64,000 nt of DNA from Octadecabacter sp. SW4 (lineage in GTDB: Bacteria > Pseudomonadota > Alphaproteobacteria > Rhodobacterales > Rhodobacteraceae): the NCBI RefSeq assembly GCF_008065155.1, contig NZ_CP042819.1:1922001-1986000 (forward strand). Reading direction: 5' to 3'. The number at the start of each line of letters is the position of its first letter. Position 1 is the first letter of the stretch. The position numbers were made by a program, and so were the translations under genes. Below the pieces are notes generated by a model, which was given only the letters and a program-made list of their open reading frames with translations, searched no databases and had not been told where the DNA came from. This document shows positions 1-64,000 of the stretch, piece by piece.

Positions 1-2
1 TC

Positions 3-437
3 GGCGCGCCCGAGGGGGTGCTGCGCATCTCCGAGGCAGACCCAGACGGTTTCCTGCAAGACGTCCAGAACGGCCCGCACCACCATATGCTGGCCGATGA
101 ACCGCTGGCTTATGGCGGCACCAACCGCGGCATGTCACCCTATGGTTTTCTTGGGGCGGGGCTTGGCGCCTGCACCTCGATGACGATCCGCATGTATGCG
201 CGGCGCAAGGGCTGGCCGCTGACCCACGTGAGCGTCGATGTAACCCATGACAAGGTCCACGCCCAAGACGCCGCCGCACAGACCGGCACCAAGGTCGACA
301 ACTTCGCGCGCCTGATCACCCTGACCGGCGACCTTAGTGAAATGCAGCGGCAAAAACTGCTCGAAATCGCAAGTAAATGCCCCGTGCACCGCACACTGGA
401 ACGCAGATCGCACATCACCACCGAACTCGCGCCCTGA
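3..437 (+). CDS. OsmC-family domain, C-terminal part of a probable alpha/beta hydrolase-OsmC fusion (5' truncated)
   Basis: The reading frame is already open at base 3 and the first possible start is a GTG at 18, inside the conserved sequence, so the gene most likely begins before the window. The visible part is an OsmC/Ohr-type domain: a YGGTNRGMSPYGF segment, then GACTSMTIRMYA with the first reactive Cys, and CPVHRTLE with the second near the C terminus. OsmC-type proteins reduce organic hydroperoxides with these two Cys residues in the cytoplasm. This domain variant is often fused behind an alpha/beta hydrolase, which fits an N-terminal part upstream of the window; that fusion is inferred. 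A free-standing OsmC protein is the alternative. It converges on bioY with a hairpin between them. Confidence 0.85.
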   Translation, partial: GAPEGVLRISEADPDGFLQDVQNGPHHHMLADEPLAYGGTNRGMSPYGFLGAGLGACTSMTIRMYARRKGWPLTHVSVDVTHDKVHAQDAAAQTGTKVDNFARLITLTGDLSEMQRQKLLEIASKCPVHRTLERRSHITTELAP

Positions 438-506
438 CGACTGTTCAATAATACGTCCCGCGAGAGGGCCAGCTTTCAACTCGCCACCTGACCAAACAAC
501 GAAAAC

Positions 507-531
507 GGGGCGCAACCATCGGCTGCGCCCC
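507..531 (-). terminator. Hairpin terminator downstream of bioY
   Basis: GGGGCGCA (507-514) pairs with TGCGCCCC (524-531) across a 9-nt loop. Read on the minus strand the stem is followed by GTTTTCG, a short T run, as expected of an intrinsic terminator for the bioY transcript. It lies between two convergent genes and may also slow read-through from the OsmC gene. Confidence 0.6.
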
Positions 532-556
532 ACTATTCAACAACGCTCAGAACCGC

Positions 557-1156
557 TTAACGGCGCGCATCGCCAATCAGCTTCCAGATCGTCGGGAAGG
601 CAACGGCGGCCAGTGCCAGCTTGATCGCATCACCGATCAGGAAAGGCGTCAAACCCCAAGCGAAAATCGGCTGGTCCCAGCCATAGAGAACGCCCAGCCA
701 AATCAGGCCGGGAACATAGATCAGGGCATTGCCGATCAGCATCGCCAGTGCCATTTTACCCGCGCTGCGGTCCCAGCCTGCACGCGCCAAAGCGCCCAGC
801 GCCAAAGTGGCCAACACATAACCGACCAGATAACCGCCCGTGCCACCCATCATATAGGTAAGACCTGCTGCCTCGGCTGACGAGCCTGCAAAGACGTCAA
901 AGCCCAGCGCACCGATCAACATGTAGCCAAGGATCGTCACCAGCCCGAGGCGCGTGCCATAGGCCGCCCCGATCGACAGCACCGCAAAGGTTCCCATCGT
1001 GATCGGCACCGGCCACATCGGCACCTTGATCTTGGCGGCGATGGCCAGCACGGCAATCCCAAGCACCACCATCGCAACCTGTTTGATGCGCAGGGCCGTG
1101 CCCGCGCTTGGGCCAAAGGCCTCGCCAAGAACCTGTGTCTTCATCGTGAGGGCCAT
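557..1156 (-). CDS. bioY: Biotin transporter BioY
   Basis: This 199-residue membrane protein is the substrate-binding S component of a biotin ECF-type transporter. It has about six hydrophobic segments and BioY hallmarks: a VPMWPVPITMGTF segment near residue 45, a nearby GAAYGTRLG stretch, and GGTGGYLVGY near residue 105. The start at 1156 is supported by AGGAGAG six bases upstream; a second ATG four codons later is possible. No bioM/bioN (ATPase and coupling subunit) genes lie beside it, so it would act alone or borrow a shared energising module. No obvious BioR operator was seen upstream. Confidence 0.93.
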   Translation of the reverse strand: MALTMKTQVLGEAFGPSAGTALRIKQVAMVVLGIAVLAIAAKIKVPMWPVPITMGTFAVLSIGAAYGTRLGLVTILGYMLIGALGFDVFAGSSAEAAGLTYMMGGTGGYLVGYVLATLALGALARAGWDRSAGKMALAMLIGNALIYVPGLIWLGVLYGWDQPIFAWGLTPFLIGDAIKLALAAVAFPTIWKLIGDARR

Positions 1157-1223
1157 GTGCCGCTCTCCTGTTCGTTAATTGCGTTGCCCCTTAATTGCCC
1201 CAGCGGCAGCAGTCACGCAAGCG

Positions 1224-1622
1224 CTAAGCGCTAACGGGGCTGTAACGGGTCTGCATGACATAGTCCTTTTTCGGCCCCGAAACCGCCCATTTGGCTATCC
1301 ATGTCGGCCAGCCCACGAAGTCGTAGGTCACCACATAGGTATCGGGATCGCAGAAATGCGTCGCCTGCCCGCCGTTCGGCGGAACCGCATGGAAATACCG
1401 CCCATCATCAAAATGCACCGACAGATCGGCCTGCCACTGATACGCCCTCTCAAACGTCAGAACCTGCCCGTTCACATCAATCTCGCCGGTTTCGCGATAG
1501 GCCAGCCCGTCGTTGTCGGGGGTGAACTGCGCCATGCCACGCGCGCGCGCCACGGTGCCATCGGCATGGGTGATCTCGCGCTCAAACTGCCACGCGCCCT
1601 CGAAATCCGTTAAAACCCGCAT
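1224..1622 (-). CDS. DUF6314 family protein
   Basis: This 132-residue protein starts MRVLTDFEGAW and carries conserved aromatic and acidic patches: FDDGRYFHAVPP, CDPDTYVVTYDF and a final GPKKDYVMQTRY. That pattern matches the DUF6314 family as I know it from Rhodobacteraceae; no biochemical role is known to me. It looks like a small cytoplasmic beta-barrel (lipocalin-like), which is inference from length and alternating hydrophobics. A longer frame runs up to 1694, but the ATG at 1622 begins the recognisable domain. It is divergent from purB, and its stop region overlaps a tandem AGCGCTA pair (about 1220-1233). Confidence 0.72.
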   Translation of the reverse strand: MRVLTDFEGAWQFEREITHADGTVARARGMAQFTPDNDGLAYRETGEIDVNGQVLTFERAYQWQADLSVHFDDGRYFHAVPPNGGQATHFCDPDTYVVTYDFVGWPTWIAKWAVSGPKKDYVMQTRYSPVSA

Positions 1623-1727
1623 GTGACCCTCGCAAATTGCCGCAAGGCGCGCGGCCCCACCTTGTGGCCCACGCCCGCGCCCCTTATGACCCAAGCAATC
1701 CCTGGACCCAAATCAAAAGGCACGCCC

Positions 1728-3032
1728 ATGATCCCCCGTTATTCCCGCCCCGACATGGTTCAAATCTGGGAGCCGGCCACGAAGTTCCGCATCTGGTATG
1801 AAATCGAGGCGCACGCCTGCGATGCAATGGCCGATCTGGGTGTGATCCCGCGCGAGAACGCCGATGCCGTCTGGAAAGCCAAGGACGTGGAATTTGACGT
1901 GGCCCGCATTGATGAAATCGAGGCCGTGACCAAACACGACGTCATCGCCTTTCTCACTCATCTGGCCGAACATGTGGGCAGCGACGAGGCCCGCTTCGTG
2001 CATCAGGGCATGACCTCGTCGGATGTGCTTGACACCTGCCTGAACGTGCAACTGGTGCGCGCCGCCGACATATTGCTGGCCGATATGGATGCCCTGCTGG
2101 CGGCGCTGAAAAAGCGCGCGCTGGAACACAAAATGACCGTACGTGTGGGCCGCAGCCACGGCATTCACGCCGAACCCACGACAATGGGCCTGACCTTTGC
2201 GCGCTTTTATGCGGAAATGGACCGCAACAAGAACCGCCTGGAAAAGGCCCGCTGGGAAATCGCCACCGGTGCCATTTCCGGCGCGGTCGGCACCTTTGCC
2301 AATATCGACCCCGCCGTCGAAGACCATGTCTGCGAAAAGCTGGGCCTGCGCCCCGAACCGATCAGCACCCAAGTGATCCCGCGCGACCGTCACGCGATGT
2401 TCTTTGCGACCCTCGGCGTCATTGCGTCCAGCATCGAAAACGTCGCCACCGAAATCCGCCACATGCAGCGCACCGAGGTGCTGGAAGGGGCTGAGTTCTT
2501 TGCGATGGGCCAAAAAGGCTCAAGCGCGATGCCGCATAAAAAGAACCCTGTGTTGACTGAAAACCTCACGGGATTGGCGCGCCTTGTGCGCATGGCCGTG
2601 GTGCCGGCGATGGAGAACGTCGCCCTGTGGCATGAACGCGATATCAGCCATTCCAGCGTCGAACGCGCCATCGGGCCGGACACGACCATCACCCTTGATT
2701 TCGCGCTGCATCGCCTGACTGGCGTGATCGACAAGATGCTGATCTTCCCCGAAAACATGCTTGAGAACATGAACAAATACCCCGGTCTCGTGATGTCCCA
2801 GCGCGTGCTGCTGGCGCTGACACAGGCCGGTGTCAGCCGCGAAGACGCCTATGCGATGGTGCAGCGCAACGCGCTCAAGGTCTGGGAAGAGCGCACCGAT
2901 TTCCGCGAAGAATTGCTGGCCGACGCGGATGTCGTCGCGGCCCTTGGCGTCGATGCGATCAACGAAAAGTTCGACCTTGGCTATCACACCAAACACGTCG
3001 ACACGATTTTCAAACGCGTCTTTGGCGATTAA
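1728..3032 (+). CDS. purB: Adenylosuccinate lyase
   Basis: This 434-residue enzyme releases fumarate at two steps of purine synthesis: SAICAR to AICAR and adenylosuccinate to AMP. The superfamily signature GSSAMPHKKNP, which holds the mobile catalytic loop Ser, is present near residue 265. An earlier signature, HQGMTSSDVLDT, is near residue 90, and the GRSHG catalytic His segment near residue 143. The start at 1728 has AAAGG upstream and begins MIPRYSRPDM, the usual family N terminus; the frame is open 35 codons further up but that part is not conserved. It converges on luxI and is not in an operon with purF, which lies 47 kb away. Confidence 0.97.
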   Translation: MIPRYSRPDMVQIWEPATKFRIWYEIEAHACDAMADLGVIPRENADAVWKAKDVEFDVARIDEIEAVTKHDVIAFLTHLAEHVGSDEARFVHQGMTSSDVLDTCLNVQLVRAADILLADMDALLAALKKRALEHKMTVRVGRSHGIHAEPTTMGLTFARFYAEMDRNKNRLEKARWEIATGAISGAVGTFANIDPAVEDHVCEKLGLRPEPISTQVIPRDRHAMFFATLGVIASSIENVATEIRHMQRTEVLEGAEFFAMGQKGSSAMPHKKNPVLTENLTGLARLVRMAVVPAMENVALWHERDISHSSVERAIGPDTTITLDFALHRLTGVIDKMLIFPENMLENMNKYPGLVMSQRVLLALTQAGVSREDAYAMVQRNALKVWEERTDFREELLADADVVAALGVDAINEKFDLGYHTKHVDTIFKRVFGD

Positions 3033-3043
3033 TCCCGCGCCGC

Positions 3044-3070
3044 GCCTGTCTCACCCCCCGGAGGACAGGC
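3044..3070. terminator. Weak inverted repeat between purB and luxI
   Basis: GCCTGTC (3044-3050) and GACAGGC (3064-3070) form a 7-bp stem with a 13-nt loop in the 57-bp convergent gap between purB and luxI. There is no T run on either side, so if it ends transcription it would do so weakly or with Rho. Placement is the main support. Confidence 0.35.
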
Positions 3071-3089
3071 CGGTCGATCGGTCATGCGC

Positions 3090-3737
3090 CTAGACGGCTG
3101 GCGCATGCACGGCGGCGGTTTGCGGACGATGGGTGGCGCGCGGCAACTCTTGCAGTGTGGGCATCGTCTGGATGCTCATCACCGCGTATTTATGGCCATC
3201 GTCAGCGTTCACGTAGGGGTCGCACATCAGGGCCGCGTCGTAGCCCAGCTTGCGCAACACCCGCAGCAGCCAAAGGTTTGACAGCGAAATCAGCGTTTCG
3301 GCCCCTTCCCGTTCGGCCATCTGCACCAGCCCGTCCAGGATCAGCGCCAGACAGGTCGTGCGCTCACGCATGGATTTGACCTCGTCGGCGATCACCAGTC
3401 GGGTGCATTCCCAGACTTTCGGATCGGCGATTTCCGCGTCCAGCATTTTCGGGATCGTGCCCAGTTTGCCCATCTGCGCATCGCGCAGCATATAGGTGTG
3501 ATCCCCCCAATGGGCCATCGTCGACATGGCGCGTGCGCCTGCGATCACCTTGCCGTCCTTCAACACCAGCGAGTAGCGCGCCAGCGGATTGTCGTATTGG
3601 TCCATCTCCACACTGTCGTTATGGGGAATCGTCCAGCCCAGATTATCGACAAAGAATTTCTTGCGCAGGGCAAGATAGTCGAAATAGGCCGATCCGAACT
3701 GATGAGCGGTTGACAATTCAAACGTGATATTTTCCAT
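3090..3737 (-). CDS. luxI: Acyl-homoserine-lactone synthase, LuxI family
   Basis: This 215-residue cytoplasmic enzyme makes an N-acyl-homoserine lactone from S-adenosylmethionine and an acyl carrier protein- or CoA-bound acyl chain. The invariant LuxI residues are all visible and in register: R25, F29, W35, E44, D46, D49, R69 and the WECTR segment with E110 and R113. The C-terminal 20 residues (Pro/Ala-rich) are not conserved. The start at 3737 has GGAGAG seven or eight bases upstream, inside a perfect hairpin (see 3742-3760). It lies 113 bp downstream of luxR on the same strand. The acyl chain cannot be read from sequence. Confidence 0.93.
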   Translation of the reverse strand: MENITFELSTAHQFGSAYFDYLALRKKFFVDNLGWTIPHNDSVEMDQYDNPLARYSLVLKDGKVIAGARAMSTMAHWGDHTYMLRDAQMGKLGTIPKMLDAEIADPKVWECTRLVIADEVKSMRERTTCLALILDGLVQMAEREGAETLISLSNLWLLRVLRKLGYDAALMCDPYVNADDGHKYAVMSIQTMPTLQELPRATHRPQTAAVHAPAV

Positions 3738-3741
3738 TTTT

Positions 3742-3760
3742 ACTCTCCTTTATGGAGAGT
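3742..3760 (-). promoter_or_regulatory. RNA hairpin enclosing the luxI ribosome binding site
   Basis: On the minus strand ACTCTCC (3760-3754), a five-base loop ATAAA and GGAGAGT (3748-3742) form a perfect 7-bp stem. The 3' arm is the Shine-Dalgarno sequence of luxI, and the ATG is at 3737-3735. Folded, the mRNA would hide the ribosome site. Whether the cell uses this as a control (temperature, small RNA or translation-coupled) is inference. Confidence 0.55.
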
Positions 3761-3762
3761 CC

Positions 3763-3809
3763 ATTTAGCCCGCGCGCCTAGACATTGTTAACCACAATCA
3801 TACGTTGTG
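3763..3809 (-). promoter_or_regulatory. Candidate luxI promoter with lux-box-like dyad
   Basis: Minus strand: CACAACGTATGATTGTG (3809-3793) is a dyad with 5-bp arms CACAA/TTGTG. It is followed directly by TTAACA (3791-3786), a 17-bp spacer and CTAAAT (3768-3763). The -35-like hexamer matches consensus at five of six bases; the -10-like hexamer is poor. A dyad abutting the -35 is the classic place for a LuxR activator site. The sequence does not match the Vibrio lux box, so assignment rests on position and symmetry. Confidence 0.4.
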
Positions 3810-3850
3810 TGCATTTTCATAGGTTTTGGCGGGTATTTTCCCGTCTAACG

Positions 3851-4459
3851 CTAAATCAGGCCGAATTCACTTGCCGCTGCGGCCGCCTGTGCGCTGGTCT
3901 TGGCCCCAAGTTTCAACTTGGCATTGCGCAACCGCTGTTTGATCGCCCCTTCGGAAACACCGATCACATGGGCGATTTCCTTGAGCCGCTTACCCTCCTT
4001 GACCATGCGCAGCGCTTCGATTTCGGCCTTCGTCAGGTTCGTGGGCGGGGCCTTGTCATGGTGCAGCCGCGTCACATAGGCCCGCAGCACGGCAATTTCG
4101 GCATTGTTGAATTCGCGATCACCGCGCACGAATGATCCAAACGATCGCTGCCCTTCGGCATTGCCGTCAAAACAGGCAATCGCACAGCCAAACCGCAACC
4201 CGAACGCATGTGCCTGTTGCATCACGCGCATCGGATCGTCCAACGTGATCTCACTCCAGCGAATAGCGCCCGTATTGGTGTAAATCCAACGGATTACCGG
4301 ATCGTGCAGCATAAAGCGCTGGGTCGTGTAGTGTTCGACCCAATCCGCAGGCAAGGCGTTCACTTCCTCAAGCGGAAATGCAAATCCAACCCGCAGGGCA
4401 ATGTAATACCCCGCAGGCGCGATTGCAGCGATATCGGTCTGGCTTATCAGACCAGTCAT
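3851..4459 (-). CDS. luxR: LuxR-family quorum-sensing regulator
   Basis: This 202-residue protein has an N-terminal autoinducer-binding domain (about 1-130) and a C-terminal LuxR helix-turn-helix (about 141-202). The signal-pocket residues of the family are present: W40, Y44, D53-P54, W58 and W68. The DNA-binding domain reads LTKAEIEALRMVKEGK, then KEIAHVIGVSEGAIKQRL and ends GLI. It likely binds the lactone made by the adjacent LuxI. AAGGAG precedes the ATG at 4459. It is transcribed ahead of luxI, which also has its own candidate promoter. It is divergent from a paralogue lacking the DNA-binding domain. Confidence 0.93.
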   Translation of the reverse strand: MTGLISQTDIAAIAPAGYYIALRVGFAFPLEEVNALPADWVEHYTTQRFMLHDPVIRWIYTNTGAIRWSEITLDDPMRVMQQAHAFGLRFGCAIACFDGNAEGQRSFGSFVRGDREFNNAEIAVLRAYVTRLHHDKAPPTNLTKAEIEALRMVKEGKRLKEIAHVIGVSEGAIKQRLRNAKLKLGAKTSAQAAAAASEFGLI

Positions 4460-4522
4460 ATCGGGCTCCTTGGTGGGGTGGGAACTAGGAAACGGCTATT
4501 AATTCGAATGCCAAACATCTAC

Positions 4523-4559
4523 ACACTATTGAACTGCGCCCCTGTGGGATACACTATTG
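4523..4559. repeat. Direct repeat ACACTATTG x2 in the divergent luxR spacer
   Basis: ACACTATTG occurs at 4523-4531 and again at 4551-4559, 28 bp apart, in the 146-bp spacer between luxR and its divergent paralogue. The second copy runs into ATTGCAAT, an 8-bp palindrome. The spacing is close to three helical turns, so the copies could face the same side of DNA as half-sites. No promoter consensus is clear here. Confidence 0.4.
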
Positions 4560-4605
4560 CAATCACGCCAAGACAGGCAACCTAAAAGCGAGTGTCGCTA
4601 CGTCA

Positions 4606-5097
4606 ATGGAACAGAAAACCGAAATAAAACGTATCCTTACGTCACTTCAAGCCGCGAGCCCCTCTGGGTTTGCGATTGCCTTTCACATCCGTTTTACGAC
4701 CCCCGACTTCCTGTTTCAAACCTATCCAAAGGCCTGGATCGACCGGTATTCCGAACAGGGCATGGTCATGAAAGACCCCATTGTGCGCTGGGGCTTCGGG
4801 CAAACGGGTGCGATTCGCTGGTCCAAGCTGGAACAAGATGACGAATTCGGGGTGATTGCCCAGTCGCGCGATTTCGACATGAACTATGGCATTGCCAGCG
4901 CAATCGAGGACGGCGGCAGCCGCAGCGTTGCAGGCTTTGCCCGGTCGGACCGCGAATTTACCGACGCCGAGATCGCAACCCTCGGGGAGTCACTGGCCGA
5001 GCTTCACGCCCTGACCGCCAACAAGGACGGGATGAGCGATGCCTTGCGCGACTACCTGCAGGAAATGTCTGTGAAATTCACCCATCCCAGCGCCTGA
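4606..5097 (+). CDS. LuxR paralogue with autoinducer-binding domain only (no HTH)
   Basis: This 163-residue protein is a LuxR signal-binding domain without the DNA-binding half. Its pocket residues W44, Y48, D57-P58, W62 and W72 have exactly the spacing seen in the adjacent luxR product. The two share TGAIRWS and SDREF/GDREF-type blocks, so they are paralogues. After residue 135 only about 28 residues remain (ending KFTHPSA), and the 71 bp to the next gene hold no HTH in any frame. It could bind the signal as a sink, or pair with full-length LuxR and block it, as truncated LuxR proteins such as TrlR do in Agrobacterium. No clear Shine-Dalgarno precedes the ATG; a small AGCGA/TCGCT hairpin sits at 4587-4599. 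Confidence 0.85.
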   Translation: MEQKTEIKRILTSLQAASPSGFAIAFHIRFTTPDFLFQTYPKAWIDRYSEQGMVMKDPIVRWGFGQTGAIRWSKLEQDDEFGVIAQSRDFDMNYGIASAIEDGGSRSVAGFARSDREFTDAEIATLGESLAELHALTANKDGMSDALRDYLQEMSVKFTHPSA

Positions 5098-5109
5098 TTT
5101 CCGGCGCTG
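5088..5109 (+). terminator. Hairpin over the stop codon of the HTH-less LuxR gene
   Basis: CAGCGCC (5088-5094) pairs with GGCGCTG (5103-5109) around an 8-nt loop that contains the TGA stop. No T run follows, so it may be a weak terminator or a stabilising 3' structure ahead of the fliG-like gene. Confidence 0.4.
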
Positions 5110-5168
5110 ATCATACTTCATTCATCAAATCGTGCTGATATGTCGGCAGTTCCCCAAAGGACGCCGCA

Positions 5169-6194
5169 ATGACGCAAATCGACGAAACCGTTTCCCGCAG
5201 CCGCAAGGCGGCGATGGTTGTGCAAATGCTTTTGGCCGAAGGGCAGCGCCTGTCGCTCTCGTCCCTGCCCGAAGAAACGCAACTGCGCCTGACCCGCGAA
5301 TTGGGGGCAATGCGCACGATTGACCGCACGACACTGCTGCAAGTGGCCGCCGAATTTACCCGCGACCTCGAGGCGGTGGCGATGACCGCCCCCGGCGGCG
5401 TTGAAAAAGCGTTGAATGCCCTTGATGGGCAGATCAGCCCCGCCACCGCCGCGCGCCTGCGCGAAGAAGCCTCAAAATCGCAAGGCGGCGACCCTTGGGC
5501 GCAGGTCATTGCCATGTCGCCTGCCGACCTGCGCGCCGTCGCCACCGGTGAGGCGCTCGAAGTTTGCGCCGTGCTGATGTCGAAACTGCCCGTTGCCAAG
5601 GCCGCTGAACTGATGGGCCTGATTCCGGGCGAACGCGCGCGCCGCATCGCCTTTGCGATCTCGCGCACCAGTGCGATCACGCCAGATGCGGTCGCGCGGA
5701 TCGGTGCGGCGCTGGCCAGCCAATACGCAGGCACCCAGGCGCCCGTCTTTGCCCAGCCGCCCGTGCAGCGGGTCGGTGCGATCCTCAACTCGGTCGGCGC
5801 TGCGACCCGCGATTCCGTGCTTGCAGGGCTGGTCGATGAAGACGCCAGTTTCGCCGACGATGTGCGCAAGGCGATCTTTACCTTTCCCGATATCGCCACG
5901 CGATTGGCCGCAGGCGATGTGCCCAAGGTCACGCGCAACGTTGATAATGGCGAACTGGTCACCGCATTGACAGCCGCGCAAGCCGCAGGCGGTCAGGACG
6001 CCGAAAGCGCCGACTTCATCCTGGCGAACATGTCGCAACGCATGGCCGATTCCCTGCGCGAGGAAATGGGCGAACGTGGCAAAGTAAAGAAATCAGACGG
6101 GGAAAGCGCGATGAACGCCGTCGTCGGTGCAATCCGCGACGCGGTGGATGGCGGCGAAATCAGCCTCATCAGCACCGAGGAGGAGGAAGATTAG
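5169..6194 (+). CDS. fliG: FliG-like flagellar motor switch protein, diverged and isolated
   Basis: The 341 residues fit the length and layout of FliG, the rotor protein that passes torque from the stators to the flagellar C ring. The C-terminal third is best conserved: FTFPDIATRLAAGDVPKV, then FILANMSQRMADSLREEM and GKVKKSDGESAMNAVVGAIRD. The middle domain has KLPVAKAAELMGLIPGERARRI, but the usual EHPQ motif reads GEALE. The start at 5169 has AAGGA upstream. No other flagellar gene lies nearby; it sits beside quorum-sensing genes and overlaps the DUF1223 gene by 4 bp tail to tail. A motor role is likely but not proven from sequence. Confidence 0.75.
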   Translation: MTQIDETVSRSRKAAMVVQMLLAEGQRLSLSSLPEETQLRLTRELGAMRTIDRTTLLQVAAEFTRDLEAVAMTAPGGVEKALNALDGQISPATAARLREEASKSQGGDPWAQVIAMSPADLRAVATGEALEVCAVLMSKLPVAKAAELMGLIPGERARRIAFAISRTSAITPDAVARIGAALASQYAGTQAPVFAQPPVQRVGAILNSVGAATRDSVLAGLVDEDASFADDVRKAIFTFPDIATRLAAGDVPKVTRNVDNGELVTALTAAQAAGGQDAESADFILANMSQRMADSLREEMGERGKVKKSDGESAMNAVVGAIRDAVDGGEISLISTEEEED

Positions 6195-6886
6195 CGCAAC
6201 TCCGCCGCTGCCAGTATCCGGCCTGGGCCGCGTTCCTGCACGATCACGACGATCGGCGCCGTGCCCGCAACATTGGCCTGCATGTCCAGCGGTTCTCCAC
6301 CGTCCCATTCGCCCACGGCGCGCCAGTCATTGACGATATTGGCATAGACGAACCGGTGACCGGCATTTTCGCCACGTTCGATAGTCACGCTTTCCTGCGG
6401 CGTGTAGCGGACAACCTGCACCACCATCGGCGCGCGCGTGCGGGCCTGGCCCGCGATCTGCAACAGGTCGCCATTGCGCGAAATCTGCAATGTGACGCCA
6501 CTGGGCCGTGCGGCCTGGGTGCGAATGGCATCGGCCACATCCATCGCCTTGGCCCCGACAACATGATCCTGCCCGCCAATAATGAACTGCGGCGTATAGA
6601 TCGTGCGAAGCCCTGCCGCCACACCGTAACGTTGCTGGCGCGCCGTATAGGCCGGATCGGCAAAGCTGTCCGCCCAGCCGATATAATCCCAGTAATCCAC
6701 GTGCAGCGCGAGGGCGATCACCCCGTCACGTCCCGCCAGATCGCGCAGCATTTCATCTGCGGGCGGGCAGGACGAACACCCTTGCGAGGTATAAAGCTCG
6801 ACCACAACCGGGTTTTCTTGCGCCGAGGCAACGCCGCCAAGGGCCATCGTGATAACCCAGACGAGCGATATGAAAACCTTGCGCAT
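6191..6886 (-). CDS. Exported DUF1223 thioredoxin-like protein
   Basis: The 231-residue product has a Sec signal peptide (cleavage likely after VASAQ, about residue 23) and a thioredoxin-fold DUF1223 domain. A CSSCPP redox-type motif follows VVELYTSQG near residue 36, and HVDYWDYIGW and YTPQFIIGG are further family blocks. It probably acts in the periplasm; substrates are unknown. A CxxC motif after a beta strand suggests disulfide or thiol chemistry. It is divergent from acnA and overlaps the end of the fliG-like gene by 4 bp. Confidence 0.85.
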   Translation of the reverse strand: MRKVFISLVWVITMALGGVASAQENPVVVELYTSQGCSSCPPADEMLRDLAGRDGVIALALHVDYWDYIGWADSFADPAYTARQQRYGVAAGLRTIYTPQFIIGGQDHVVGAKAMDVADAIRTQAARPSGVTLQISRNGDLLQIAGQARTRAPMVVQVVRYTPQESVTIERGENAGHRFVYANIVNDWRAVGEWDGGEPLDMQANVAGTAPIVVIVQERGPGRILAAAELR

Positions 6887-7134
6887 GTTGTCCCCTTGCG
6901 TTGTCCTGCACCCGTCCTAACGCAGGCCCGATGCGATAGCCAATCAACCAATTGGGAAGTTCGTGACAAGTTTTCGCGAGCCTGCGTCAGCACATCGCAT
7001 CCCGGCCACCGATCCCCCTTGGAAAAGATTGTGTGCAATGGTATACAAAAACCAGAACCGCCCCTTGAATGACGCTTTCCCTTGGGGCAAAAGCACCGCA
7101 AGACCCCAGCCACCTTGTTATGAAAGGGAGCCTT

Positions 7135-9822
7135 ATGCCCATTACCGTTGGCCATGATTCCGCAAAAACCCGCAAAACCCTGACCGTCGGCGACCAGTCG
7201 ATCGCCTATTACTCGATCAATGCCGCCCAAGACGCGGGTCTTGGTGATTTCACCCGCCTGCCCGCCGCCCTCAAGGTCGTGTTGGAAAACATGCTGCGCT
7301 TCGAGGATGGCAAGACCGTCAGCCTCGACGATATCAAGGCCTTTGCCGAATGGGGCGCCAAAGGCGGCCAGAACCCGCGCGAGATTGCCTACCGCCCCGC
7401 CCGCGTGTTGATGCAGGATTTCACCGGCGTTCCGGCGGTTGTGGACCTCGCGGCGATGCGCGACGGGATTGTCGCCCTGGGTGGCAAGGCCGAACAGATC
7501 AACCCCCTGAACCCGGTCGATCTTGTGATCGACCACTCGGTGATGATTGACGAATTTGGCAACCCGCGCGCCTTCCAGATGAACGTGGACCGCGAATACG
7601 AACGCAATATGGAGCGTTACACCTTTCTGAAATGGGGCCAGTCCGCGTTCAACAACTTCCGCGTTGTGCCACCGGGCACCGGCATCTGCCACCAGGTGAA
7701 CCTTGAATATCTGGCGCAAACCGTCTGGTCAGACAAAGACCAGAACGGCGAACAGGTCGCCTATCCCGACACGCTTGTCGGCACCGACAGTCATACCACG
7801 ATGGTCAACGGCATGGCCGTGCTGGGCTGGGGCGTTGGCGGGATCGAGGCCGAAGCCGCGATGCTGGGCCAGCCGATTTCGATGCTGATCCCCGAAGTGA
7901 TCGGCTTTGAGCTGACGGGCCGCATGGTCGAGGGCACCACCGGCACCGACCTTGTGCTGAAAGTCGTTGAAATGCTGCGCGCCAAAGGGGTTGTCAGCAA
8001 GTTCGTCGAATTTTACGGCGAAGGTCTTGATCACTTGCCACTGGCTGACCGCGCGACCATCGCCAACATGGCGCCGGAATACGGCGCGACCTGCGGCTTT
8101 TTCCCGATTGATGGCGAAACCCTGCGCTACCTGCGCAACACCGGGCGCGACGAGGACCGCATCGCGCTGGTCGAATCCTATGCCAAGGAAAACGGCCTGT
8201 GGCGCGGCGCGGATTACGCACCGATTTACACCGACACCCTGCACCTTGATATGGGCACAATCGTGCCTGCCATTTCCGGCCCCAAACGGCCGCAGGACTA
8301 CGTGGCATTGACCAACGCCAAGCAAGCCTTCACCCACGAAATGGCCGAAACCTTCAAACGTCCGATGGGCAAGGAAGTGGCCGTGGCCGGGGAGGACTAT
8401 ACAATGGAAAGCGGCAAGGTCGTGATCGCTTCGATCACATCCTGCACCAACACCTCGAACCCCTACGTGATGATCGGCGCGGGTCTTGTGGCGCGCAAGG
8501 CCGCTGAACTGGGCCTTGACCGCAAGCCTTGGGTGAAAACATCGCTCGCTCCCGGATCACAGGTCGTGAGTGCGTATCTTGAGGCCGCCGGCCTGCAAGA
8601 CGACCTTGACAAGATCGGCTTTAACCTTGTCGGTTATGGCTGCACGACCTGCATCGGCAACTCTGGCCCGCTGCAAAAAGAAATCAGCGCGGCCATCGCC
8701 GAGGGCGACCTGGTCGCGACTTCCGTGCTCTCTGGCAACCGCAACTTTGAAGGGCGCATCAGCCCGGATGTGCGCGCCAACTATCTGGCCTCTCCGCCAC
8801 TCGTGGTGGCCTACGCACTGGCAGGCACAATGGATATCAACCTGGCAAATGACCCAATCGCACAAACGCCCGATGGCAAGGATGTTTACCTCAAGGACAT
8901 CTGGCCCACATCACAAGAAGTCGCCGAACTGGTCGAGGCAACCGTGACCCGCGAGGCGTTCCAAAGCAAATACGCCGACGTCTTCAAGGGCGACGACAAA
9001 TGGCAGGGTGTAAAGACCACCGACAGCGAAACCTACGACTGGCCCGCCACCTCGACCTATGTGCAAAACCCGCCGTATTTTCAGGGGATGAGCAAAGACC
9101 CCGGTGTGATCACCAACCTCGAAGGGGCCAAGGTGCTGGCGGTTCTGGGCGATATGATCACCACCGATCACATCTCGCCGGCCGGATCCTTTGCCACGAC
9201 CAGCCCTGCCGGGCAGTATCTGACCGAACGGCAGGTCGCCCCGCGCGAGTTCAACTCCTATGGGTCGCGCCGCGGCAACCACGAAATCATGATGCGCGGC
9301 ACCTTCGCCAATATCCGCATCAAGAACGAAATGCTCGACGGGGTCGAGGGCGGCTATACCCTTGGGCCGGACGGCAAACAGACCAGTATCTTTGATGCGG
9401 CGATGGCCCATCAGGAGGCCGGCACGCCGCTGGTGATCTTTGGTGGCGAACAATACGGCGCCGGATCGTCACGCGACTGGGCCGCCAAGGGCACCGCCCT
9501 GCTGGGCGTCAAGGCCGTGATCGCCGAAAGCTTCGAACGTATCCACCGCTCCAACCTTGTGGGCATGGGCGTGATCCCGTTTGAATTTACTGGCGGTGAT
9601 ACGCGCAAATCGCTGGGTCTCACCGGCGAGGAAACCGTCTCCATTTCAGGTCTCGACACGATCCAGCCGCTGCAAGAGGTGCCCTGCACCATCACGATGG
9701 CCGATGGCACCGTCAAGGAGATCACCCTCAAGTGCCGCATCGATACGGCGATCGAGATTGAATATATCGAACACGGTGGCGTGTTGCATTACGTGCTGCG
9801 CAATCTCGCCAAAGCGGCCTGA
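7135..9822 (+). CDS. acnA: Aconitate hydratase AcnA
   Basis: The 895-residue TCA-cycle enzyme interconverts citrate and isocitrate through an Fe4S4 cluster. The cluster ligands are C437 (in SCTNTSNPY) and C503/C506 (in GCTTCIGNSGP), the same numbering as in animal IRP1, so this is the AcnA/IRP1 type. The swivelling C-terminal domain has EQYGAGSSRDWAAKG with the substrate-binding Ser-Arg. The start at 7135 is set by AAAGGGAG eight bases upstream; the frame is open 22 codons further but without a ribosome site. A GGTATACAA/TTGTGTGC near-palindrome at about 7033-7053 may be an operator. A terminator follows at 9843. Confidence 0.97.
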   Translation: MPITVGHDSAKTRKTLTVGDQSIAYYSINAAQDAGLGDFTRLPAALKVVLENMLRFEDGKTVSLDDIKAFAEWGAKGGQNPREIAYRPARVLMQDFTGVPAVVDLAAMRDGIVALGGKAEQINPLNPVDLVIDHSVMIDEFGNPRAFQMNVDREYERNMERYTFLKWGQSAFNNFRVVPPGTGICHQVNLEYLAQTVWSDKDQNGEQVAYPDTLVGTDSHTTMVNGMAVLGWGVGGIEAEAAMLGQPISMLIPEVIGFELTGRMVEGTTGTDLVLKVVEMLRAKGVVSKFVEFYGEGLDHLPLADRATIANMAPEYGATCGFFPIDGETLRYLRNTGRDEDRIALVESYAKENGLWRGADYAPIYTDTLHLDMGTIVPAISGPKRPQDYVALTNAKQAFTHEMAETFKRPMGKEVAVAGEDYTMESGKVVIASITSCTNTSNPYVMIGAGLVARKAAELGLDRKPWVKTSLAPGSQVVSAYLEAAGLQDDLDKIGFNLVGYGCTTCIGNSGPLQKEISAAIAEGDLVATSVLSGNRNFEGRISPDVRANYLASPPLVVAYALAGTMDINLANDPIAQTPDGKDVYLKDIWPTSQEVAELVEATVTREAFQSKYADVFKGDDKWQGVKTTDSETYDWPATSTYVQNPPYFQGMSKDPGVITNLEGAKVLAVLGDMITTDHISPAGSFATTSPAGQYLTERQVAPREFNSYGSRRGNHEIMMRGTFANIRIKNEMLDGVEGGYTLGPDGKQTSIFDAAMAHQEAGTPLVIFGGEQYGAGSSRDWAAKGTALLGVKAVIAESFERIHRSNLVGMGVIPFEFTGGDTRKSLGLTGEETVSISGLDTIQPLQEVPCTITMADGTVKEITLKCRIDTAIEIEYIEHGGVLHYVLRNLAKAA

Positions 9823-9842
9823 ACTGTCTTTTTGATCTGATG

Positions 9843-9873
9843 ATGGCCCTTGCCGCTGGCGGGGGCCATTTTC
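9843..9873 (+). terminator. acnA terminator
   Basis: ATGGCCC (9843-9849) and GGGCCAT (9863-9869) form a 7-bp stem followed by TTTTC. It begins 20 bp after the acnA stop and fits an intrinsic terminator. Confidence 0.65.
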
Positions 9874-9886
9874 AACGAAAATGATG

Positions 9887-9907
9887 CGAAATCTGACACA
9901 GATTTCG
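9887..9907 (-). terminator. Perfect 9-bp hairpin between acnA and manB
   Basis: CGAAATCTG (9887-9895) and CAGATTTCG (9899-9907) form a 9-bp stem with a 3-nt loop. On the minus strand it lies downstream of the manB stop and is followed by CATCATTTTCG, with only a loose T run. It probably ends the long minus-strand transcript together with the element at 9908-9940. Confidence 0.5.
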
Positions 9908-9940
9908 GCCTCCGGCGGGAGTTTTCTGGCCAAGATGAAG
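9908..9940 (-). repeat. 3'-end intergenic repeat, copy 1
   Basis: A 33-bp element starting right behind the manB stop codon. Read in the manB direction it begins CTTCATCTTGGC, has five variable bases, then AACTCCCGCCGGAGGC. The CTCC/GGAG arms form a small stem. It matches the element at 48161-48193 at 30 of 33 positions. Confidence 0.65.
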
Positions 9941-9942
9941 GG

Positions 9943-11301
9943 TTAGAATCTTGCGATCAACTGCGCGATTTCTGCGGTTTTTTTGGTCAGCAGGTCCCCG
10001 TCGCCGCGGGTTTCCAGATTTAACCGCAGCAGGGATTCGGTGTTGGAGCGGCGCAGGTTGACCCGCCACTGCCCCATATCAAGGCTGAGCCCGTCAAGCC
10101 GGTCGCTGTGGATTGCATCGGGCAGGTAGCGCGCCTCGAATGCCGCGATTGCCCCGTCGATGTCTGCGGGTGTGAAATTGATCTCGCCCGAAGACGGGAA
10201 CGCGCTACGCATCTGCGCCACCATCTGCGACAGTGGCCTGTCCGACCGCGCGACCAGTTCAGCCACCAGCAGCGCCGGAATCATCCCGCTGTCGCAATAC
10301 ATGAAGCTGCGAAAATAGTGGTGCGCCGACATTTCGCCGCCGTAGGCTGCATCGCATTCACGCATCAGCGCCTTGAGGTATGCATGCCCCGTGCGCGACA
10401 TGATCGCCTGCCCGCCGCCCGCCGCGACAATGGCCTGCGTGTTCCAGATCACCCGCGGGTCATGGACGATCCGCGCGCCGCTTTCCTTGGCCAAAAAGGC
10501 CTGCGCCAGCAGCGCGACCACATATTCGCCGTCGATGAACGCACCTGTTTCGTCAAAGAAGAAACAGCGGTCGAAATCACCGTCCCACGCGATGCCAAGG
10601 TCCGTTTGTTCGTGCCGCACGGCTGCTGCCGTCGCCGGCTGATTGTCCGACAGGAGCGGATTGGGGATGCCATTGGGAAAGCTGCCATCGGGGGTGTGAT
10701 GCATCCGCACCCAGTCCCACGGCACATCCAGCGCGGCGGCAAGGGCGTCAAAGGTCGGCCCCGCCGCCCCGTTGCCCGCGTTGACCAGAATGCGCAAGGG
10801 GCGCAGCCCGGCGGGATCGACATAACCTGCCACATGGGCCACAAACGCCGCGCGCGGGTCAATCGTTTCACGCGCTCCGGTCCTGGCGGGGCCGAAATCA
10901 TCGGCTTCGGCCAGCGTCTGGATGTGTGCCAGCCCCGTGTCAGCCGCAATCGGGCGCGCACCGGCCCGCACCATCTTGATACCGTTGTAATCGATCGGGT
11001 TGTGCGAGGCCGTTACCATCAGTCCGCCGTCCGCACCCAGATGATCGGTTGCGAAATAGACCTCTTCGGTGCCGCACAGCCCGATATCAAGCGCGGTGCA
11101 TCCTTCGGCCATCAGCCCCGCGATCAGCGCCTCTTGCAAACCGGCCGAGCTTTGACGCACATCGCGCCCGGTCACGAATGTGCCCGGCCCCATGACGCGC
11201 CCAAAGGCGCGCCCGATCCGCACTGCGATATTTTCGTCCAGTTCAATGCCAAGACGCCCACGCACGTCGTAGCTTTTGAAACAACCAAGCGGTTGCGTCA
11301 C
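9943..11301 (-). CDS. manB: Phosphomannomutase/phosphoglucomutase
   Basis: This 452-residue alpha-D-phosphohexomutase moves phosphate between C6 and C1 of mannose (and possibly glucose), feeding GDP-mannose and surface polysaccharides. The phosphoserine loop TASHNP has S99, the metal loop reads WDGDFDR, and the sugar-binding loop is GGEMSAHHYFRS, close to the usual GEMSGHH. A C-terminal phosphate-binding segment RRSNTESLLRLN is present. The start at 11301 overlaps the end of ccmG by 4 bp, so it is translationally linked to the ccm genes, although no functional link is evident. It is the last gene of the long minus-strand array. Confidence 0.93.
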   Translation of the reverse strand: MTQPLGCFKSYDVRGRLGIELDENIAVRIGRAFGRVMGPGTFVTGRDVRQSSAGLQEALIAGLMAEGCTALDIGLCGTEEVYFATDHLGADGGLMVTASHNPIDYNGIKMVRAGARPIAADTGLAHIQTLAEADDFGPARTGARETIDPRAAFVAHVAGYVDPAGLRPLRILVNAGNGAAGPTFDALAAALDVPWDWVRMHHTPDGSFPNGIPNPLLSDNQPATAAAVRHEQTDLGIAWDGDFDRCFFFDETGAFIDGEYVVALLAQAFLAKESGARIVHDPRVIWNTQAIVAAGGGQAIMSRTGHAYLKALMRECDAAYGGEMSAHHYFRSFMYCDSGMIPALLVAELVARSDRPLSQMVAQMRSAFPSSGEINFTPADIDGAIAAFEARYLPDAIHSDRLDGLSLDMGQWRVNLRRSNTESLLRLNLETRGDGDLLTKKTAEIAQLIARF

Positions 11302-11834
11302 CGCATCGCCTCGGCCAGGGCGGGGCGCAGCCGGGTTTCGACGGTGCGTTGTGTCACGGTGCCCGCGACGCGCAAGACGATCTTGCCATCGCCATCAACA
11401 ACGAAGGTTTCCGGCACCCCATAGACCCCCCAGTCAAGCGAGGCCGCACCGTCGGGATCGCCGCCGATCGCACGATATGGATCGCCAAGTTCTTCGAGGA
11501 AGGCCAGGGCATTTTCGGGCGCGTCCTTGTAATTGATCCCGTAAACGGGGATCCCTTCGGCCGCCAGCGCTGTCAAATTCGGGTGTTCAATACGGCAGGG
11601 TGCGCACCAGCTGGCCCAGAAATTCACCAGTTTCACTTCGCCATCCGCCAGCATCGAAGTCTCGAACAATGTCAGGTTGCCAAGGGTTGTCAGATCAAGC
11701 GCCGGGGCTGCTTTGCCCGCCAGAGCCGACGGGAGTTCCTGACTGTTTTCGCGCTGCATTCCGGCAACGAACAGCCCTGCGAGCGCGGCAAAAAGCGCCG
11801 GCGGCAAGATCATCAGAGGAGAGAGTTTAGCCAT
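11298..11834 (-). CDS. ccmG: Thiol:disulfide interchange protein CcmG (DsbE)
   Basis: This 178-residue protein is a membrane-anchored periplasmic thioredoxin that reduces apocytochrome c thiols before heme attachment. It has one N-terminal transmembrane anchor (about 7-26), the active site W76-C77-A-P-C80 and the CcmG-specific GVYGVPETFVVD segment with the cis-Pro. It overlaps ccmD upstream by 8 bp and manB downstream by 4 bp. Confidence 0.95.
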   Translation of the reverse strand: MAKLSPLMILPPALFAALAGLFVAGMQRENSQELPSALAGKAAPALDLTTLGNLTLFETSMLADGEVKLVNFWASWCAPCRIEHPNLTALAAEGIPVYGINYKDAPENALAFLEELGDPYRAIGGDPDGAASLDWGVYGVPETFVVDGDGKIVLRVAGTVTQRTVETRLRPALAEAMR

Positions 11835-12027
11835 CGGTTTTATCCTTCACCCGGGTTTCGACCGCGGCAAGCTGCGCTGCGATCCGTTTTGAGCGCCGCG
11901 CGCTGAGCCAGACAAGAATACCCAACAGCGCGAGCGAAATAACATAGGAACTGAGCACCTCGAGCCCGTATTTCCCAAGGCCGAGAACGGCGCTGAGCCT
12001 GTCGACGATCGCTGAAAACTGTTCCAT
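11827..12027 (-). CDS. ccmD: Heme exporter protein CcmD
   Basis: A 66-residue single-pass protein with one hydrophobic segment (YVISLALLGILVWLSA, about 28-43) and a basic, helical C-terminal tail. CcmD proteins are short and poorly conserved; they help release holo-CcmE from the CcmABC complex. Identity rests mainly on size, topology and position between ccmC and ccmG. Its start shares one base with the ccmC stop. Confidence 0.85.
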   Translation of the reverse strand: MEQFSAIVDRLSAVLGLGKYGLEVLSSYVISLALLGILVWLSARRSKRIAAQLAAVETRVKDKTDG

Positions 12028-12842
12028 CAGCCCCTCCTTGCGCGCGTTTCAAGGGCGCGGATACGGCGCAGGCGGATTTCGGTATTCGTGCGCTGGAACA
12101 CCAGCGCGACGAACAGCACCACAAACCCGGCCATGCTGATCAGCAGCGGCACAAAGAACACGTTTGAAACGTTTTCCTCGCGCGCGGCGACCTCGATCAC
12201 ATCCTGCGCGCCAAGGGTCGCATTCCACACGAAAGCAAAGAACCGCGCAATCACGTTGAACGTCCATTCCCACAGCGACACGCTTTCGGCCTGATGCAGC
12301 CCCTGGTTCCAGAACTGCACGGCGAAGCGCGACAGAAAGGCAAAGACCGACCCGACGATGCAGAGCACCGATGTCAGATCGGCGGCGGTGTCGGGATCAT
12401 CGATCGCTTCCCAGAGGGCCATGTAGCCCAGATAAAACAGGAACAGGATCAGAAACGAGGTCAGGCGCGGATCCCAGGCCCACCATGTCCCCCACATCGG
12501 CTGCCCCCAGATCGCGCCGGTCACCAGGGCGATCAAGGTCATGGTAATCCCGATAGGTGCGGCGGCACGCGCTGCAAGAGCTGACACATGATGCCGCCGG
12601 ATCAGCCAGATCAGCGAGGTGACCAGCATCATCCCCCAGACGTTGATCGCCATCATCGCGGCAGGCACGTGAAGGTAGATGATCTTGACCGTCGATCCCT
12701 GCCGGAAATCATCAGGCGTAAAGAAAAACCCCCAGACCAGACCGACACTCAGGCATACGGCCGCAATCGCAAACATCCACGGCAGGATCCGTGTCGTCGT
12801 CGCGATGAACTTCTTTGGATTGGCATATTCCCAAAATGACAT
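12027..12842 (-). CDS. ccmC: Heme exporter/ligase CcmC
   Basis: The 271-residue integral membrane protein loads heme onto the chaperone CcmE. Six transmembrane segments and the periplasmic tryptophan-rich WGTWWAWDPRLTS motif of the heme-handling protein family are visible. The C-terminal tail is basic and cytoplasmic. The gene sits between ccmB and ccmD. No ccmE, ccmF or ccmH is in the window, so the rest of the System I pathway must be elsewhere. Confidence 0.96.
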   Translation of the reverse strand: MSFWEYANPKKFIATTTRILPWMFAIAAVCLSVGLVWGFFFTPDDFRQGSTVKIIYLHVPAAMMAINVWGMMLVTSLIWLIRRHHVSALAARAAAPIGITMTLIALVTGAIWGQPMWGTWWAWDPRLTSFLILFLFYLGYMALWEAIDDPDTAADLTSVLCIVGSVFAFLSRFAVQFWNQGLHQAESVSLWEWTFNVIARFFAFVWNATLGAQDVIEVAAREENVSNVFFVPLLISMAGFVVLFVALVFQRTNTEIRLRRIRALETRARRG

Positions 12843-12883
12843 ATGATCTGATTACCTATCTGTCGCACTGGCCTCAAGCGCAA

Positions 12884-13540
12884 TCACCGCAAGTTGACCC
12901 GCAAGGCCGCTGCCGTGGCAAAGGGTAGCAGCGCAAAGGCAAACAGCGTGATCCCCGCAAGCATGGCCATCGGCACCCTCGCGGATAATCCCTCGGCCCC
13001 GAGGCGGACGGCTTCGGCCCCGAAAATCAGCGTTGGCACGTAGAGCGGCAACACCAGCAGCGACAAAAGCAACCCGCCCCGCCGGACACCCACCGTGAGG
13101 GCCGCGCCAAAGGTGCCGATCATCGACAGCGCAGGCGTGCCAAGCGCCAGCGAGGCGAGCAGATACGGATAGGCGGTGGGTGCAAGGTTCAACAGGAACC
13201 CCAGCGCAGGCGCGGCCAAGGTCAGCGGCAACCCCGTCGTGAGCCAATGGGCCACGCCCTTGGTCAGCGCCACCCCTTCCAGCGGCAGCGGCGAGGTGGC
13301 CAGCAATGGCAGCGATCCGTCCTCGTGATCCAGCGCGAATATCCGGTCCAGCGATAACAGCGCCGCCAGCAGGGCCGCGACCCACAAGATACCGGGCGCA
13401 ATTCGGGTCAGCACGCTGGCCTCGGGGCCGACGCCGAACGGCACCAGCACGATCACGATCAGGAAAAACGCGAGGCCAAGGCCAAAGCCGCCCCCTGCCC
13501 GCACCGCAAGGCGCAGATCGCGGCGCAGCAGGGCGATCAT
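12884..13540 (-). CDS. ccmB: Heme exporter protein CcmB
   Basis: This 218-residue protein with about six transmembrane segments is the permease partner of the CcmA ATPase. Family features include LDRIFALDHEDGSL near residue 65 and the GTFGAALTVGVRRGGLLLSLLVLPLY block in the middle. It overlaps ccmA by 4 bp, so the two are translationally coupled, as expected for subunits of one complex. CcmAB use ATP to free heme-loaded CcmE. Confidence 0.95.
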   Translation of the reverse strand: MIALLRRDLRLAVRAGGGFGLGLAFFLIVIVLVPFGVGPEASVLTRIAPGILWVAALLAALLSLDRIFALDHEDGSLPLLATSPLPLEGVALTKGVAHWLTTGLPLTLAAPALGFLLNLAPTAYPYLLASLALGTPALSMIGTFGAALTVGVRRGGLLLSLLVLPLYVPTLIFGAEAVRLGAEGLSARVPMAMLAGITLFAFALLPFATAAALRVNLR

Positions 13541-14154
13541 AAAAATGCCTCGTCGCTACCGCCGCTTGCATCCGGTCCGGCCCTGAACGGGGTCAGATCC
13601 ATCTCTGGCGCGTCCAGCCCTAGGTCGATATGGGTCGCGATCACGGCCACCCCGCCCTGTGCCAAGTGCCGGTCACGCAGAAAATCCGCAAACAGGCGCA
13701 CCGAAAACCCGTCAAGCGACACAGTTGGTTCGTCCAGAAACAAGACCTTGCGCCCGATCACCCCCAGACGCGCCAGCCCAAGGCGGCGCTTTTGCCCCGC
13801 CGACAGGGTATCGGCCGCGCGGTCGCGCAGATCGTCCAGATCGAAGGTCGTGAAAATGTCATCGGGCAAGGGCTGACCATGCACATCGGCCCAGAACGCC
13901 AGATTTTCGGTCACACTCAGCTGAGTCTTGATCCCGTCGGCGTGGCTGGCATAGGCGCCCTGATCCTCGGGCAAGGTCACAGCACCGGCCAGTGGCGGTT
14001 GCAGCCCCGCAAGCGTGCGCAAAAGGGTCGTCTTGCCGCAGCCATTGGGGCCACGCAGCACCAGCGCCTGCCCGGCCTCGAGCGCGAACGACACGCCCGC
14101 CAGCACAGGCACGCCGCCACGCGCGCAGGTAATATTTTCAACCGATAACATCAT
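13537..14154 (-). CDS. ccmA: Heme exporter ATP-binding protein CcmA
   Basis: The 205-residue ABC ATPase is the energising subunit of the CcmABCD complex. It shows Walker A GPNGCGKTTLLRTLAG, signature LSAGQKRRLGLARL and Walker B KVLFLDEPTVSLDG, followed by a switch His (ATHIDLG). It is shorter than most ABC ATPases, which is typical of CcmA. It is the first ccm gene in the direction of transcription, 41 bp after the Mth938-like gene. Confidence 0.95.
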   Translation of the reverse strand: MMLSVENITCARGGVPVLAGVSFALEAGQALVLRGPNGCGKTTLLRTLAGLQPPLAGAVTLPEDQGAYASHADGIKTQLSVTENLAFWADVHGQPLPDDIFTTFDLDDLRDRAADTLSAGQKRRLGLARLGVIGRKVLFLDEPTVSLDGFSVRLFADFLRDRHLAQGGVAVIATHIDLGLDAPEMDLTPFRAGPDASGGSDEAFL

Positions 14155-14195
14155 GCAAACGGCTTAGCCGATTGGCAGGCCACAGGAAAGCCGGA

Positions 14196-14549
14196 TCAGA
14201 CCGGAATAACGGCCAGCGCCACGCGCCGCCCCTCCGACAGCAGCACGTTATAGGTGCGGCAGGCGGCAGGGGTCGCCATCGCCTCGACGCCGATGCCCGC
14301 CGCTTCCAACGTGTCGCGCAAGTCGGCGGGGATATGCGCTGTGTCCGCGCCGGTGCCGATGAACAGCACATCAACGCGATCCGCCAGCGCCAACAGCGGC
14401 GCGGTATCGTCATATCCGCCCCAGCCCGCGACACCCGTGGCATCGATGATCACGGGGCCATTCACGACCTCGCCGCCGATGCGAAAAAAGCCGGGGCCAT
14501 AGCCCTCGACGGGGCGGGCGTTGTCGTATTTGATTTCGTTCAGCCGCAT
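14196..14549 (-). CDS. Mth938-like domain protein (DUF498/DUF598)
   Basis: This 117-residue protein begins MRLNEIKYDNARPVEGYGPGFFRIGG and has the FIGTGAD motif near residue 72, typical of the Mth938/NDUFAF3-like fold. Related eukaryotic proteins help assemble respiratory complex I; the bacterial role is not settled. The ATG at 14549 is chosen because the conserved domain starts there; the frame is open 15 codons further. Its start is 1 bp after the TSUP gene stop, and it lies beside secDF and ccm genes. Confidence 0.85.
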   Translation of the reverse strand: MRLNEIKYDNARPVEGYGPGFFRIGGEVVNGPVIIDATGVAGWGGYDDTAPLLALADRVDVLFIGTGADTAHIPADLRDTLEAAGIGVEAMATPAACRTYNVLLSEGRRVALAVIPV

Positions 14550-14550
14550 G

Positions 14551-15285
14551 TCAGGTTCCCCAAATCGGCAGACCCAGAAAGGCGGCCGCGCCAATCATGA
14601 TGTAGGCGATGGTGCGATATAGACCAGTTTTGCCAGGGTTGAAAAGCTGCCGCCCCACGAGCGCGCCCGCCCCATAGGGGATCAACTGGGCCGCCCCAGC
14701 GATCAAACTGGACTGGGTCAACGCGCCTTGCAGGGCCAAAAACGGCAGATAGGCAAGGCCGCTACACGTCAGCACCACGATTGTATTGGCGCGGGTGCGT
14801 GCGATTTCATCCTGCCCACCCAGCTGGAACAAAATCAGGATCGGTCCGTTAAGCCCCGTCGCTCCCCCCAAGAACCCGACCCCCGCGCCCACGCCAAGCC
14901 ACGCAGGCGTGCCGGGCGTTTGCCGGTGGCGCCAGCCTGTCAACAAGATCACCAATGTGGCAAGCGCGAGAATCGACACCGACCAGCGCAGAACGGTTGG
15001 ATCAGTGGTGCGCAGCAACCAGATACCCAATGGAACAAACGCGATTGCCGTGCCCAACATGGTCAGCACCGCCCTCTTGTCGGCCTCGCGCCAAGCCTGC
15101 GGCACAAGCGTCACAAACGATGATAAAGCCGAAACAGACAAGGCCGTGACCGCCACAACCGGGTCGACGACCATGACAGCTATCGGCATAAAAATCAGCG
15201 CAGCACCAAAGCCGGCAAATCCGTAAACGGTCCCCGCCAGCACGCTGGCCATCGCCATCCACCAAAAGCCGTCAATCACCATCAC
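14551..15285 (-). CDS. TSUP family permease (TauE/SafE-like)
   Basis: A 244-residue membrane protein with about eight hydrophobic segments in two similar halves, the layout of TauE/SafE transporters. Typical stretches are YGFAGFGAALIFMP near the N terminus and the second-half GFLGGATGLNGPILILF. These proteins move sulfur compounds or small organic anions across the inner membrane; this substrate cannot be read from sequence. It follows secF by 61 bp on the same strand and may share its transcript. Confidence 0.9.
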   Translation of the reverse strand: MMVIDGFWWMAMASVLAGTVYGFAGFGAALIFMPIAVMVVDPVVAVTALSVSALSSFVTLVPQAWREADKRAVLTMLGTAIAFVPLGIWLLRTTDPTVLRWSVSILALATLVILLTGWRHRQTPGTPAWLGVGAGVGFLGGATGLNGPILILFQLGGQDEIARTRANTIVVLTCSGLAYLPFLALQGALTQSSLIAGAAQLIPYGAGALVGRQLFNPGKTGLYRTIAYIMIGAAAFLGLPIWGT

Positions 15286-15346
15286 GCGCCCTTCTCGACC
15301 TGCGCCGAGCCTGAGACACCGCCAGCACAGACCCTAGCGCCAGACT

Positions 15347-16321
15347 CTAGCTGTCGATATTGCCAAACTGCGTGCCACCAGTCGCATCGGGCTTGGACCA
15401 GTCCCGTTTCACGCCAAGCAACAACAGCGAGGTCGAGGCGACGAAGATCGAGGAATACGTCCCGACGATCACACCCCAGATCATCGCGAATACAAAGCCG
15501 CGGATCACATCGCCGCCCAGCACATAAAGGGCGATCAGCGCGATCAGCGTCGTGACCGAGGTCATGAAGGTGCGCGACAGGGTCTCGTTGATCGACATGT
15601 TCAACACGGCCTTGAGGTCCATCTTCTTGTATTTGATCAGGTTCTCGCGCACCCTGTCAAAGACGACAACCGTATCGTTCAACGAATAGCCGACGATGGT
15701 CAAAAGCGCCGCGATAATCGCCAGATCAAAGCGGATCTGCAGTTCCGAAAAGACGCCGATCGTCAGGATAACGTCGTGGACCAGCGCAATCACCGCGCCC
15801 AGCGCAAACTGCCATTCAAAGCGCAGCCAGATATAGATCAGCACCGCCGCAATCGCGAGGATCACCGCCAGCACCGCCGTCTGGATCAATTCGCCCGACA
15901 CGGTCGGGCCTACGGACTCGACCGAACTGAACGGCAATTGCAGCCCTTCGTCCACCGCCAGCAGGGCCTGCCCCACCGCGTCGATCATTTCGTTGGTGAC
16001 GGCTTCAGCACCTTCGGCCGCCTGAATGGTGATCGACACTACGTTCTGATCGGGGCCAAATGTCGGATCGAACACTTCGGTGATCGACACATCGCCAAGG
16101 TTCAGCGGATCAAGGGCGGCGCGCAGCACGCCCACATCCACGGCGGTCGTGCTTTCTGCGCGGATCGTCGTGCCACCCGAAAAGTCGATACCATAATTCA
16201 GCCCCTGAACAAGGAAAGACACAAAGGCAATGACCATCAGCAGGCCGGAAATCCCCAACCACAGCTTGGCGCGGCCAAAGAAATCCCAGTTGGTTTCTTT
16301 CGGAACTAATCTCAGACGCAT
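15347..16321 (-). CDS. secF: Protein-export membrane protein SecF
   Basis: The 324-residue subunit of SecDF, the proton-driven accessory complex that pulls exported proteins through SecYEG. It has six transmembrane segments, an early GIDFSGGTTIRAE motif, and the family blocks VGYSLNDTVVVFDRVREN and ETLSRTFMTSVTTL. A GAGG ribosome site lies inside the end of secD, and only 4 bp separate the two genes. Confidence 0.97.
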   Translation of the reverse strand: MRLRLVPKETNWDFFGRAKLWLGISGLLMVIAFVSFLVQGLNYGIDFSGGTTIRAESTTAVDVGVLRAALDPLNLGDVSITEVFDPTFGPDQNVVSITIQAAEGAEAVTNEMIDAVGQALLAVDEGLQLPFSSVESVGPTVSGELIQTAVLAVILAIAAVLIYIWLRFEWQFALGAVIALVHDVILTIGVFSELQIRFDLAIIAALLTIVGYSLNDTVVVFDRVRENLIKYKKMDLKAVLNMSINETLSRTFMTSVTTLIALIALYVLGGDVIRGFVFAMIWGVIVGTYSSIFVASTSLLLLGVKRDWSKPDATGGTQFGNIDS

Positions 16322-16325
16322 GTGA

Positions 16326-17987
16326 TCAAACCTCGATTGTCTTGGGACGGCGGCGCTCGAACCACATCACGATCAGCAGACGCGTGACGAAGATGGCCGT
16401 GAATACGGAAGTGAGGATGCCAAGCCCCAGCGTGATCGAAAAGCCGCGCACGGGGCCAGAGCCCATGACAAACAGGATCACTGCGGTGATGAACGTGGTG
16501 ATATTGGCATCGATGATGGCCGACAGCGCCTTTTCATAGCCCAGATCAATGGCGCGCGCCGGCCCCTTGGCGGTTTTCAGCTCCTCGCGGATACGTTCAA
16601 ACACCAGCACATTGGCGTCCACCGCCATCCCGATGGTCAACACGATCCCGGCGATACCGGGCAACGTGAGCGTCGCACCAATCATCGACAACAGGCCAAA
16701 GATCAGCCCGACATTCACCAGCAGGGCGATATTGGCAAAGACGCCGAACAGCCCATAAGACATCACCATGAACACAAGCACGGCGACAAAGGCGATAATG
16801 CTGGCAATCTTGCCCGCATCAATGCTGTCCTGGCCCAGTTCCGGCCCGATGGTGCGTTCTTCAAGGAAGGTCAGCTCGGCCGGGAGCGCACCGGCGCGCA
16901 GCAACACGGCCAGATTGGTCGACTCCTCGACCGAAAAGCGGCCCGTGATAATGCCCGATCCGCCGGGAATGTGGGCCTGGATCGTCGGCGCGCTGATCAC
17001 TTCGCTATCCAGCACGATCGCAAAGGGCGACCCGATGTTTTCAGCCGTGTAATCGCCAAACTTGCGCGCGCCGGTGGCGTTAAAGCGAAAATTCACAGCG
17101 GGACGTCCGTTCTGGTCAAAGGCGGGCTGGGCATCGACCAGTTCTTCGCCTGTCACAACGGCGGCGCGTTCGACGATATAGAACACCCCTTCTTCGTCGA
17201 TGCTGGGTAGGATGATATTGCCCGATCCCGGCGCGGCCGATCCATCCGTCGTGCGCCCCACAACCGGATTAAAGGTCAGCTGCGCAGTCGTGCCGATCAG
17301 GTCCTTGATTTCCTGCGCCGATCCGACACCGGGCACCTGAATAAGAATACGATCCGTGCCCTGGCGCTGGATCGAGGGTTCGCGCGTGCCGACCTCGTCA
17401 ATCCGGCGGCGAATGATTTCAAGCGATTGCTGCACGGTGCGTTGGTCGGTGGCGGCTTTTTCGGCATCACTGAGGGTGATGATCAATTCATCCCCATCCG
17501 CCAGCACGTCAATATCGGCGGCCCCTGCCCCCGTGAGGGTCGTCACCGGTGTCGCCAGCCCGCGCACCAGTTCCAGCGCGCGGGCAATCCCGTCTACATT
17601 GGAAATCTTGACGCGCAGGGTGTCGACGGGGCTGTCTTCTCGGGTGACAAAGCCGATAGTGTCGCGTTCCGTGGCCAGCACATCGCGCACCTCGGGCCAG
17701 AAGGCATCCATGCGCGGGCCGTAAACATCTTCGACCTGCACCTGCGCCATCAAATACGCACCGCCACGCAGATCAAGGCCCAGATTGACCAGCCCCGACG
17801 GCAGAAAGCTGGGCCATGTGCCCGCCTCGGCCTCAAGCTGGGGCGAGGTCATGCCATTTTCGATCATCGCCACGGCATCATTGCGGGTCTCGACCCGGTT
17901 GTAAAACCCGTTGGGCAGGGCCAGCAAAAGGCCCACCACGACGACCAGAAGGATGGTCACGCGTTTCCAAAGATCAATCTGCAACAT
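16326..17987 (-). CDS. secD: Protein-export membrane protein SecD
   Basis: This 554-residue protein forms the SecDF complex with SecF. After one N-terminal transmembrane segment comes LGLDLRGGAYLMAQV, the family signature, then a large periplasmic region and five more membrane segments including GMAVDANVLVFERIREELK. The start at 17987 is preceded by AGGACAG and begins MLQIDLWKR; an upstream 20-codon extension has no support. It precedes secF directly. Transcription probably starts before yajC. Confidence 0.97.
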   Translation of the reverse strand: MLQIDLWKRVTILLVVVVGLLLALPNGFYNRVETRNDAVAMIENGMTSPQLEAEAGTWPSFLPSGLVNLGLDLRGGAYLMAQVQVEDVYGPRMDAFWPEVRDVLATERDTIGFVTREDSPVDTLRVKISNVDGIARALELVRGLATPVTTLTGAGAADIDVLADGDELIITLSDAEKAATDQRTVQQSLEIIRRRIDEVGTREPSIQRQGTDRILIQVPGVGSAQEIKDLIGTTAQLTFNPVVGRTTDGSAAPGSGNIILPSIDEEGVFYIVERAAVVTGEELVDAQPAFDQNGRPAVNFRFNATGARKFGDYTAENIGSPFAIVLDSEVISAPTIQAHIPGGSGIITGRFSVEESTNLAVLLRAGALPAELTFLEERTIGPELGQDSIDAGKIASIIAFVAVLVFMVMSYGLFGVFANIALLVNVGLIFGLLSMIGATLTLPGIAGIVLTIGMAVDANVLVFERIREELKTAKGPARAIDLGYEKALSAIIDANITTFITAVILFVMGSGPVRGFSITLGLGILTSVFTAIFVTRLLIVMWFERRRPKTIEV

Positions 17988-17994
17988 GTCTGTC

Positions 17995-18150
17995 CTACTC
18001 TGCCGCCTGCAAGGCACACAGATCACGGTCTGCCTGCGTTGCTGCAACCTCTTCTATGGTTTCGCCCACAAGGTCCACCGGCAACGGCGCCAATCGCAGG
18101 GTTGCCGCATGGTTTTCCATCGCAATGGTCGTGAAATTGCCGGTGATCAT
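17995..18150 (-). CDS. Possible small protein (51 residues) between yajC and secD
   Basis: The 218-bp gap between yajC and secD holds an open frame whose last 51 codons start at an ATG with GAGG five bases upstream and end 7 bp before secD. The product begins MITGNFTTIAMENH, has an acidic C-terminal half (VGETIEEVAATQADRDL), and no membrane segment or known motif. Position and ribosome site are the only support. It may be a real small gene of the yajC-secDF operon or a chance frame. Confidence 0.35.
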   Translation of the reverse strand: MITGNFTTIAMENHAATLRLAPLPVDLVGETIEEVAATQADRDLCALQAAE

Positions 18151-18205
18151 ACCCGCCTCGCACTCATCAACGTCAGAGCCTGGCGCACGCGGCGACCCCC
18201 AAGAC

Positions 18206-18493
18206 CTAGCTGTTGGCCGCTGCCGGTTCGGTCTTGTTGACGACCGTGGCAATCGTGGAGCGCACAACGCGCACCGTCACGCCCTTGGCGATCTCGACTT
18301 CGACTTCGCCGTCGTCCTTGACCTTGGTCACTTTGCCCAACACACCGCCTTGGGTGATAATCTGGTCACCACGGCGCAGGGCCGCGACCATCGCCTGATG
18401 TTCTTTCAGCTTTTTTTGCTGCGGGCGGATCAGCAGGAAATACATGATCGCGAAAATCAGGATAAGCGGAATAAATTGGGCAATGCCTTGCAT
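18206..18493 (-). CDS. yajC: Preprotein translocase subunit YajC
   Basis: This 95-residue single-pass protein joins the SecDF-YajC complex. The N-terminal segment FIPLILIFAIMYFLLIRPQ is followed by the family RPQQKKLKEH and GDQIITQGGVLGKVTKV. The start at 18493 begins MQGIAQF, the usual N terminus. It heads the secDF array and is divergent from serS. Confidence 0.95.
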   Translation of the reverse strand: MQGIAQFIPLILIFAIMYFLLIRPQQKKLKEHQAMVAALRRGDQIITQGGVLGKVTKVKDDGEVEVEIAKGVTVRVVRSTIATVVNKTEPAAANS

Positions 18494-18663
18494 ACGGGTC
18501 GTCCTTTGTCTGGTTCGCGGGCACCCCCCGCAAAGTCGCGGCACATTAGGTTGCGCTTGTCGGAATGGCAACGCCGCAGATGGCAGTTTTCACTGTTCAC
18601 AGCGCGCCTCCTTTGGGGCATATGGTGGCGCACAAGCAATTCGCAATCCTCAGGAGCAATCCG

Positions 18664-19956
18664 ATGCACGACATCCGCACAATCCGCGAAAACCCCGACC
18701 GCTTTGACGCGGCCCTGTCCCGTCGCGGGGATGCGCCTGTATCGTCCGAGCTGCTGGCGATTGACGAAGCGCGTCGCGCGAAAATCCAGGCCGCCGAAAC
18801 CGCCCAGGCCGAGGCCAACAAGGCCGCCAAGGACGTCGGTGCTGCCAAGGGGCGCGGGGATGAGGCTGAATTTGAACGCCTGCGCGCGCTGGTGGCCGAT
18901 AAAAAGGCCGAGATCGCGCGCCTCAATGACGAGGCCAAGGCCGAAGATGAACGCCTGACCACTGCTTTGGCGGTGATCCCCAACGTGCTGGCCGATGATG
19001 TACCCGACGGGGCCGATGAAACCGACAACGTCGAAGTGCGCCGCTGGGGCAAACCGCGCAACTTCGCCTTCCAAGCCCTCGAACACTTTGACATTCCCGC
19101 CGTTCTGCCCTCGATGGATTTTGAAACCGCCGCCAAAATGTCGGGCAGTCGTTTCGTGCTGTTATCGGGTGCTGTGGCCCGTGTTCACCGCGCGCTGGCG
19201 CAGTTCATGATCGACGTGCATGTAGATGAAAACGGCCTGACCGAAACCAACCCGCCGGTGCTGGTGCGCGACGAGGCGATGTATGGCACCGACAAGCTCC
19301 CGAAGTTCGGCGGTGACAGTTACCGCACCGAGGACGGCATGTGGCTGATCCCCACATCCGAGGTGCCGCTGACCTATATCGCCGCCGGTCATGTGATCGA
19401 CGAAAGCTATCTGCCGCGCCGCTACACCGCCCATTCGCTGTGCTTTCGCTCTGAAGCGGGCAGCGCGGGCCGTGACACTTCGGGCATGTTGCGCCAGCAC
19501 CAGTTCGAAAAGGTCGAAATGGTCAGCGTCACCCACCCAGATGAATCCGACGCCGAACAAAAACGCATGTTGCGCTGCGCCGAAGACCTGCTGGAACGGC
19601 TCGAGATTCCCTATCGCACGGTGATCCTCTGTGCCGGTGACATCGGATTCGGTGCGCGCCGCACCTTTGACATCGAAGCCTGGCTGCCGGGCCAGAGTAC
19701 CTACCGCGAGATCAGCTCGGTCTCGACCACGGGTGATTTTCAGGCGCGCCGGATGAACGCGCGGTTCAAGCCCGCAGACGGTGGCAAGCCACAATTCGTG
19801 CATACGCTGAACGGGTCCGGTCTGGCGGTGGGGCGCTGCCTGATCGCGGTGCTGGAAAACGGTCAAGAGGAAGACGGGTCAGTCACGCTGCCCGCCGTCC
19901 TGCACCCCTATCTGCGCGGCAAGACCCGCATCGCCGCAGACGGTAATCTGGCCTAA
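18664..19956 (+). CDS. serS: Serine--tRNA ligase
   Basis: The 430-residue class II synthetase charges tRNA-Ser (and tRNA-Sec where present). The N-terminal 100 residues form the antiparallel coiled-coil arm that holds the long variable arm of the tRNA (Ala/Lys/Glu-rich). Class II motif 2 reads [25 protein letters not shown], and motif 3 is [16 protein letters not shown]. The ATG at 18664 follows AGGAG and starts [12 protein letters not shown], the standard N terminus. Its stop overlaps the convergent DUF2235 gene by 4 bp. Confidence 0.97.
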
Positions 19957-21179
19957 CGGGGCCGCGAAATCTGGCCAAGGCGGTGCGTGTCGCCGCCTTC
20001 GGCCGTGACGCGCGCCGCCCGCATCCGCGCATATTGTTCATCGGGCATCCCGAACAGTTGATGATACACCCGGTCCAGCGATTTGGGCCGGTAGCTGTCG
20101 TCCTGGCGAAAGCGGTCAATCGCCGCGACACTGACGTCGGACAAATCAGCCGGCCCTGCGCGGTCCCGTTCAATCAGATTCAACAAGGCCCCTGACAGGC
20201 CCACCGGACCAAACTTATTGTCCAGCGGATCAAGCGGATCAAAGTCATAGGCGACGCGGTCAAACTCCTGCCAGTCAATCGCCAGCCCTGCGCGCTCGGC
20301 CCCCATCGCCACCCAATTGAGCGCAATCGAGGACAGCCCCGTCCGGCTGCCCCCGCCCCCGACCGACCCGTGATTGCCTGCAAACCACTGCTGCATGTAG
20401 GTCGGCACGAAATGTTCGTATTCCTCGTTCAATTCCGGCATGTTATCCCACGGATAAGACGGAAATGTGCGCCGCTTTTCGTCGAGGGCGATCGCATGGC
20501 GCGCGGCCAGCACCATCGACGACAGCTTGGCGTCATGGAACCGGTATTGCCGGTTGAACCGATCCGCAAAGGGGATGAACGCCGGCAGACCCAAGGCGCT
20601 GACCGTGTCCCAAACCCCCAGATAGGCGATGCGCAGGTCAATGACCCCTGCACTGCCTTTTCCATGTTTGTCGCGCCATGCCATCTCGCGGCGGCTGGTG
20701 GCGGTAGCGGGCGCAAAACCTTCGCGCCAGGCATGGCTGTCGTCCGATCCGGGGTGCGTCGTGGGATCACGGGAAATGTAGCGCGCCAAAGCCTCGGGGA
20801 GGCGCGCAAGATGGGCGCGCGGCGCTATGCCGCAAGACCGGATCATCCCCACAAGCGAACGGGCGGCAAAGGCACCGCGCGAAAACCCGAACACGCAAAC
20901 CTCGTCGCCCGGTTCATAGGCAAAGACCAGATTGCGATAGGCATCGGCGATGATATCGGTCAGCCCCCAGCCCAGCGCGCCGCCCAGGGTGCGATCCATC
21001 CGCCGCGCCAACGCATTATTGCCCCGCCCCGACCCGACACCGGGCGAATAAAGCACCATCTGCGCCATGCCGCCGTCCGCGCGGTGGCGCACGCAGCGGG
21101 CAAGGCGCACAACATTGGTCGGATGTTCCGCGTCGGGGCGGTTCCATGTGCCGTCGATGAAAATGGCGATACGTTTCAT
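19953..21179 (-). CDS. DUF2235 alpha/beta hydrolase-like protein
   Basis: This 408-residue protein has the DUF2235 hallmarks: an N-terminal [12 protein letters not shown] strand with GTWN and a nucleophile elbow [10 protein letters not shown] (Ser near residue 100). Related domains occur in Tle1-type type VI phospholipase effectors, but no secretion genes, VgrG or immunity gene lie nearby, so a housekeeping lipase or esterase role is as likely. No signal peptide is visible. The start at 21179 begins at the conserved strand; 27 further codons upstream are not conserved. Confidence 0.85.
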
Positions 21180-21286
21180 GGGGTGGGCTCCTTTGACGAC
21201 AGGCTCGCCCAGTGCTTGCCCTTGGGTCAAGTCGGCAAATCCTGACCATGATTGAACCAAACCGCGCGCCCGCGGGTATAACTGAC

Positions 21287-21988
21287 ATGAAGCAGTTATA
21301 CGCCCTCGCCACCCTGATCCTGACGATTACCTTCGTGATCTCCCCCGCCTTTACGGACCCCTTCACCGGGTTTCGCGCGGATCAACTGCCGAATCCCCAG
21401 ATCGACCCGCCGGTGCAGCCCGCAGGCTATGCCTTTTCCATCTGGGGGCTGATTTATGGCTGGCTGATCGTGTCGGCGGTGTTCGGCATCTGGAAACGCG
21501 GTGATGATCCCGCATGGGACAGGATGCGCGCGCCACTGAATGTCAGTCTTGCGCTTGGCACGCCGTGGCTGGCGATTGCCAACGCCAGCGCGATCTGGGC
21601 CACCGTGGTGATCTGGGGCATGGCCGCCTTTGCGATTGCCGCACTGATCCGCGCACCGCACGCTGATCGTTGGTGGGCGCAGGCACCGGTCGCGCTTTAT
21701 GCGGGGTGGTTAACAGCGGCGGCGTTCGTATCCTTGGGCACCACGGCGGCAGGGTATGGTCTGCTGACAGACGGCTTTGGCTGGGCGCTGATCGGCATCA
21801 CAGGTGCTTCCATCCTGGCGATTGCAGTGCAACATATGCGCAAGCCCGCCCCCGAATACAGCGCTGCGGTGATCTGGGCGCTGATCGGGATCATGGTTGC
21901 CGGGCCCGCAGTCACAGTCAGCAGCACCGCGCTGGTCGGCATCGCGATCCTGCTCACGCTCAACGTGGTGAACCTGCGCGCGGTCTAA
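21287..21988 (+). CDS. TspO/MBR-like tryptophan-rich membrane protein
   Basis: The 233-residue membrane protein has about seven hydrophobic segments and many Trp residues. [15 protein letters not shown] near residue 45 resembles the tryptophan-rich sensory protein/TspO family, which bind porphyrins and other hydrophobic ligands. It is longer than typical TspO (about 160 residues, five helices), so this is a related family member rather than TspO itself. An ATG at 21248 is an alternative start. It overlaps the convergent der gene by 4 bp. Confidence 0.65.
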
Positions 21989-23445
21989 TCGCCGCGGTTA
22001 CCGTATTTGTCCAGATGTTTGGTCAGCCGCGACGGTTTCTTCTTTTTCTTGTCTTTATAGGGGTTTGCATCGGACTGGCTGCGCATGTGCAGCCGGATCG
22101 GCGTGCCGGGCATGTCGAAATCCTCGCGCAATCCGTTGACCAGATAGCGTGAATAGCTTTCGGGCAGTTTGTCGGGCAGGCTACACATCACCACGAACCC
22201 CGGAGGGCGGGTTTTCACCTGCGTCATGTAGCGCAGCTTGATGCGCCGCCCCGAAGGCGCGGGCGGCGGGTGTTGTTCCAACATGCCAATCAGCCAGCGG
22301 TTCAATTGCGCCGTGGTGACGCGGCGGTTCCAGACCTCGTGCGCTTTCATGATCGCCTGTTGCAGGCGGTCCAAACCACGGCCCGTTTTGGCCGACACGG
22401 TGATCAGCGGCGCACCGCGCAACTGCGGCAACAGCCGTTCAAAGCTTTCGCGCAGGTCTTTCAGCTTGTCCTGCTTTTCGTCCTCAAGATCCCATTTGTT
22501 GACAGCGACGACAACCGCGCGCCCTTCGCGTTCAGCCAGATCGGCGATCCGCAAATCCTGCTGTTCAAACGGGATTTCCACATCCAGCAGCACCACGACC
22601 ACCTCGGCGAATTTTACCGCGCGCAGGCCGTCGCTGACCGATAGTTTTTCCAGCTTTTCCTGCACCTTGGCGCGTTTGCGCATACCTGCGGTGTCAAAAA
22701 TACGCACCGGCACATCGCCCCATTCGGTCATCACCGAAATGGCGTCGCGGGTGATCCCGGCCTCGGGGCCGGTCAGCAAACGATCCTCGCCGATGATCTT
22801 GTTGATCAATGTCGATTTGCCTGCGTTGGGGCGGCCGACAACGGCCACCTGCAGCGGGCGCGCCTTGGTGGGGATGCGCGGTCCTTCGTCGTCATCTTCG
22901 GACACATCCACATCGGTATCAGGCGCATCCGCAGCGGCGCGTTCGGCAAATTCCTCTGAAATCGGGCGTAGCATATCCAGAAGTTCACCCATGCCCTCGC
23001 CGTGTTCGGCGGACAGGCGCAGGGGTTCACCCAGACCAAGCGCATAAGCCTCGAGGATCGTATTGTCGGCGGCGCGGCCTTCGCCCTTGTTGGCAGCCAA
23101 AATCACATGTGCGTTCTTCTTGCGCAGGATTTCCGCGAACATCTGATCGGCAGGCAAGACGCCGACGCGCGCATCAATCATGAACAGACAGACATCGGCC
23201 ATTTCCACGGCCCGTTCCGTTAGCTTGCGCATCCGCCCTTGCAGGCTCTCGTCGGTAGCCTCTTCAAGACCGGCGGTATCAATCACCGTAAAGCGCAGAT
23301 CACCCAGACGCGCGGCCCCTTCCCGCAGGTCGCGCGTGACGCCGGGCTGGTCGTCGACCAACGCCAGCTTCTTGCCGACAAGGCGATTGAACAGGGTGGA
23401 TTTGCCCACATTCGGGCGCCCCACAATGGCGAGTGTAAAGCTCAT
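21985..23445 (-). CDS. der: Ribosome assembly GTPase Der (EngA)
   Basis: The 486-residue protein is a tandem GTPase needed for 50S ribosome maturation. Two G domains are evident: [12 protein letters not shown] at the N terminus and [12 protein letters not shown] near residue 213, each followed by its own DTAG switch; NKWD marks G4 of the second. An acidic linker lies between them. The C-terminal KH-like domain ends in a lysine-rich tail ([11 protein letters not shown]). bamB and yfgM-like genes lie upstream on the same strand, as in the enterobacterial yfgM-bamB-der cluster. Confidence 0.97.
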
Positions 23446-23494
23446 CTTCTACCGGCTCCGGTTGATCAGACGGGGGCGATACACCTTTCCGCGT

Positions 23495-24808
23495 CTAACG
23501 GAAAGCCAGAAGTTGCCCGCGCTTGTTCACCACATAAAGGGTCTGACCCGCGACAACGGGCGCGCTGGCAGCACCACCGGGCAAGGCAACCTGCCCGATC
23601 AAGGCACCGGTTTCGGGGTTGAACTGGCGCAACACCCCATCCGAGGAGGCCACGATCAGACGACCACCCGCCAGAATGGGGCCATAATGGGCAAAGAGCG
23701 TTTTCTGACGCCGCGTGCGCCCTTCGACGAACTGCGGCAGCGACACGCGCCACAGCACCGTGCCATCGCCCGCATCCAGACGCAGCAATTCATTCAGATC
23801 ATTGACCATGAACAGCGAATTACCGGCGACCCAGACGGGGCCTGTCGTGCCTTCGGTCGCCGTCCAGATACGGTCTCCATTCGCGATATCCAGCGCCGCG
23901 ACACGGCCCGAAAAATTCCCCACATAAACTGTATCGCCCACGATCACCGGGTCGCCCGAAATATCGGAGACCGTCGCGGCGGCACGGCCCCGCCGCTGCC
24001 CGGTGACAACCGTGGACCAACGACGCAGGCCGCCTTCGGGAAAGGCCGCGAGCACTTCGCCAGATGGGAACGGGAACACGGCGATGCCGTCCGTCACGGC
24101 GGCCCCGGCCCCGCCCGAGAAATTCGCGCCCCCCGGAGTGCCGTTCAACTGCCAGCGGATTCGCCCGCTGTCCAACTCAAGCGCCCACACGCGGCTGTCG
24201 CGTGCGACCAAATAAACCAGCCCGTTGGCAACGGTCGGGGCCGCCCCGCCCGGGGCGTCCAGATCCTGAGTCCAGACTAGGGCGCCGGTTGCAGCGTCCA
24301 GCGCGCTGACTTCGCCAAATCCTGTGCTGACCAGCACGCGGTCGCCCGCGACGGCCAGGCCACCGCCCGATGCATCGCGCGTGTTATCGGTCGGCGGGGT
24401 CAGATCGCGGGTCCATGCCAGCGCACCTGCGGCCGTGACAGCCGCCACCTGTGCCCCTGCGTCAAGCGTATAGATCACACCGCCAGCAACCACCGGATCG
24501 GCAGTGATACGCGCGCGGCGGCCATCGCCCTGCCCGATATTGACGGCAAAGACCTGCGTCAGCGCACCACCAAGGGCCAGATGCCCACCCGGATGCTCTG
24601 GCCCGCCATTGCGATGGGTCCAATCGGCGTTGGCGCGCACCGCTGGCATCGTAAAGGCGCGCTGCGCCACCGCCTCATCGGCGAGAGCGCCCACCATTCC
24701 ATCTCGAATATCAAGGCGTTCCCCGGACAGGACCACATCCTGTTCGCCACAGGCGGCCAAAAGGCCAAGGGCCATCACCGCGCCGAATAATCTTTGTCGT
24801 GTTGTCAC
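23495..24808 (-). CDS. bamB: Outer-membrane assembly lipoprotein BamB-like, PQQ-type beta-propeller
   Basis: This 437-residue lipoprotein has a lipobox LLAAC with the lipidated Cys near residue 20, followed by a beta-propeller of repeated blades such as AGALAWTRDLTPP, TGALVWTQDLDAP and NGDRIWTATEG. BamB stabilises the BAM machinery that inserts outer-membrane beta-barrel proteins. Family membership is also supported by its place between yfgM-like and der. It starts 27 bp after the yfgM-like gene, so the three genes look co-transcribed. Confidence 0.88.
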   Translation of the reverse strand: MTTRQRLFGAVMALGLLAACGEQDVVLSGERLDIRDGMVGALADEAVAQRAFTMPAVRANADWTHRNGGPEHPGGHLALGGALTQVFAVNIGQGDGRRARITADPVVAGGVIYTLDAGAQVAAVTAAGALAWTRDLTPPTDNTRDASGGGLAVAGDRVLVSTGFGEVSALDAATGALVWTQDLDAPGGAAPTVANGLVYLVARDSRVWALELDSGRIRWQLNGTPGGANFSGGAGAAVTDGIAVFPFPSGEVLAAFPEGGLRRWSTVVTGQRRGRAAATVSDISGDPVIVGDTVYVGNFSGRVAALDIANGDRIWTATEGTTGPVWVAGNSLFMVNDLNELLRLDAGDGTVLWRVSLPQFVEGRTRRQKTLFAHYGPILAGGRLIVASSDGVLRQFNPETGALIGQVALPGGAASAPVVAGQTLYVVNKRGQLLAFR

Positions 24809-24835
24809 GTTACTGCTCCGCCCGTCGTTTGCGAC

Positions 24836-25504
24836 CTATTGGCCTGGGTCTGCGCTTCCGTCCAGATTGCCACCCAAGGCCACAATCAGGCTTTGCGCGC
24901 GATCACGCAAGCCCCGCGTCACTTCCGCGTCTTCAAGAACCGCCCTGAGGGTTTCAATCGCAGCCGCGTTGTCCCCGGCCGCCACATGGGTAAAGGCGAT
25001 CTGCTCCATCGCGAGCAGGCGAAACGGCGCACCGGGCACAGCCAGCGCTTCAAGCGCCGCGCGGCGCGCATCCGGCTCCATCGTATCGGCCTGCAACATC
25101 AATGACTTGAGGCTGGCCAGATCGCGATAAATCGGCGCGACTTCCGGGTCGGTGGCAATGGTATCAAGCCGCGCCGCCGCGCCTTCCAGGTCACCGGTTT
25201 CCTGCAATGCCGCCGCTTCAAGAAGGGCCGCAACCGCGCCTGCGGGGCCGGTCACGTCGATCTCGGCCAGGGCCGCGACCCGTGCCTGCGCATCGTCATT
25301 ATCAAGCGCGGCGAAAACCGCATCGCCCAGGGCCTGCGCTGTCGCCTCCTCTGATGCCTTGCGATATTCGTTGTAAGCGGCCCCGCCAACCAGGATCAGC
25401 ACGCTAGCGACCGCGATCCAGCCGTAGCGGCGCAAATACATGAACAACTGATCGCGGCGCACCTCTTCGGTGACCTCGTTGATAAAGCTCTCGTTATTGC
25501 TCAT
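24836..25504 (-). CDS. YfgM-like tetratricopeptide membrane protein
   Basis: The 222-residue protein has an N-terminal cytoplasmic stretch (EVTEEVRRDQLFMYLRRYG), one transmembrane segment (about 30-45) and an Ala-rich periplasmic TPR-like domain. That is the layout of YfgM/AncA, a SecYEG-linked chaperone partner. The neighbouring bamB-der genes agree. It is the first gene of the minus-strand cluster and is divergent from the RND operon across a 211-bp AT-richer spacer. Confidence 0.82.
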   Translation of the reverse strand: MSNNESFINEVTEEVRRDQLFMYLRRYGWIAVASVLILVGGAAYNEYRKASEEATAQALGDAVFAALDNDDAQARVAALAEIDVTGPAGAVAALLEAAALQETGDLEGAAARLDTIATDPEVAPIYRDLASLKSLMLQADTMEPDARRAALEALAVPGAPFRLLAMEQIAFTHVAAGDNAAAIETLRAVLEDAEVTRGLRDRAQSLIVALGGNLDGSADPGQ

Positions 25505-25599
25505 TTCTTGTCCTTCGGCGTCGCGATTTAGCGGATGTCTTAACGCGAAGCATGGCCCCTTGCAAACCCCTCCGCTGCCGCTGTCAGCAGTGTTTGTAT

Positions 25600-25680
25600 A
25601 TCCTTGCCAAATTCTTGCAAATAAGACTAATCTAAACTAACCGGTTCAGAGTATAACCTATTATAAATCAAAACCGTGGC
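25600..25680. promoter_or_regulatory. AT-rich divergent promoter region with AACCGGTT palindrome
   Basis: Between the yfgM-like gene and the RND operon is an unusually AT-rich stretch for this window. It holds TTGCCA (about 25606), TAATCT about 18 bp later, and the 8-bp palindrome AACCGGTT at 25639-25646 followed by TATAACCTATTATAA. A repressor site for the efflux operon is plausible, but no TetR, MarR or other regulator gene is adjacent. Confidence 0.35.
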
Positions 25681-25715
25681 ACAACCGCCCGCGACTGCAC
25701 AACATCGAGGCCCGA

Positions 25716-26936
25716 ATGAAACTGATGCCCATCCTCACCGCCGTTCTGGTGACCGCGTTTTTGTTATTAATGGTGTTTTACCGCGACACGCTGCTGGCCT
25801 TTGCCCAGTCAGAGCCTGTCACCGCCGAAACCGAAACGGTGGCAGAAGCGGCCGAACCCGCGCGCATCGTATCGGTTGTCGCCATGACATCAACCGCGCA
25901 AACCGTTGATAGCGCAGTCATTATGCGTGGCCGCACCGAAGCGGCGCGGCAAGTCGATGTGCGTGCCGAAACCACCGGTCAGGTGGTTTCCGATCCACTG
26001 CGCAAGGGTGCATTTGTCAACGAGGGCGACATCCTGTGCGAGCTTGATCCCGGCACCCGTGCATCCCGCCTGGCCGAGGCCCGCGCCCGTCTGGGCGAAG
26101 CCGAAGGCCGCATTCCCGAAGCCCAGGCCGCACTGGCCGAGGCGGAGGCGCGCGTGCGCGAGGCCGATATCAACGTCAACGCCGCCCGCCGGCTGAGCGA
26201 GGACGGTTTTGCGTCGGAAACACGCCTTGTCAGCGCCGAAGCCACCCGCGAGGCAGCCCTTGCGGGCGTGCAGCGCGCCAATTCCGGCGTCATTTCCGCC
26301 CGCGCCGGGATCGAAGCGGCCGAGGCGGCCGTGCAGGCCGCGCAAAAGGAGATCGAGAACCTGACCATCACGGCCCCCTTTAGCGGCTTGCTGGAAACCG
26401 ATACGGCCGAACTGGGCAGCCTGCTGCAACCGGGTGCCGCCTGCGCCACGATCATCCAGCTTGATCCGATCAAACTGGTCGGCTTCGTGCCCGAAATCGA
26501 CGTCAACAAGGTCACCGTCGGCGCAATGGCCGGCGGGCGGCTTGCCACGGGGGCGGAAATTGCGGGGCGGGTCACCTTCCTGTCGCGCTCGGCAGATGAA
26601 ACCACCCGCACCTTCCGTGTTGAAATCGAAGTGCCGAACGGCGATCTGGCGATCCGCGATGGCCAGACGGCGGAAATCATCGTCGCCTCGGACGGGCAAC
26701 AGGCGCATCTGCTGCGCCAGTCCTCACTGACACTGAACGACGATGGCGCGTTGGGCATTCGCGTGGTCGCAGACGATAATACAGCGCAGTTCCTGCCCGT
26801 CACCTTGCTGCGCGATACGGTCGATGGTGTCTGGGTCGCGGGCCTGCCCGACACGGTTGATGTGATTATCGTCGGGCAGGAATATGTGATCGACGGTGTC
26901 CCTATCGCGCCGACCTTGCAGGAGGCGGACGGATGA
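25716..26936 (+). CDS. RND efflux periplasmic adaptor subunit (MFP)
   Basis: The 406-residue adaptor links an RND pump to an outer-membrane channel. It has one N-terminal hydrophobic anchor (about 5-25), a lipoyl half DVRAETTGQVVSDPLRKG, an Ala/Glu-rich coiled-coil hairpin (about 115-205), the second lipoyl half ITAPFSGLLETDTAELG and a beta-barrel. No lipobox is present. The stop overlaps the permease start by 4 bp (ATGA). No TolC-like channel gene is in the window. Confidence 0.94.
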   Translation: MKLMPILTAVLVTAFLLLMVFYRDTLLAFAQSEPVTAETETVAEAAEPARIVSVVAMTSTAQTVDSAVIMRGRTEAARQVDVRAETTGQVVSDPLRKGAFVNEGDILCELDPGTRASRLAEARARLGEAEGRIPEAQAALAEAEARVREADINVNAARRLSEDGFASETRLVSAEATREAALAGVQRANSGVISARAGIEAAEAAVQAAQKEIENLTITAPFSGLLETDTAELGSLLQPGAACATIIQLDPIKLVGFVPEIDVNKVTVGAMAGGRLATGAEIAGRVTFLSRSADETTRTFRVEIEVPNGDLAIRDGQTAEIIVASDGQQAHLLRQSSLTLNDDGALGIRVVADDNTAQFLPVTLLRDTVDGVWVAGLPDTVDVIIVGQEYVIDGVPIAPTLQEADG

Positions 26937-29900
26937 TCAAACTTGTTGATATCGCCGCGTCCCGCGCGCGGATGGTCATTGCTTTTATCATCCTTTCGCT
27001 TCTGGCGGGCGGCTTTGCTTATGTGGGTCTGCCCAAAGAGGGCGAACCGGATATCGAGATTCCGGTCCTGTTTGTCTCGGTCCCCTTTCCCGGTATTTCC
27101 GCCGAAGACAGTGAAACCCTGCTGGTCAAGCCGATGGAATCGGAACTGGTCGATCTGGACGGGCTGAAAACCATGACCGCCACAGCCGCAGAAGGCTATG
27201 CGGGTGTCGCGCTGGAATTCGAATTTGGCTGGGACAAGACCAAGATCATGGCCGATGTGCGCGACGCCATGAGCAACGCCGAAGCCCAGTTTCCAGATGG
27301 CGCAGACCAGTATTCAATCAATGAAATCAACTTTTCCGAATTTCCGATCATCATCGTCAACCTGACCGGCGATGTGCCCGAACGCATGCTGCTGCAAGTC
27401 GCCAAAGACCTGCAGGACCGGATCGAGGGCATCGACGCCGTGCTTGACGCGGCTCTGACCGGCGAGCGCGCAGAGATGCTCGAGGTGATCATCGACCCCC
27501 TGCGCCTTGAGGCCTATAACGTCACCGCAGGCGAATTGATCAACGTTGTGAACAACAACAACCTGTTGATTGCTGCAGGCGAAGTGGACAGCCCGCAGGG
27601 GGCTTTTTCCGTCAAGATTCCATCGTCGTTCGATAACGCGCTTGATGTTTACGGCCTGCCCGTCAAAACCAACGGTGACCGTGTGGTGACCCTTGGCGAT
27701 CTGGCCGATATCCGCCTGACATTTGAAGACCGCGAAAGCGTGGCGCGCTTTGATGGGGTCAACACGGTGGCCTTGCAGGTCGTGAAGCGGCGCGGCTTCA
27801 ACCTGATCGACACATCGGCGCTGGTGCGCGAGGCCGTGGCGGCCGAGCAGGCCACCTGGCCCGACGATCTGAAAGCGGCCATTCAGGTTGGCACATCCAA
27901 TGACCAAAGCCGCAACGTCGCCTCGATGGTCAGCCAGTTGGAAGGCTCGGTTCTGACGGCGATCGCGCTGGTGATGATCGTCGTGCTGGCCGCCCTTGGC
28001 ACCCGCCCCGCACTGCTGGTCGGCTTTTCGATTCCCACATCGTTCCTTCTGTGTTTTGCCCTGCTTGCGGTGATGGGCATCACCATTTCCAACATCGTGA
28101 TGTTTGGCCTGATTCTGGCCGTGGGGATGCTGGTGGACGGCGCGATTGTGGTGGTTGAATACGCCGACAAACGTATCCGCGAAGGTGTCGGCCCGATGCA
28201 CGCCTATGTCGAAGCGGCCAAGCGGATGTTCTGGCCCATCGTCAGTTCCACCGCGACGACGCTTTGTGCCTTTCTGCCGATGCTGTTCTGGCCCGGAGTG
28301 CCGGGGCAGTTCATGGGCATGTTGCCCGTCACGCTGATCTTCGTCCTCTCGGCTTCACTGATCGTCGCGCTGATCTATCTGCCCGTGCTGGGCGGCGTCA
28401 CCGGCCGGATGAGCCGGACATTCGGACGCGCTTCGGATGGGCTGCGTCAAATCGCACCGTGGTGGCTGCGCGCCGCACTGGTGCTGCCTGCGATCATGAT
28501 GATCTTTACCGGTGCGATGATGACGCTGAACCCGGCCTATCTGTCCGGTCAGGCCGTGCAGACCGATGGGTTCATCGCGTCGTTGCCGGGTATGATCCTG
28601 TTTTTCCTGGGGGCCGTGGCCGTGTCGATCACAGTCGGGTCGATCCGCATCCAACGTCAGGCCAAGCGTATCAAGGCGGGCTATCGCCGCTCGCCCTTTG
28701 GCTGGGTGATCCACACCATCACCGGCAATCCGGTCATGCCTCTGGTCAGCATCGGCGCGATTATCTTTATCGTCATCTCGGTCTTTGGCTACTTTGGCGA
28801 AAACAATAACGGCGTCGAATTTTTTGTCGAAAGCGAACCCGAACAGGCCATCGTCTATGTGCAGGCGCGCGGCAACCTGTCCCTGCCCGAAAAGGACGCG
28901 CTGGTGATGCTCGCCGAACAGATGGCGATCGACACGCCCGGCGTGCAGACCGTATTTGCCTTTGCCGGTGCGGGCGGGTTGAATCAGAACACCGCAGGCG
29001 CAAGTGGGCCGGGCGATGCGATCGGCCAGCTTCAGATCGAACTGATCCCGTGGGAGGACCGCCCCGCCTATGCGCGCGACCACCCCGATGAAATCTCGCT
29101 GGCGGAACTGGATGGCGATATCGTCATGGCCAACCTTCAGGCAAAACTTGACACGATCCCCGGTATCCGCACCGAAACCCTGAACCTGTCGATGGGTCCG
29201 GGGGCGGCAAAACCGCTGCACCTGCGCCTGACGGGCAATGACTGGGAACAACTGCTGGCCGCCACGGGTGCGGCGCGCACCCTGTTCGAAGACACCCCCG
29301 GGCTGATCGTCATCGAAGACAGTCGCCCCCTGCCCGGCATTGATTGGGAAATCAACGTCGATGTGGAAAAAGCCGGCCGGTATGGCGCCGATGTGGCGAC
29401 CGTCGGCGGCATGGTGCAACTGATCACGCGCGGCATCATGCTGGGCAGCTACACCCCCGATGGTGGCGATGAAGAGATCGACATCCGCGTGCGCCTGCCC
29501 GAACAGGACCGCGTGTTGTCCACGCTCGATTCCCTGCGAGTGCGCACGCAGGCGGGCCTTGTGCCGCTGTCCAATTTCATCACCCGCACGCCAGTGCCGA
29601 AACTGGCGCAGATCAACCGGATTGATCAGGAACGCTATTTCGACGTCAAGGCCGATGTCGACAGCGACCTTGTGAAACTGACCGACCCGGACAGTGGCGA
29701 TTTCCGCGTCACCACCGCCGCTGCCGCCGAGGCCGACCAGAGCGTGCAGGATCAGATCGCCGACGGCACGCTGTTGCAGGCGGTCGTGAACCCCAACGAA
29801 CGGATCGCGGTGCTGACGCAGTGGCTGGAAACACCGGGCAACCTGCCCGCGGGCATCGGTTTTGAATGGACCGGTGATGCACAGGAACAAGAGGAAAGTC

Positions 29901-30616
29901 AGGAATTCCTGGTGTCGGCCTTTGCTGGTGCCCTGGCGTTGATGTTCATCATCCTGCTGGCCCAGTTCAACAGCTTTTACAATTCCGTCCTTGTGCTGCT
30001 GGCGGTGGTTCTGTCCACCACCGGCGTGCTGATCGGCATGCTGGTGATGGATCAGGCGTTTTCAATCATCATGACCGGCACGGGCATCGTCGCCTTGGCG
30101 GGGATCGTGGTGAACAACAACATCGTGCTAATTGACACCTATCAGGAATACGAAAAATACATGCCACGAACCGAGGCCATCACCCGCACCGCCGAAGACC
30201 GCATTCGTCCGGTGTTGCTGACCACGATCACGACGATGGCGGGGCTTGCGCCGATGATGTTTGGCCTTTCGCTTGATTTCATCAACGGCGGCTACAGCAT
30301 CGACAGCCCCACGGCACTTTGGTGGAAACAACTGGCCACGGCGGTGGTGTTTGGCCTGGGGATCGCCACGGTGCTGACGCTGGTGTTCACGCCCTCGATG
30401 CTGGCGCTGCGGGTCTGGGTGACGACCTATGCCCGTTGGGGCGGGCAAGCGCTGGCAAAACTGTCGCTGGGGCGTGGCAGCCGCGCCGCGCAGGACTGGG
30501 CACTGGAACGCGATGCCAAACGGGTGCGCGCGCCAGAGATCCTCTGGGGTGAAGACCCGTTCACCGCCCCTGACCCTGTCGTGGTCCCCGAGACTTCCCT
30601 CAAGGCTGCGGAATGA
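26933..30616 (+). CDS. RND efflux transporter permease, enlarged
   Basis: A 1227-residue inner-membrane proton-drug antiporter, about 180 residues longer than AcrB-type pumps. The TM4 motif reads VGMLVDGAIVVVEYADKR, with one Asp where AcrB has two; the TM10 motif is GIVVNNNIVLIDTYQEY, without the AcrB Lys. Extra hydrophobic segments (around LVLPAIMMIFTGAMM and GMILFFLGAVAVSITV, about residues 520-570) lie between the sixth and seventh canonical helices, so about 14 membrane spans are predicted. Its stop overlaps the next gene by 4 bp. The substrate class cannot be told from sequence. Confidence 0.94.
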   Translation: MIKLVDIAASRARMVIAFIILSLLAGGFAYVGLPKEGEPDIEIPVLFVSVPFPGISAEDSETLLVKPMESELVDLDGLKTMTATAAEGYAGVALEFEFGWDKTKIMADVRDAMSNAEAQFPDGADQYSINEINFSEFPIIIVNLTGDVPERMLLQVAKDLQDRIEGIDAVLDAALTGERAEMLEVIIDPLRLEAYNVTAGELINVVNNNNLLIAAGEVDSPQGAFSVKIPSSFDNALDVYGLPVKTNGDRVVTLGDLADIRLTFEDRESVARFDGVNTVALQVVKRRGFNLIDTSALVREAVAAEQATWPDDLKAAIQVGTSNDQSRNVASMVSQLEGSVLTAIALVMIVVLAALGTRPALLVGFSIPTSFLLCFALLAVMGITISNIVMFGLILAVGMLVDGAIVVVEYADKRIREGVGPMHAYVEAAKRMFWPIVSSTATTLCAFLPMLFWPGVPGQFMGMLPVTLIFVLSASLIVALIYLPVLGGVTGRMSRTFGRASDGLRQIAPWWLRAALVLPAIMMIFTGAMMTLNPAYLSGQAVQTDGFIASLPGMILFFLGAVAVSITVGSIRIQRQAKRIKAGYRRSPFGWVIHTITGNPVMPLVSIGAIIFIVISVFGYFGENNNGVEFFVESEPEQAIVYVQARGNLSLPEKDALVMLAEQMAIDTPGVQTVFAFAGAGGLNQNTAGASGPGDAIGQLQIELIPWEDRPAYARDHPDEISLAELDGDIVMANLQAKLDTIPGIRTETLNLSMGPGAAKPLHLRLTGNDWEQLLAATGAARTLFEDTPGLIVIEDSRPLPGIDWEINVDVEKAGRYGADVATVGGMVQLITRGIMLGSYTPDGGDEEIDIRVRLPEQDRVLSTLDSLRVRTQAGLVPLSNFITRTPVPKLAQINRIDQERYFDVKADVDSDLVKLTDPDSGDFRVTTAAAAEADQSVQDQIADGTLLQAVVNPNERIAVLTQWLETPGNLPAGIGFEWTGDAQEQEESQEFLVSAFAGALALMFIILLAQFNSFYNSVLVLLAVVLSTTGVLIGMLVMDQAFSIIMTGTGIVALAGIVVNNNIVLIDTYQEYEKYMPRTEAITRTAEDRIRPVLLTTITTMAGLAPMMFGLSLDFINGGYSIDSPTALWWKQLATAVVFGLGIATVLTLVFTPSMLALRVWVTTYARWGGQALAKLSLGRGSRAAQDWALERDAKRVRAPEILWGEDPFTAPDPVVVPETSLKAAE

Positions 30617-31491
30617 AACGCCTGATCAGCGCGGTCGCACTCTGCGCCGCCCTGATCGCCGCGCCCGCCAGCGCCGACCCGATCCTGTTCGGCTATGCCG
30701 CCGTATCCTGCGGCCTTGACGACCCGCACGACACCACCGACCGCGTGGATTACGCGGACGAGGTCGCCGATTTTACCACCGCCAATCAGGTCTGCATCAC
30801 CGCCGACGCCGATGAAACCGCCGCCCGTCTGGCGCGCACGGCCGCGTTGTTCACACCTGTTTTCTACATCGAACCGGTGTTCTTCTCCCAAAGCCCGCGC
30901 CGCCTGCGGCCCAACCCCGATGCCGACGCGCTGTGGGAATATACGGTTGCCACGATCGCCGCCAGCGACGTACCCGCCGATGATCTGATCTTTTACCTTG
31001 TGGACGAGCCGACCCTGCGCCGCCTTCCGCTGAGTGCTGTATCGGCGGCCGCGCGCGTCATCAAAGGCACCTTCCCCAACGCGCGCATCCTGATGATCGA
31101 GGCCTTTGCGCCCGATGATCCCGTGGCCATCCCCGCTGGCGTCGATATTTGGGGATTCAACACCTATGCCCTGCGCGATCCGGCGGCTGATCCTGCATTC
31201 ATCCGCCAGTTGGCATCGGCCCGCACGGCCCTTGGACCCCATCAAAGCCTCGCCCTGATCATGGATGCGCAATACACCCCCGTCCACGCCGCCGCCGGCC
31301 TGACCGAGGCTGACATGGCCGATGTCGCGCGCGCCTATGCCCGCCTTGCGCGTTCAACACCCGAGGTGTCGATCATGCTGGGTTACACTTGGGCCGGAGG
31401 GATCGACGGGCCTTGGGAAAAGGGACTGCGCGACCTGCCCCAACCGGTGATCGCCGCGCACCGCCAGATCGGGCGGGCGCTGCGCAACTAG
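30613..31491 (+). CDS. Exported protein of unknown function, glycosidase-like features
   Basis: The 292-residue product has a clean Sec signal peptide (cleavage near APASA, residue 22). The mature part resembles a TIM-barrel hydrolase by eye: alternating strand-helix pattern, LIFYLVDEPTLR with an acidic pair after a strand, GVDIWGFNTY, LALIMDAQYTP and IMLGYTWAGG. I cannot assign a family or substrate. Its start overlaps the RND permease stop by 4 bp, so it is translated with the pump; a periplasmic partner or a detoxifying enzyme is possible but inferred. It converges on the MFS gene with a 4-bp overlap. Confidence 0.7.
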   Translation: MKRLISAVALCAALIAAPASADPILFGYAAVSCGLDDPHDTTDRVDYADEVADFTTANQVCITADADETAARLARTAALFTPVFYIEPVFFSQSPRRLRPNPDADALWEYTVATIAASDVPADDLIFYLVDEPTLRRLPLSAVSAAARVIKGTFPNARILMIEAFAPDDPVAIPAGVDIWGFNTYALRDPAADPAFIRQLASARTALGPHQSLALIMDAQYTPVHAAAGLTEADMADVARAYARLARSTPEVSIMLGYTWAGGIDGPWEKGLRDLPQPVIAAHRQIGRALRN

Positions 31492-32675
31492 GACGCCTGC
31501 GCAGACTGCCCGATCCGTCCCATGATCCAGACCGACAGTGCCAGAGCGGCGAGCGCACAGAACGTAATTGCTGCGACCATCGGCAGGGCCGTGCCGTCGA
31601 AAAACTGCGCCGACAGCACCATCATCACGCCACCCACCAGCATTTGCAGCGTGCCGCCAAGGCTTGAGGCAAGCCCCGCAATATCACCGTGATCGTCCAG
31701 CGCCATGACCATGGTCGTCGGGATTACCAGCCCAAGGCAGGCATTGGCCAACGCCAACCCGGCGACGATCACATAAAGGGTGCCACCCCCCAACGCGACG
31801 ACCAGCGTCAGCGCCGCCGCGATCGCCGCGAATCCAAAGATCGCGCTGCGCATCACCGCCACCATGCCAAAGCGCGCGCCCAACGGCCCTGCCGCCTGTG
31901 ACGCGCTAAAAAAACCTATCGCGTTAACAGCGAATGCGACGCTGAACCCTGTCGGTGTTAGCCCGAACTGATCGGTGTAAACAAAGGCTGCATTGGCCAG
32001 AAAGACGAAAAAGCTGGCCATGCCAAAGCCGCCGATCATTGTCAGCCCCATGAACACCGGATCGCGCAGCAAGACTCGCGCCCCGCGGCGCAGGTTCATG
32101 AAATTGATCGCCACGCGCAAGGATGGCGTAAGGGTTTCGCGAAACGCAAATGCCGTCACCAACAAACTGGCCCCCGCAGCCGCGAACATCGCCCAGAACA
32201 GCAAGCGCCACCCGCCCACCAACAACAATCCGCTACCCGCTAGCGGTGCCAGCATAGGCGAAACCGAAATCACCAGCATGACCATCGCCATCAGCTTCGT
32301 GCCTTCAACACCTGTGTAACGGTCGCGAATAATCGCGCGCGGCACGACCATCAGCACCGCCCCGCCCAACCCCTGCATCGCGCGGAACGCGATAAGCCAG
32401 CCAATCGTCGGGGACAGCGCGCAACCCACTGTTGCAAAAGCGAAAATGCCAAGTCCCAGATACAGCGGCGGCTTGCGCCCCACCTGGTCGGACCACGGCC
32501 CATAGACCAGTTGCGCCAGCCCAAAGACAATGAAATAGGCGGTCAGCGTCATCTGCGTGGCAGCGACACTTGCATCCAGATCACCCTCGATCATAGGCAT
32601 CCCGGGCAGATACATGTCGATGGCAAAAGGGCCTACGGCGGACAACAGTCCAAGGATCAGGGCAAAGCGCAGCAT
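31488..32675 (-). CDS. Bcr/CflA-type multidrug MFS transporter
   Basis: The 395-residue protein has 12 predicted transmembrane helices of the DHA1 drug:proton antiporter group. The N terminus holds GPFAIDMYLPGMP in helix 1, typical of Bcr/CflA, and the helix 2-3 loop signature YGPWSDQVGRKPPLYLG. A Bcr-like loop at RAIIRDRYTGVEGTKLMA follows. Substrates of relatives include bicyclomycin, sulfonamides and florfenicol; this one is unknown. It is a stand-alone gene. Confidence 0.92.
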   Translation of the reverse strand: MLRFALILGLLSAVGPFAIDMYLPGMPMIEGDLDASVAATQMTLTAYFIVFGLAQLVYGPWSDQVGRKPPLYLGLGIFAFATVGCALSPTIGWLIAFRAMQGLGGAVLMVVPRAIIRDRYTGVEGTKLMAMVMLVISVSPMLAPLAGSGLLLVGGWRLLFWAMFAAAGASLLVTAFAFRETLTPSLRVAINFMNLRRGARVLLRDPVFMGLTMIGGFGMASFFVFLANAAFVYTDQFGLTPTGFSVAFAVNAIGFFSASQAAGPLGARFGMVAVMRSAIFGFAAIAAALTLVVALGGGTLYVIVAGLALANACLGLVIPTTMVMALDDHGDIAGLASSLGGTLQMLVGGVMMVLSAQFFDGTALPMVAAITFCALAALALSVWIMGRIGQSAQAS

Positions 32676-32735
32676 GGGAACCTAAAGAATGGGATATGCC
32701 CTGCTACGCCCATAGGTGTCGCTTGGCAATCACTC

Positions 32736-34559
32736 TCAGGCGGCTTCGTCCTGTTGCTGGCGGTTCCACAACTGGGCATAGCGATCACCCTTGGCCAGCA
32801 GCGCGTCATGGGTGCCTTCCTCGACGATCACGCCGTTTTCCAGCACGACAATCCGGTCCGCATCGGCAATGGTGGACAGGCGGTGCGCGATGGTGATCAC
32901 GGTGCGGCCCTGTCCCATCGCCTTGAGTTCGGCCTGAATTTCCATCTCGGTTTCGGTATCAAGCGCGCTGGTGGCTTCGTCCAAAAGCAGGATCGGTGGG
33001 TTTTTCAGCAAGGTGCGGGCAATCCCGACACGCTGTTTTTCGCCGCCCGACAGTTTCAGCCCGCGTTCCCCCACCGTGGTTGCATAACCATCAGGCAGAC
33101 CTTGGATGAAATCGTGGATCTTGGCGGCCTTGGCGGCGGCCTCGATCTCGGAGCGGCTGGCATCGGCGCGCCCATAGGCGATGTTGTAAAGAATCGTGTC
33201 GTTGAACAGCACCGTATCCTGCGGCACCACGCCGATCTGGGCGTGCAGGCTCTCTTGGGTGACGTCGCGCACATCCTGTCCGTCGATTTTCAGCGCCCCA
33301 CCGCTGACATCGTAGAACCGGAACAGCAGCCGACCGATAGTTGATTTGCCCGACCCCGACGATCCGACAATCGCCACGGTCTGCCCCGCGCCCACGCGCA
33401 GGCTGACCCCCTTCAATATGGGGCGCGCAGCGTCATAGCCGAACATGATATCGTCAAGCTCCACCTCACCGCCTTGCACATTTAGAACATCTGCACCCGG
33501 TTTATCGGTAACTTCTGACGGTTGCTCTAACAAATCGAACATCTGGCCCATATCAACCAGCGCCTGCCGGATTTCGCGATACACCGTGCCAAGAAAGTTA
33601 AGCGGCAAGGTAATCTGGATCATATAGGCGTTGACCATAACAAAATCGCCGACCGTCAGCGCGCCGTTCTGCACACCAATCGCCGCCATGACCATGACCA
33701 CGACCAACCCGCCGGTGATCAACAAGGACTGCCCGAAATTCAGAAAGGCCAGCGTGTAGTTGGTTTTCAGCGCGGCCTGTTCATATTGCGCCATCGCCCC
33801 GTCATAGCGGGCGGCTTCGCGTGCTTCGGCCCCGAAATACTTGACCGTTTCAAAATTCAGCAGGCTGTCGATGGCCTTTTGATTGGCATCAGTGTCCTGA
33901 TCGTTCATTTCCTTGCGGATTTTCACGCGCCATTCGGTGACCCGAAAGGTGAACCAGACATAAAGCGCAATCGTCAGCACCACGACGGCCAGATACCAGA
34001 CATCGAACAAAAAGAACAAAACGACTGAAATCATAAGCAATTCCAGCGCCAGCGGACCGATACTGAACAGCAAAAAGCGCAGCAAAAAGTCCACACCCTT
34101 GACGCCGCGCTCGATGATCCGGCTTAACCCGCCGGTCTTGCGCGTGATGTGATAGCGCAGGGACAGGCGGTGAATATGGGTGAATGTCTCGAGCGCGAGT
34201 TGCCGCAACGCGCGCTGCCCGACCCGCGCGAACGCCACATCGCGCAGCTGTTGAAAGCCCACATTCATCAGCCGCGCCATGCCATAGGCCAGCGTCAGCC
34301 CTACCGCACCAAGCGCCAGAAACAGGGCCGACGATCCCCCGTCCTCGCCCGCGAGGCTGTCAACTGCGCCCTTGTAAAAAAGGGGCGTGCCCACCGCGAT
34401 CAGCTTGGCCAGAAACAGTACCGCCAGCGCCAGAACCACGCGGCGTTTGACCCAATTCTGTCCCGCGGGCCACAGATAGGGGATGACCCGCCGGATCGTG
34501 CGCATCCCGTTCAGTTGATCGTTATTAAGGTTGGCAGCGGTTTTGGGCAGGCGGCGCAT
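32736..34559 (-). CDS. Atm1-type ABC exporter (fused permease and ATPase)
   Basis: The 607-residue half-transporter has an N-terminal six-helix domain opening RTIRRVIPYLWPAG and a C-terminal ATPase with Walker A GSSGSGKSTIGR, signature LSGGEKQRVGIARTLL and Walker B ILLLDEATSALD. It resembles the Atm1/ABCB7 group, which export glutathione-linked sulfur or metal conjugates. I place the start at 34559 because that leaves a short N-terminal tail before the first block, like known Atm1 homologues; ATGs at 34604 and further upstream are alternatives. It works as a homodimer. It is divergent from gcdH. Confidence 0.9.
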   Translation of the reverse strand: MRRLPKTAANLNNDQLNGMRTIRRVIPYLWPAGQNWVKRRVVLALAVLFLAKLIAVGTPLFYKGAVDSLAGEDGGSSALFLALGAVGLTLAYGMARLMNVGFQQLRDVAFARVGQRALRQLALETFTHIHRLSLRYHITRKTGGLSRIIERGVKGVDFLLRFLLFSIGPLALELLMISVVLFFLFDVWYLAVVVLTIALYVWFTFRVTEWRVKIRKEMNDQDTDANQKAIDSLLNFETVKYFGAEAREAARYDGAMAQYEQAALKTNYTLAFLNFGQSLLITGGLVVVMVMAAIGVQNGALTVGDFVMVNAYMIQITLPLNFLGTVYREIRQALVDMGQMFDLLEQPSEVTDKPGADVLNVQGGEVELDDIMFGYDAARPILKGVSLRVGAGQTVAIVGSSGSGKSTIGRLLFRFYDVSGGALKIDGQDVRDVTQESLHAQIGVVPQDTVLFNDTILYNIAYGRADASRSEIEAAAKAAKIHDFIQGLPDGYATTVGERGLKLSGGEKQRVGIARTLLKNPPILLLDEATSALDTETEMEIQAELKAMGQGRTVITIAHRLSTIADADRIVVLENGVIVEEGTHDALLAKGDRYAQLWNRQQQDEAA

Positions 34560-34700
34560 ACATCGGCTTTCTTCTGAACGGATAGGTTTAGATAAGGGTG
34601 CCATTGGCGAATGACCAGTCGTGACATGCAACTGGGGCGCATTGCCCCTGCCCAAGCGACCCGCTAGGTCTTGGACACGTTCATTCATCGGAGTCGCGCC

Positions 34701-35912
34701 ATGACCAGCACAACCGCCCTCGACAAGCCCGATCTTGGCCCCTTTGACTGGGCCGATCCGTTCCAGCTTGAACAGCAACTGAGCGAGGATGAAAGGATGC
34801 TGCGCGATGCGGCCAACACATTCGCGCAAACCACCCTGCAACCGCGCATCACCGCCGCCTACCGCGACGCGGAAACCGATGCCGGCATTTTCCGCGAGAT
34901 GGGCGATGCAGGCCTGCTGGGCCTGACCATCCCCGAAGAATACGGCGGGTTGGGCGCGGGCTATGTCACCTACGGCCTTGTCGCGCGTGAAATAGAACGT
35001 GTCGACAGCGGCTATCGGTCGATGATGTCGGTGCAGTCATCCCTCGTGATGTATCCGATTCACGCCTATGGCTCTGACGAACAACGGGAAAAATACCTCC
35101 CCGGACTGGCCGCCGGCACCTTGATCGGCTGTTTCGGGTTGACCGAACCGGACGCAGGCAGTGATCCGGGCGGCATGAAAACCCGCGCTGAAAAGACCGC
35201 AAATGGCTACAGGATCAGCGGATCAAAGATGTGGATTTCCAATAGTCCGATCGCCGATGTCTTCGTGATCTGGGCCAAATCCGACGCCCACGCGGGCAAA
35301 ATTCGCGGCTTTGTGCTGGAAAAGGGCATGACGGGGCTAAGCGCGCCGAAAATCGGCGGCAAACTGTCCCTGCGCGCCTCGATCACCGGCGAAATTGTCA
35401 TGGACGGCGTTGAAGTCGGCGAAGATGCCCTGCTGCCCAATGTTCAGGGCCTCAAGGGGCCGTTCGGCTGCCTGAACCGCGCGCGTTACGGGATCAGCTG
35501 GGGCGTCATGGGCGCGGCCGAGGCCTGCTGGCACGCCGCGCGGCAATACGGGCTGGATCGCAAACAGTTCAACCGCCCAATCGCCCAAACCCAGCTTTTC
35601 CAGAAGAAACTGGCCGATATGCAAACCGAGATCACGCTGGGCCTGCAAGGGGCGCTGAGGGTCGGACGGCTGATGGAAAACCACGCCGCCGCACCCGAGA
35701 TGATTTCCATGATGAAGCGCAACAATTGCGGCAAGGCGCTCGAGATTGCCCGCCACGCGCGCGACATGCATGGCGGCAACGGAATCTCCGAAGATTTCCA
35801 AGTGATGCGGCATATGATAAACCTTGAAACGGTGAATACCTACGAGGGCACGCACGACGTTCATGCGCTTATTCTGGGGCGGGCGCAGACCGGATTGCAG
35901 GCCTTTTTCTAG
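34701..35912 (+). CDS. gcdH: Glutaryl-CoA dehydrogenase
   Basis: The 403-residue acyl-CoA dehydrogenase oxidises and decarboxylates glutaryl-CoA to crotonyl-CoA in lysine and tryptophan breakdown, using FAD and an electron-transfer flavoprotein. Typical blocks are [37 protein letters not shown] and [13 protein letters not shown]. The catalytic Glu lies in [12 protein letters not shown] about 22 residues from the C terminus. The start at 34701 has GGAG ten bases upstream. No CoA transferase or ETF gene is adjacent, so it stands alone. Confidence 0.94.
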
Positions 35913-35930
35913 CGGTCGCAAAAAGGGCGT

Positions 35931-35972
35931 CCCCCTTGCCAAATTTCGCCGCAAATTGGCGTGACAAGGGGG
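35931..35972 (+). other. Long imperfect hairpin after gcdH
   Basis: CCCCCTTG (35931-35938) pairs with CAAGGGGG (35965-35972); inside, CCA-ATTT pairs with AAAT-TGG with one bulged base. No T run follows. It lies 18 bp behind the gcdH stop and 25 bp ahead of the next gene, so it could end the gcdH message or protect an RNA end. Confidence 0.5.
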
Positions 35973-35997
35973 CAGCCCGTGACAGGAAAAGAGTGTG

Positions 35998-36936
35998 ATG
36001 AAAGACGCTGCCAGCAAGTTCGACGCCGACCTAACCGACCTTGGCCAGGACGAATGGCTGGCCCAACTTGAGGAAATCGCCGAGGAATACGGCTATTTCG
36101 AAAACCTTGGCCCCGATCACATGGCCGCTTTCATTGACGAGGGCACCAAGCTGCTGGTGACCTTTGAAACGGTCAATTCCGCCCATAAACTGAACCACGA
36201 CGAAGAGCCAATCGGCTTTGCATTCGTGCGCGAGGAAGGTTGGTCGCATCTGGCGATCCTAGCGACGAGAAACAGCTGGTTCCGCGACCGCCATGTTTAC
36301 GGCTATTTTGACCGGCTGATCGACGACGGCTTCTTCGAGGATTTCGATTCCGTGCTGTTTTACGGCGCTGGCATGGGTGGTTACGCCGCTGCTGCCTATT
36401 CTGTTGCAGCACCCGGCGCACAGGTTCTGGCGTTGCGCCCCTTTGCCACCCTTGATCCGCGCGTGACCGAATGGGACGCGCGGTTTCACAAGATGCGCCG
36501 CACCTCGTTCACCGACAGATACGGCTATGCCCCCGACATGATAGATGCGGTGGATCGCGCGACAATCGTTTACGACCCCCGCCAGCAGTTGGATGCGATG
36601 CACGCCGCGATGTTCACCAAATCCAACGTCACGAAACTGCGCGTGCCCAATCTGGGCGACACCATTGAACGGGATCTGGCGGGGATGCATCTGCTGGCCC
36701 CGATGATCACCGCGGCGATGGACGGTAATCTGACGCCCGCCGCCTTCGCGCAGCTTTTCCGCAAGCGTCAAAGCCATCTGCCCTATCTGCGCGGCCTGCT
36801 GCATGTCACAGAACAGCGCGACCGGCCCGATCTGACCCGCCGCGTCTGTGAATTTGTGCTGCGTGACCGCAAGCGGCCGCTGTTCCGGCGCAAGCTTGAA
36901 GAACTTGACGCCCTAGCCGCGCCGGTTGGCGAGTAG
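35998..36936 (+). CDS. Alpha/beta hydrolase-like protein without the nucleophile Ser
   Basis: This 312-residue cytoplasmic protein is of a kind I associate with Rhodobacteraceae but whose function I do not know. The middle has a strand followed by SVLFYGAGMGGYAAAAYS, which looks like the nucleophile elbow of an alpha/beta hydrolase (G-x-S-x-G-G), but the Ser position is Gly. The N-terminal region is acidic; the C-terminal region is basic (RRVCEFVLRDRKRPLFRRK). The ATG at 35998 follows GGAAAAGAG; a GTG one codon earlier is possible. It overlaps the convergent small gene by 24 bp. Confidence 0.72.
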   Translation: MKDAASKFDADLTDLGQDEWLAQLEEIAEEYGYFENLGPDHMAAFIDEGTKLLVTFETVNSAHKLNHDEEPIGFAFVREEGWSHLAILATRNSWFRDRHVYGYFDRLIDDGFFEDFDSVLFYGAGMGGYAAAAYSVAAPGAQVLALRPFATLDPRVTEWDARFHKMRRTSFTDRYGYAPDMIDAVDRATIVYDPRQQLDAMHAAMFTKSNVTKLRVPNLGDTIERDLAGMHLLAPMITAAMDGNLTPAAFAQLFRKRQSHLPYLRGLLHVTEQRDRPDLTRRVCEFVLRDRKRPLFRRKLEELDALAAPVGE

Positions 36937-37194
36937 TTTCTGCGCACCTTCGACCAGGCGCGTGGCAAAATACCCCAGCACCAGCCCAATCGCGATCCAG
37001 AAGGTCGTCCCGCTAAGCAAAAGCCGCGCCAGCACCCCGACCGCGACCAGCACCACCATGAAGCTCAGCAAGCGATGCTCGCTTTCTTCAACGGTGAACA
37101 GCGGTGACACCAGCTTGGCCAGGGGACGCGCCACGGGGGCGTCAAGATAGGGCGTCACAAAGCCGCCGACGAGAGCGATGATAAATCCGAACAT
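36913..37194 (-). CDS. Small membrane protein of unknown function
   Basis: A 93-residue protein with about three hydrophobic segments: FIIALVGGFVTPYL at the N terminus, LLSFMVVLVAVGVLARLLL and FWIAIGLVLGYFATRLV. The start at 37194 is well supported by GGAGAAT upstream; a longer frame to 37437 covers the pyrC start region on the other strand and is not conserved-looking. No family was recognised. Its 3' end overlaps the convergent hydrolase-like gene by 24 bp. Confidence 0.68.
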   Translation of the reverse strand: MFGFIIALVGGFVTPYLDAPVARPLAKLVSPLFTVEESEHRLLSFMVVLVAVGVLARLLLSGTTFWIAIGLVLGYFATRLVEGAQKLLANRRG

Positions 37195-37300
37195 GGTATT
37201 CTCCGTTTGTTGCACGCATCCTATCACAACGTTTCGCGGTGTGCGGGGGAAAAAGACTCTGCCTCTGGTCAGAACGCCCGCTTGCGTGTAATCGGATGCC

Positions 37301-38353
37301 ATGAGCCCACAGATCATAGACCGCCTGACGATCCGCCGCCCTGACGATTGGCATTTGCACCTGCGTGACGGGGCAATGTTGCAAGGCGTTCTGCCTGAAA
37401 CGGCCCGCCACTTTGGCCGCGCAATCGTCATGCCCAATCTGGTGCCGCCAGTTGTGACCGCGGCCCAGGCGGCCGCCTACCGCGACCGGATCATGGCCGC
37501 CCTGCCCGAGGGCATGACGTTCCAGCCGCTGATGACGCTCTACCTGACCGAAGACACCGATCCCGCAGATGTGGCGCAGGCCCACGCCAGCGGCATCGCC
37601 ACCGCCGTCAAACTTTACCCCGCCGGGGCCACAACCAATTCCGCCAGCGGCGTTGCCGATTTCGACAAGGTCCGCCCCGTGCTGGAAAAGATGGCCGAGA
37701 TCGGCATGCCGCTTTGCGTGCACGGCGAAGTCACCGACTCCGATATCGACATTTTTGACCGCGAAGCCGTGTTCATCGACAAGGTGCTGAAACCGATCCG
37801 CAAGAAGACCCCCGATCTGCGCGTCGTCATGGAGCATGTGACAACGCAGAACGCCGTGGATTACGTGCGCGACAGTTCAAAAAATCTGGCCGCGACGATC
37901 ACCACCCACCACCTGATCATCAACCGCAATCATATCCTCGCTGGCGGTATCCGCCCGCATTATTACTGCCTGCCCGTGGCCAAGCGCGAACAGCATCGCG
38001 TGGCATTGGTGCAGGCCGCCATATCGGGCGACAAACGGTTCTTTCTGGGCACCGATTCCGCGCCACACACGGATGCGCGCAAATTGCAGGAATGTGGCTG
38101 CGCAGGCGTCTTTTCGGCGACCAACACCATGTCTTGCCTGGCCGAAGTCTTTGATGCGGCACGTAAATTGTCGCAACTGGAATCCTTTGCTTCGCTCAAC
38201 GGTCCCGCGTTCTATGGCCTGCCCCCCGCTGATGACACGATCACATTGGTGCGCGGCGCACCCGTTGACTATCCCGCCCAGATCGACACGGGCGAAGGCC
38301 CGGTTACGCTTTTCAATCCCGGTTTCCCGCTGCATTGGCACGTGGAGACCTGA
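37301..38353 (+). CDS. pyrC: Dihydroorotase, class II
   Basis: The 350-residue zinc enzyme closes carbamoyl-aspartate to dihydroorotate in pyrimidine synthesis. Metal ligands are visible: [10 protein letters not shown] near the N terminus (HxH), the carboxylated Lys in [13 protein letters not shown] near residue 105, HGEV near 141, and [10 protein letters not shown] with the last Asp. Length and motifs match the E. coli-type homodimeric class. pyrE follows 18 bp downstream, so two pathway steps are co-transcribed. Confidence 0.96.
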
Positions 38354-38371
38354 CGCCACAGGACGCCTCGC

Positions 38372-39049
38372 ATGATCCCCACATCTTTTCCGACCAAAGA
38401 AGAAATGGCGCGCCTCACCGCGCGTATGCTGCTCGAGATCGAGGCGATTTCGTTCAACGCCGATGCGCCTTTTACCCACGCCAGCGGCAAGCAGGCCCCC
38501 ACCTATATCGATTGCCGCAAGCTGATCTCCTTTCCGCGTATCCGCACCACCTTGATGGATTTTCTGACCGTCACCGTGATGCGCGAATGCGGCTTTGAGG
38601 CCTTCGACAATATCGCCGGTGGCGAAACGGCCGGCATTCCTTTTGGCGCGATGGTCGCCGAACGCTTGGCCCTGCCGATGACATATGTTCGCAAGAAACC
38701 AAAGGGTTACGGCAAAAACGCCCGCATCGAAGGGGTCATGCGCGAAGGCCAGCGCGTGTTGCTGGTCGAGGATTTGACGACCGATGGCGGCTCCAAACTG
38801 TCCTTTGTCGATGCGATCCGCGAAACCGGCGCGACCTGTAACGCCACGGCGGTGATTTTCTATTACGGCATCTTTGACGGCGTGGAAAAAACGCTTGGTG
38901 ATCACGGCGTGCAACTGCTGCATCTGTGCACCTGGTGGGACGTTCTGGCCGAGGCCAAGGCGCAGGGACATTTCACCCCCGAAACCCTGGCCGAGGTCGA
39001 ATCGTATCTCAACGATCCCGCCGCATGGTCCGCCGCGCGGCAGGGGTAG
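38372..39049 (+). CDS. pyrE: Orotate phosphoribosyltransferase
   Basis: This 225-residue enzyme joins orotate and PRPP to give orotidine monophosphate. The PRPP-binding motif reads [14 protein letters not shown] near residue 130, and the orotate-binding early part has [17 protein letters not shown]. It follows pyrC by 18 bp. The gene is the last of the pyrC-pyrE pair; no clear terminator follows. Confidence 0.95.
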
Positions 39050-39098
39050 CAGAAAAAAGTCACCCGTGTTTACCTATGGTTAATGCCGCGATTATTCG

Positions 39099-39168
39099 CA
39101 GATATTGACAAAACCCACCGCATCGCCCCAATATCTGGGACTTGGCGGGTGCAGCAAAGCTATCCACA
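39099..39168 (+). promoter_or_regulatory. Inverted repeat and DnaA-box-like site upstream of dnaB
   Basis: CAGATATTG (39099-39107) and CAATATCTG (39129-39137) are perfect 9-bp inverted arms with 21 bp between them. The first arm runs into TTGACA, a perfect -35 hexamer, at 39105-39110, but no good -10 is seen at 16-18 bp. CTATCCACA at 39160-39168 matches the DnaA box at eight of nine positions. Both lie in the 197-bp pyrE-dnaB gap. Confidence 0.4.
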
Positions 39169-39246
39169 AAACTATACATTTTGCCCCCGCCGTGCGGGCG
39201 TTGTATCCGGTCCATCACGGGCAAGACGACCAATAGCGAGGGCAGC

Positions 39247-40737
39247 ATGAACGAGATCACCACATTCAACGCGACCGGAGTTGAAGGCGCGAACGTGGAC
39301 TCCATGCCCCATTCGATCGAGGCCGAACAGCAGTTGCTGGGCGCGATCCTGACCAACAACGATATCTTTGACCGGATCGCCAGCATCATCAGCCCCAAGC
39401 ATTTCTATGATCCCGTCCACGCCCGCATCTTTGAGACCGCTGCCAGCCGGATCGCCAAGAACAACCTTGCCTCGCCCGTCACGCTCAAGGCCTTTCTGGA
39501 AGACGACGAAGGACTGAAGGAACTGGGCGGCCCCGCCTATCTGGCGCGTCTTGCGGGGGCCGCGATTTCAGCCTTTGCTGCGCGTGATTATGCGCAGATG
39601 ATTTATGACTTTTCGGTGCGCCGCGAGCTGATTCAGGTGGGCCGCGATATCGCCGCCAAGGCCGCGTCCGTCGATATCGACAGCGAACCGCGCGAACAGA
39701 TCGTCGAGGCCGAACAGGAACTTTACCGCCTTGCCGAACAGGGCACCACTGAAAGCGGATTTCAAAGCTTTCTCAAGGCCGTAACAGACGCCGTTAATGT
39801 TGCCAACGCCGCCTATCAACGCGAAGGCGGGCTGGCCGGTGTCGCCACCGATCTGGTCGATATGGACCGGATGCTGGGCGGGTTGCACAAGTCCGATCTG
39901 CTGATCTTGGCCGGGCGCCCGTCGATGGGGAAAACCTCGCTTGCGACCAATATCGCCTATAACGTCGCCAAGGCCTATAAAAAGGGCAAGCTGGCAGATG
40001 GCTCCGAAGGGGCGGTGGACGGCGGCGTCGTCGGATTTTTCAGCCTTGAGATGAGCGCCGAACAACTGGCGGGCCGGATCCTCGCCGAAGCCTCGGAAAT
40101 CTCCTCCCATAAAATCCGTCAGGGCGACATGGACGAAGTCGAATTTCGCCGTTTTGTCGACGCCGCCAAATCGCTGGAAGCCTGCCCGCTGTTCATTGAT
40201 GACACCGCCGCGATCCCGATCAGCCAGCTGGCCGCCCGCGCCCGCCGTCTGAAACGCACCCACGGGCTGGACCTGCTGATCGTCGACTATTTGCAACTGG
40301 TGCGCGGCACCTCGGAAAACCGCGTGCAGGAAATCGGTGAAATCTCGATGGGCCTCAAGGCGATTGCCAAGGAATTGCAAATCCCTGTCATCGCCCTGTC
40401 ACAGCTCTCGCGTCAGGTGGAATCGCGCGAAGACAAGCGCCCGCAACTGTCCGACCTGCGTGAATCGGGTTCTATCGAGCAGGACGCCGACGTGGTCATG
40501 TTCGTCTATCGTGGCGAATATTACAAAGAGCGGGAAAAACCCGCCGACCACGAGCTGGACAAGGTTGCCGTCTGGCAAGAGGAAATGGACCGCCTGCACG
40601 GCAAGGCCGAGGTGATCATCGGCAAGCAACGTCACGGCCCGATCGGCACCGTGGAATTGTCGTTCGAGGCGCAGTTCACCCGCTTTGGCAATCTGGTCAA
40701 ACCCTGGCAGCAGGACAGTGGCAGCAGCAAATTCTGA
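39247..40737 (+). CDS. dnaB: Replicative DNA helicase DnaB
   Basis: The 496-residue hexameric helicase unwinds DNA at the replication fork. The N-terminal domain opens MPHSIEAEQQLLGAIL; the RecA-like domain has Walker A AGRPSMGKTSLATN, Walker B LLIVDYLQLV and the late LSDLRESGSIEQDAD motif with QLSRQVESR before it. The ATG at 39247 follows GAGGGC and starts the conserved region; 35 upstream in-frame codons are not conserved. No intein or insertion is seen. Possible regulatory sequences lie at 39099-39168. Confidence 0.97.
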   Translation: MNEITTFNATGVEGANVDSMPHSIEAEQQLLGAILTNNDIFDRIASIISPKHFYDPVHARIFETAASRIAKNNLASPVTLKAFLEDDEGLKELGGPAYLARLAGAAISAFAARDYAQMIYDFSVRRELIQVGRDIAAKAASVDIDSEPREQIVEAEQELYRLAEQGTTESGFQSFLKAVTDAVNVANAAYQREGGLAGVATDLVDMDRMLGGLHKSDLLILAGRPSMGKTSLATNIAYNVAKAYKKGKLADGSEGAVDGGVVGFFSLEMSAEQLAGRILAEASEISSHKIRQGDMDEVEFRRFVDAAKSLEACPLFIDDTAAIPISQLAARARRLKRTHGLDLLIVDYLQLVRGTSENRVQEIGEISMGLKAIAKELQIPVIALSQLSRQVESREDKRPQLSDLRESGSIEQDADVVMFVYRGEYYKEREKPADHELDKVAVWQEEMDRLHGKAEVIIGKQRHGPIGTVELSFEAQFTRFGNLVKPWQQDSGSSKF

Positions 40738-40797
40738 TCGCCGCATTGCATCTGGCGGGTTGCCCCCTAAACTGCGGATACCCTGCCGGAGAACCCC

Positions 40798-42069
40798 ATG
40801 ACAGACGACAACGATCCCCGCACCTCTGCCGCCCAGGAGCGCGGTGTGCGCTATGCCCGCGAGCTGGAAAACCACCTGTCGTGGCTGGATACGATCACCG
40901 GCACCGCGCTGGGAATTCTGGCCATCGCCTCGGGCATTTATACCTATCTTGGCGTGTCGTCCCTGCTAGATGACACCGGCGCGCTCAGCTTTTTTGCGGC
41001 GATGGCCTATTCGGTGGCCGTCTCGGTGGCGATCTTTGTTTTCTGGTCCTATCTCATGCGGCTTTTGCCCGCCGTGCGCACGGCGGGCGCGCGCGTTGGC
41101 CTGCTGGCCTCGATGCTGCTGGGCAGTTTCGCGATCATCGCCATGTCTTCGTGGCTGAACGCCGCCGCCCTGGCGGGCGCAGCTGCCGTCGAACAGCATC
41201 TGGCAAAAACCGTGCAGGATTATCAGGGCGCGCTGGAACGCGCCAATGCCGTGGCCATCGCCGCCCAAGGGCTGGAACGTGACGTGGCCCGTGTGCGTCA
41301 AAGCTTCGAAGACCTTGGCGAACAAGAGGCCACGGGGCAGTTGTCCGGCATTGCCGGTCAGGGCGCCGTGTTCCGGCTGCTGCGCCAGAAATCCGACGAA
41401 CTGGCAGGCCTTGAGGCGCAGATCGCCAGCCAGCAACCGCTGGTCGACGCCGCCTTTGACGAAGGCAACGCGATCCTTAGCCGGATGCGCGCGCTGACGG
41501 TCGAGCCCGGCCCCGTTGACGCACGCTCGGTGCAGTTTTCCGAAGATGCGGTGCGGCTGGCCAATATCATCACGCAATTGCGCCAGTTGTCAGTGGCCCC
41601 GCTGGTCGGGCGCGCGGCCCAAGACCTGTCGGCCTCGGTCGTGCTGCCGGAACTGGATGGGCGCACGGATTCAACCCGTCAGGACCAGCAGGCCACGATC
41701 ACGGCGGTGCTGACCGTGCTGGGCCAACGCGCCGATACCTTGCAGGTGGCCGTGCAGGGCGTTCTGGGCATGGCCCCACCCGCCGAGATTACCTACACGC
41801 CGATTTCGACCGCCGATGCGGTGATCAAATACGCCGAAAATTTTGTCCCCAGCTGGGCGGGGGCCATCGCGATTGACCTGCTGCCTGGCGTGCTGGTGTT
41901 TATCGTCATGGTCACCCAGGCCGCGATCCGCTCGGGCCGCGAAGGGGCGGCAAACGAAGACATGATGACGCTGGCCGAACTGCGCACCGCCATCGTCGCC
42001 CTGCGCGATGTCGAAGGCGTGCTGGAACGCCCGACAACACCGCCGGCCGATCAGCCCAAAGACACATGA
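40798..42069 (+). CDS. Membrane protein of unknown function with large soluble loop
   Basis: The 423-residue protein has three transmembrane segments in the first 120 residues (ILAIASGIYTYL, AVAVSVAIFVFWSYL, LLASMLLGSFAIIAM), a helical, Ala/Glu/Gln-rich region of about 220 residues likely outside the cytoplasm, and a fourth segment (LLPGVLVFIVMVTQ) before a short cytoplasmic tail. The soluble part looks like a coiled-coil bundle. I recognise no family. It overlaps the ClpP-like gene downstream by 4 bp, so the two proteins may act together. Confidence 0.7.
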   Translation: MTDDNDPRTSAAQERGVRYARELENHLSWLDTITGTALGILAIASGIYTYLGVSSLLDDTGALSFFAAMAYSVAVSVAIFVFWSYLMRLLPAVRTAGARVGLLASMLLGSFAIIAMSSWLNAAALAGAAAVEQHLAKTVQDYQGALERANAVAIAAQGLERDVARVRQSFEDLGEQEATGQLSGIAGQGAVFRLLRQKSDELAGLEAQIASQQPLVDAAFDEGNAILSRMRALTVEPGPVDARSVQFSEDAVRLANIITQLRQLSVAPLVGRAAQDLSASVVLPELDGRTDSTRQDQQATITAVLTVLGQRADTLQVAVQGVLGMAPPAEITYTPISTADAVIKYAENFVPSWAGAIAIDLLPGVLVFIVMVTQAAIRSGREGAANEDMMTLAELRTAIVALRDVEGVLERPTTPPADQPKDT

Positions 42070-42857
42070 CCGCGCCGCCCGACCTGCCCCGTGACACACC
42101 GTTTCAGGCCAAACGGATCATTCAGGCCGTGCTGATCGTGCAATTGGGGATCGCGGCGATCCTGTTCAGCGCCGATTTGTTGCCCAGTCTTGCGACGCTG
42201 GTCGCACCTTCGGATGCGCCCGCCCTCACGCAACCGGCCAGCCCGGGCGATCAAACGCGGCGCTACAGCCCGCGCGATGTGCCCACCCGCGCGCCCAATC
42301 CCGACACCCGCCCGATTCCGGCGACAACGGACATGCCCAACCGGCTCGCGTTCGCGTTCACCACATGGGAGGATGCCCCCGCGCTGATCCTGACCGGCAC
42401 AATCGAAACAGGTGACGCGGGCCGTTTTGCCGATGCCCTTGCCCTCAACCCTGCGCCGCAGGTCGTCTTTTTGAACAGTCCCGGCGGGTCGGTGATGGAT
42501 GCACTGGCCATTGGCCGCACCCTGCGCGACCTTGGCGTCACGACGCGGCTGACACAAAGCGATATCTGCCTGTCCGCCTGCCCCTATATCTTTGCCGCAG
42601 GCACGCAGCGGATCGCCGATGATGACGCATGGCTGGGCGTGCATCAGCACTTCTTTGATGAAAACACCGTCCTGCCCGCCTTTCTTGCGGTCGAAAACAT
42701 CCAGCGCGGTCAGGCCGAAGTCGTCGGCTATCTTGATGATATGGGCGTCGATCTGCGGATCATGCAACCGGCAATGGCCACCCCGCCGGATGAAATTTAC
42801 CTGCTGACACCGCAGGAACGGATCGACTATCATCTGACCACGCCGCCGGACGAATAG
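42066..42857 (+). CDS. Membrane-anchored ClpP/SppA-fold protein (COG3904-like)
   Basis: The 263-residue protein has one N-terminal membrane anchor (about 18-40), a Pro-rich linker and a ClpP/crotonase-fold domain. FLNSPGGSVMDALAIGRTLR is the oxyanion-forming glycine motif, the candidate nucleophile is the Ser in ICLSACPYIF, and a His in LGVHQH lies 23 residues later, close to the Ser-His spacing of ClpP. It resembles COG3904 predicted periplasmic proteins. Substrates are unknown. Translation is coupled to the upstream membrane protein by a 4-bp overlap. Confidence 0.82.
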   Translation: MTAPPDLPRDTPFQAKRIIQAVLIVQLGIAAILFSADLLPSLATLVAPSDAPALTQPASPGDQTRRYSPRDVPTRAPNPDTRPIPATTDMPNRLAFAFTTWEDAPALILTGTIETGDAGRFADALALNPAPQVVFLNSPGGSVMDALAIGRTLRDLGVTTRLTQSDICLSACPYIFAAGTQRIADDDAWLGVHQHFFDENTVLPAFLAVENIQRGQAEVVGYLDDMGVDLRIMQPAMATPPDEIYLLTPQERIDYHLTTPPDE

Positions 42858-42901
42858 GCAGCGCCGGCGCAAACGCGCGATCAGGGACAGGATAGGACCG
42901 G

Positions 42902-43900
42902 ATGCACAGCACGACAGATTGGAACGAAACCTCCCTTCCTGCCCTTGGCATGGGTTGCTGGGCAATCGGCGGGCCGTTCTTTGCAGGCGATGATCCGGTT
43001 GGCTGGGGCGCGTCTGATGACGACACATCCCGCACCACGATCCACGCTGCCTATGATGCAGGGTTGCGGCTGTTTGATACCGCACAGGCCTACGGCACCG
43101 GCCATTCCGAGTCGCTGTTGGGCGAGGTTCTGGCCGACAAACCCGAGGCCCGTATCGTCACCAAGGTCGGCATCGGCATTGATCCGGCCACGCGCCAGAT
43201 CACCGGTCTTGTGACGGATCCAGCCGCGATCCGCGCCGCATTCGAGGAATCGCGCAAACGCCTGCGCCGCGATGTGATCGACCTTGCGCTGGTGCACCCC
43301 AACGAATTTTCCGTGGCCGAGGCCGCGCCGGTCTTCGATGTTTTGGGCGATCTGCATGCGCGGGGCCAAATCCGCGCCTTCGGCTGGAGCACGGACTTCC
43401 CCGACAAGGCCCGCGCCTATGCAGACCGCGCGGGCTTTGGTGCCGTGGAATACGCGGCCAATGTGTTCTTTGCCGGTGAACAGATCAGCGCGGCTGTGGC
43501 ACACATCAAGGCCACGGCCCTGATCCGGTCACCGTTGGCGATGGGCCTGCTGGGCGGGCGGATCACACCTGACACCGAAGTCCCCAAGGATGACGTGCGC
43601 GCCCGCGAAAACGACAACATGGATTGGTTCACCGGGCGGCGCATGACCCCGCATTACGCGCGCCGCCTTGATGCGATCCGGTCCTGCCTGACGGTGGGCG
43701 GGCGCACATTGGCACAGGGCGCTATCGGCTGGCTCTGGGCGCGGCACGCGGGGGCGATCCCGGTGCCGGGAATGCGAACGCCCCAGCAGGTGGCCGACCT
43801 ATGCGGCGCGCTGTCGCTTGGCCCCCTGCCCGCAAACACAATGGCCGAGATCGAGCGCCTGATAGAGCGCCCGCCCGAAGGCCCACCGCGGCCGCGTTAG
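42902..43900 (+). CDS. Aldo/keto reductase
   Basis: The 332-residue TIM-barrel oxidoreductase uses NAD(P)H to reduce carbonyls. The early strand has GMGCWAIGG, and [21 protein letters not shown] carries the catalytic Asp and Tyr. A Lys in IVTKVGIG and a His in LALVHPNEF complete the usual tetrad. The C-terminal cofactor segment is [13 protein letters not shown]. The family includes many detoxifying and sugar reductases; the substrate cannot be told. It is an independent gene with no operon partner evident; alr follows 55 bp later. Confidence 0.9.
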
Positions 43901-43955
43901 ACCCGCGTCACCCTTTGCGCTTGACCTTGCCCGCCCGCCTGTCAAAACAACGCCC

Positions 43956-44993
43956 ATGAGTACCGGGTTCCTTACTGTTGATGTTGACGCCCTCGTGGCG
44001 AACTGGCGCGCGCTTGACGCGATGTCGGATGTTGAAACCGCCGCCGTGGTCAAGGCCGATGGCTATGGCCTTGGGGCGGCGAAAATGGCGCGCGCGTTGG
44101 CCCGCGCCGGTGCCCGCAAGTTTTTCGTCGCCGTCGCAGAGGAAGGCGCGGTGGTGCGCCAAGCGCTCGGCCCCAATCCGGAAATCTGCGTGTTCAGTGG
44201 CCACATGCGCGGCGATACCGAAATGATCGCAGACCTGATGTTGACGCCGATGCTCAATACCGTCGGTCAGGTGACGCGCCATTTCGAAAGCCTGCCGGGC
44301 CATCCCTTCGGCATTCAACTAGACACCGGGATGAACCGGCTGGGCATGGAAATCGGCGAATGGGCCGCGATTGCCGAACTGGCGCTTGGTGCGGGGCCGA
44401 TGCTGGTGATGTCGCATCTGGCCTGCGCTGATGAGCCCGATCATCCGATGAACGCACAGCAACTGGCGCAGTTCCACCTGATGACCGATGGCGTTTCCGT
44501 GCCGCGGTCGCTGGCGGCAACGGGTGGCATTTTGCTAGGGCCAGAGTATCACTTTGACCTCACCCGTCCCGGGGTTGGCCTTTATGGCGGGGCCCCCTTT
44601 GCGGATGCGCGCGCCGTGGCCCATCTTGACCTGCCCGTCGTGCAGATCCGCGATGTGGACGCGGGCGAAACCGTCGGCTATGGCAATGCATGGACCGCGC
44701 CGCGCGACAGCCGCATCGCGACCCTGTCCACGGGCTATGCGGACGGAATTTTGCGCGCCTTGTCAGACAATGTGACCCTGTGGCACGGCGATCAGCCCTG
44801 CCCGCTTGTGGGGCGTGTGTCGATGGACCTTCTGACCGTCGATGTGACCGACCTGAGCGAGGCACCGCAGGCCCTGTCACTGCTCAACGCGGCGCAAACC
44901 GTCGATGATCTGGCCGCCCTTGCAGGCACCATCGGCTATGAAATCCTGACCTCTCTGGGGCCGCGCTATACACGCCGCTACGCGGGCGGATGA
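43956..44993 (+). CDS. alr: Alanine racemase
   Basis: This 345-residue PLP enzyme makes D-alanine for peptidoglycan. The PLP Lys is K33 in [10 protein letters not shown], and the C-terminal domain has [10 protein letters not shown] with the second catalytic Tyr nearby and [11 protein letters not shown]. Length is slightly short of the usual 355-375. The stop overlaps the mlaE start by 4 bp, which couples a cell-wall enzyme with an envelope lipid transporter. Confidence 0.95.
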
Positions 44994-45766
44994 TGCGGTT
45001 TCTTGCCTCCCTCGGTGCGACCGTTCTGGCGATGCTTGCCGCCGTCGGGCGGTTGGTGATGTTCACCGCCCAAACCCTTAGCCATCTTGCACGCCCGCCG
45101 TTTTACCCGCGCGAATTTGGTCATGCCCTGCTGCAAATCGGCTATTTTTCCCTGCCTGTGGTGGGCCTGACGGCATTTTTCACAGGCGGCGCACTGGCCC
45201 TGCAAATCTACGCAGGTAGCGCGCGTTTTTCGGCCGAAGCCGTGGTACCCCAGATCGTTGCCATCGGCATGGTGCGCGAACTTGGCCCCGTGCTGGTCGG
45301 CCTGATGATCGCGGCGCGCGTGACCTCCTCGATCGCCGCCGAAATCGCCACCATGAAAGTGACCGAACAGATCGACGCCCTTGTCACCCTTTCCACCCAT
45401 CCGATGAAATACCTGACCCTGCCCCGGGTGCTGGCCGCAACGCTGATGATGCCGGTGCTGGTGGGTGTCGGCGATGTGATCGGCATCTTTGGCGGCTATA
45501 TCGTTGGCACCGAACGGCTGGGTTTTAACGCCGCCACCTACCTGCAAAACACCGCCGATTTTCTTGAGCTTCGCGATGTCGTGTCCTCGCTGGTCAAGGG
45601 GGCCGTGTTCGGCTTTATCGCCGCATTGATGGGTTGCTATTACGGCATGCAATCCCAACGGGGCGCGATGGGCGTGGGCCGCGCCACCAAAGGATCGGTC
45701 GTCGCCGCCGCCGTGCTGATCCTCGCCGCGAATTTCCTCCTGACAGAGGCGTTTTTCTCAGCATGA
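44990..45766 (+). CDS. mlaE: MlaE-type ABC lipid transport permease
   Basis: The 258-residue permease has about five transmembrane segments and the MlaE motifs [21 protein letters not shown] and [17 protein letters not shown], including the conserved EQxxAL loop that contacts the ATPase. MlaFE transporters move phospholipids between inner and outer membranes. mlaF follows with a 4-bp overlap. mlaD and mlaC, the MCE and shuttle proteins, are not adjacent. Confidence 0.92.
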
Positions 45767-46509
45767 TCCGCCTCACTGATGTTCATAAATCCTTTGACAG
45801 CAACCAGGTGCTGCGCGGCGTCAACCTGCATGTCCCCAAGGGGCAATCCATGGTGGTGATCGGCGGATCGGGCACCGGCAAATCCGTGCTGATCAAATCG
45901 GTGCTGGGGCTGGTGACCCCCGACAGCGGGACCATCGAAGTTGACGGGCAGGATGTGACCCGCGCCGACCGTGATGCCTTTCTCGCCCGTTTCGGGATGC
46001 TGTTTCAGGGTGCGGCTCTGTTTGACAGCCTGCCGGTCTGGCAAAATGTTGCCTTTCGCCTGCTGCGCGGCACGCTGAAACGCCCCTGGAGCGAGGCGCG
46101 CGAGATCGCCATCGACAAATTGCGTCGTGTCGGGCTTGACGCCGATGTGGCTGATCGCCTGCCCGCCGAGCTATCGGGGGGTATGCAGAAACGCGTCGGC
46201 CTTGCCCGCGCCATCGCCGCCCAGCCCGAGATCATCTTTTTCGATGAACCCACCACCGGCCTTGATCCGATCATGGCGGGCGTGATCAACGATCTGATCC
46301 GCGAGATCGTTACCGAAATGGGCGCCACCGCCGTCACCATCACCCATGACATGACTAGCGTGCGCGCAATTGCCGATCAGGTGGCGATGCTGCACGCAGG
46401 CAAGGTGCGATGGTGCGGCCCGATCAGCGATCTGGACGCCACCGACGACCCCTATGTGCAGCAATTCATCCACGGGCGCGCAGAAGGGCCAATTGCGGCG
46501 GTGCGCTAA
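45763..46509 (+). CDS. mlaF: MlaF-type ABC ATP-binding protein
   Basis: This 248-residue ATPase partners MlaE. Walker A is GGSGTGKSVLIKSVLG, the signature LSGGMQKRVGLARAI has the Met-Gln form typical of MlaF, and Walker B is IIFFDEPTTGLDP. The start at 45763 begins [11 protein letters not shown] and overlaps mlaE by ATGA; earlier in-frame codons lie within mlaE. A structured 409-bp gap follows. Confidence 0.94.
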   Translation: MIRLTDVHKSFDSNQVLRGVNLHVPKGQSMVVIGGSGTGKSVLIKSVLGLVTPDSGTIEVDGQDVTRADRDAFLARFGMLFQGAALFDSLPVWQNVAFRLLRGTLKRPWSEAREIAIDKLRRVGLDADVADRLPAELSGGMQKRVGLARAIAAQPEIIFFDEPTTGLDPIMAGVINDLIREIVTEMGATAVTITHDMTSVRAIADQVAMLHAGKVRWCGPISDLDATDDPYVQQFIHGRAEGPIAAVR

Positions 46510-46569
46510 GATCGCGCGGCCAGGCCCGTAGTGTCCGGCACATACCGGGCCAAGCCCGAATCAGCGGCG

Positions 46570-46584
46570 TTGCCAAATTGGCAA
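46570..46584. promoter_or_regulatory. Perfect palindrome TTGCCAA-A-TTGGCAA
   Basis: Two 7-bp arms with one central base, 61 bp behind mlaF and 335 bp ahead of the next start. Size and symmetry suit a dimeric repressor operator. I cannot link it to a known regulator. Confidence 0.4.
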
Positions 46585-46746
46585 CAATGACTGTGTAGAC
46601 CCGGGGATTATCGTGCCAATCGGCCCTTTTACCCCCAAGACCATGTCAAAAATATGTGTCCGCACGCGCCAGACATGCCGCCACAAATCGCGCCCTCCGC
46701 CGCAACCGCGCGAAACCATGCCCATGCGTAAACCCCAATGAGATAA

Positions 46747-46768
46747 GCGGTTTTTCGCCGAAAACCGC
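46747..46768. other. Hairpin GCGGTTTT / AAAACCGC
   Basis: A perfect 8-bp stem around the 6-nt loop TCGCCG in the mlaF-46919 gap. Neither strand shows a T run after the stem, so it is not a standard intrinsic terminator. Confidence 0.45.
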
Positions 46769-46918
46769 CCGCCTGCGGTGGCCACATCCGCCCGGACCCG
46801 CGCCCCGCCGCGCAGGTATCAAAACCCAATTGCGCGCCCGCAGGCGATTTTCCCCTTTGGCGACATATGGTTAATCGCCTATCCTAAGGCTCACGTCATT
46901 GTCTGGGGGGACTGACCG

Positions 46919-47677
46919 GTGTCTTTACGATCTGCCTTGTTCGGCATTCAACGCGCGCTTCACGGGCTCGCATTGTTCAGCATCATCGCCTTGGCGCTGG
47001 TGGTGGTTGGCTACACGATGGCCTCTGCGCTTGGTCTGGCCCCGTGGCTGACCTTTCAAGCCCAGTTCGGCGCGTGGAATGTGCCAGCCGCCGGCCTGAT
47101 CGCGCAGATCGCCCTGACCTTCCTTCTGGTCTCGCTGGTGTTCTTTATTCCCAGCTCGCGTCGTATCCTCGCGCTCGAGCGGACCCACCGCGATTTCAAT
47201 CTCTCGATGGATGATGTGGCGCGCGCCTATCACCTGTGCCACACGGCGGATCGCGCGGGCGTGTTTACACTCAGTTCCGAATTTGACGCGGTGCGCGAAC
47301 GGCTTGCCTACCTGCGCGACCACCCCGAACTTGGCAGCCTTGAAAACGAGGTCCTTGAACTGGCCGCGCAAATGAGCAAGCAATCACGCCATCTGGCCGA
47401 TATCTACTCTGACGAAAAGGTCGCCCGCGCCAAGACCTTCCTGCGCCAACGTCAGGAAGAAGCGGAAAACCAGCAGCAAAAGATCGTCGAAGCCCTGCAC
47501 GCCTGCCGCGAAATCCGCAAGTGGTCGCAGCAGGTCGAACTGGAAGAAAGCGTTGTCGCCAGCCAGTTATCGCAACTCGAAGAACAGCTCGCGGCCACCC
47601 TGCCCGCCCTTGGCTACACTCTTGGCCGTGACAGCGCCAATGTCGTACCGCTGGGCGAACGCCCCGCCGCCGAGTAA
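46919..47677 (+). CDS. Membrane-anchored coiled-coil protein of unknown function
   Basis: The 252-residue protein has two N-terminal transmembrane segments (ALFSIIALALVVVGYTM and LIAQIALTFLLVSLVFFI) and a long, charged, helical C-terminal part. The stretch around AKTFLRQRQEEAENQQQKIVEAL strongly suggests a coiled coil. It starts with GTG at 46919, supported by GGGGGGA ten bases upstream. I do not recognise a named family; it may be an envelope or division-linked scaffold, which is a guess from topology alone. It lies 38 bp before pqiA. Confidence 0.72.
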   Translation: MSLRSALFGIQRALHGLALFSIIALALVVVGYTMASALGLAPWLTFQAQFGAWNVPAAGLIAQIALTFLLVSLVFFIPSSRRILALERTHRDFNLSMDDVARAYHLCHTADRAGVFTLSSEFDAVRERLAYLRDHPELGSLENEVLELAAQMSKQSRHLADIYSDEKVARAKTFLRQRQEEAENQQQKIVEALHACREIRKWSQQVELEESVVASQLSQLEEQLAATLPALGYTLGRDSANVVPLGERPAAE

Positions 47678-47715
47678 CCCTTGCGCACCGCCGCGAAGGC
47701 CGCCACACAGGCATC

Positions 47716-48159
47716 ATGATGACCGCGCTGCGCTATCTCAACCTGTCCCTCCTGGTCCTGTTCCCGATCGCGTGGTTCGCACCCTTGTTGCGCGCTGGCT
47801 TGCTGCCATTGTTCGGCCTGTCGGAAATCAGCGTCATCTCGGGGCTGCAATCCCTGTGGGAAAGCGATGTGGCCCTGGCCCTGCTGGTCACCGCATTCGC
47901 GCTCTTTGCGCCCTACCTCAAAACCATCGGCCTGGCGCTGGTCCATTTCGGCCTGTTGCGGCGCAAGGTGCTGCCGGTCCTGTCCTATATGGGCAAACTC
48001 GCGATGGCCGATATCTTTTTGATCGCGCTCTATATTGTCGTGGTCAAGGGCGTGGGCTGGGCCAAGGTCGAAGTGGCATGGGGGCTGTATCTGTTCACCG
48101 CCTGCATCCTTGCCAGCATCGCCATTTCAACGCTGACCATGCGCGCGCTGCGCAAATAA
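47716..48159 (+). CDS. PqiA-domain (paraquat-inducible protein A) membrane protein
   Basis: The 147-residue protein has four hydrophobic segments and resembles one PqiA domain: FGLSEISVISGLQSLWE, ALFAPYLKTIGLALVHFG and a late KLAMADIFLIALYIVVVKG. PqiA proteins work with MCE proteins in envelope lipid traffic. The full E. coli protein has two domains and N-terminal zinc-ribbon parts, both missing here, so this is a single-domain form. The nearby mlaEF genes suggest a related envelope role. Confidence 0.82.
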   Translation: MMTALRYLNLSLLVLFPIAWFAPLLRAGLLPLFGLSEISVISGLQSLWESDVALALLVTAFALFAPYLKTIGLALVHFGLLRRKVLPVLSYMGKLAMADIFLIALYIVVVKGVGWAKVEVAWGLYLFTACILASIAISTLTMRALRK

Positions 48160-48160
48160 T

Positions 48161-48193
48161 CTTCATCTTGGCAAAATAACTCCCGCCGGAGGC
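48161..48193 (+). repeat. 3'-end intergenic repeat, copy 2
   Basis: This 33-bp element begins directly behind the pqiA-like stop: CTTCATCTTGGC, five variable bases, then AACTCCCGCCGGAGGC. It is 30/33 identical to the element at 9908-9940 and has the same orientation relative to the gene before it. Confidence 0.65.
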
Positions 48194-48237
48194 ATCCCGC
48201 CCTTGCCTCGCGCGCAGCCTTGGGACAAAAGTAGAAC

Positions 48238-49605
48238 ATGGCAAAAGAACCTGCATTCACCTGCGCCAAATGCGCGGCAAGTTTCACCAAATGGTCCGGG
48301 CGCTGCGAAAGCTGCGGCGCGTGGAATTCCATCGAAGAATCCCAGCCCCTGTCCGCAGCCGGCCCTGCCAAGAAAACCCTGGGCGGCAAGCGTGGCACAA
48401 CGATCAAACTGACCGATCTTGCCACGCAAGAGGCCGAACCGCCCCGCACCATGTCGGGCGTCGATGAACTTGACCGCGTGCTGGGCGGTGGCTTGGTGCC
48501 CGCAAGCGCCCTGCTGGTGGGCGGCGATCCGGGGATCGGCAAATCCACCCTGTTGTTGCAGGCGGCGGCACGGTTCGCGCGCAACGGTCTGCGGGTGATC
48601 TATATCTCGGGCGAAGAATCGGCGGCGCAAGTGCAGATGCGGGCGCGTCGTCTGGGGTTGACCGAAAGCCCTGTCATGCTCGCATCCGAAACCAACCTGC
48701 GCGATATCCTCACCACGCTGGAAACCGAAAAGCCCGATCTGGCGATCATCGATTCGATCCAGACCATGTGGGCCGATAACGTCGAAAGCGCGCCGGGCTC
48801 TGTCAGTCAGGTGCGCGCCTCGGCCCATGAACTTACGACCTTCGCCAAACGCAAGGGGATCGCCGTGGTCATGGTCGGCCATGTCACCAAGGAAGGTGCA
48901 ATTGCCGGGCCGCGCGTGGTCGAACATATGGTCGATACCGTGCTTTATTTCGAGGGCGAGCGCGGCCACCAGTTCCGCATCCTGCGATCCGTCAAGAACC
49001 GCTTTGGCCCGGCCGACGAAATCGGCGTCTTTGAAATGACTGGCAAGGGTCTGGCCGAGGTCAAGAACCCCTCTGCCCTGTTCTTGTCCGAACGCGGCAA
49101 ACCGGCCCCCGGATCGGTGGTTTTTGCCGGGATCGAGGGGTCGCGGCCTGTCTTGTGCGAATTTCAGGCGCTGGTCGCCCCCTCGCCCCATTCGCAACCC
49201 CGGCGCACGGTTGTCGGCTGGGACGGCGGGCGGCTGGCGATGATATTGGCAGTGCTCGAGGCGCGCTGCGGCGTGCCCTTCACCGGATTGGACGTCTATC
49301 TGAACGTCGCGGGGGGCTTGCGCGTGAGTGAACCTGCAGCCGATCTGGCGGTGGCCGCGGCGTTGATTTCTGCGCGGGAAGACGCCGCTTTGCCGCCAGA
49401 CTGTGTTGTTTTTGGCGAAATTAGCCTCTCAGGGGCACTTCGTCCGGTGTCACAGACCGAAAATAGATTGAAAGAGGCGCAAAAACTTGGTTTTACCCAA
49501 GCCATCACCCCGTCGCAAAAGAAACGCAGCGGGGACGCGGGCCTGACCCTTCGCTCGATGGAGGATCTGCCCGCATTCGTGGAACAGATTTTTGGCGAAC
49601 GCTAA
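48238..49605 (+). CDS. radA: DNA repair protein RadA
   Basis: The 455-residue branch-migration ATPase helps process recombination intermediates. It has the N-terminal zinc finger (CAKC and CESC), Walker A GGDPGIGKSTLLLQ, the RadA-specific VKNRFGPADEIGVFEM motif and a C-terminal Lon-like domain (FTGLDVYLNVAGGLRVSEPAADLAVAAAL region). The start codon ATG at 48238 follows the 3'-repeat and a short spacer. cvpA and purF lie downstream; cvpA begins 20 bp after the stop. Confidence 0.96.
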   Translation: MAKEPAFTCAKCAASFTKWSGRCESCGAWNSIEESQPLSAAGPAKKTLGGKRGTTIKLTDLATQEAEPPRTMSGVDELDRVLGGGLVPASALLVGGDPGIGKSTLLLQAAARFARNGLRVIYISGEESAAQVQMRARRLGLTESPVMLASETNLRDILTTLETEKPDLAIIDSIQTMWADNVESAPGSVSQVRASAHELTTFAKRKGIAVVMVGHVTKEGAIAGPRVVEHMVDTVLYFEGERGHQFRILRSVKNRFGPADEIGVFEMTGKGLAEVKNPSALFLSERGKPAPGSVVFAGIEGSRPVLCEFQALVAPSPHSQPRRTVVGWDGGRLAMILAVLEARCGVPFTGLDVYLNVAGGLRVSEPAADLAVAAALISAREDAALPPDCVVFGEISLSGALRPVSQTENRLKEAQKLGFTQAITPSQKKRSGDAGLTLRSMEDLPAFVEQIFGER

Positions 49606-49625
49606 CGCCGCGCAAGGAAAGACAT

Positions 49626-50186
49626 ATGGATAGCTTCACCCTCATTGACGGCGTCGTTGCCATAATCATCGTCCTTTCCGCGCTTCTGGCCTATTCGCGC
49701 GGGTTCGTGCGCGAAGCGATGGCGATTGCCGGCTGGATCGGGGCGACCATCCTAGCCTTCATCTTTGCCGATCAGGTGCAGCCGCTGATCCGGCAAATTC
49801 CCGTCGTGGGCGATTTTATCGGTGACAGTTGCGAGCTCAGCATCATTGCCGCCTTTGCCGCCGTCTTTGCTGTGGCGCTGGTGGTCTTTTCGATCTTTAC
49901 GCCGCTATTTTCGAGCCTTGTGCAACGCTCGGCCCTGGGTGGCCTTGATCAGGGTGTCGGATTTCTGTTCGGTGTGTTGCGCGGTGTTCTTCTCGTTGCG
50001 GTCGCCTTCTTTGTCTATGAAACGGTCCTGACAGCCCAGGACATCGCAATGGTCGAGGATAGCCGCGCCAAGGCCGTATTTGCCCGCATGACCGGCCAGA
50101 TCGGCGACCGCGACCCCGAAGCCGCCCTTGGCTGGATCACCACCCAATACGAACAACTGGTCGGCGGCTGCGGCGCGGCTCAGTAA
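49626..50186 (+). CDS. cvpA: CvpA family membrane protein
   Basis: The 186-residue protein has four to five membrane segments and the family opening LIDGVVAIIIVLSALLAYSRGFVREAM. CvpA was named for colicin V production and is thought to have an envelope role. It sits upstream of purF, the same order as cvpA-purF in E. coli. It starts 20 bp after radA, with AAGGAA near the ATG. Confidence 0.9.
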   Translation: MDSFTLIDGVVAIIIVLSALLAYSRGFVREAMAIAGWIGATILAFIFADQVQPLIRQIPVVGDFIGDSCELSIIAAFAAVFAVALVVFSIFTPLFSSLVQRSALGGLDQGVGFLFGVLRGVLLVAVAFFVYETVLTAQDIAMVEDSRAKAVFARMTGQIGDRDPEAALGWITTQYEQLVGGCGAAQ

Positions 50187-50305
50187 TTGACAGGGTCGCA
50201 CGGATCGGCGGGTGACATAGCCCCGCCAACCGACTAAGACGGACCAAGCGAAACCCTCGGATTCGGAGCTGCCCTCCCGTGCCAAGTGACCATGACGCGC
50301 TGCAA

Positions 50306-51762
50306 ATGCCCCCGCCCATCCTTTTGATGACGACAAACTGAAAGAGGAATGCGGCGTGTTCGGCGTTGTCGGCGTGGCGGATGCCGCCAATTTTGTCGCC
50401 CTTGGCCTGCACGCCCTGCAACATCGCGGGCAAGAGGCCGGCGGGATCGTGTCGCACGACCCCGAGGCCGGATTTTCCCAGGCGCGCCGTTTCGGCTATG
50501 TGCGCGACAACTTTACCAGCCAGAAACTGATGGAAACCCTGCCCGGCGAAATCGCCATCGGCCATGTGCGCTATTCCACCGCCGGATCAAAGGGCCCGAC
50601 CGCAATCCGCGATGTGCAGCCCTTTTTTGGCGAATTTTCGATGGGTGGGGCGGCGATTGCCCATAACGGCAATATCACCAATGCGGTCGCCCTGCGCCGC
50701 GAGTTGATCGAGCGTGGATCGATCTTTCAATCCTCCAGCGACAGCGAATGTATCATTCACCTGATGGCCCGTTCCATGGGGCGCCAGATTCCCGACCGCA
50801 TGGAAGAAGCCCTGCGCAAGGTCGAAGGCGCATTTTCCGTGGTCGCCATGACCCGCACCAAACTGATCGGCTGCCGCGATCCCTTGGGCGTGCGCCCGCT
50901 GGTGCTTGGCCGCATCGGTGACGGCTGGGCGCTGTCGTCGGAAACCTGCGCGCTGGATATCATCGGTGCCGAGTTCGAGCGCGAAATCAAGCCGGGCGAA
51001 ATGGTGGTCATCACCGCCAAGGGCGTCGAAAGCCACTTTCCCTTTCGCCCTGCCAAGCCACGCTTTTGCATCTTTGAACACGTCTATTTCAGCCGCCCCG
51101 ACAGCATCCTTGGCGGGCGTTCGGTCTATGAAACCCGCGAGGCGATCGGCCGCGAACTGGCCAAGGAATCACCGGTTGACGCCGATCTGGTCTGCCCGGT
51201 TCCCGACAGTGGCACCCCCGCCGCCATCGGCTATTCGCTGCAAAGCGGCATTCCCTATGCGATGGGCATCATCCGCAACCAATATATGGGCCGGACGTTT
51301 ATCGAACCGACCGAACAGATCCGTAACATGGGTGTGCGTCTGAAACTCAACGTCAACCGCGCGCTGATCAAGGGCAAGCGGGTGATCCTTGTGGATGACA
51401 GCGTCGTGCGCGGCACCACCAGCCGCAAGATCAAGGAAATGATCCTGGATGCAGGGGCCGCCGAAGTGCATTTCCGGATCGCCAGTCCACCCACCGCATG
51501 GCCTTGTTTTTATGGTGTCGACACGCCGCAGCGCGAAAAATTGCTGGCCGCCACCATGTCCGAGGACGAGATGCGCGACCACCTGCAGGTCGATAGCCTC
51601 AAATTCATCAGCCTTGACGGGCTTTATCGCGCCGTGGGCGAGGCAAAGGGCCGCGACCCGAACCAGCCGCAATACTGCGACGCCTGCTTTAGCGGGGAAT
51701 ATCCCGTGGCACCCACCGACATGCTGGAAGCCGGGTTCCAGATGAAAACCGCCGCCGAATAG
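50306..51762 (+). CDS. purF: Amidophosphoribosyltransferase with apparent frameshift at the start
   Basis: PurF makes phosphoribosylamine from PRPP and glutamine, the first committed purine step. From TGC at 50350 the protein is complete: the N-terminal nucleophile Cys (EECGVFGVVG), glutaminase motifs LQHRGQEAGG and IAHNGNITN, PRPP motif VILVDDSVVRGTT, and C-terminal Cys cluster. But the frame has no ATG, GTG or TTG between the TGA at 50293 and the Cys; the first is GTG 50356, after it. ATGs at 50292 and 50306 are out of frame because of a 5-C run at 50309-50313. One extra C would give MPPAHPFDDDKLKEEC, one fewer MTRCKCPAHPFDDDK. Sequencing error, mutation or a CTG start (50338) are the options. 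Confidence 0.9.
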
Positions 51763-51788
51763 GCGCGCTTTCGCCGATTTTACACGCC

Positions 51789-51814
51789 GCACCGCGCCAT
51801 GCTTGCTGCGGTGC
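51789..51814 (+). terminator. Hairpin downstream of purF
   Basis: GCACCGC (51789-51795) and GCGGTGC (51808-51814) form a 7-bp stem with a 12-nt loop, 27 bp behind the purF stop. No T run follows, so it is at most a weak terminator before the next small gene. Confidence 0.35.
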
Positions 51815-51856
51815 AGCATTCCTGACATTTGCCCGCCTTCTTTGAAGGATGGACCG

Positions 51857-52114
51857 ATGTCGAACGATACCCCTGCCAACGTCGCAGCACTTGCCCACGC
51901 GGACGCCCCGATCCCGCTTGACCGCGCTGTGCTGATTGGCACGGTGCTGCGCGCGGATGGGCCGTTGGCGCTGATCCGGCTTGCCAATGGCAACGTGCGT
52001 CGGTTGACCTTGGGCGACCGGATGAACGGTGGGGAAATCGTCGCGATCGACGAAACCCGGGTCATTTTCGCGCGCAGGGCCGAAAGCTGGTCGCTTGAAC
52101 TTCCGGGTGCCTAG
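51857..52114 (+). CDS. Small protein with PilP/GspC-like beta domain
   Basis: The 85-residue protein has a single compact domain: LIGTVLRADGPLALIRLANGNVRRLTLGD, then GGEIVAIDETRVIFARRAESW. This order (strand, RLxNG, GDxxxGG, V.AI) resembles the homology region of GspC and PilP inner-membrane secretion and pilus proteins, but no membrane anchor or secretion gene is present. The start at 51857 has AAGGATGGA upstream; the frame is open 18 codons earlier. It follows purF and may be transcribed with it. Confidence 0.6.
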   Translation: MSNDTPANVAALAHADAPIPLDRAVLIGTVLRADGPLALIRLANGNVRRLTLGDRMNGGEIVAIDETRVIFARRAESWSLELPGA

Positions 52115-52155
52115 ACGGGGTTGCCGCCCTGCGCGCGGCGTCCTATTCATCTGCC

Positions 52156-52770
52156 ATGTTTCGCAAGTCAAAACCCGCCCCCACACCGACCCGCATCTTT
52201 GTGCTATGCACGGGGCGGTGCGGCTCGATGACACTGTCACGCGCAACCGCACATCTGGATAACTACACCTCGGATCACGAGGCGATGACACATCGCACGG
52301 GGCCGGACCGGTTCAACATCCCCGAACACCATATCGAAATCGACAACCGCCTTGCCTGGTTGCTGGGCCGGCTGGAACGGGAATGGGGCGATAATGCCGC
52401 CTATATCCACCTGACCCGCGCGCCCGAAGCCACCGCGCAAAGTTTCGCCAAACGGGCCAATCAGGGCATCCTCAAGGCCTATCGCAACGATATCCTTGCC
52501 CGCTCCAAACAGCGCGCACCAAAGACCAAACTGATCGAATACTGCCGCGACTATGTGGATACGGTAACGCAGAACATTGACCTGTTCCTGCGCGACAAGA
52601 CCCACAAAATGGACATGACGCTGGAAAACATCGGCCCTGATTTTGACCGGATGTGCAACTGGATCGGCGCAACCGGCGATCTGGAGGCCGCGCGCGCCGA
52701 ACTGCACGTGCAACATAACGCAACCCTGCCCAGCAAACCCCGTAAACCCGCCAAAAAGGGACTCTTATGA
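52156..52770 (+). CDS. Sulfotransferase-like P-loop protein
   Basis: The 204-residue protein opens, after a basic stretch, with RIFVLCTGRCGSMTLSRA, which fits the 5'-phosphosulfate-binding loop of PAPS-dependent sulfotransferases. YIHLTRAPEATAQSFAKR resembles the 3'-phosphate loop with Arg and Ser. It is shorter than most sulfotransferases and the acceptor is unknown. The last codons overlap the SDR gene by 4 bp, so the two are translated together. The C-terminal tail is Lys/Pro-rich. Confidence 0.72.
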   Translation: MFRKSKPAPTPTRIFVLCTGRCGSMTLSRATAHLDNYTSDHEAMTHRTGPDRFNIPEHHIEIDNRLAWLLGRLEREWGDNAAYIHLTRAPEATAQSFAKRANQGILKAYRNDILARSKQRAPKTKLIEYCRDYVDTVTQNIDLFLRDKTHKMDMTLENIGPDFDRMCNWIGATGDLEAARAELHVQHNATLPSKPRKPAKKGLL

Positions 52771-53411
52771 AAACCGCATTAATCACCGGCGCATCGCGTG
52801 GCCTTGGCGCGGCGCTCGCGCTGGCGCTGGCCCCGACCCATCACATCATCGCCGTGGGCCGCACCACCGGCGCACTTGAAGAACTCGACGACCGGATCAA
52901 GGAGGCAGGCGGGCAATCCACGCTTGCGCCGATGGATATTTCCACGGATGCGGCCATGCAGCAGCTTTGCCGTTCGATCTATGATCGTTGGGGCAGCCTT
53001 GATCTCTGGGTGCACACGGCGATCCACGGCGCGCCCCTGTCGCCCGCATCCCATATCGCCGAAAAAGACTTTGAAAAAAGCGTGGCGATCAACCTCACGG
53101 CCACATCGCGGCTGATTTCCTATGTCACGCCCTTGCTGGGCGAAACGGGCCGTGCGGTGTTCTTTGACGATCCGCACGCGGGCCAGCCGTTCTTTGGCAG
53201 CTACGGCACAACCAAGGGCGCGCAGATTGCGCTGGCCCGGTCCTGGCAGGCTGAATCAGTGAAAACCGGCCCCGATGTGCGCATTCTGTCACCCAAGCCC
53301 ATGCCCACCGGCACCCGTGCGCGGTTTTATCCGGGCGAGGATCGCGCGCCGCTGTCCGATATCCATACCGAGGCCGCGCGCCTGTTGCCCGAAATCCTTG
53401 ACCCGGCCTGA
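52767..53411 (+). CDS. SDR family oxidoreductase
   Basis: The 214-residue Rossmann protein has the cofactor motif ITGASRGLGAALA at the N terminus and a YGTTK sequence giving the catalytic Tyr and Lys. The usual Ser upstream is unclear: the region reads VFFDDPHAG where SS/IS is expected. It is shorter than typical SDRs (about 250). The substrate is unknown; its 4-bp overlap with the sulfotransferase-like gene suggests a joint pathway. Confidence 0.82.
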   Translation: MKTALITGASRGLGAALALALAPTHHIIAVGRTTGALEELDDRIKEAGGQSTLAPMDISTDAAMQQLCRSIYDRWGSLDLWVHTAIHGAPLSPASHIAEKDFEKSVAINLTATSRLISYVTPLLGETGRAVFFDDPHAGQPFFGSYGTTKGAQIALARSWQAESVKTGPDVRILSPKPMPTGTRARFYPGEDRAPLSDIHTEAARLLPEILDPA

Positions 53412-53510
53412 GTCCCACAGGCCACGCTTTGGGGCGCAAGTGCGGTGCAGGCGCGCGATTGCTTGCCGCCCTGCGCGCCCTCGCTTAGGTAGGGGGAAAG
53501 GGGCAACACC

Positions 53511-54296
53511 ATGCGTATTCTTGTGACAAATGACGACGGGATCAATGCCCCCGGCCTGATCGTGCTCGAGGCCATCGCCCGCGAGATTGCCGGCGCGAAT
53601 GGCGAGGTTTGGGTCGTCGCCCCCGCCTTTGAGCAAAGCGGCGTAGGCCATTGCATCAGCTATACTCACCCGATGATGATCGCCGAACTGTCCGATAAGC
53701 GGTTTGCCGCCGAAGGATCGCCCGCCGATTGCGTGCTGGCCGGGCTTTATGACGTGATGTCTGACGGAGCGCCCGATCTGGTCCTGTCGGGCGTCAACCG
53801 CGGCAATAACGCCGCCGAAAACACGCTTTATTCCGGCACGATCGGGGCCGCGATCGAGGCGGCCCTGCAAGGCCTGCCCGCCATCGCGCTGTCGCAGTTT
53901 TTCGGGCCTGACAACGCCAGCCTTGATGATCCCTTCGAGGCGGCGGTGCAGCACGGGACAGCCACCGTGCGCGCCCTGCTGGATCATGGCATCTGGGACG
54001 GCGAGGATTACCGCCTGTTCTACAACGTCAACTTTCCACCCGTGCCTGCGGCGGCCGTAAAGGGGCGCGCGATCACCACCCAAGGGTATCGCAAAGACAC
54101 CTTTTTCAGCGTTGAACCACACCACGCGCCCTCGGGGCGCAAGTTCCTGTGGGTCAAGGGTGGCCCGCAACATATCCCGACCGCGCAAGGCACCGACAGC
54201 GCCGCATGTCTGGACGGATATATCGCCATAACCCCAATGCGCGCTGATCTTACGGCCCATGACACCATCACAACCCTGCAGGAGCGACTGGGGTGA
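53511..54296 (+). CDS. surE: 5'/3'-nucleotidase SurE
   Basis: The 261-residue metal-dependent phosphatase removes phosphate from nucleoside monophosphates and short polyphosphates in stationary-phase cells. Metal residues are in the opening [14 protein letters not shown] (Asp-Asp), [12 protein letters not shown] (Ser) and [19 protein letters not shown] (Asn). The stop overlaps the pcm GTG start by 4 bp. The surE-pcm-M23 lipoprotein order matches the stress-survival block of many proteobacteria (surE-pcm-nlpD). Confidence 0.96.
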
Positions 54297-54934
54297 GCCA
54301 TACCGCCGAAAGCAAAATGCAGTTCCTGTTCAAGCTGCGCTCCAAGGGCGTCACCGACAAGCGCACCCTGACGGCGATGGAAAAGACCGACCGCGCGCTG
54401 TTCGTGCGCGGCCACTTCGCCAAACGCGCCTACGAGGACATGCCCCTGCCGATTGCCTGCGGCCAAACGATCAGCCAGCCGTCGGTTGTTGGGCTGATGA
54501 CGCAGGCGCTGAACGTGCAGCCGCGTGACAAGGTTCTCGAGGTTGGCACCGGGTCAGGCTATCAGGCGATGATCCTGTCCCACCTTGCGCGCCGCGTCTA
54601 CACGGTCGACCGCTACAAGCGTCTGGTGAATGACGCGCGCGCCATTTTCGACGCAGCCGATATCACCAATATCACCGCCTTTACCGCCGATGGCAGCTTT
54701 GGTCTGCCCGATCAGGCCCCCTTTGACCGCATCCTTGTAACGGCCGCCGCCGAAGACCCGCCCGGCCCCCTCTTGGCGCAACTGCGGATCGGGGGTATCA
54801 TGGTTTTACCCGTCGGCCAGTCTGACGCGGTCCAAAGCCTGATCCGTGTGACACGCACGGACTCGGGCTATGAGTATGACGAATTGCGACCCGTTCGGTT
54901 CGTGCCCCTGCTGGAAGGCATCGGGCAGGATTGA
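54293..54934 (+). CDS. pcm: Protein-L-isoaspartate O-methyltransferase
   Basis: The 213-residue enzyme uses S-adenosylmethionine to methylate isoaspartyl residues so that aged proteins can be repaired. It begins with GTG overlapping the surE stop. Motifs are [21 protein letters not shown] and the SAM loop [15 protein letters not shown], followed by [10 protein letters not shown] and [16 protein letters not shown]. Its Met-start alternatives downstream would remove conserved sequence. Confidence 0.95.
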
Positions 54935-54987
54935 CGGCTTAGAAAAACGACGGCCCATAAAGGTCGCGTAGATGAGGATAGCAGAAC

Positions 54988-56184
54988 ATGGCGACATTCA
55001 CGCCCCGCCCCATAACGTCCAAGGCCAAGCTGATGCTGGCTGGCAGTGCAGCGCTCTTTATTGCCGCCTGCGACGCCAATGGTAATTTCGACATCGACCT
55101 GCGCGATCTTGGGGGTGGCGGGCTTGATACCTCGGCCGCGGCGCAAAATATCGCTGCGCGCCCACGCCCGGATGATCGTGGCGTGATTTCTTATCCGAAT
55201 TATCAGGTGGTTGTGGCCGAACGCGGCGAGACCGCGCGCATGGTCGCGGCCCGCCTTGGGCTGAACGCCGAAGAGCTGGCGCGCTATAACGGGATCAACC
55301 CCGATGTGCCGCTGCGCCGCGATGAAATCATCGCCCTGCCGAACCGGGTCGCCGAACCCTCGCCCGCAACAGGTGCGATCAGCTCCGGCCCGATTCAACC
55401 TTCCACGATTGATGTGACAACCCTCGCGGGGGCGGCGATTGACCGTGCTGGTCCGCAACAGCCCGTGGCCCAGCCTGAAACACCCGCCGCCGCCCAAACC
55501 GGCAGCGAACCGATCCGCCACCGCGTCGCGCGCGGCGAAACCGTCTACTCCATCGCCCGCCTTTATGATGTGCCGGTGCGCAGCCTGTCGGAATGGAACG
55601 GACTCGGCGCTGATCTGACCCTGCGCGAAGGCCAGTTCGTGCTGATCCCCGTTGCAGGCGCGACGCCCCCCGCCACCGCGCAGGTCGTTGAACAACCGGG
55701 CACGGGCAGCGCAACACCCGTGCCGCCAAGCGCCGCCGATCCCCTGCCCGAAGATGATACCGCCGTGGCAGCCGCACCCGTGGTGGCCCCACCCGCGCCC
55801 GATCTGGGCGAGCGCACGGCGACACCTGCGACCAGCGCGCCGTTTATCTACCCCGTGCAGGGCAGCATCATCCGTGAATACGCCAATGGCCGTAACGAAG
55901 GGATCGACATCGGCGCGCCCGCCGGCACCGCCGTCAAGGCCGCCGCCGCAGGCACCGTCGCCGCAGTGACGACCGACACCAACGGCATCGCCATCGTCGT
56001 GATCAAACACACCGGCAGCATCCTGACAGTTTACACCAACCTTGATGGGCTGCGCGTGTCCAAGGACGACAGCGTCAGTCAGGGGCAAACCATCGCCACC
56101 GTGCGCGACGGCACCCCCAGCTTCTTGCATTTTGAAGTGCGTGACGGGTTGGAAAGCGTCGATCCGATGGATTATCTGCCTTAA
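54988..56184 (+). CDS. LysM and M23 peptidase-domain lipoprotein (NlpD-like)
   Basis: The 398-residue outer-envelope lipoprotein has a lipobox LFIAAC (lipidated Cys near residue 28), two LysM-type repeats (VVVAERGETARMVAARLGL and RHRVARGETVYSIARLYDVPV), a Pro/Ala-rich linker and a C-terminal M23 (LytM) domain from about residue 290. The domain has EGIDIGAPAGTAVKAAAAG but the zinc-binding His residues are largely replaced: the usual HxH near the end reads LHFEV. The first His ligand is Asn/Glu-type here, so like NlpD it may activate amidases rather than cut peptidoglycan itself. It converges on the DUF815 gene with a 4-bp overlap. Confidence 0.87.
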   Translation: MATFTPRPITSKAKLMLAGSAALFIAACDANGNFDIDLRDLGGGGLDTSAAAQNIAARPRPDDRGVISYPNYQVVVAERGETARMVAARLGLNAEELARYNGINPDVPLRRDEIIALPNRVAEPSPATGAISSGPIQPSTIDVTTLAGAAIDRAGPQQPVAQPETPAAAQTGSEPIRHRVARGETVYSIARLYDVPVRSLSEWNGLGADLTLREGQFVLIPVAGATPPATAQVVEQPGTGSATPVPPSAADPLPEDDTAVAAAPVVAPPAPDLGERTATPATSAPFIYPVQGSIIREYANGRNEGIDIGAPAGTAVKAAAAGTVAAVTTDTNGIAIVVIKHTGSILTVYTNLDGLRVSKDDSVSQGQTIATVRDGTPSFLHFEVRDGLESVDPMDYLP

Positions 56185-57020
56185 ATCCTGACGCCCTGAC
56201 GCCCCGCCAGATCAATGAAATACTGCCAGGCCACGCGCCCCGACCGGGACCCGCGCGTGGCCTGCCATTCAATTGCCTCGGCGCGCAGGGTTTCATCCGT
56301 AATTTCAACGCCGTAGGCATCGCAATACCCACGGATCATCGCCAGATATTCATCCTGATCGCAGGGGTGAAAACCAAGCCACAGACCAAACCTGTCTGAC
56401 AGCGAAACCTTCTCCTCCACGGCCTCGGACGGGCTGATCGCGGTCGAGCGTTCGTTTTCAATCATGTCGCGCGGCATCAGGTGGCGGCGGTTCGATGTGG
56501 CATAGAGCACGACATTCTCGGGCCGCCCCTCAATCCCGCCATCCAGTACAGCCTTGAGCGATTTATAATGCGCATCGTCATGGCCAAATGACAGATCATC
56601 GCAAAACATGATGAACCGTTCACTGCGGCCGCGCAGAAGGGCCAGACAGCGGCCGATACTGGGCAGGTCTTCGCGCTGCACCTCGACGATTTTCAACTGC
56701 TCATGTTTTGGATAAAGTGCGCCATGTATCGCCTTGACAAGGCTTGATTTTCCCATGCCGCGTGCGCCCCATAACAGGGCATTGTTGGCGGGTAATCCAC
56801 CGGCAAACTGCACCGTGTTTTCCAGTAGGGTATCGCGTGCGCGGTTCACCCCCACCAACAGCGACAGGTCCACGCGGTTAACCTGCTGCACGGGTTCCAG
56901 ACGATCAGGATCGGTATGCCAGACAAAGGCGGGGGCCGCAGCGAAATCAGGGGCATCAAGCGGTGCAGGCGCCATGCGATCCAGCGCATTGGCGATGCGG
57001 CGCAAGACCGATTTGCTCAC
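56181..57020 (-). CDS. DUF815 family AAA-type ATPase
   Basis: The 279-residue protein has Walker A GARGMGKSSLVKAIHG near residue 85, a Walker B-like FIMFCDDLSFG, and ATSNRRHLMPRDM as a sensor-like segment; together these mark DUF815. The role is not known; relatives resemble AAA+ proteins. It overlaps tatC by 4 bp, so it is likely translated with the Tat translocase genes. Confidence 0.9.
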   Translation of the reverse strand: MSKSVLRRIANALDRMAPAPLDAPDFAAAPAFVWHTDPDRLEPVQQVNRVDLSLLVGVNRARDTLLENTVQFAGGLPANNALLWGARGMGKSSLVKAIHGALYPKHEQLKIVEVQREDLPSIGRCLALLRGRSERFIMFCDDLSFGHDDAHYKSLKAVLDGGIEGRPENVVLYATSNRRHLMPRDMIENERSTAISPSEAVEEKVSLSDRFGLWLGFHPCDQDEYLAMIRGYCDAYGVEITDETLRAEAIEWQATRGSRSGRVAWQYFIDLAGRQGVRI

Positions 57021-57925
57021 GGCTCCGGCTCCTCTTGCAGCTCCTCGTCGTCGTCATAGTCATCAAACAGGCTCTCGCCTTCACCAATCACACCCTCCTC
57101 GCGGGCGCGCTTATCCTTGCCACGCTCGACATAGGCGACCAGATGGATCGAAATCTCGTAAAGCCCGAAAACCACCACGAACAGGATCAACTGCGTGGTG
57201 ACATCGGGGGGCGTCACCAAAGCGGCGACCACAAGAATGCCAACGACGGCGTATTTGCGGGTGCGCCGCAACCCGCGCGAGGAGGCTAATCCAGCCTTGC
57301 CCATCAGCGTCAGCAGCACCGGAAGCTGAAAGCACAAGCCAAAGGCAACGATCATTTTCAGTGTAATATCAAGGCTTTCATTGACCTTGCCATTAAAAAC
57401 GATGTCAATCCCGCCTTCACGCGCGAGGCTTGGATCCTCGCCCGCAAGCATGGCCGACACAAAGGACGGCAAATCGGCAAAGCCAAGGAAAAACGCCATC
57501 GCCAGCGGTATCACCACGTAATGGGCAAAGGCCGCACCAAGCAGGAACAAAACGGGCGATGCGATGATAAATGGCAGGAACGCGGACTTTTCATTGCGAT
57601 ACAGGCCGGGCGCCACAAAGCGCCACATCTGATGCGCCAGCACAGGAAACGACAGCATCAAACCGCCAACCATCGAAATGCGGATCAGCGTAAAGAAATA
57701 CTCCTGCGGGGCAGTGTATTGCATCACAGGATTGGGATTTCCAAGACTGCGCATGGTCTTTTCGATGGGCATCAACAGAAAGTCGAGGATAATCCCGCCA
57801 AAGCTGAAAGCCACGATCATGGCGATAAAAAACGCCAGTGCGCAGCGCATCAAACGCGTGCGCAGTTCCGCCAGATGTTCGATCAGCGGAGCGCTGGAGT
57901 CTTCGATCTCGTCCGTCGCGCTCAT
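57017..57925 (-). CDS. tatC: Sec-independent protein translocase TatC
   Basis: The 302-residue, six-span receptor of the twin-arginine translocase recognises RR signal peptides with TatB. The N terminus holds LIEHLAELRTRLMRC, the conserved cytoplasmic Glu region. The first periplasmic loop has the family PEKTM-like MPIEKTMRSL. The acidic C-terminal tail (DDYDDDEELQEEPEP) is unusual in length. tatC overlaps tatB by 4 bp and DUF815 by 4 bp. Confidence 0.96.
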   Translation of the reverse strand: MSATDEIEDSSAPLIEHLAELRTRLMRCALAFFIAMIVAFSFGGIILDFLLMPIEKTMRSLGNPNPVMQYTAPQEYFFTLIRISMVGGLMLSFPVLAHQMWRFVAPGLYRNEKSAFLPFIIASPVLFLLGAAFAHYVVIPLAMAFFLGFADLPSFVSAMLAGEDPSLAREGGIDIVFNGKVNESLDITLKMIVAFGLCFQLPVLLTLMGKAGLASSRGLRRTRKYAVVGILVVAALVTPPDVTTQLILFVVVFGLYEISIHLVAYVERGKDKRAREEGVIGEGESLFDDYDDDEELQEEPEP

Positions 57926-58482
57926 ACGTCACCTTTGGGGGCTGCGTGCTTTTTGGCAGGTTTCTTGGCCGCAGGTTTTTTGGCCGCAGCCTTGGCGGCT
58001 GGCTTCTTGGCGGCAGGTTTTGCAGCGGGCTTCTTCGCAGCAGCCTTGGCGGCGGGCTTCTTGGCGGCAGGCTTCTTGGCTACAGGCTTGGCTGTTTCAG
58101 CGGCCGCCGCGTCGGCCTCGGCTGCTTCGCGCGCCTTGCGATCTGTGGCGGCTTTGGCAGTGGCCTCGCTGATCTTGGCGCGGGCTTCTTCGCGTTCCTT
58201 GGACAGGGCCGTTGTTGCCGGCCCCATGCCGCTGGCTTCACGGATTTTGTCGACACCAAATTTCTTGGGGTTGGCGGCTGCATTCAGGGTTTTCTGAATT
58301 TCGCTGACGCCTGCCTGATCGGCGGCGGCGTTCATGGCGCTGGAAAACTCGCGCGCCATGCCCTTGGCCTTGCCCACGAACTGCCCGACCGTCTTGAACA
58401 GCACGGGCAAATCCTTGGGGCCGACCACGATCAGCGCCACGATGCCGACCACCATTAATTCGCTCCAGCCAAGGCCGAACAT
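57922..58482 (-). CDS. tatB: Sec-independent protein translocase TatB, with Lys/Ala/Pro repeat tail
   Basis: TatB and TatC form the Tat receptor. The 186-residue protein has the N-terminal membrane helix MFGLGWSELMVVGIVALIVVG, the family GPKDLP hinge and an amphipathic helix. From about residue 131 to 186 the C terminus is a basic low-complexity stretch of KKPAAK and AAAKKPAAK units, ending KKHAAPKGDV. Such a long repeat tail is uncommon in model TatB proteins and may bind acidic partners or vary in length between strains. It lies between tatA and tatC. Confidence 0.93.
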   Translation of the reverse strand: MFGLGWSELMVVGIVALIVVGPKDLPVLFKTVGQFVGKAKGMAREFSSAMNAAADQAGVSEIQKTLNAAANPKKFGVDKIREASGMGPATTALSKEREEARAKISEATAKAATDRKAREAAEADAAAAETAKPVAKKPAAKKPAAKAAAKKPAAKPAAKKPAAKAAAKKPAAKKPAKKHAAPKGDV

Positions 58483-58513
58483 AGGCGTTCCCTTTTGCTT
58501 AGATCACAGGCGC

Positions 58514-58726
58514 TCAGGCCTCGTCTTTTTCTTCTTCCGGGGTGACGTCGCGCGCGGCGTCTGCCTGCTCTTCGATCTCTTTTGTGGAATCATCCACGCC
58601 CTTCTTGAAGGCGGTGATACCTTTGCCCACTTCGCCCATAAGCGAAGAAATCTTGCCGCGCCCAAACAGCACCAGCACGACAACTGCGATCAAAAGGAGG
58701 CCCGGAAGGCCAATATTGTTAAGCAT
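58514..58726 (-). CDS. tatA: Sec-independent protein translocase TatA
   Basis: The 70-residue pore-forming subunit has one membrane helix ([17 protein letters not shown]) with the [16 protein letters not shown] hinge and amphipathic helix, and an acidic tail. It starts the minus-strand tatA-tatB-tatC-DUF815 group, with a 31-bp gap before tatB. It is divergent from the WYL regulator. Confidence 0.94.
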
Positions 58727-58860
58727 GTGAAACTCTCCCGTAGGGGGCGGAATGTCCGGCCCAAGTCTAAGTCAGTCACGTAGATAGGCGCTGCGGCGCG
58801 GCAATGGAAGCCCGAAAACGCCCCGCAAACCCCTTTTTTGCAAGGGTTTGCCAGAATTAG

Positions 58861-58894
58861 TGACAAAAACTTGTCAACTGTCAGTTTTCTGTCA
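58861..58894 (+). promoter_or_regulatory. Operator-like TGACA/TGTCA cluster upstream of the WYL regulator
   Basis: TGACAA-AAAC-TTGTCA (58861-58876) is a perfect 16-bp palindrome. Two further CTGTCA copies follow at 58878-58883 and 58889-58894. The cluster ends 24 bp before the regulator start and faces the tatA promoter region on the other side, so it may serve autoregulation. Confidence 0.5.
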
Positions 58895-58918
58895 AAACTT
58901 CCCCAAAGGAGACAACCC

Positions 58919-59569
58919 ATGCGCCGCGCCGACCGACTCATGCAAATCGTGCAGCTTTTGCGTGATGGTGACCTGCACCGCGCCGGCGACATCGCCCGCG
59001 CTACGGGCGTGTCCCTGCGCACGATTTATCGTGATATGGAAACACTGGCCGCCTCGGGCGTGCCGATCGAAGGGGAACGTGGCACCGGCTATCGCGTGAC
59101 CGCCGCCATCACCCTGCCCCCGCTGAACCTGACAATGGCCGAGGTCGAGGCGCTGCATCTGGCCATTGCCGCCCTTGGACAGGCCAGTGATCCGGACCTG
59201 CGCAGCGCCGGGCAAAGCCTGTCCGGCAAGATCGGGGCGGTGCTGCCCGAGGACCGCAGCAAGGCACCCGCCAGCTTTGGCTTTGCGGTCTACCCGTTTG
59301 CCGACGCCGCGCGCGGGTTCCGGCACCTGCCGATCATGCGCCAGGCAATCCGGTCGCGCCAGAAACTGGCGATCACCCATGATGGCACGGACCGCACCGT
59401 GCGCCCGCTCAAGCTGGATTACTGGGGGCGGTTGTGGACCTGCGTGGTCTGGTGCGAAACCACCAAGGGATTTGCCGACCTGCGCATCGACCAGATCAGC
59501 GCCCTGCGTGTCCTGCCCAGCCTGTTCGTCAACGAGACCGGCAAATCACTGGCCGATTACGACGGTTAG
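58919..59569 (+). CDS. YafY-type transcription regulator (HTH_11 plus WYL domain)
   Basis: The 216-residue protein has an N-terminal winged helix-turn-helix (MRRADRLMQIVQLLRDG to RTIYRDMETLAASGVPI) and a C-terminal WYL-type domain (TVRPLKLDYWGRLWTCVVWCETTKGFADLRID). WYL proteins sense ligands such as nucleic-acid pieces or metabolites; this ligand is unknown. AAAGGAGA lies six bases before the ATG at 58919. Its 3' end overlaps the ABC ATPase gene by 4 bp. An operator-like cluster precedes it. Confidence 0.88.
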   Translation: MRRADRLMQIVQLLRDGDLHRAGDIARATGVSLRTIYRDMETLAASGVPIEGERGTGYRVTAAITLPPLNLTMAEVEALHLAIAALGQASDPDLRSAGQSLSGKIGAVLPEDRSKAPASFGFAVYPFADAARGFRHLPIMRQAIRSRQKLAITHDGTDRTVRPLKLDYWGRLWTCVVWCETTKGFADLRIDQISALRVLPSLFVNETGKSLADYDG

Positions 59570-60645
59570 GACTTGGGAAAGACAAAACAGCGGTCCCGCC
59601 GGATCATGATCCACAGCGGGGTGCCGACCTGCGGCAAAAACACCGACGGCACCACCGCCTTGAGCCGCGACCCGTCGTAATCCATCCGAAATTCCACCAG
59701 GCTTTCGCTGCCCATAAAACGCGCGCGTTCGACAATGCCACGCGCCGGTGTGCCTTCGGCGATGGTCGGATTGGGGCCACGCCCGTCACGGTCAAAGTCG
59801 ATTTTCAAGTGCTGCGGTCGGGTGACAATATCCACCGCCGTATCATCAGCCACACCGGGCGCAAGAAACTGGCCAAACGGCGTCTGGATCAACGCTCCGT
59901 GAACAACGCCTGATATCACATTGATATCGCTGAAAAATGCTGCCGCCTGCTTGTCGGTCGGCGTGTTGTAGATATTATAGGGCGCGCCCTGTTGCACGAT
60001 CTTGCCATCCCGCATCAGCGCAATTTCGTCGGCCATGCGCATGGCTTCGCCCGGTTCATGGGTAACCAGCAGCACGGCGGTGCCTTCGTCTTTCAGCACC
60101 TCAAGCGTTTCATCGCGGATATCATCGCGCAGACGGTCATCAAGACCACTGAACGGCTCGTCCATCAGCATGATACGGGGGCGCGGGGCCAGCGCACGGG
60201 CCAGCGCGACACGCTGCTGCTCGCCCCCCGAAAGCTGGTGCGGATAGGCATTCATATGTCGCGTCATCCCCACACGATCCAGTAGCGCCGCGACCCGTGC
60301 CTGCGTTTCGGCGCGCGGGCCGTGCAGGCCAAACGCCACGTTGCGGGCCACATCAAGATGTGGAAACAGCGCGAAATCCTGAAACATCAACCCGATCGAG
60401 CGCGCTTCGGGCGGGACACGGAACACCGTGTCACATACCAGCTTGCCATCGACGTAAATCGCGCCGCTGTCCTGCATTTCCACGCCCGCGATCATCCGCA
60501 GGGTCGTGGATTTGCCGCATCCCGAAGGGCCCAGCAAACAGGTCACCTGCCCCGGCATCACCGACAGCGACACATCATCGACCACCGCGCGCCCGTCAAA
60601 GCTGCGCCGCAGGTTGGTGATTTGCAATCTGGGGGTCTGGGTCAC
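59566..60645 (-). CDS. ABC transporter ATP-binding protein, FbpC/PotA-like, orphan
   Basis: The 359-residue ATPase has Walker A GPSGCGKSTTLRMIAG, signature LSGGEQQRVALARAL, Walker B IMLMDEPFSGLDD and a C-terminal TOBE-type region (from about 240) with GVADDTAVDIVTRPQHL. It resembles iron(III) (FbpC) or polyamine/thiamine uptake ATPases. No permease or binding-protein gene lies next to it in the window, so its partners must be elsewhere. It is convergent with the WYL regulator and follows the SDR gene on the same strand after a hairpin. Confidence 0.88.
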   Translation of the reverse strand: MTQTPRLQITNLRRSFDGRAVVDDVSLSVMPGQVTCLLGPSGCGKSTTLRMIAGVEMQDSGAIYVDGKLVCDTVFRVPPEARSIGLMFQDFALFPHLDVARNVAFGLHGPRAETQARVAALLDRVGMTRHMNAYPHQLSGGEQQRVALARALAPRPRIMLMDEPFSGLDDRLRDDIRDETLEVLKDEGTAVLLVTHEPGEAMRMADEIALMRDGKIVQQGAPYNIYNTPTDKQAAAFFSDINVISGVVHGALIQTPFGQFLAPGVADDTAVDIVTRPQHLKIDFDRDGRGPNPTIAEGTPARGIVERARFMGSESLVEFRMDYDGSRLKAVVPSVFLPQVGTPLWIMIRRDRCFVFPKS

Positions 60646-60683
60646 ACTGCCGCCTAATTCCGAGTGATCTTATCGGGTATCAC

Positions 60684-60708
60684 GGGGCGTGGTATCAACC
60701 CACGCCCC
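60684..60708 (-). terminator. Perfect 9-bp hairpin between the SDR and ABC ATPase genes
   Basis: GGGGCGTGG (60684-60692) and CCACGCCCC (60700-60708) pair around a 7-nt loop. It lies 24 bp behind the SDR stop and 39 bp ahead of the ATPase start on the minus strand. The stem is strong but no T run follows. Confidence 0.5.
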
Positions 60709-60731
60709 CCAAGGCAAGCCAAACGCCAAGG

Positions 60732-61511
60732 TCACAGCGTGGCATTCACCGCGCCACCATCAAGCAATATATTCTGCCCGACGATGAATCCCGCGTGCTG
60801 CGAACACAAGAACGCACACATCGCGCCAAACTCATCGGCCGTGCCATAGCGGCGCGCGGGGATCGTTGCCTGACGCTGCGCGCGGGCCTCGTCCATCGAA
60901 ATGCCCTGCTGCGTGCTGACCCCTGTATCAAGGCTGATCGCGCGGTCCGTTGCATGAATCCCCGGCAGCATGTTGTTGATCGTCACGCCATCGGGCGCCA
61001 CCTGCCGCGAGGTGCCCGCCACATAGCCCGTCAGCCCCGCACGCGCGGCATTGGACAGGCCCAGCACAGCTATGGGCGATTTCACCGACTGCGAGGTGAT
61101 ATTCACCACACGGCCCCAGCCCTTTTTCTGCATTCCAGGCAACAGCGCCTTCATCAGCGCGATCGGGGCCAGCATATTGGCATCCAGTGCGGCGATAAAA
61201 TCATCGCGGTCCCAATCCGACCACATCCCCGGCGGTGGCCCGCCTGCATTTGTCACCAGGATATCAACGCCCTGCGCGGCCTTGATCACATCGGCCTGCC
61301 CCGCAGCACCGGCGATATCCGCCGCGACCGTGACCACATCAACGCCGAAATCCGCACGGATCGCAGCGGCCGCAGCCTCCAGCGCATCCGCGCCGCGTGC
61401 GTTCATCACCAGATCGACGCCCGCAGCGGCCAGCGCGCGCGCGCAGCCCAGCCCCAGCCCCTTGGACGATGCACAGACCAGCGCGCGTTTACCCTTAATC
61501 CCAAGATCCAT
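60732..61511 (-). CDS. SDR-like protein with altered catalytic and cofactor motifs
   Basis: The 259-residue Rossmann-fold protein resembles 3-oxoacyl-ACP reductases. The cofactor motif is CASSKGLGLG where TGxxxGIG is usual. The NAG segment (LVTNAGGPPPG) and catalytic Ser (ITSQS) are present, but the Tyr-x-x-x-Lys positions read LGLSN. This matches a known SDR-like subgroup with an incomplete catalytic tetrad, whose activity is unclear. The ATG at 61511 begins MDLGIKGKRALV; 20 upstream codons are not conserved. Confidence 0.87.
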   Translation of the reverse strand: MDLGIKGKRALVCASSKGLGLGCARALAAAGVDLVMNARGADALEAAAAAIRADFGVDVVTVAADIAGAAGQADVIKAAQGVDILVTNAGGPPPGMWSDWDRDDFIAALDANMLAPIALMKALLPGMQKKGWGRVVNITSQSVKSPIAVLGLSNAARAGLTGYVAGTSRQVAPDGVTINNMLPGIHATDRAISLDTGVSTQQGISMDEARAQRQATIPARRYGTADEFGAMCAFLCSQHAGFIVGQNILLDGGAVNATL

Positions 61512-61662
61512 GTTAACCCCTTTCCGATTGCTTTGATCCTGCCTAAGTCGCGCCCGCGGATTTTGCAACAACGCCGCGAACTGGTCGGGGATTTGACGCC
61601 ATTGCGCCGCATTTCTTTTTTAGGTTAGGCCGTGACAAGGTTTGACCCAAGTGAGTGTCCCA

Positions 61663-62658
61663 ATGGCCAACGCCACCCCGTCCGCGCCCCAGTCGTTGCA
61701 GGTCTACCCCGCAGCGCAGTTTCGCGTGACCGATGGTGTAGCCGAAGGCGACCCGATCACATTCGCCGACGATCTGGTGATGGACGATCTTTATCAATTG
61801 GTAGACGGTGCCCGCCGCGCTCCGCTCATCGTCACCATGACTGATGCGCCGACCCATTTCATCCTGCACCCGGACACGCCGCATGGCGCGGTCGGCAATG
61901 ACTTCTATCTTGATTGCTGCGTGACCCTCATGGCCCCCGACAGCACCACAATCGAAGCGTTGATTTTTGTCGAGGTCGAAGATGGCGAGGTCGCCGAGAG
62001 CTATTTCCTGCCGCTTGCGACGCTGGCACCGGGCACCGATTACCGGCTTGTGGGCGTGGACCGCCACGCCGCCACCAGCCGCTTTGCCGAAGTGGCCTGC
62101 GTGTCCTTCACGCGCGGCACCCGGATCACCCTTGCCTCGGGCGAACAGCGCCCGGTCGAGGATTTGCAAGTCGGCGACCGTGTTCTGACCCGTGACGATG
62201 GCCCGCAAGATGTGCGCTGGATCGGCCAGACCACCCTGCGCGCCGTGGGTGCATTTGCCCCCGTGGTGATCCGCAAGGATACGCTTTTCAACGCCCATGA
62301 TCTGGTGCTCAGCCCCGATCACCGCATTTTCGTCTATCAACGCGAAGATGCGCTTGGCGCTGGCCGCGCCGAAGTGCTGATCAAGGTCCGTCACCTGATC
62401 AATGGCGACACGGTATTCCAGCGCGATGGCGGCTTTGTCGATTATTTCCAACTGCTGTTTGACGACCACCAGATCGTCTATGCCGAAGGGATCGCGGCTG
62501 AATCCCTGTTGATTGATCCGCGCACCCGCGGCGCCCTGCCCGAAGGTGCGCCAAACGACAGCCACCGCGACCGCCAGCACAACGACTACGAAGTCACCGA
62601 AAGCCTGCTGTCGGCACGCGATGCCGTGGCCCTGCTGCGGCGCGCCTCAAGCAGCTAG
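61663..62658 (+). CDS. Hint-domain protein
   Basis: The 331-residue protein has an N-terminal region of unknown fold (about 1-140) and a Hint (hedgehog/intein) domain: VSFTRGTRITLASGEQRPVEDLQVGDRVLTRDDG, then VRWIGQ, and HDLVLSPDHRIFVYQ near its end. Hint domains can splice or cleave protein chains. The usual block A Cys is Ser here (VSFTRGT). Rhodobacteraceae often carry several such proteins; their targets are unknown. GTG at 61651 with a GACAAGG ribosome site is an alternative start. It is isolated, followed 61 bp later by prfC. Confidence 0.8.
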   Translation: MANATPSAPQSLQVYPAAQFRVTDGVAEGDPITFADDLVMDDLYQLVDGARRAPLIVTMTDAPTHFILHPDTPHGAVGNDFYLDCCVTLMAPDSTTIEALIFVEVEDGEVAESYFLPLATLAPGTDYRLVGVDRHAATSRFAEVACVSFTRGTRITLASGEQRPVEDLQVGDRVLTRDDGPQDVRWIGQTTLRAVGAFAPVVIRKDTLFNAHDLVLSPDHRIFVYQREDALGAGRAEVLIKVRHLINGDTVFQRDGGFVDYFQLLFDDHQIVYAEGIAAESLLIDPRTRGALPEGAPNDSHRDRQHNDYEVTESLLSARDAVALLRRASSS

Positions 62659-62719
62659 GCACGCCCTCAAAGGCGCGTGGCACCTTGCCCCTGTCACAGC
62701 GCACAGCTATAGCCGCGCC

Positions 62720-64000
62720 ATGACAAATCGCCCCGCCCTTCCCGCCGAAATTGCCCGCCGCCGGACCTTTGCGATCATCTCGCACCCGGATGCCGGCAAA
62801 ACGACGTTGACTGAAAAGTTCCTGCTTTATGGGGGCGCGATCCAGATGGCGGGCCAGGTGCGCGCCAAGGGCGAGGCACGGCGCACCCGGTCCGACTTCA
62901 TGCAAATGGAAAAGGACCGCGGGATTTCCGTGTCGGCTTCGGCAATGTCGTTTGATTTCAAGACCTTCCGGTTCAATCTGGTGGATACTCCCGGGCACTC
63001 GGACTTTTCCGAGGACACCTATCGTACACTCACGGCCGTCGATGCGGCCGTCATGGTGATTGACGGCGCCAAGGGCGTAGAAAGCCAGACCCAAAAGCTG
63101 TTCGAGGTCTGCCGATTGCGCGATCTGCCGATCCTGACCTTTTGCAACAAGATGGACCGTGAAAGCCGAGATACGTTTGATATCATTGACGAAATTCAGG
63201 AAAATCTGGCGATTGACGTAACCCCAGCATCCTGGCCCATCGGTGTCGGGCGCGAATTTATCGGCTGTTACGACATCTTGCAGGACAAGCTGCACCTGAT
63301 GGACCGGGCTGATCGCAACAAGGTGGCGGAATCGGTCGAAATCAACGGGCTGGACGATCCGAAACTGGCCGAGTTGGTGCCGGCGCATCTGCTGGAAAAG
63401 TTCCTTGAAGAGATCGAGATGGCACGCGAATTGCTGCCGCCCCTTGACCCTACAGCGCTGCTGAACGGATCAATGACGCCGATCTGGTTCGGCTCGGCGA
63501 TGAATTCCTTTGGCGTGCGGGAACTGATGGACGGGATCGCCAAATATGGTCCCGAACCGCAGCCCCAACGCGCCACCCCGCGCGAGATTTTGCCAGAAGA
63601 AACAAAGGTTTCGGGCTTTGTCTTCAAGGTGCAGGCCAATATGGACCCAAAACACCGCGACCGTGTGGCGTTTGTGCGGCTGTCCTCGGGTCACTTTCTG
63701 CGGGGCATGAAACTGACCCATGTGCGCTCCAAGAAACCGATGGCGATTTCCAATCCGGTGCTGTTTCTGGCCAGTGACCGCGAACTGGCCGAAGAAGCAT
63801 GGGCCGGCGACATTATCGGCATCCCCAACCACGGCCAGTTGCGCATCGGCGATACATTGACCGAGGGCGAGGCGCTGCGCGTCACCGGCATCCCGTCCTT
63901 CGCGCCCGAATTGCTGCAAGGCGTGCGCGCGGGCGACCCGATGAAGGCCAAACACCTTGAAAAAGCGCTGATGCAATTTGCCGAAGAAGGGGCCGCCAAG
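62720..64000 (+). CDS. prfC: Peptide chain release factor 3 (3' truncated by window end)
   Basis: The gene starts with ATG at 62720 and runs open to the last base, giving 427 of an expected 530 or so residues. RF3 is the GTPase that removes RF1/RF2 from the ribosome after termination. GTPase motifs are SHPDAGKTTLTEKF (G1), DRGISVSASAMSF (G2), VDTPGHSDFSED (G3) and CNKMDRES (G4). The translation-factor second domain (KVSGFVFKVQANMDPKHRDRVAFVR) follows. Only the C-terminal domain is missing. Confidence 0.96.
   Translation, partial: MTNRPALPAEIARRRTFAIISHPDAGKTTLTEKFLLYGGAIQMAGQVRAKGEARRTRSDFMQMEKDRGISVSASAMSFDFKTFRFNLVDTPGHSDFSEDTYRTLTAVDAAVMVIDGAKGVESQTQKLFEVCRLRDLPILTFCNKMDRESRDTFDIIDEIQENLAIDVTPASWPIGVGREFIGCYDILQDKLHLMDRADRNKVAESVEINGLDDPKLAELVPAHLLEKFLEEIEMARELLPPLDPTALLNGSMTPIWFGSAMNSFGVRELMDGIAKYGPEPQPQRATPREILPEETKVSGFVFKVQANMDPKHRDRVAFVRLSSGHFLRGMKLTHVRSKKPMAISNPVLFLASDRELAEEAWAGDIIGIPNHGQLRIGDTLTEGEALRVTGIPSFAPELLQGVRAGDPMKAKHLEKALMQFAEEGAAK

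Follow-up and report, generated by a model that had tools for sequence, protein, structure and literature searches.

A probable CerN-type LuxR paralogue without a DNA-binding domain beside luxR and luxI in Octadecabacter sp. SW4

The window, a stretch of 64,000 nucleotides from the genome of Octadecabacter sp. SW4, contains a short gene that is divergent from a luxR-luxI pair and whose product has the autoinducer-binding domain of LuxR-type proteins but not their helix-turn-helix (HTH). This short protein is probably a CerN-type anti-LuxR, acting in a three-gene module that comprises its own synthase. CerN is an HTH-less LuxR homologue of Cereibacter sphaeroides, and a 2024 paper describes it as antagonizing CerM in the presence of AHL (PMC11655674, accessible text). 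It was published as one protein from one species, and the present survey places it in a family in which LuxI, LuxR and HTH-less LuxR occur together. The link between CerN and the arrangement known as topology D, the near-obligate triad, the shared truncation point and a conserved leader element are new. Surveys that count the short gene as an ordinary LuxR would misread the circuit. It also becomes testable whether the signal is read by the short protein rather than by the transcription factor.

Domain content and truncation point of the short protein

The sole Pfam match of the short protein is Autoind_bind (PF03472), with 57.1 bits against a cut-off of 23, and GerE is absent in the same search. 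The adjacent LuxR contains both Autoind_bind (61.5 bits) and GerE (31.5 bits), and the two proteins share 37% identity over 138 amino acids (BLASTP). The first-pass annotation described an HTH-less LuxR paralogue divergent from luxR-luxI, with the pocket landmarks in the same spacing as in the adjacent LuxR. Both statements hold: a protein with only Autoind_bind adjoins a full LuxR and a LuxI, and the landmarks read from the two protein sequences are W44, Y48, D57, W62 and W72 in the short protein and W40, Y44, D53, W58 and W68 in the LuxR. The pocket of the short protein is complete (W, Y, D, P, W, G), and structure prediction gives a confident model with the LuxR ligand-binding fold. The GerE/HTH DNA-binding domain that marks a LuxR-type transcription factor is missing from it.

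An HTH hidden by a frameshift near the end of the gene was also considered in the first-pass annotation. None is found in the three forward-strand frames of 4990-5400, where the HTH profile gives at most 2.5 bits, compared with 114.8 bits for the window LuxR. From the domain end (about position 5016) to the fliG start there is room for about 51 codons, and GerE needs 57 positions. The low profile scores and the lack of room mean that an HTH is not restorable by a frameshift.

Most tails of the short proteins (consensus GIETLSPETREALRRMSIRFTHP) are in register with helix 1 of the LuxR HTH (LuxR1 consensus PPTSLTKAQIEALRLIAEGDRHA), and the in-register score is higher than at the twelve other offsets tried. 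Column shuffles reach the tail score in 0 of 5000 cases with LuxR1 and in 23 of 5000 with the partner LuxR, a score that leans towards a relic in that it rests on an alignment itself optimised. Some short proteins, such as those of L166, L175, L180 and L184, have no relic-like tail. The in-register alignment suggests that the cut fell within the HTH domain, with the first helix left over.

The ribosome site of the short gene matches AGGAGG at 3 of 6 positions, and those of luxR, luxI and fliG at 5 of 6 each. The weak site reported by the first-pass annotation is therefore real in the window, but its argument for low expression is not general: across 101 non-redundant loci the mean match is 3.77/6 for the short gene versus 3.59/6 for luxR (p 0.15), and a weak site is rejected as characteristic of the family. 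The z score of −1.56 for RNA structure around the gene's start is not convincing.

The fliG gene follows the short gene on the same strand after a gap of 71 bp, a neighbourhood common to 24 of 60 triads. A flagellar tie through fliG was considered and rejected: the gene is present in 331 of the 394 family genomes and in 57 of the 63 with a close LuxI (counted by eye), which is not a significant enrichment (p 0.14). Farther along the window, 25716-30616 contains an HlyD-type adaptor and, behind it, a 1227-aa efflux pump of the AcrB family.

Features of the short gene and its surroundings in the window
Feature	Position	Strand	Details
LuxI-type AHL synthase of the triad	3090..3737	-	215 aa
Full-length LuxR, CerM clade	3851..4459	-	202 aa; pocket complete
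Divergent intergenic region common to luxR and the short gene	4460..4605	n/a	
Conserved leader element, 5' of the short gene	4575..4594	+	GCAACC, two bases, AAAGCGAG
HTH-less LuxR paralogue, probably CerN-type	4606..5097	+	ATG start; 163 aa
Autoinducer-binding domain of the short protein	4708..4998	+	residues 35-131; W44, Y48, D57, P58, W72, G95
Tail helix of the short protein, likely HTH helix 1 relic	5038..5082	+	residues 145-159
FliG, adjoining the short gene	5169..6194	+	the genome's only FliG match

Conservation of the triad in Rhodobacteraceae

A scan for the short gene starts from the short gene itself, so 394 family genomes were searched with the window LuxI instead. This search yields 71 matches in 70 genomes, and all 71 loci were examined. 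The 64 best matches, with scores of about 170 bits or more, are defined as close LuxI loci. Sixty of these carry a full LuxR together with the HTH-less protein, while in three of the four misses the contig ends and in the fourth luxI is interrupted by a stop codon; the triad is thus near-obligate for this synthase. The seven weaker matches represent other types of LuxI, and their surroundings showed no short gene. The triad occurs in 59 of the 394 genomes, one of which has two copies. All 60 complete loci contain the HTH-less short form adjoining a CerM-type LuxR; the short gene is divergent in 58 and lies downstream of luxI in two. These two, L190 and L191 (G183 and G094), have the short gene on the same strand as luxI, and both have tryptophan at G95.

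A scan of named genomes with the short family gives 68 loci, of which 67 contain a full LuxR and the short gene, divergent in 67 of 67. LuxI is present in the stretch in 63 of the 68, and fliG and the adenylosuccinate lyase gene are both present in 33. The protein search found 151 homologues of the short protein, with lengths of 148-170 amino acids in 115 of the best 120 listed. In a class-wide sample of 289 genomes, two matched, and both belong to the window's own family.

The dN/dS ratio is 0.017 to 0.284 in the five computable short-gene pairs; for the window gene paired with that of its nearest relative, saturation of the synonymous sites prevented the calculation. The short gene is under purifying selection in the relatives. 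Conserved length and synteny across Rhodobacteraceae had been proposed as a check, and the short form, the pocket and the synteny are all kept. A decaying pseudogene of a full LuxR would fit the missing DNA-binding domain and the weak ribosome site, and broken copies exist elsewhere, as in L083, where the short gene is split into two ORFs. In contrast, all 60 complete loci are HTH-less, selection is purifying, and no HTH occurs in the three forward frames behind the gene. The chance of decay is negligible, as the first-pass annotation had argued from the intact pocket, and the family survey refutes the pseudogene or frameshift reading.

The distances between the proteins co-vary across the 60 triads with rho values of 0.69 (short protein and LuxR), 0.46 (short protein and LuxI) and 0.36 (LuxR and LuxI), and across the 24 loci with purB and fliG with 0.26, 0.43 and 0.07 in the same order. 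The result is mixed.

The pair of LuxR and short gene is kept in L202, L207 and L214, where this LuxI is not detected in the fetched stretch, and in L203-L205, where another LuxR and LuxI lie beside it. A short protein that acts purely as an AHL sponge, with no contact to other proteins, would agree with a kept pocket and no DNA-binding domain. However, the pair persists in the three loci where this LuxI was not found, and genetics and pull-down experiments show that CerN acts through CerM (PMC11655674, accessible text), so that titration by itself is very unlikely. In L214 (G107:C11) the pair is located between purB and fliG with no LuxI found, and the short protein has threonine in place of the pocket proline.

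The genome contains five Autoind_bind and four Autoind_synth matches, including the two and the one of the window. Other quorum-sensing genes occur in G000:C1 at 360 kb, 1532 kb, 1810 kb and 2767 kb, and the tandem LuxR1-LuxI1 pair at 360 kb (L002) has no short gene. The three other LuxR-type and three other LuxI-type matches could be involved. One of these LuxRs, for example LuxR1 at 360 kb, might even be the main partner: in own-genome matches the short proteins are slightly closer to LuxR1 (116.8 bits) than to the adjacent LuxR (90.1 bits), several LuxR-type proteins are available in the genome, and LuxR-type proteins can cross-pair, as known for QscR (PMC13043044, accessible text). A main partner elsewhere nevertheless has little probability, since the CerM-type LuxR adjoins in each of the 60 complete triads and also in the pairs without this LuxI.

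Pocket residues, leader element and proposed function

The pockets of 66 short proteins (60 from triads and six others) and of their 66 partner LuxRs were compared with the pattern WYDPWG. W44, Y48, D57 and W72 are kept in all 66 short proteins, and three deviate, at P58 or G95. Eight partner LuxRs deviate from the pattern, and in all eight loci the short protein is intact. The excess of pocket loss in the LuxRs, 8 versus 3 of 66, is not significant (p 0.21); with G95 left out it is 7 versus 1 (p 0.06), in a set with several close kin among the loci. The pattern is suggestive and is consistent with signal reading by the short protein. The partner LuxRs of L157, L160, L168, L169 and L174 have lost the tryptophan at W72, and their short proteins keep it.

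The pocket of the window LuxR is complete, with tryptophan where CerM has phenylalanine (W57 position), and because of this tryptophan the window LuxR may itself bind AHL. The full pocket in both window proteins would suit a dominant-negative role, in which the LuxR requires AHL and heterodimers of the short protein with AHL-bound LuxR raise the quorum threshold. TrlR of Agrobacterium works in this manner (PMC11655674 and PMC13043044, accessible text of both). In contrast, the window LuxR belongs to the CerM clade, and CerM was reported to bind DNA without AHL (PMC11655674). The eight deviating LuxR pockets beside intact partners would also be odd if the LuxR reads AHL, although their excess is not significant. 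This dominant-negative role is considered rather unlikely.

The first-pass annotation offered several functions for the short protein. Of these, heterodimer formation with LuxR is favoured, because CerN was reported to bind CerM only with AHL and to weaken its DNA binding, and pure titration of the lactone is less likely, because loss of cerM suppresses loss of cerN and restores swimming (PMC11655674, accessible text). Since CerM needs no AHL to bind DNA, the role of the short protein may be to receive the signal, as opposed to restraining a LuxR that AHL activates. For the probable CerN-type anti-LuxR of the window, the predicted course of AHL binding, pairing, DNA release and control of target genes is as follows. 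At low density the CerM-type LuxR would occupy its targets with no need for AHL. Rising levels of AHL from the neighbouring LuxI would load the short protein, which would then pair with the neighbouring LuxR in inactive heterodimers and keep it off DNA, so that the regulon of this LuxR would be switched. The outcome in Cereibacter is that ctrA expression and Fla2 motility are restored; mutants in cerN and cerI lose CtrA and Fla2 motility (PMC11655674).

A wider and more tentative proposal is that about one in seven Rhodobacteraceae genomes contains a split receptor, consisting of an HTH-less AHL receptor and an AHL-independent LuxR effector that is free to lose its pocket. LuxI and both proteins might then represent one ancestral switch, with cerN-cerM of Cereibacter as a rewired remnant. 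This is possible but doubtful.

The divergent region contains a conserved leader element. GCAACC on either strand is present in 40 of 101 non-redundant divergent regions (5.8 in shuffled regions), and AAAGCGAG in 24 of 101 (0.4 in shuffled regions); these plain word counts are independent of the leader matrix. With the matrix, which was trained on loci later counted, an element above the 95% shuffled score is found in 65 of 101 regions, and 45 of these 65 end 9-13 nt before the start codon of the short gene. The core pattern occurs exactly once in the whole genome. Near-matches genome-wide comprise one with one mismatch and eight with two, which is no excess over the 14 of the reversed-pattern control. 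The element differs from the CerM motif and is a candidate LuxR operator or translation control site. The published CerM motif was itself tried in the divergent region and rejected, with 0 and 6 of 101 compared to 0.1 and 5.5 after shuffling. In the five loci whose LuxR lacks the tryptophan at W72, several divergent regions contain half sites, GTTGC and GCAAC, that are oriented towards each other.

Comparison with CerN/CerM, topology D and TrlR

CerN and CerM: The window LuxR and the CerM of Cereibacter fall into one clade of 16 LuxRs, three of them Cereibacter-like, with support of 100/99. The locus L203 has the order short gene, then divergently LuxR, LuxR and LuxI, and its proteins have Pfam scores near those printed for CerN, CerM, CerR and CerI (PMC11655674, accessible text). 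Its short protein has 98% identity to a C. johrii protein and 81% to a C. sphaeroides protein, and phenylalanine replaces W57 in its CerM counterpart, in agreement with the published CerM (PMC11655674). By gene order, Pfam scores, W57F and the identity to C. johrii, L203 is taken as a Cereibacter locus. The window short protein is 36% identical to the Cereibacter CerN counterpart, no more than to its own LuxR (37%). The short proteins form one group in 0% of 200 bootstrap trees of the careful analysis; in free trees they are interspersed near the CerM clade and LuxR1, the latter being closest to the Cereibacter group, and AU tests do not reject a single short-protein clade (p-AU 0.694 and 0.395). 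A single origin of the short form is thus neither supported nor rejected by the trees, and the argument for kinship with CerN draws less on the short-protein tree than on domain content, position and partner.

CerN resembles the window protein in being an HTH-less homologue, in its complete pocket and in having a same-clade LuxR as neighbour (PMC11655674), and the Cereibacter pair in L203 is divergent as in the window. The Cereibacter pair differs in being accompanied by CerR, which is a second LuxR, and by CerI, which is a different LuxI, whereas the window pair has its own LuxI of another type. The two LuxRs differ as well, with F at the W57 position in CerM and W in the window LuxR. In the accessible text of the CerN paper, the species comparison finds synteny conserved only for gtaR (PMC11655674).

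Topology D: In a 2013 survey of quorum sensing in Roseobacter, this arrangement received the name topology D; fliG was pointed out, and each D genome was listed with two luxR tags (PMC3824088, accessible text). The window corresponds to it, with luxI/luxR between the adenylosuccinate lyase gene and fliG and with a second luxR. According to the survey, quorum sensing had at that time been investigated in none of the D genomes; its accessible text makes no mention of an HTH-less luxR, and the word 'truncated' appears there 0 times. Oceanicola granulosus, a D1 genome of that survey, has a protein of the short family (P0117). The literature search found no paper joining CerN/CerM to topology D.

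TrlR: TrlR of Agrobacterium tumefaciens is, like the window protein, of LuxR type without a DNA-binding domain, and it inactivates a full-length LuxR (PMC11655674, accessible text). It is a near-copy of its partner, with 88% identity to TraR (PMC11655674), whereas the window short protein has 37% identity to its neighbour and its short form is family-wide. TraR needs AHL for DNA binding, whereas CerM, the counterpart from the clade of the window LuxR, does not (accessible text).
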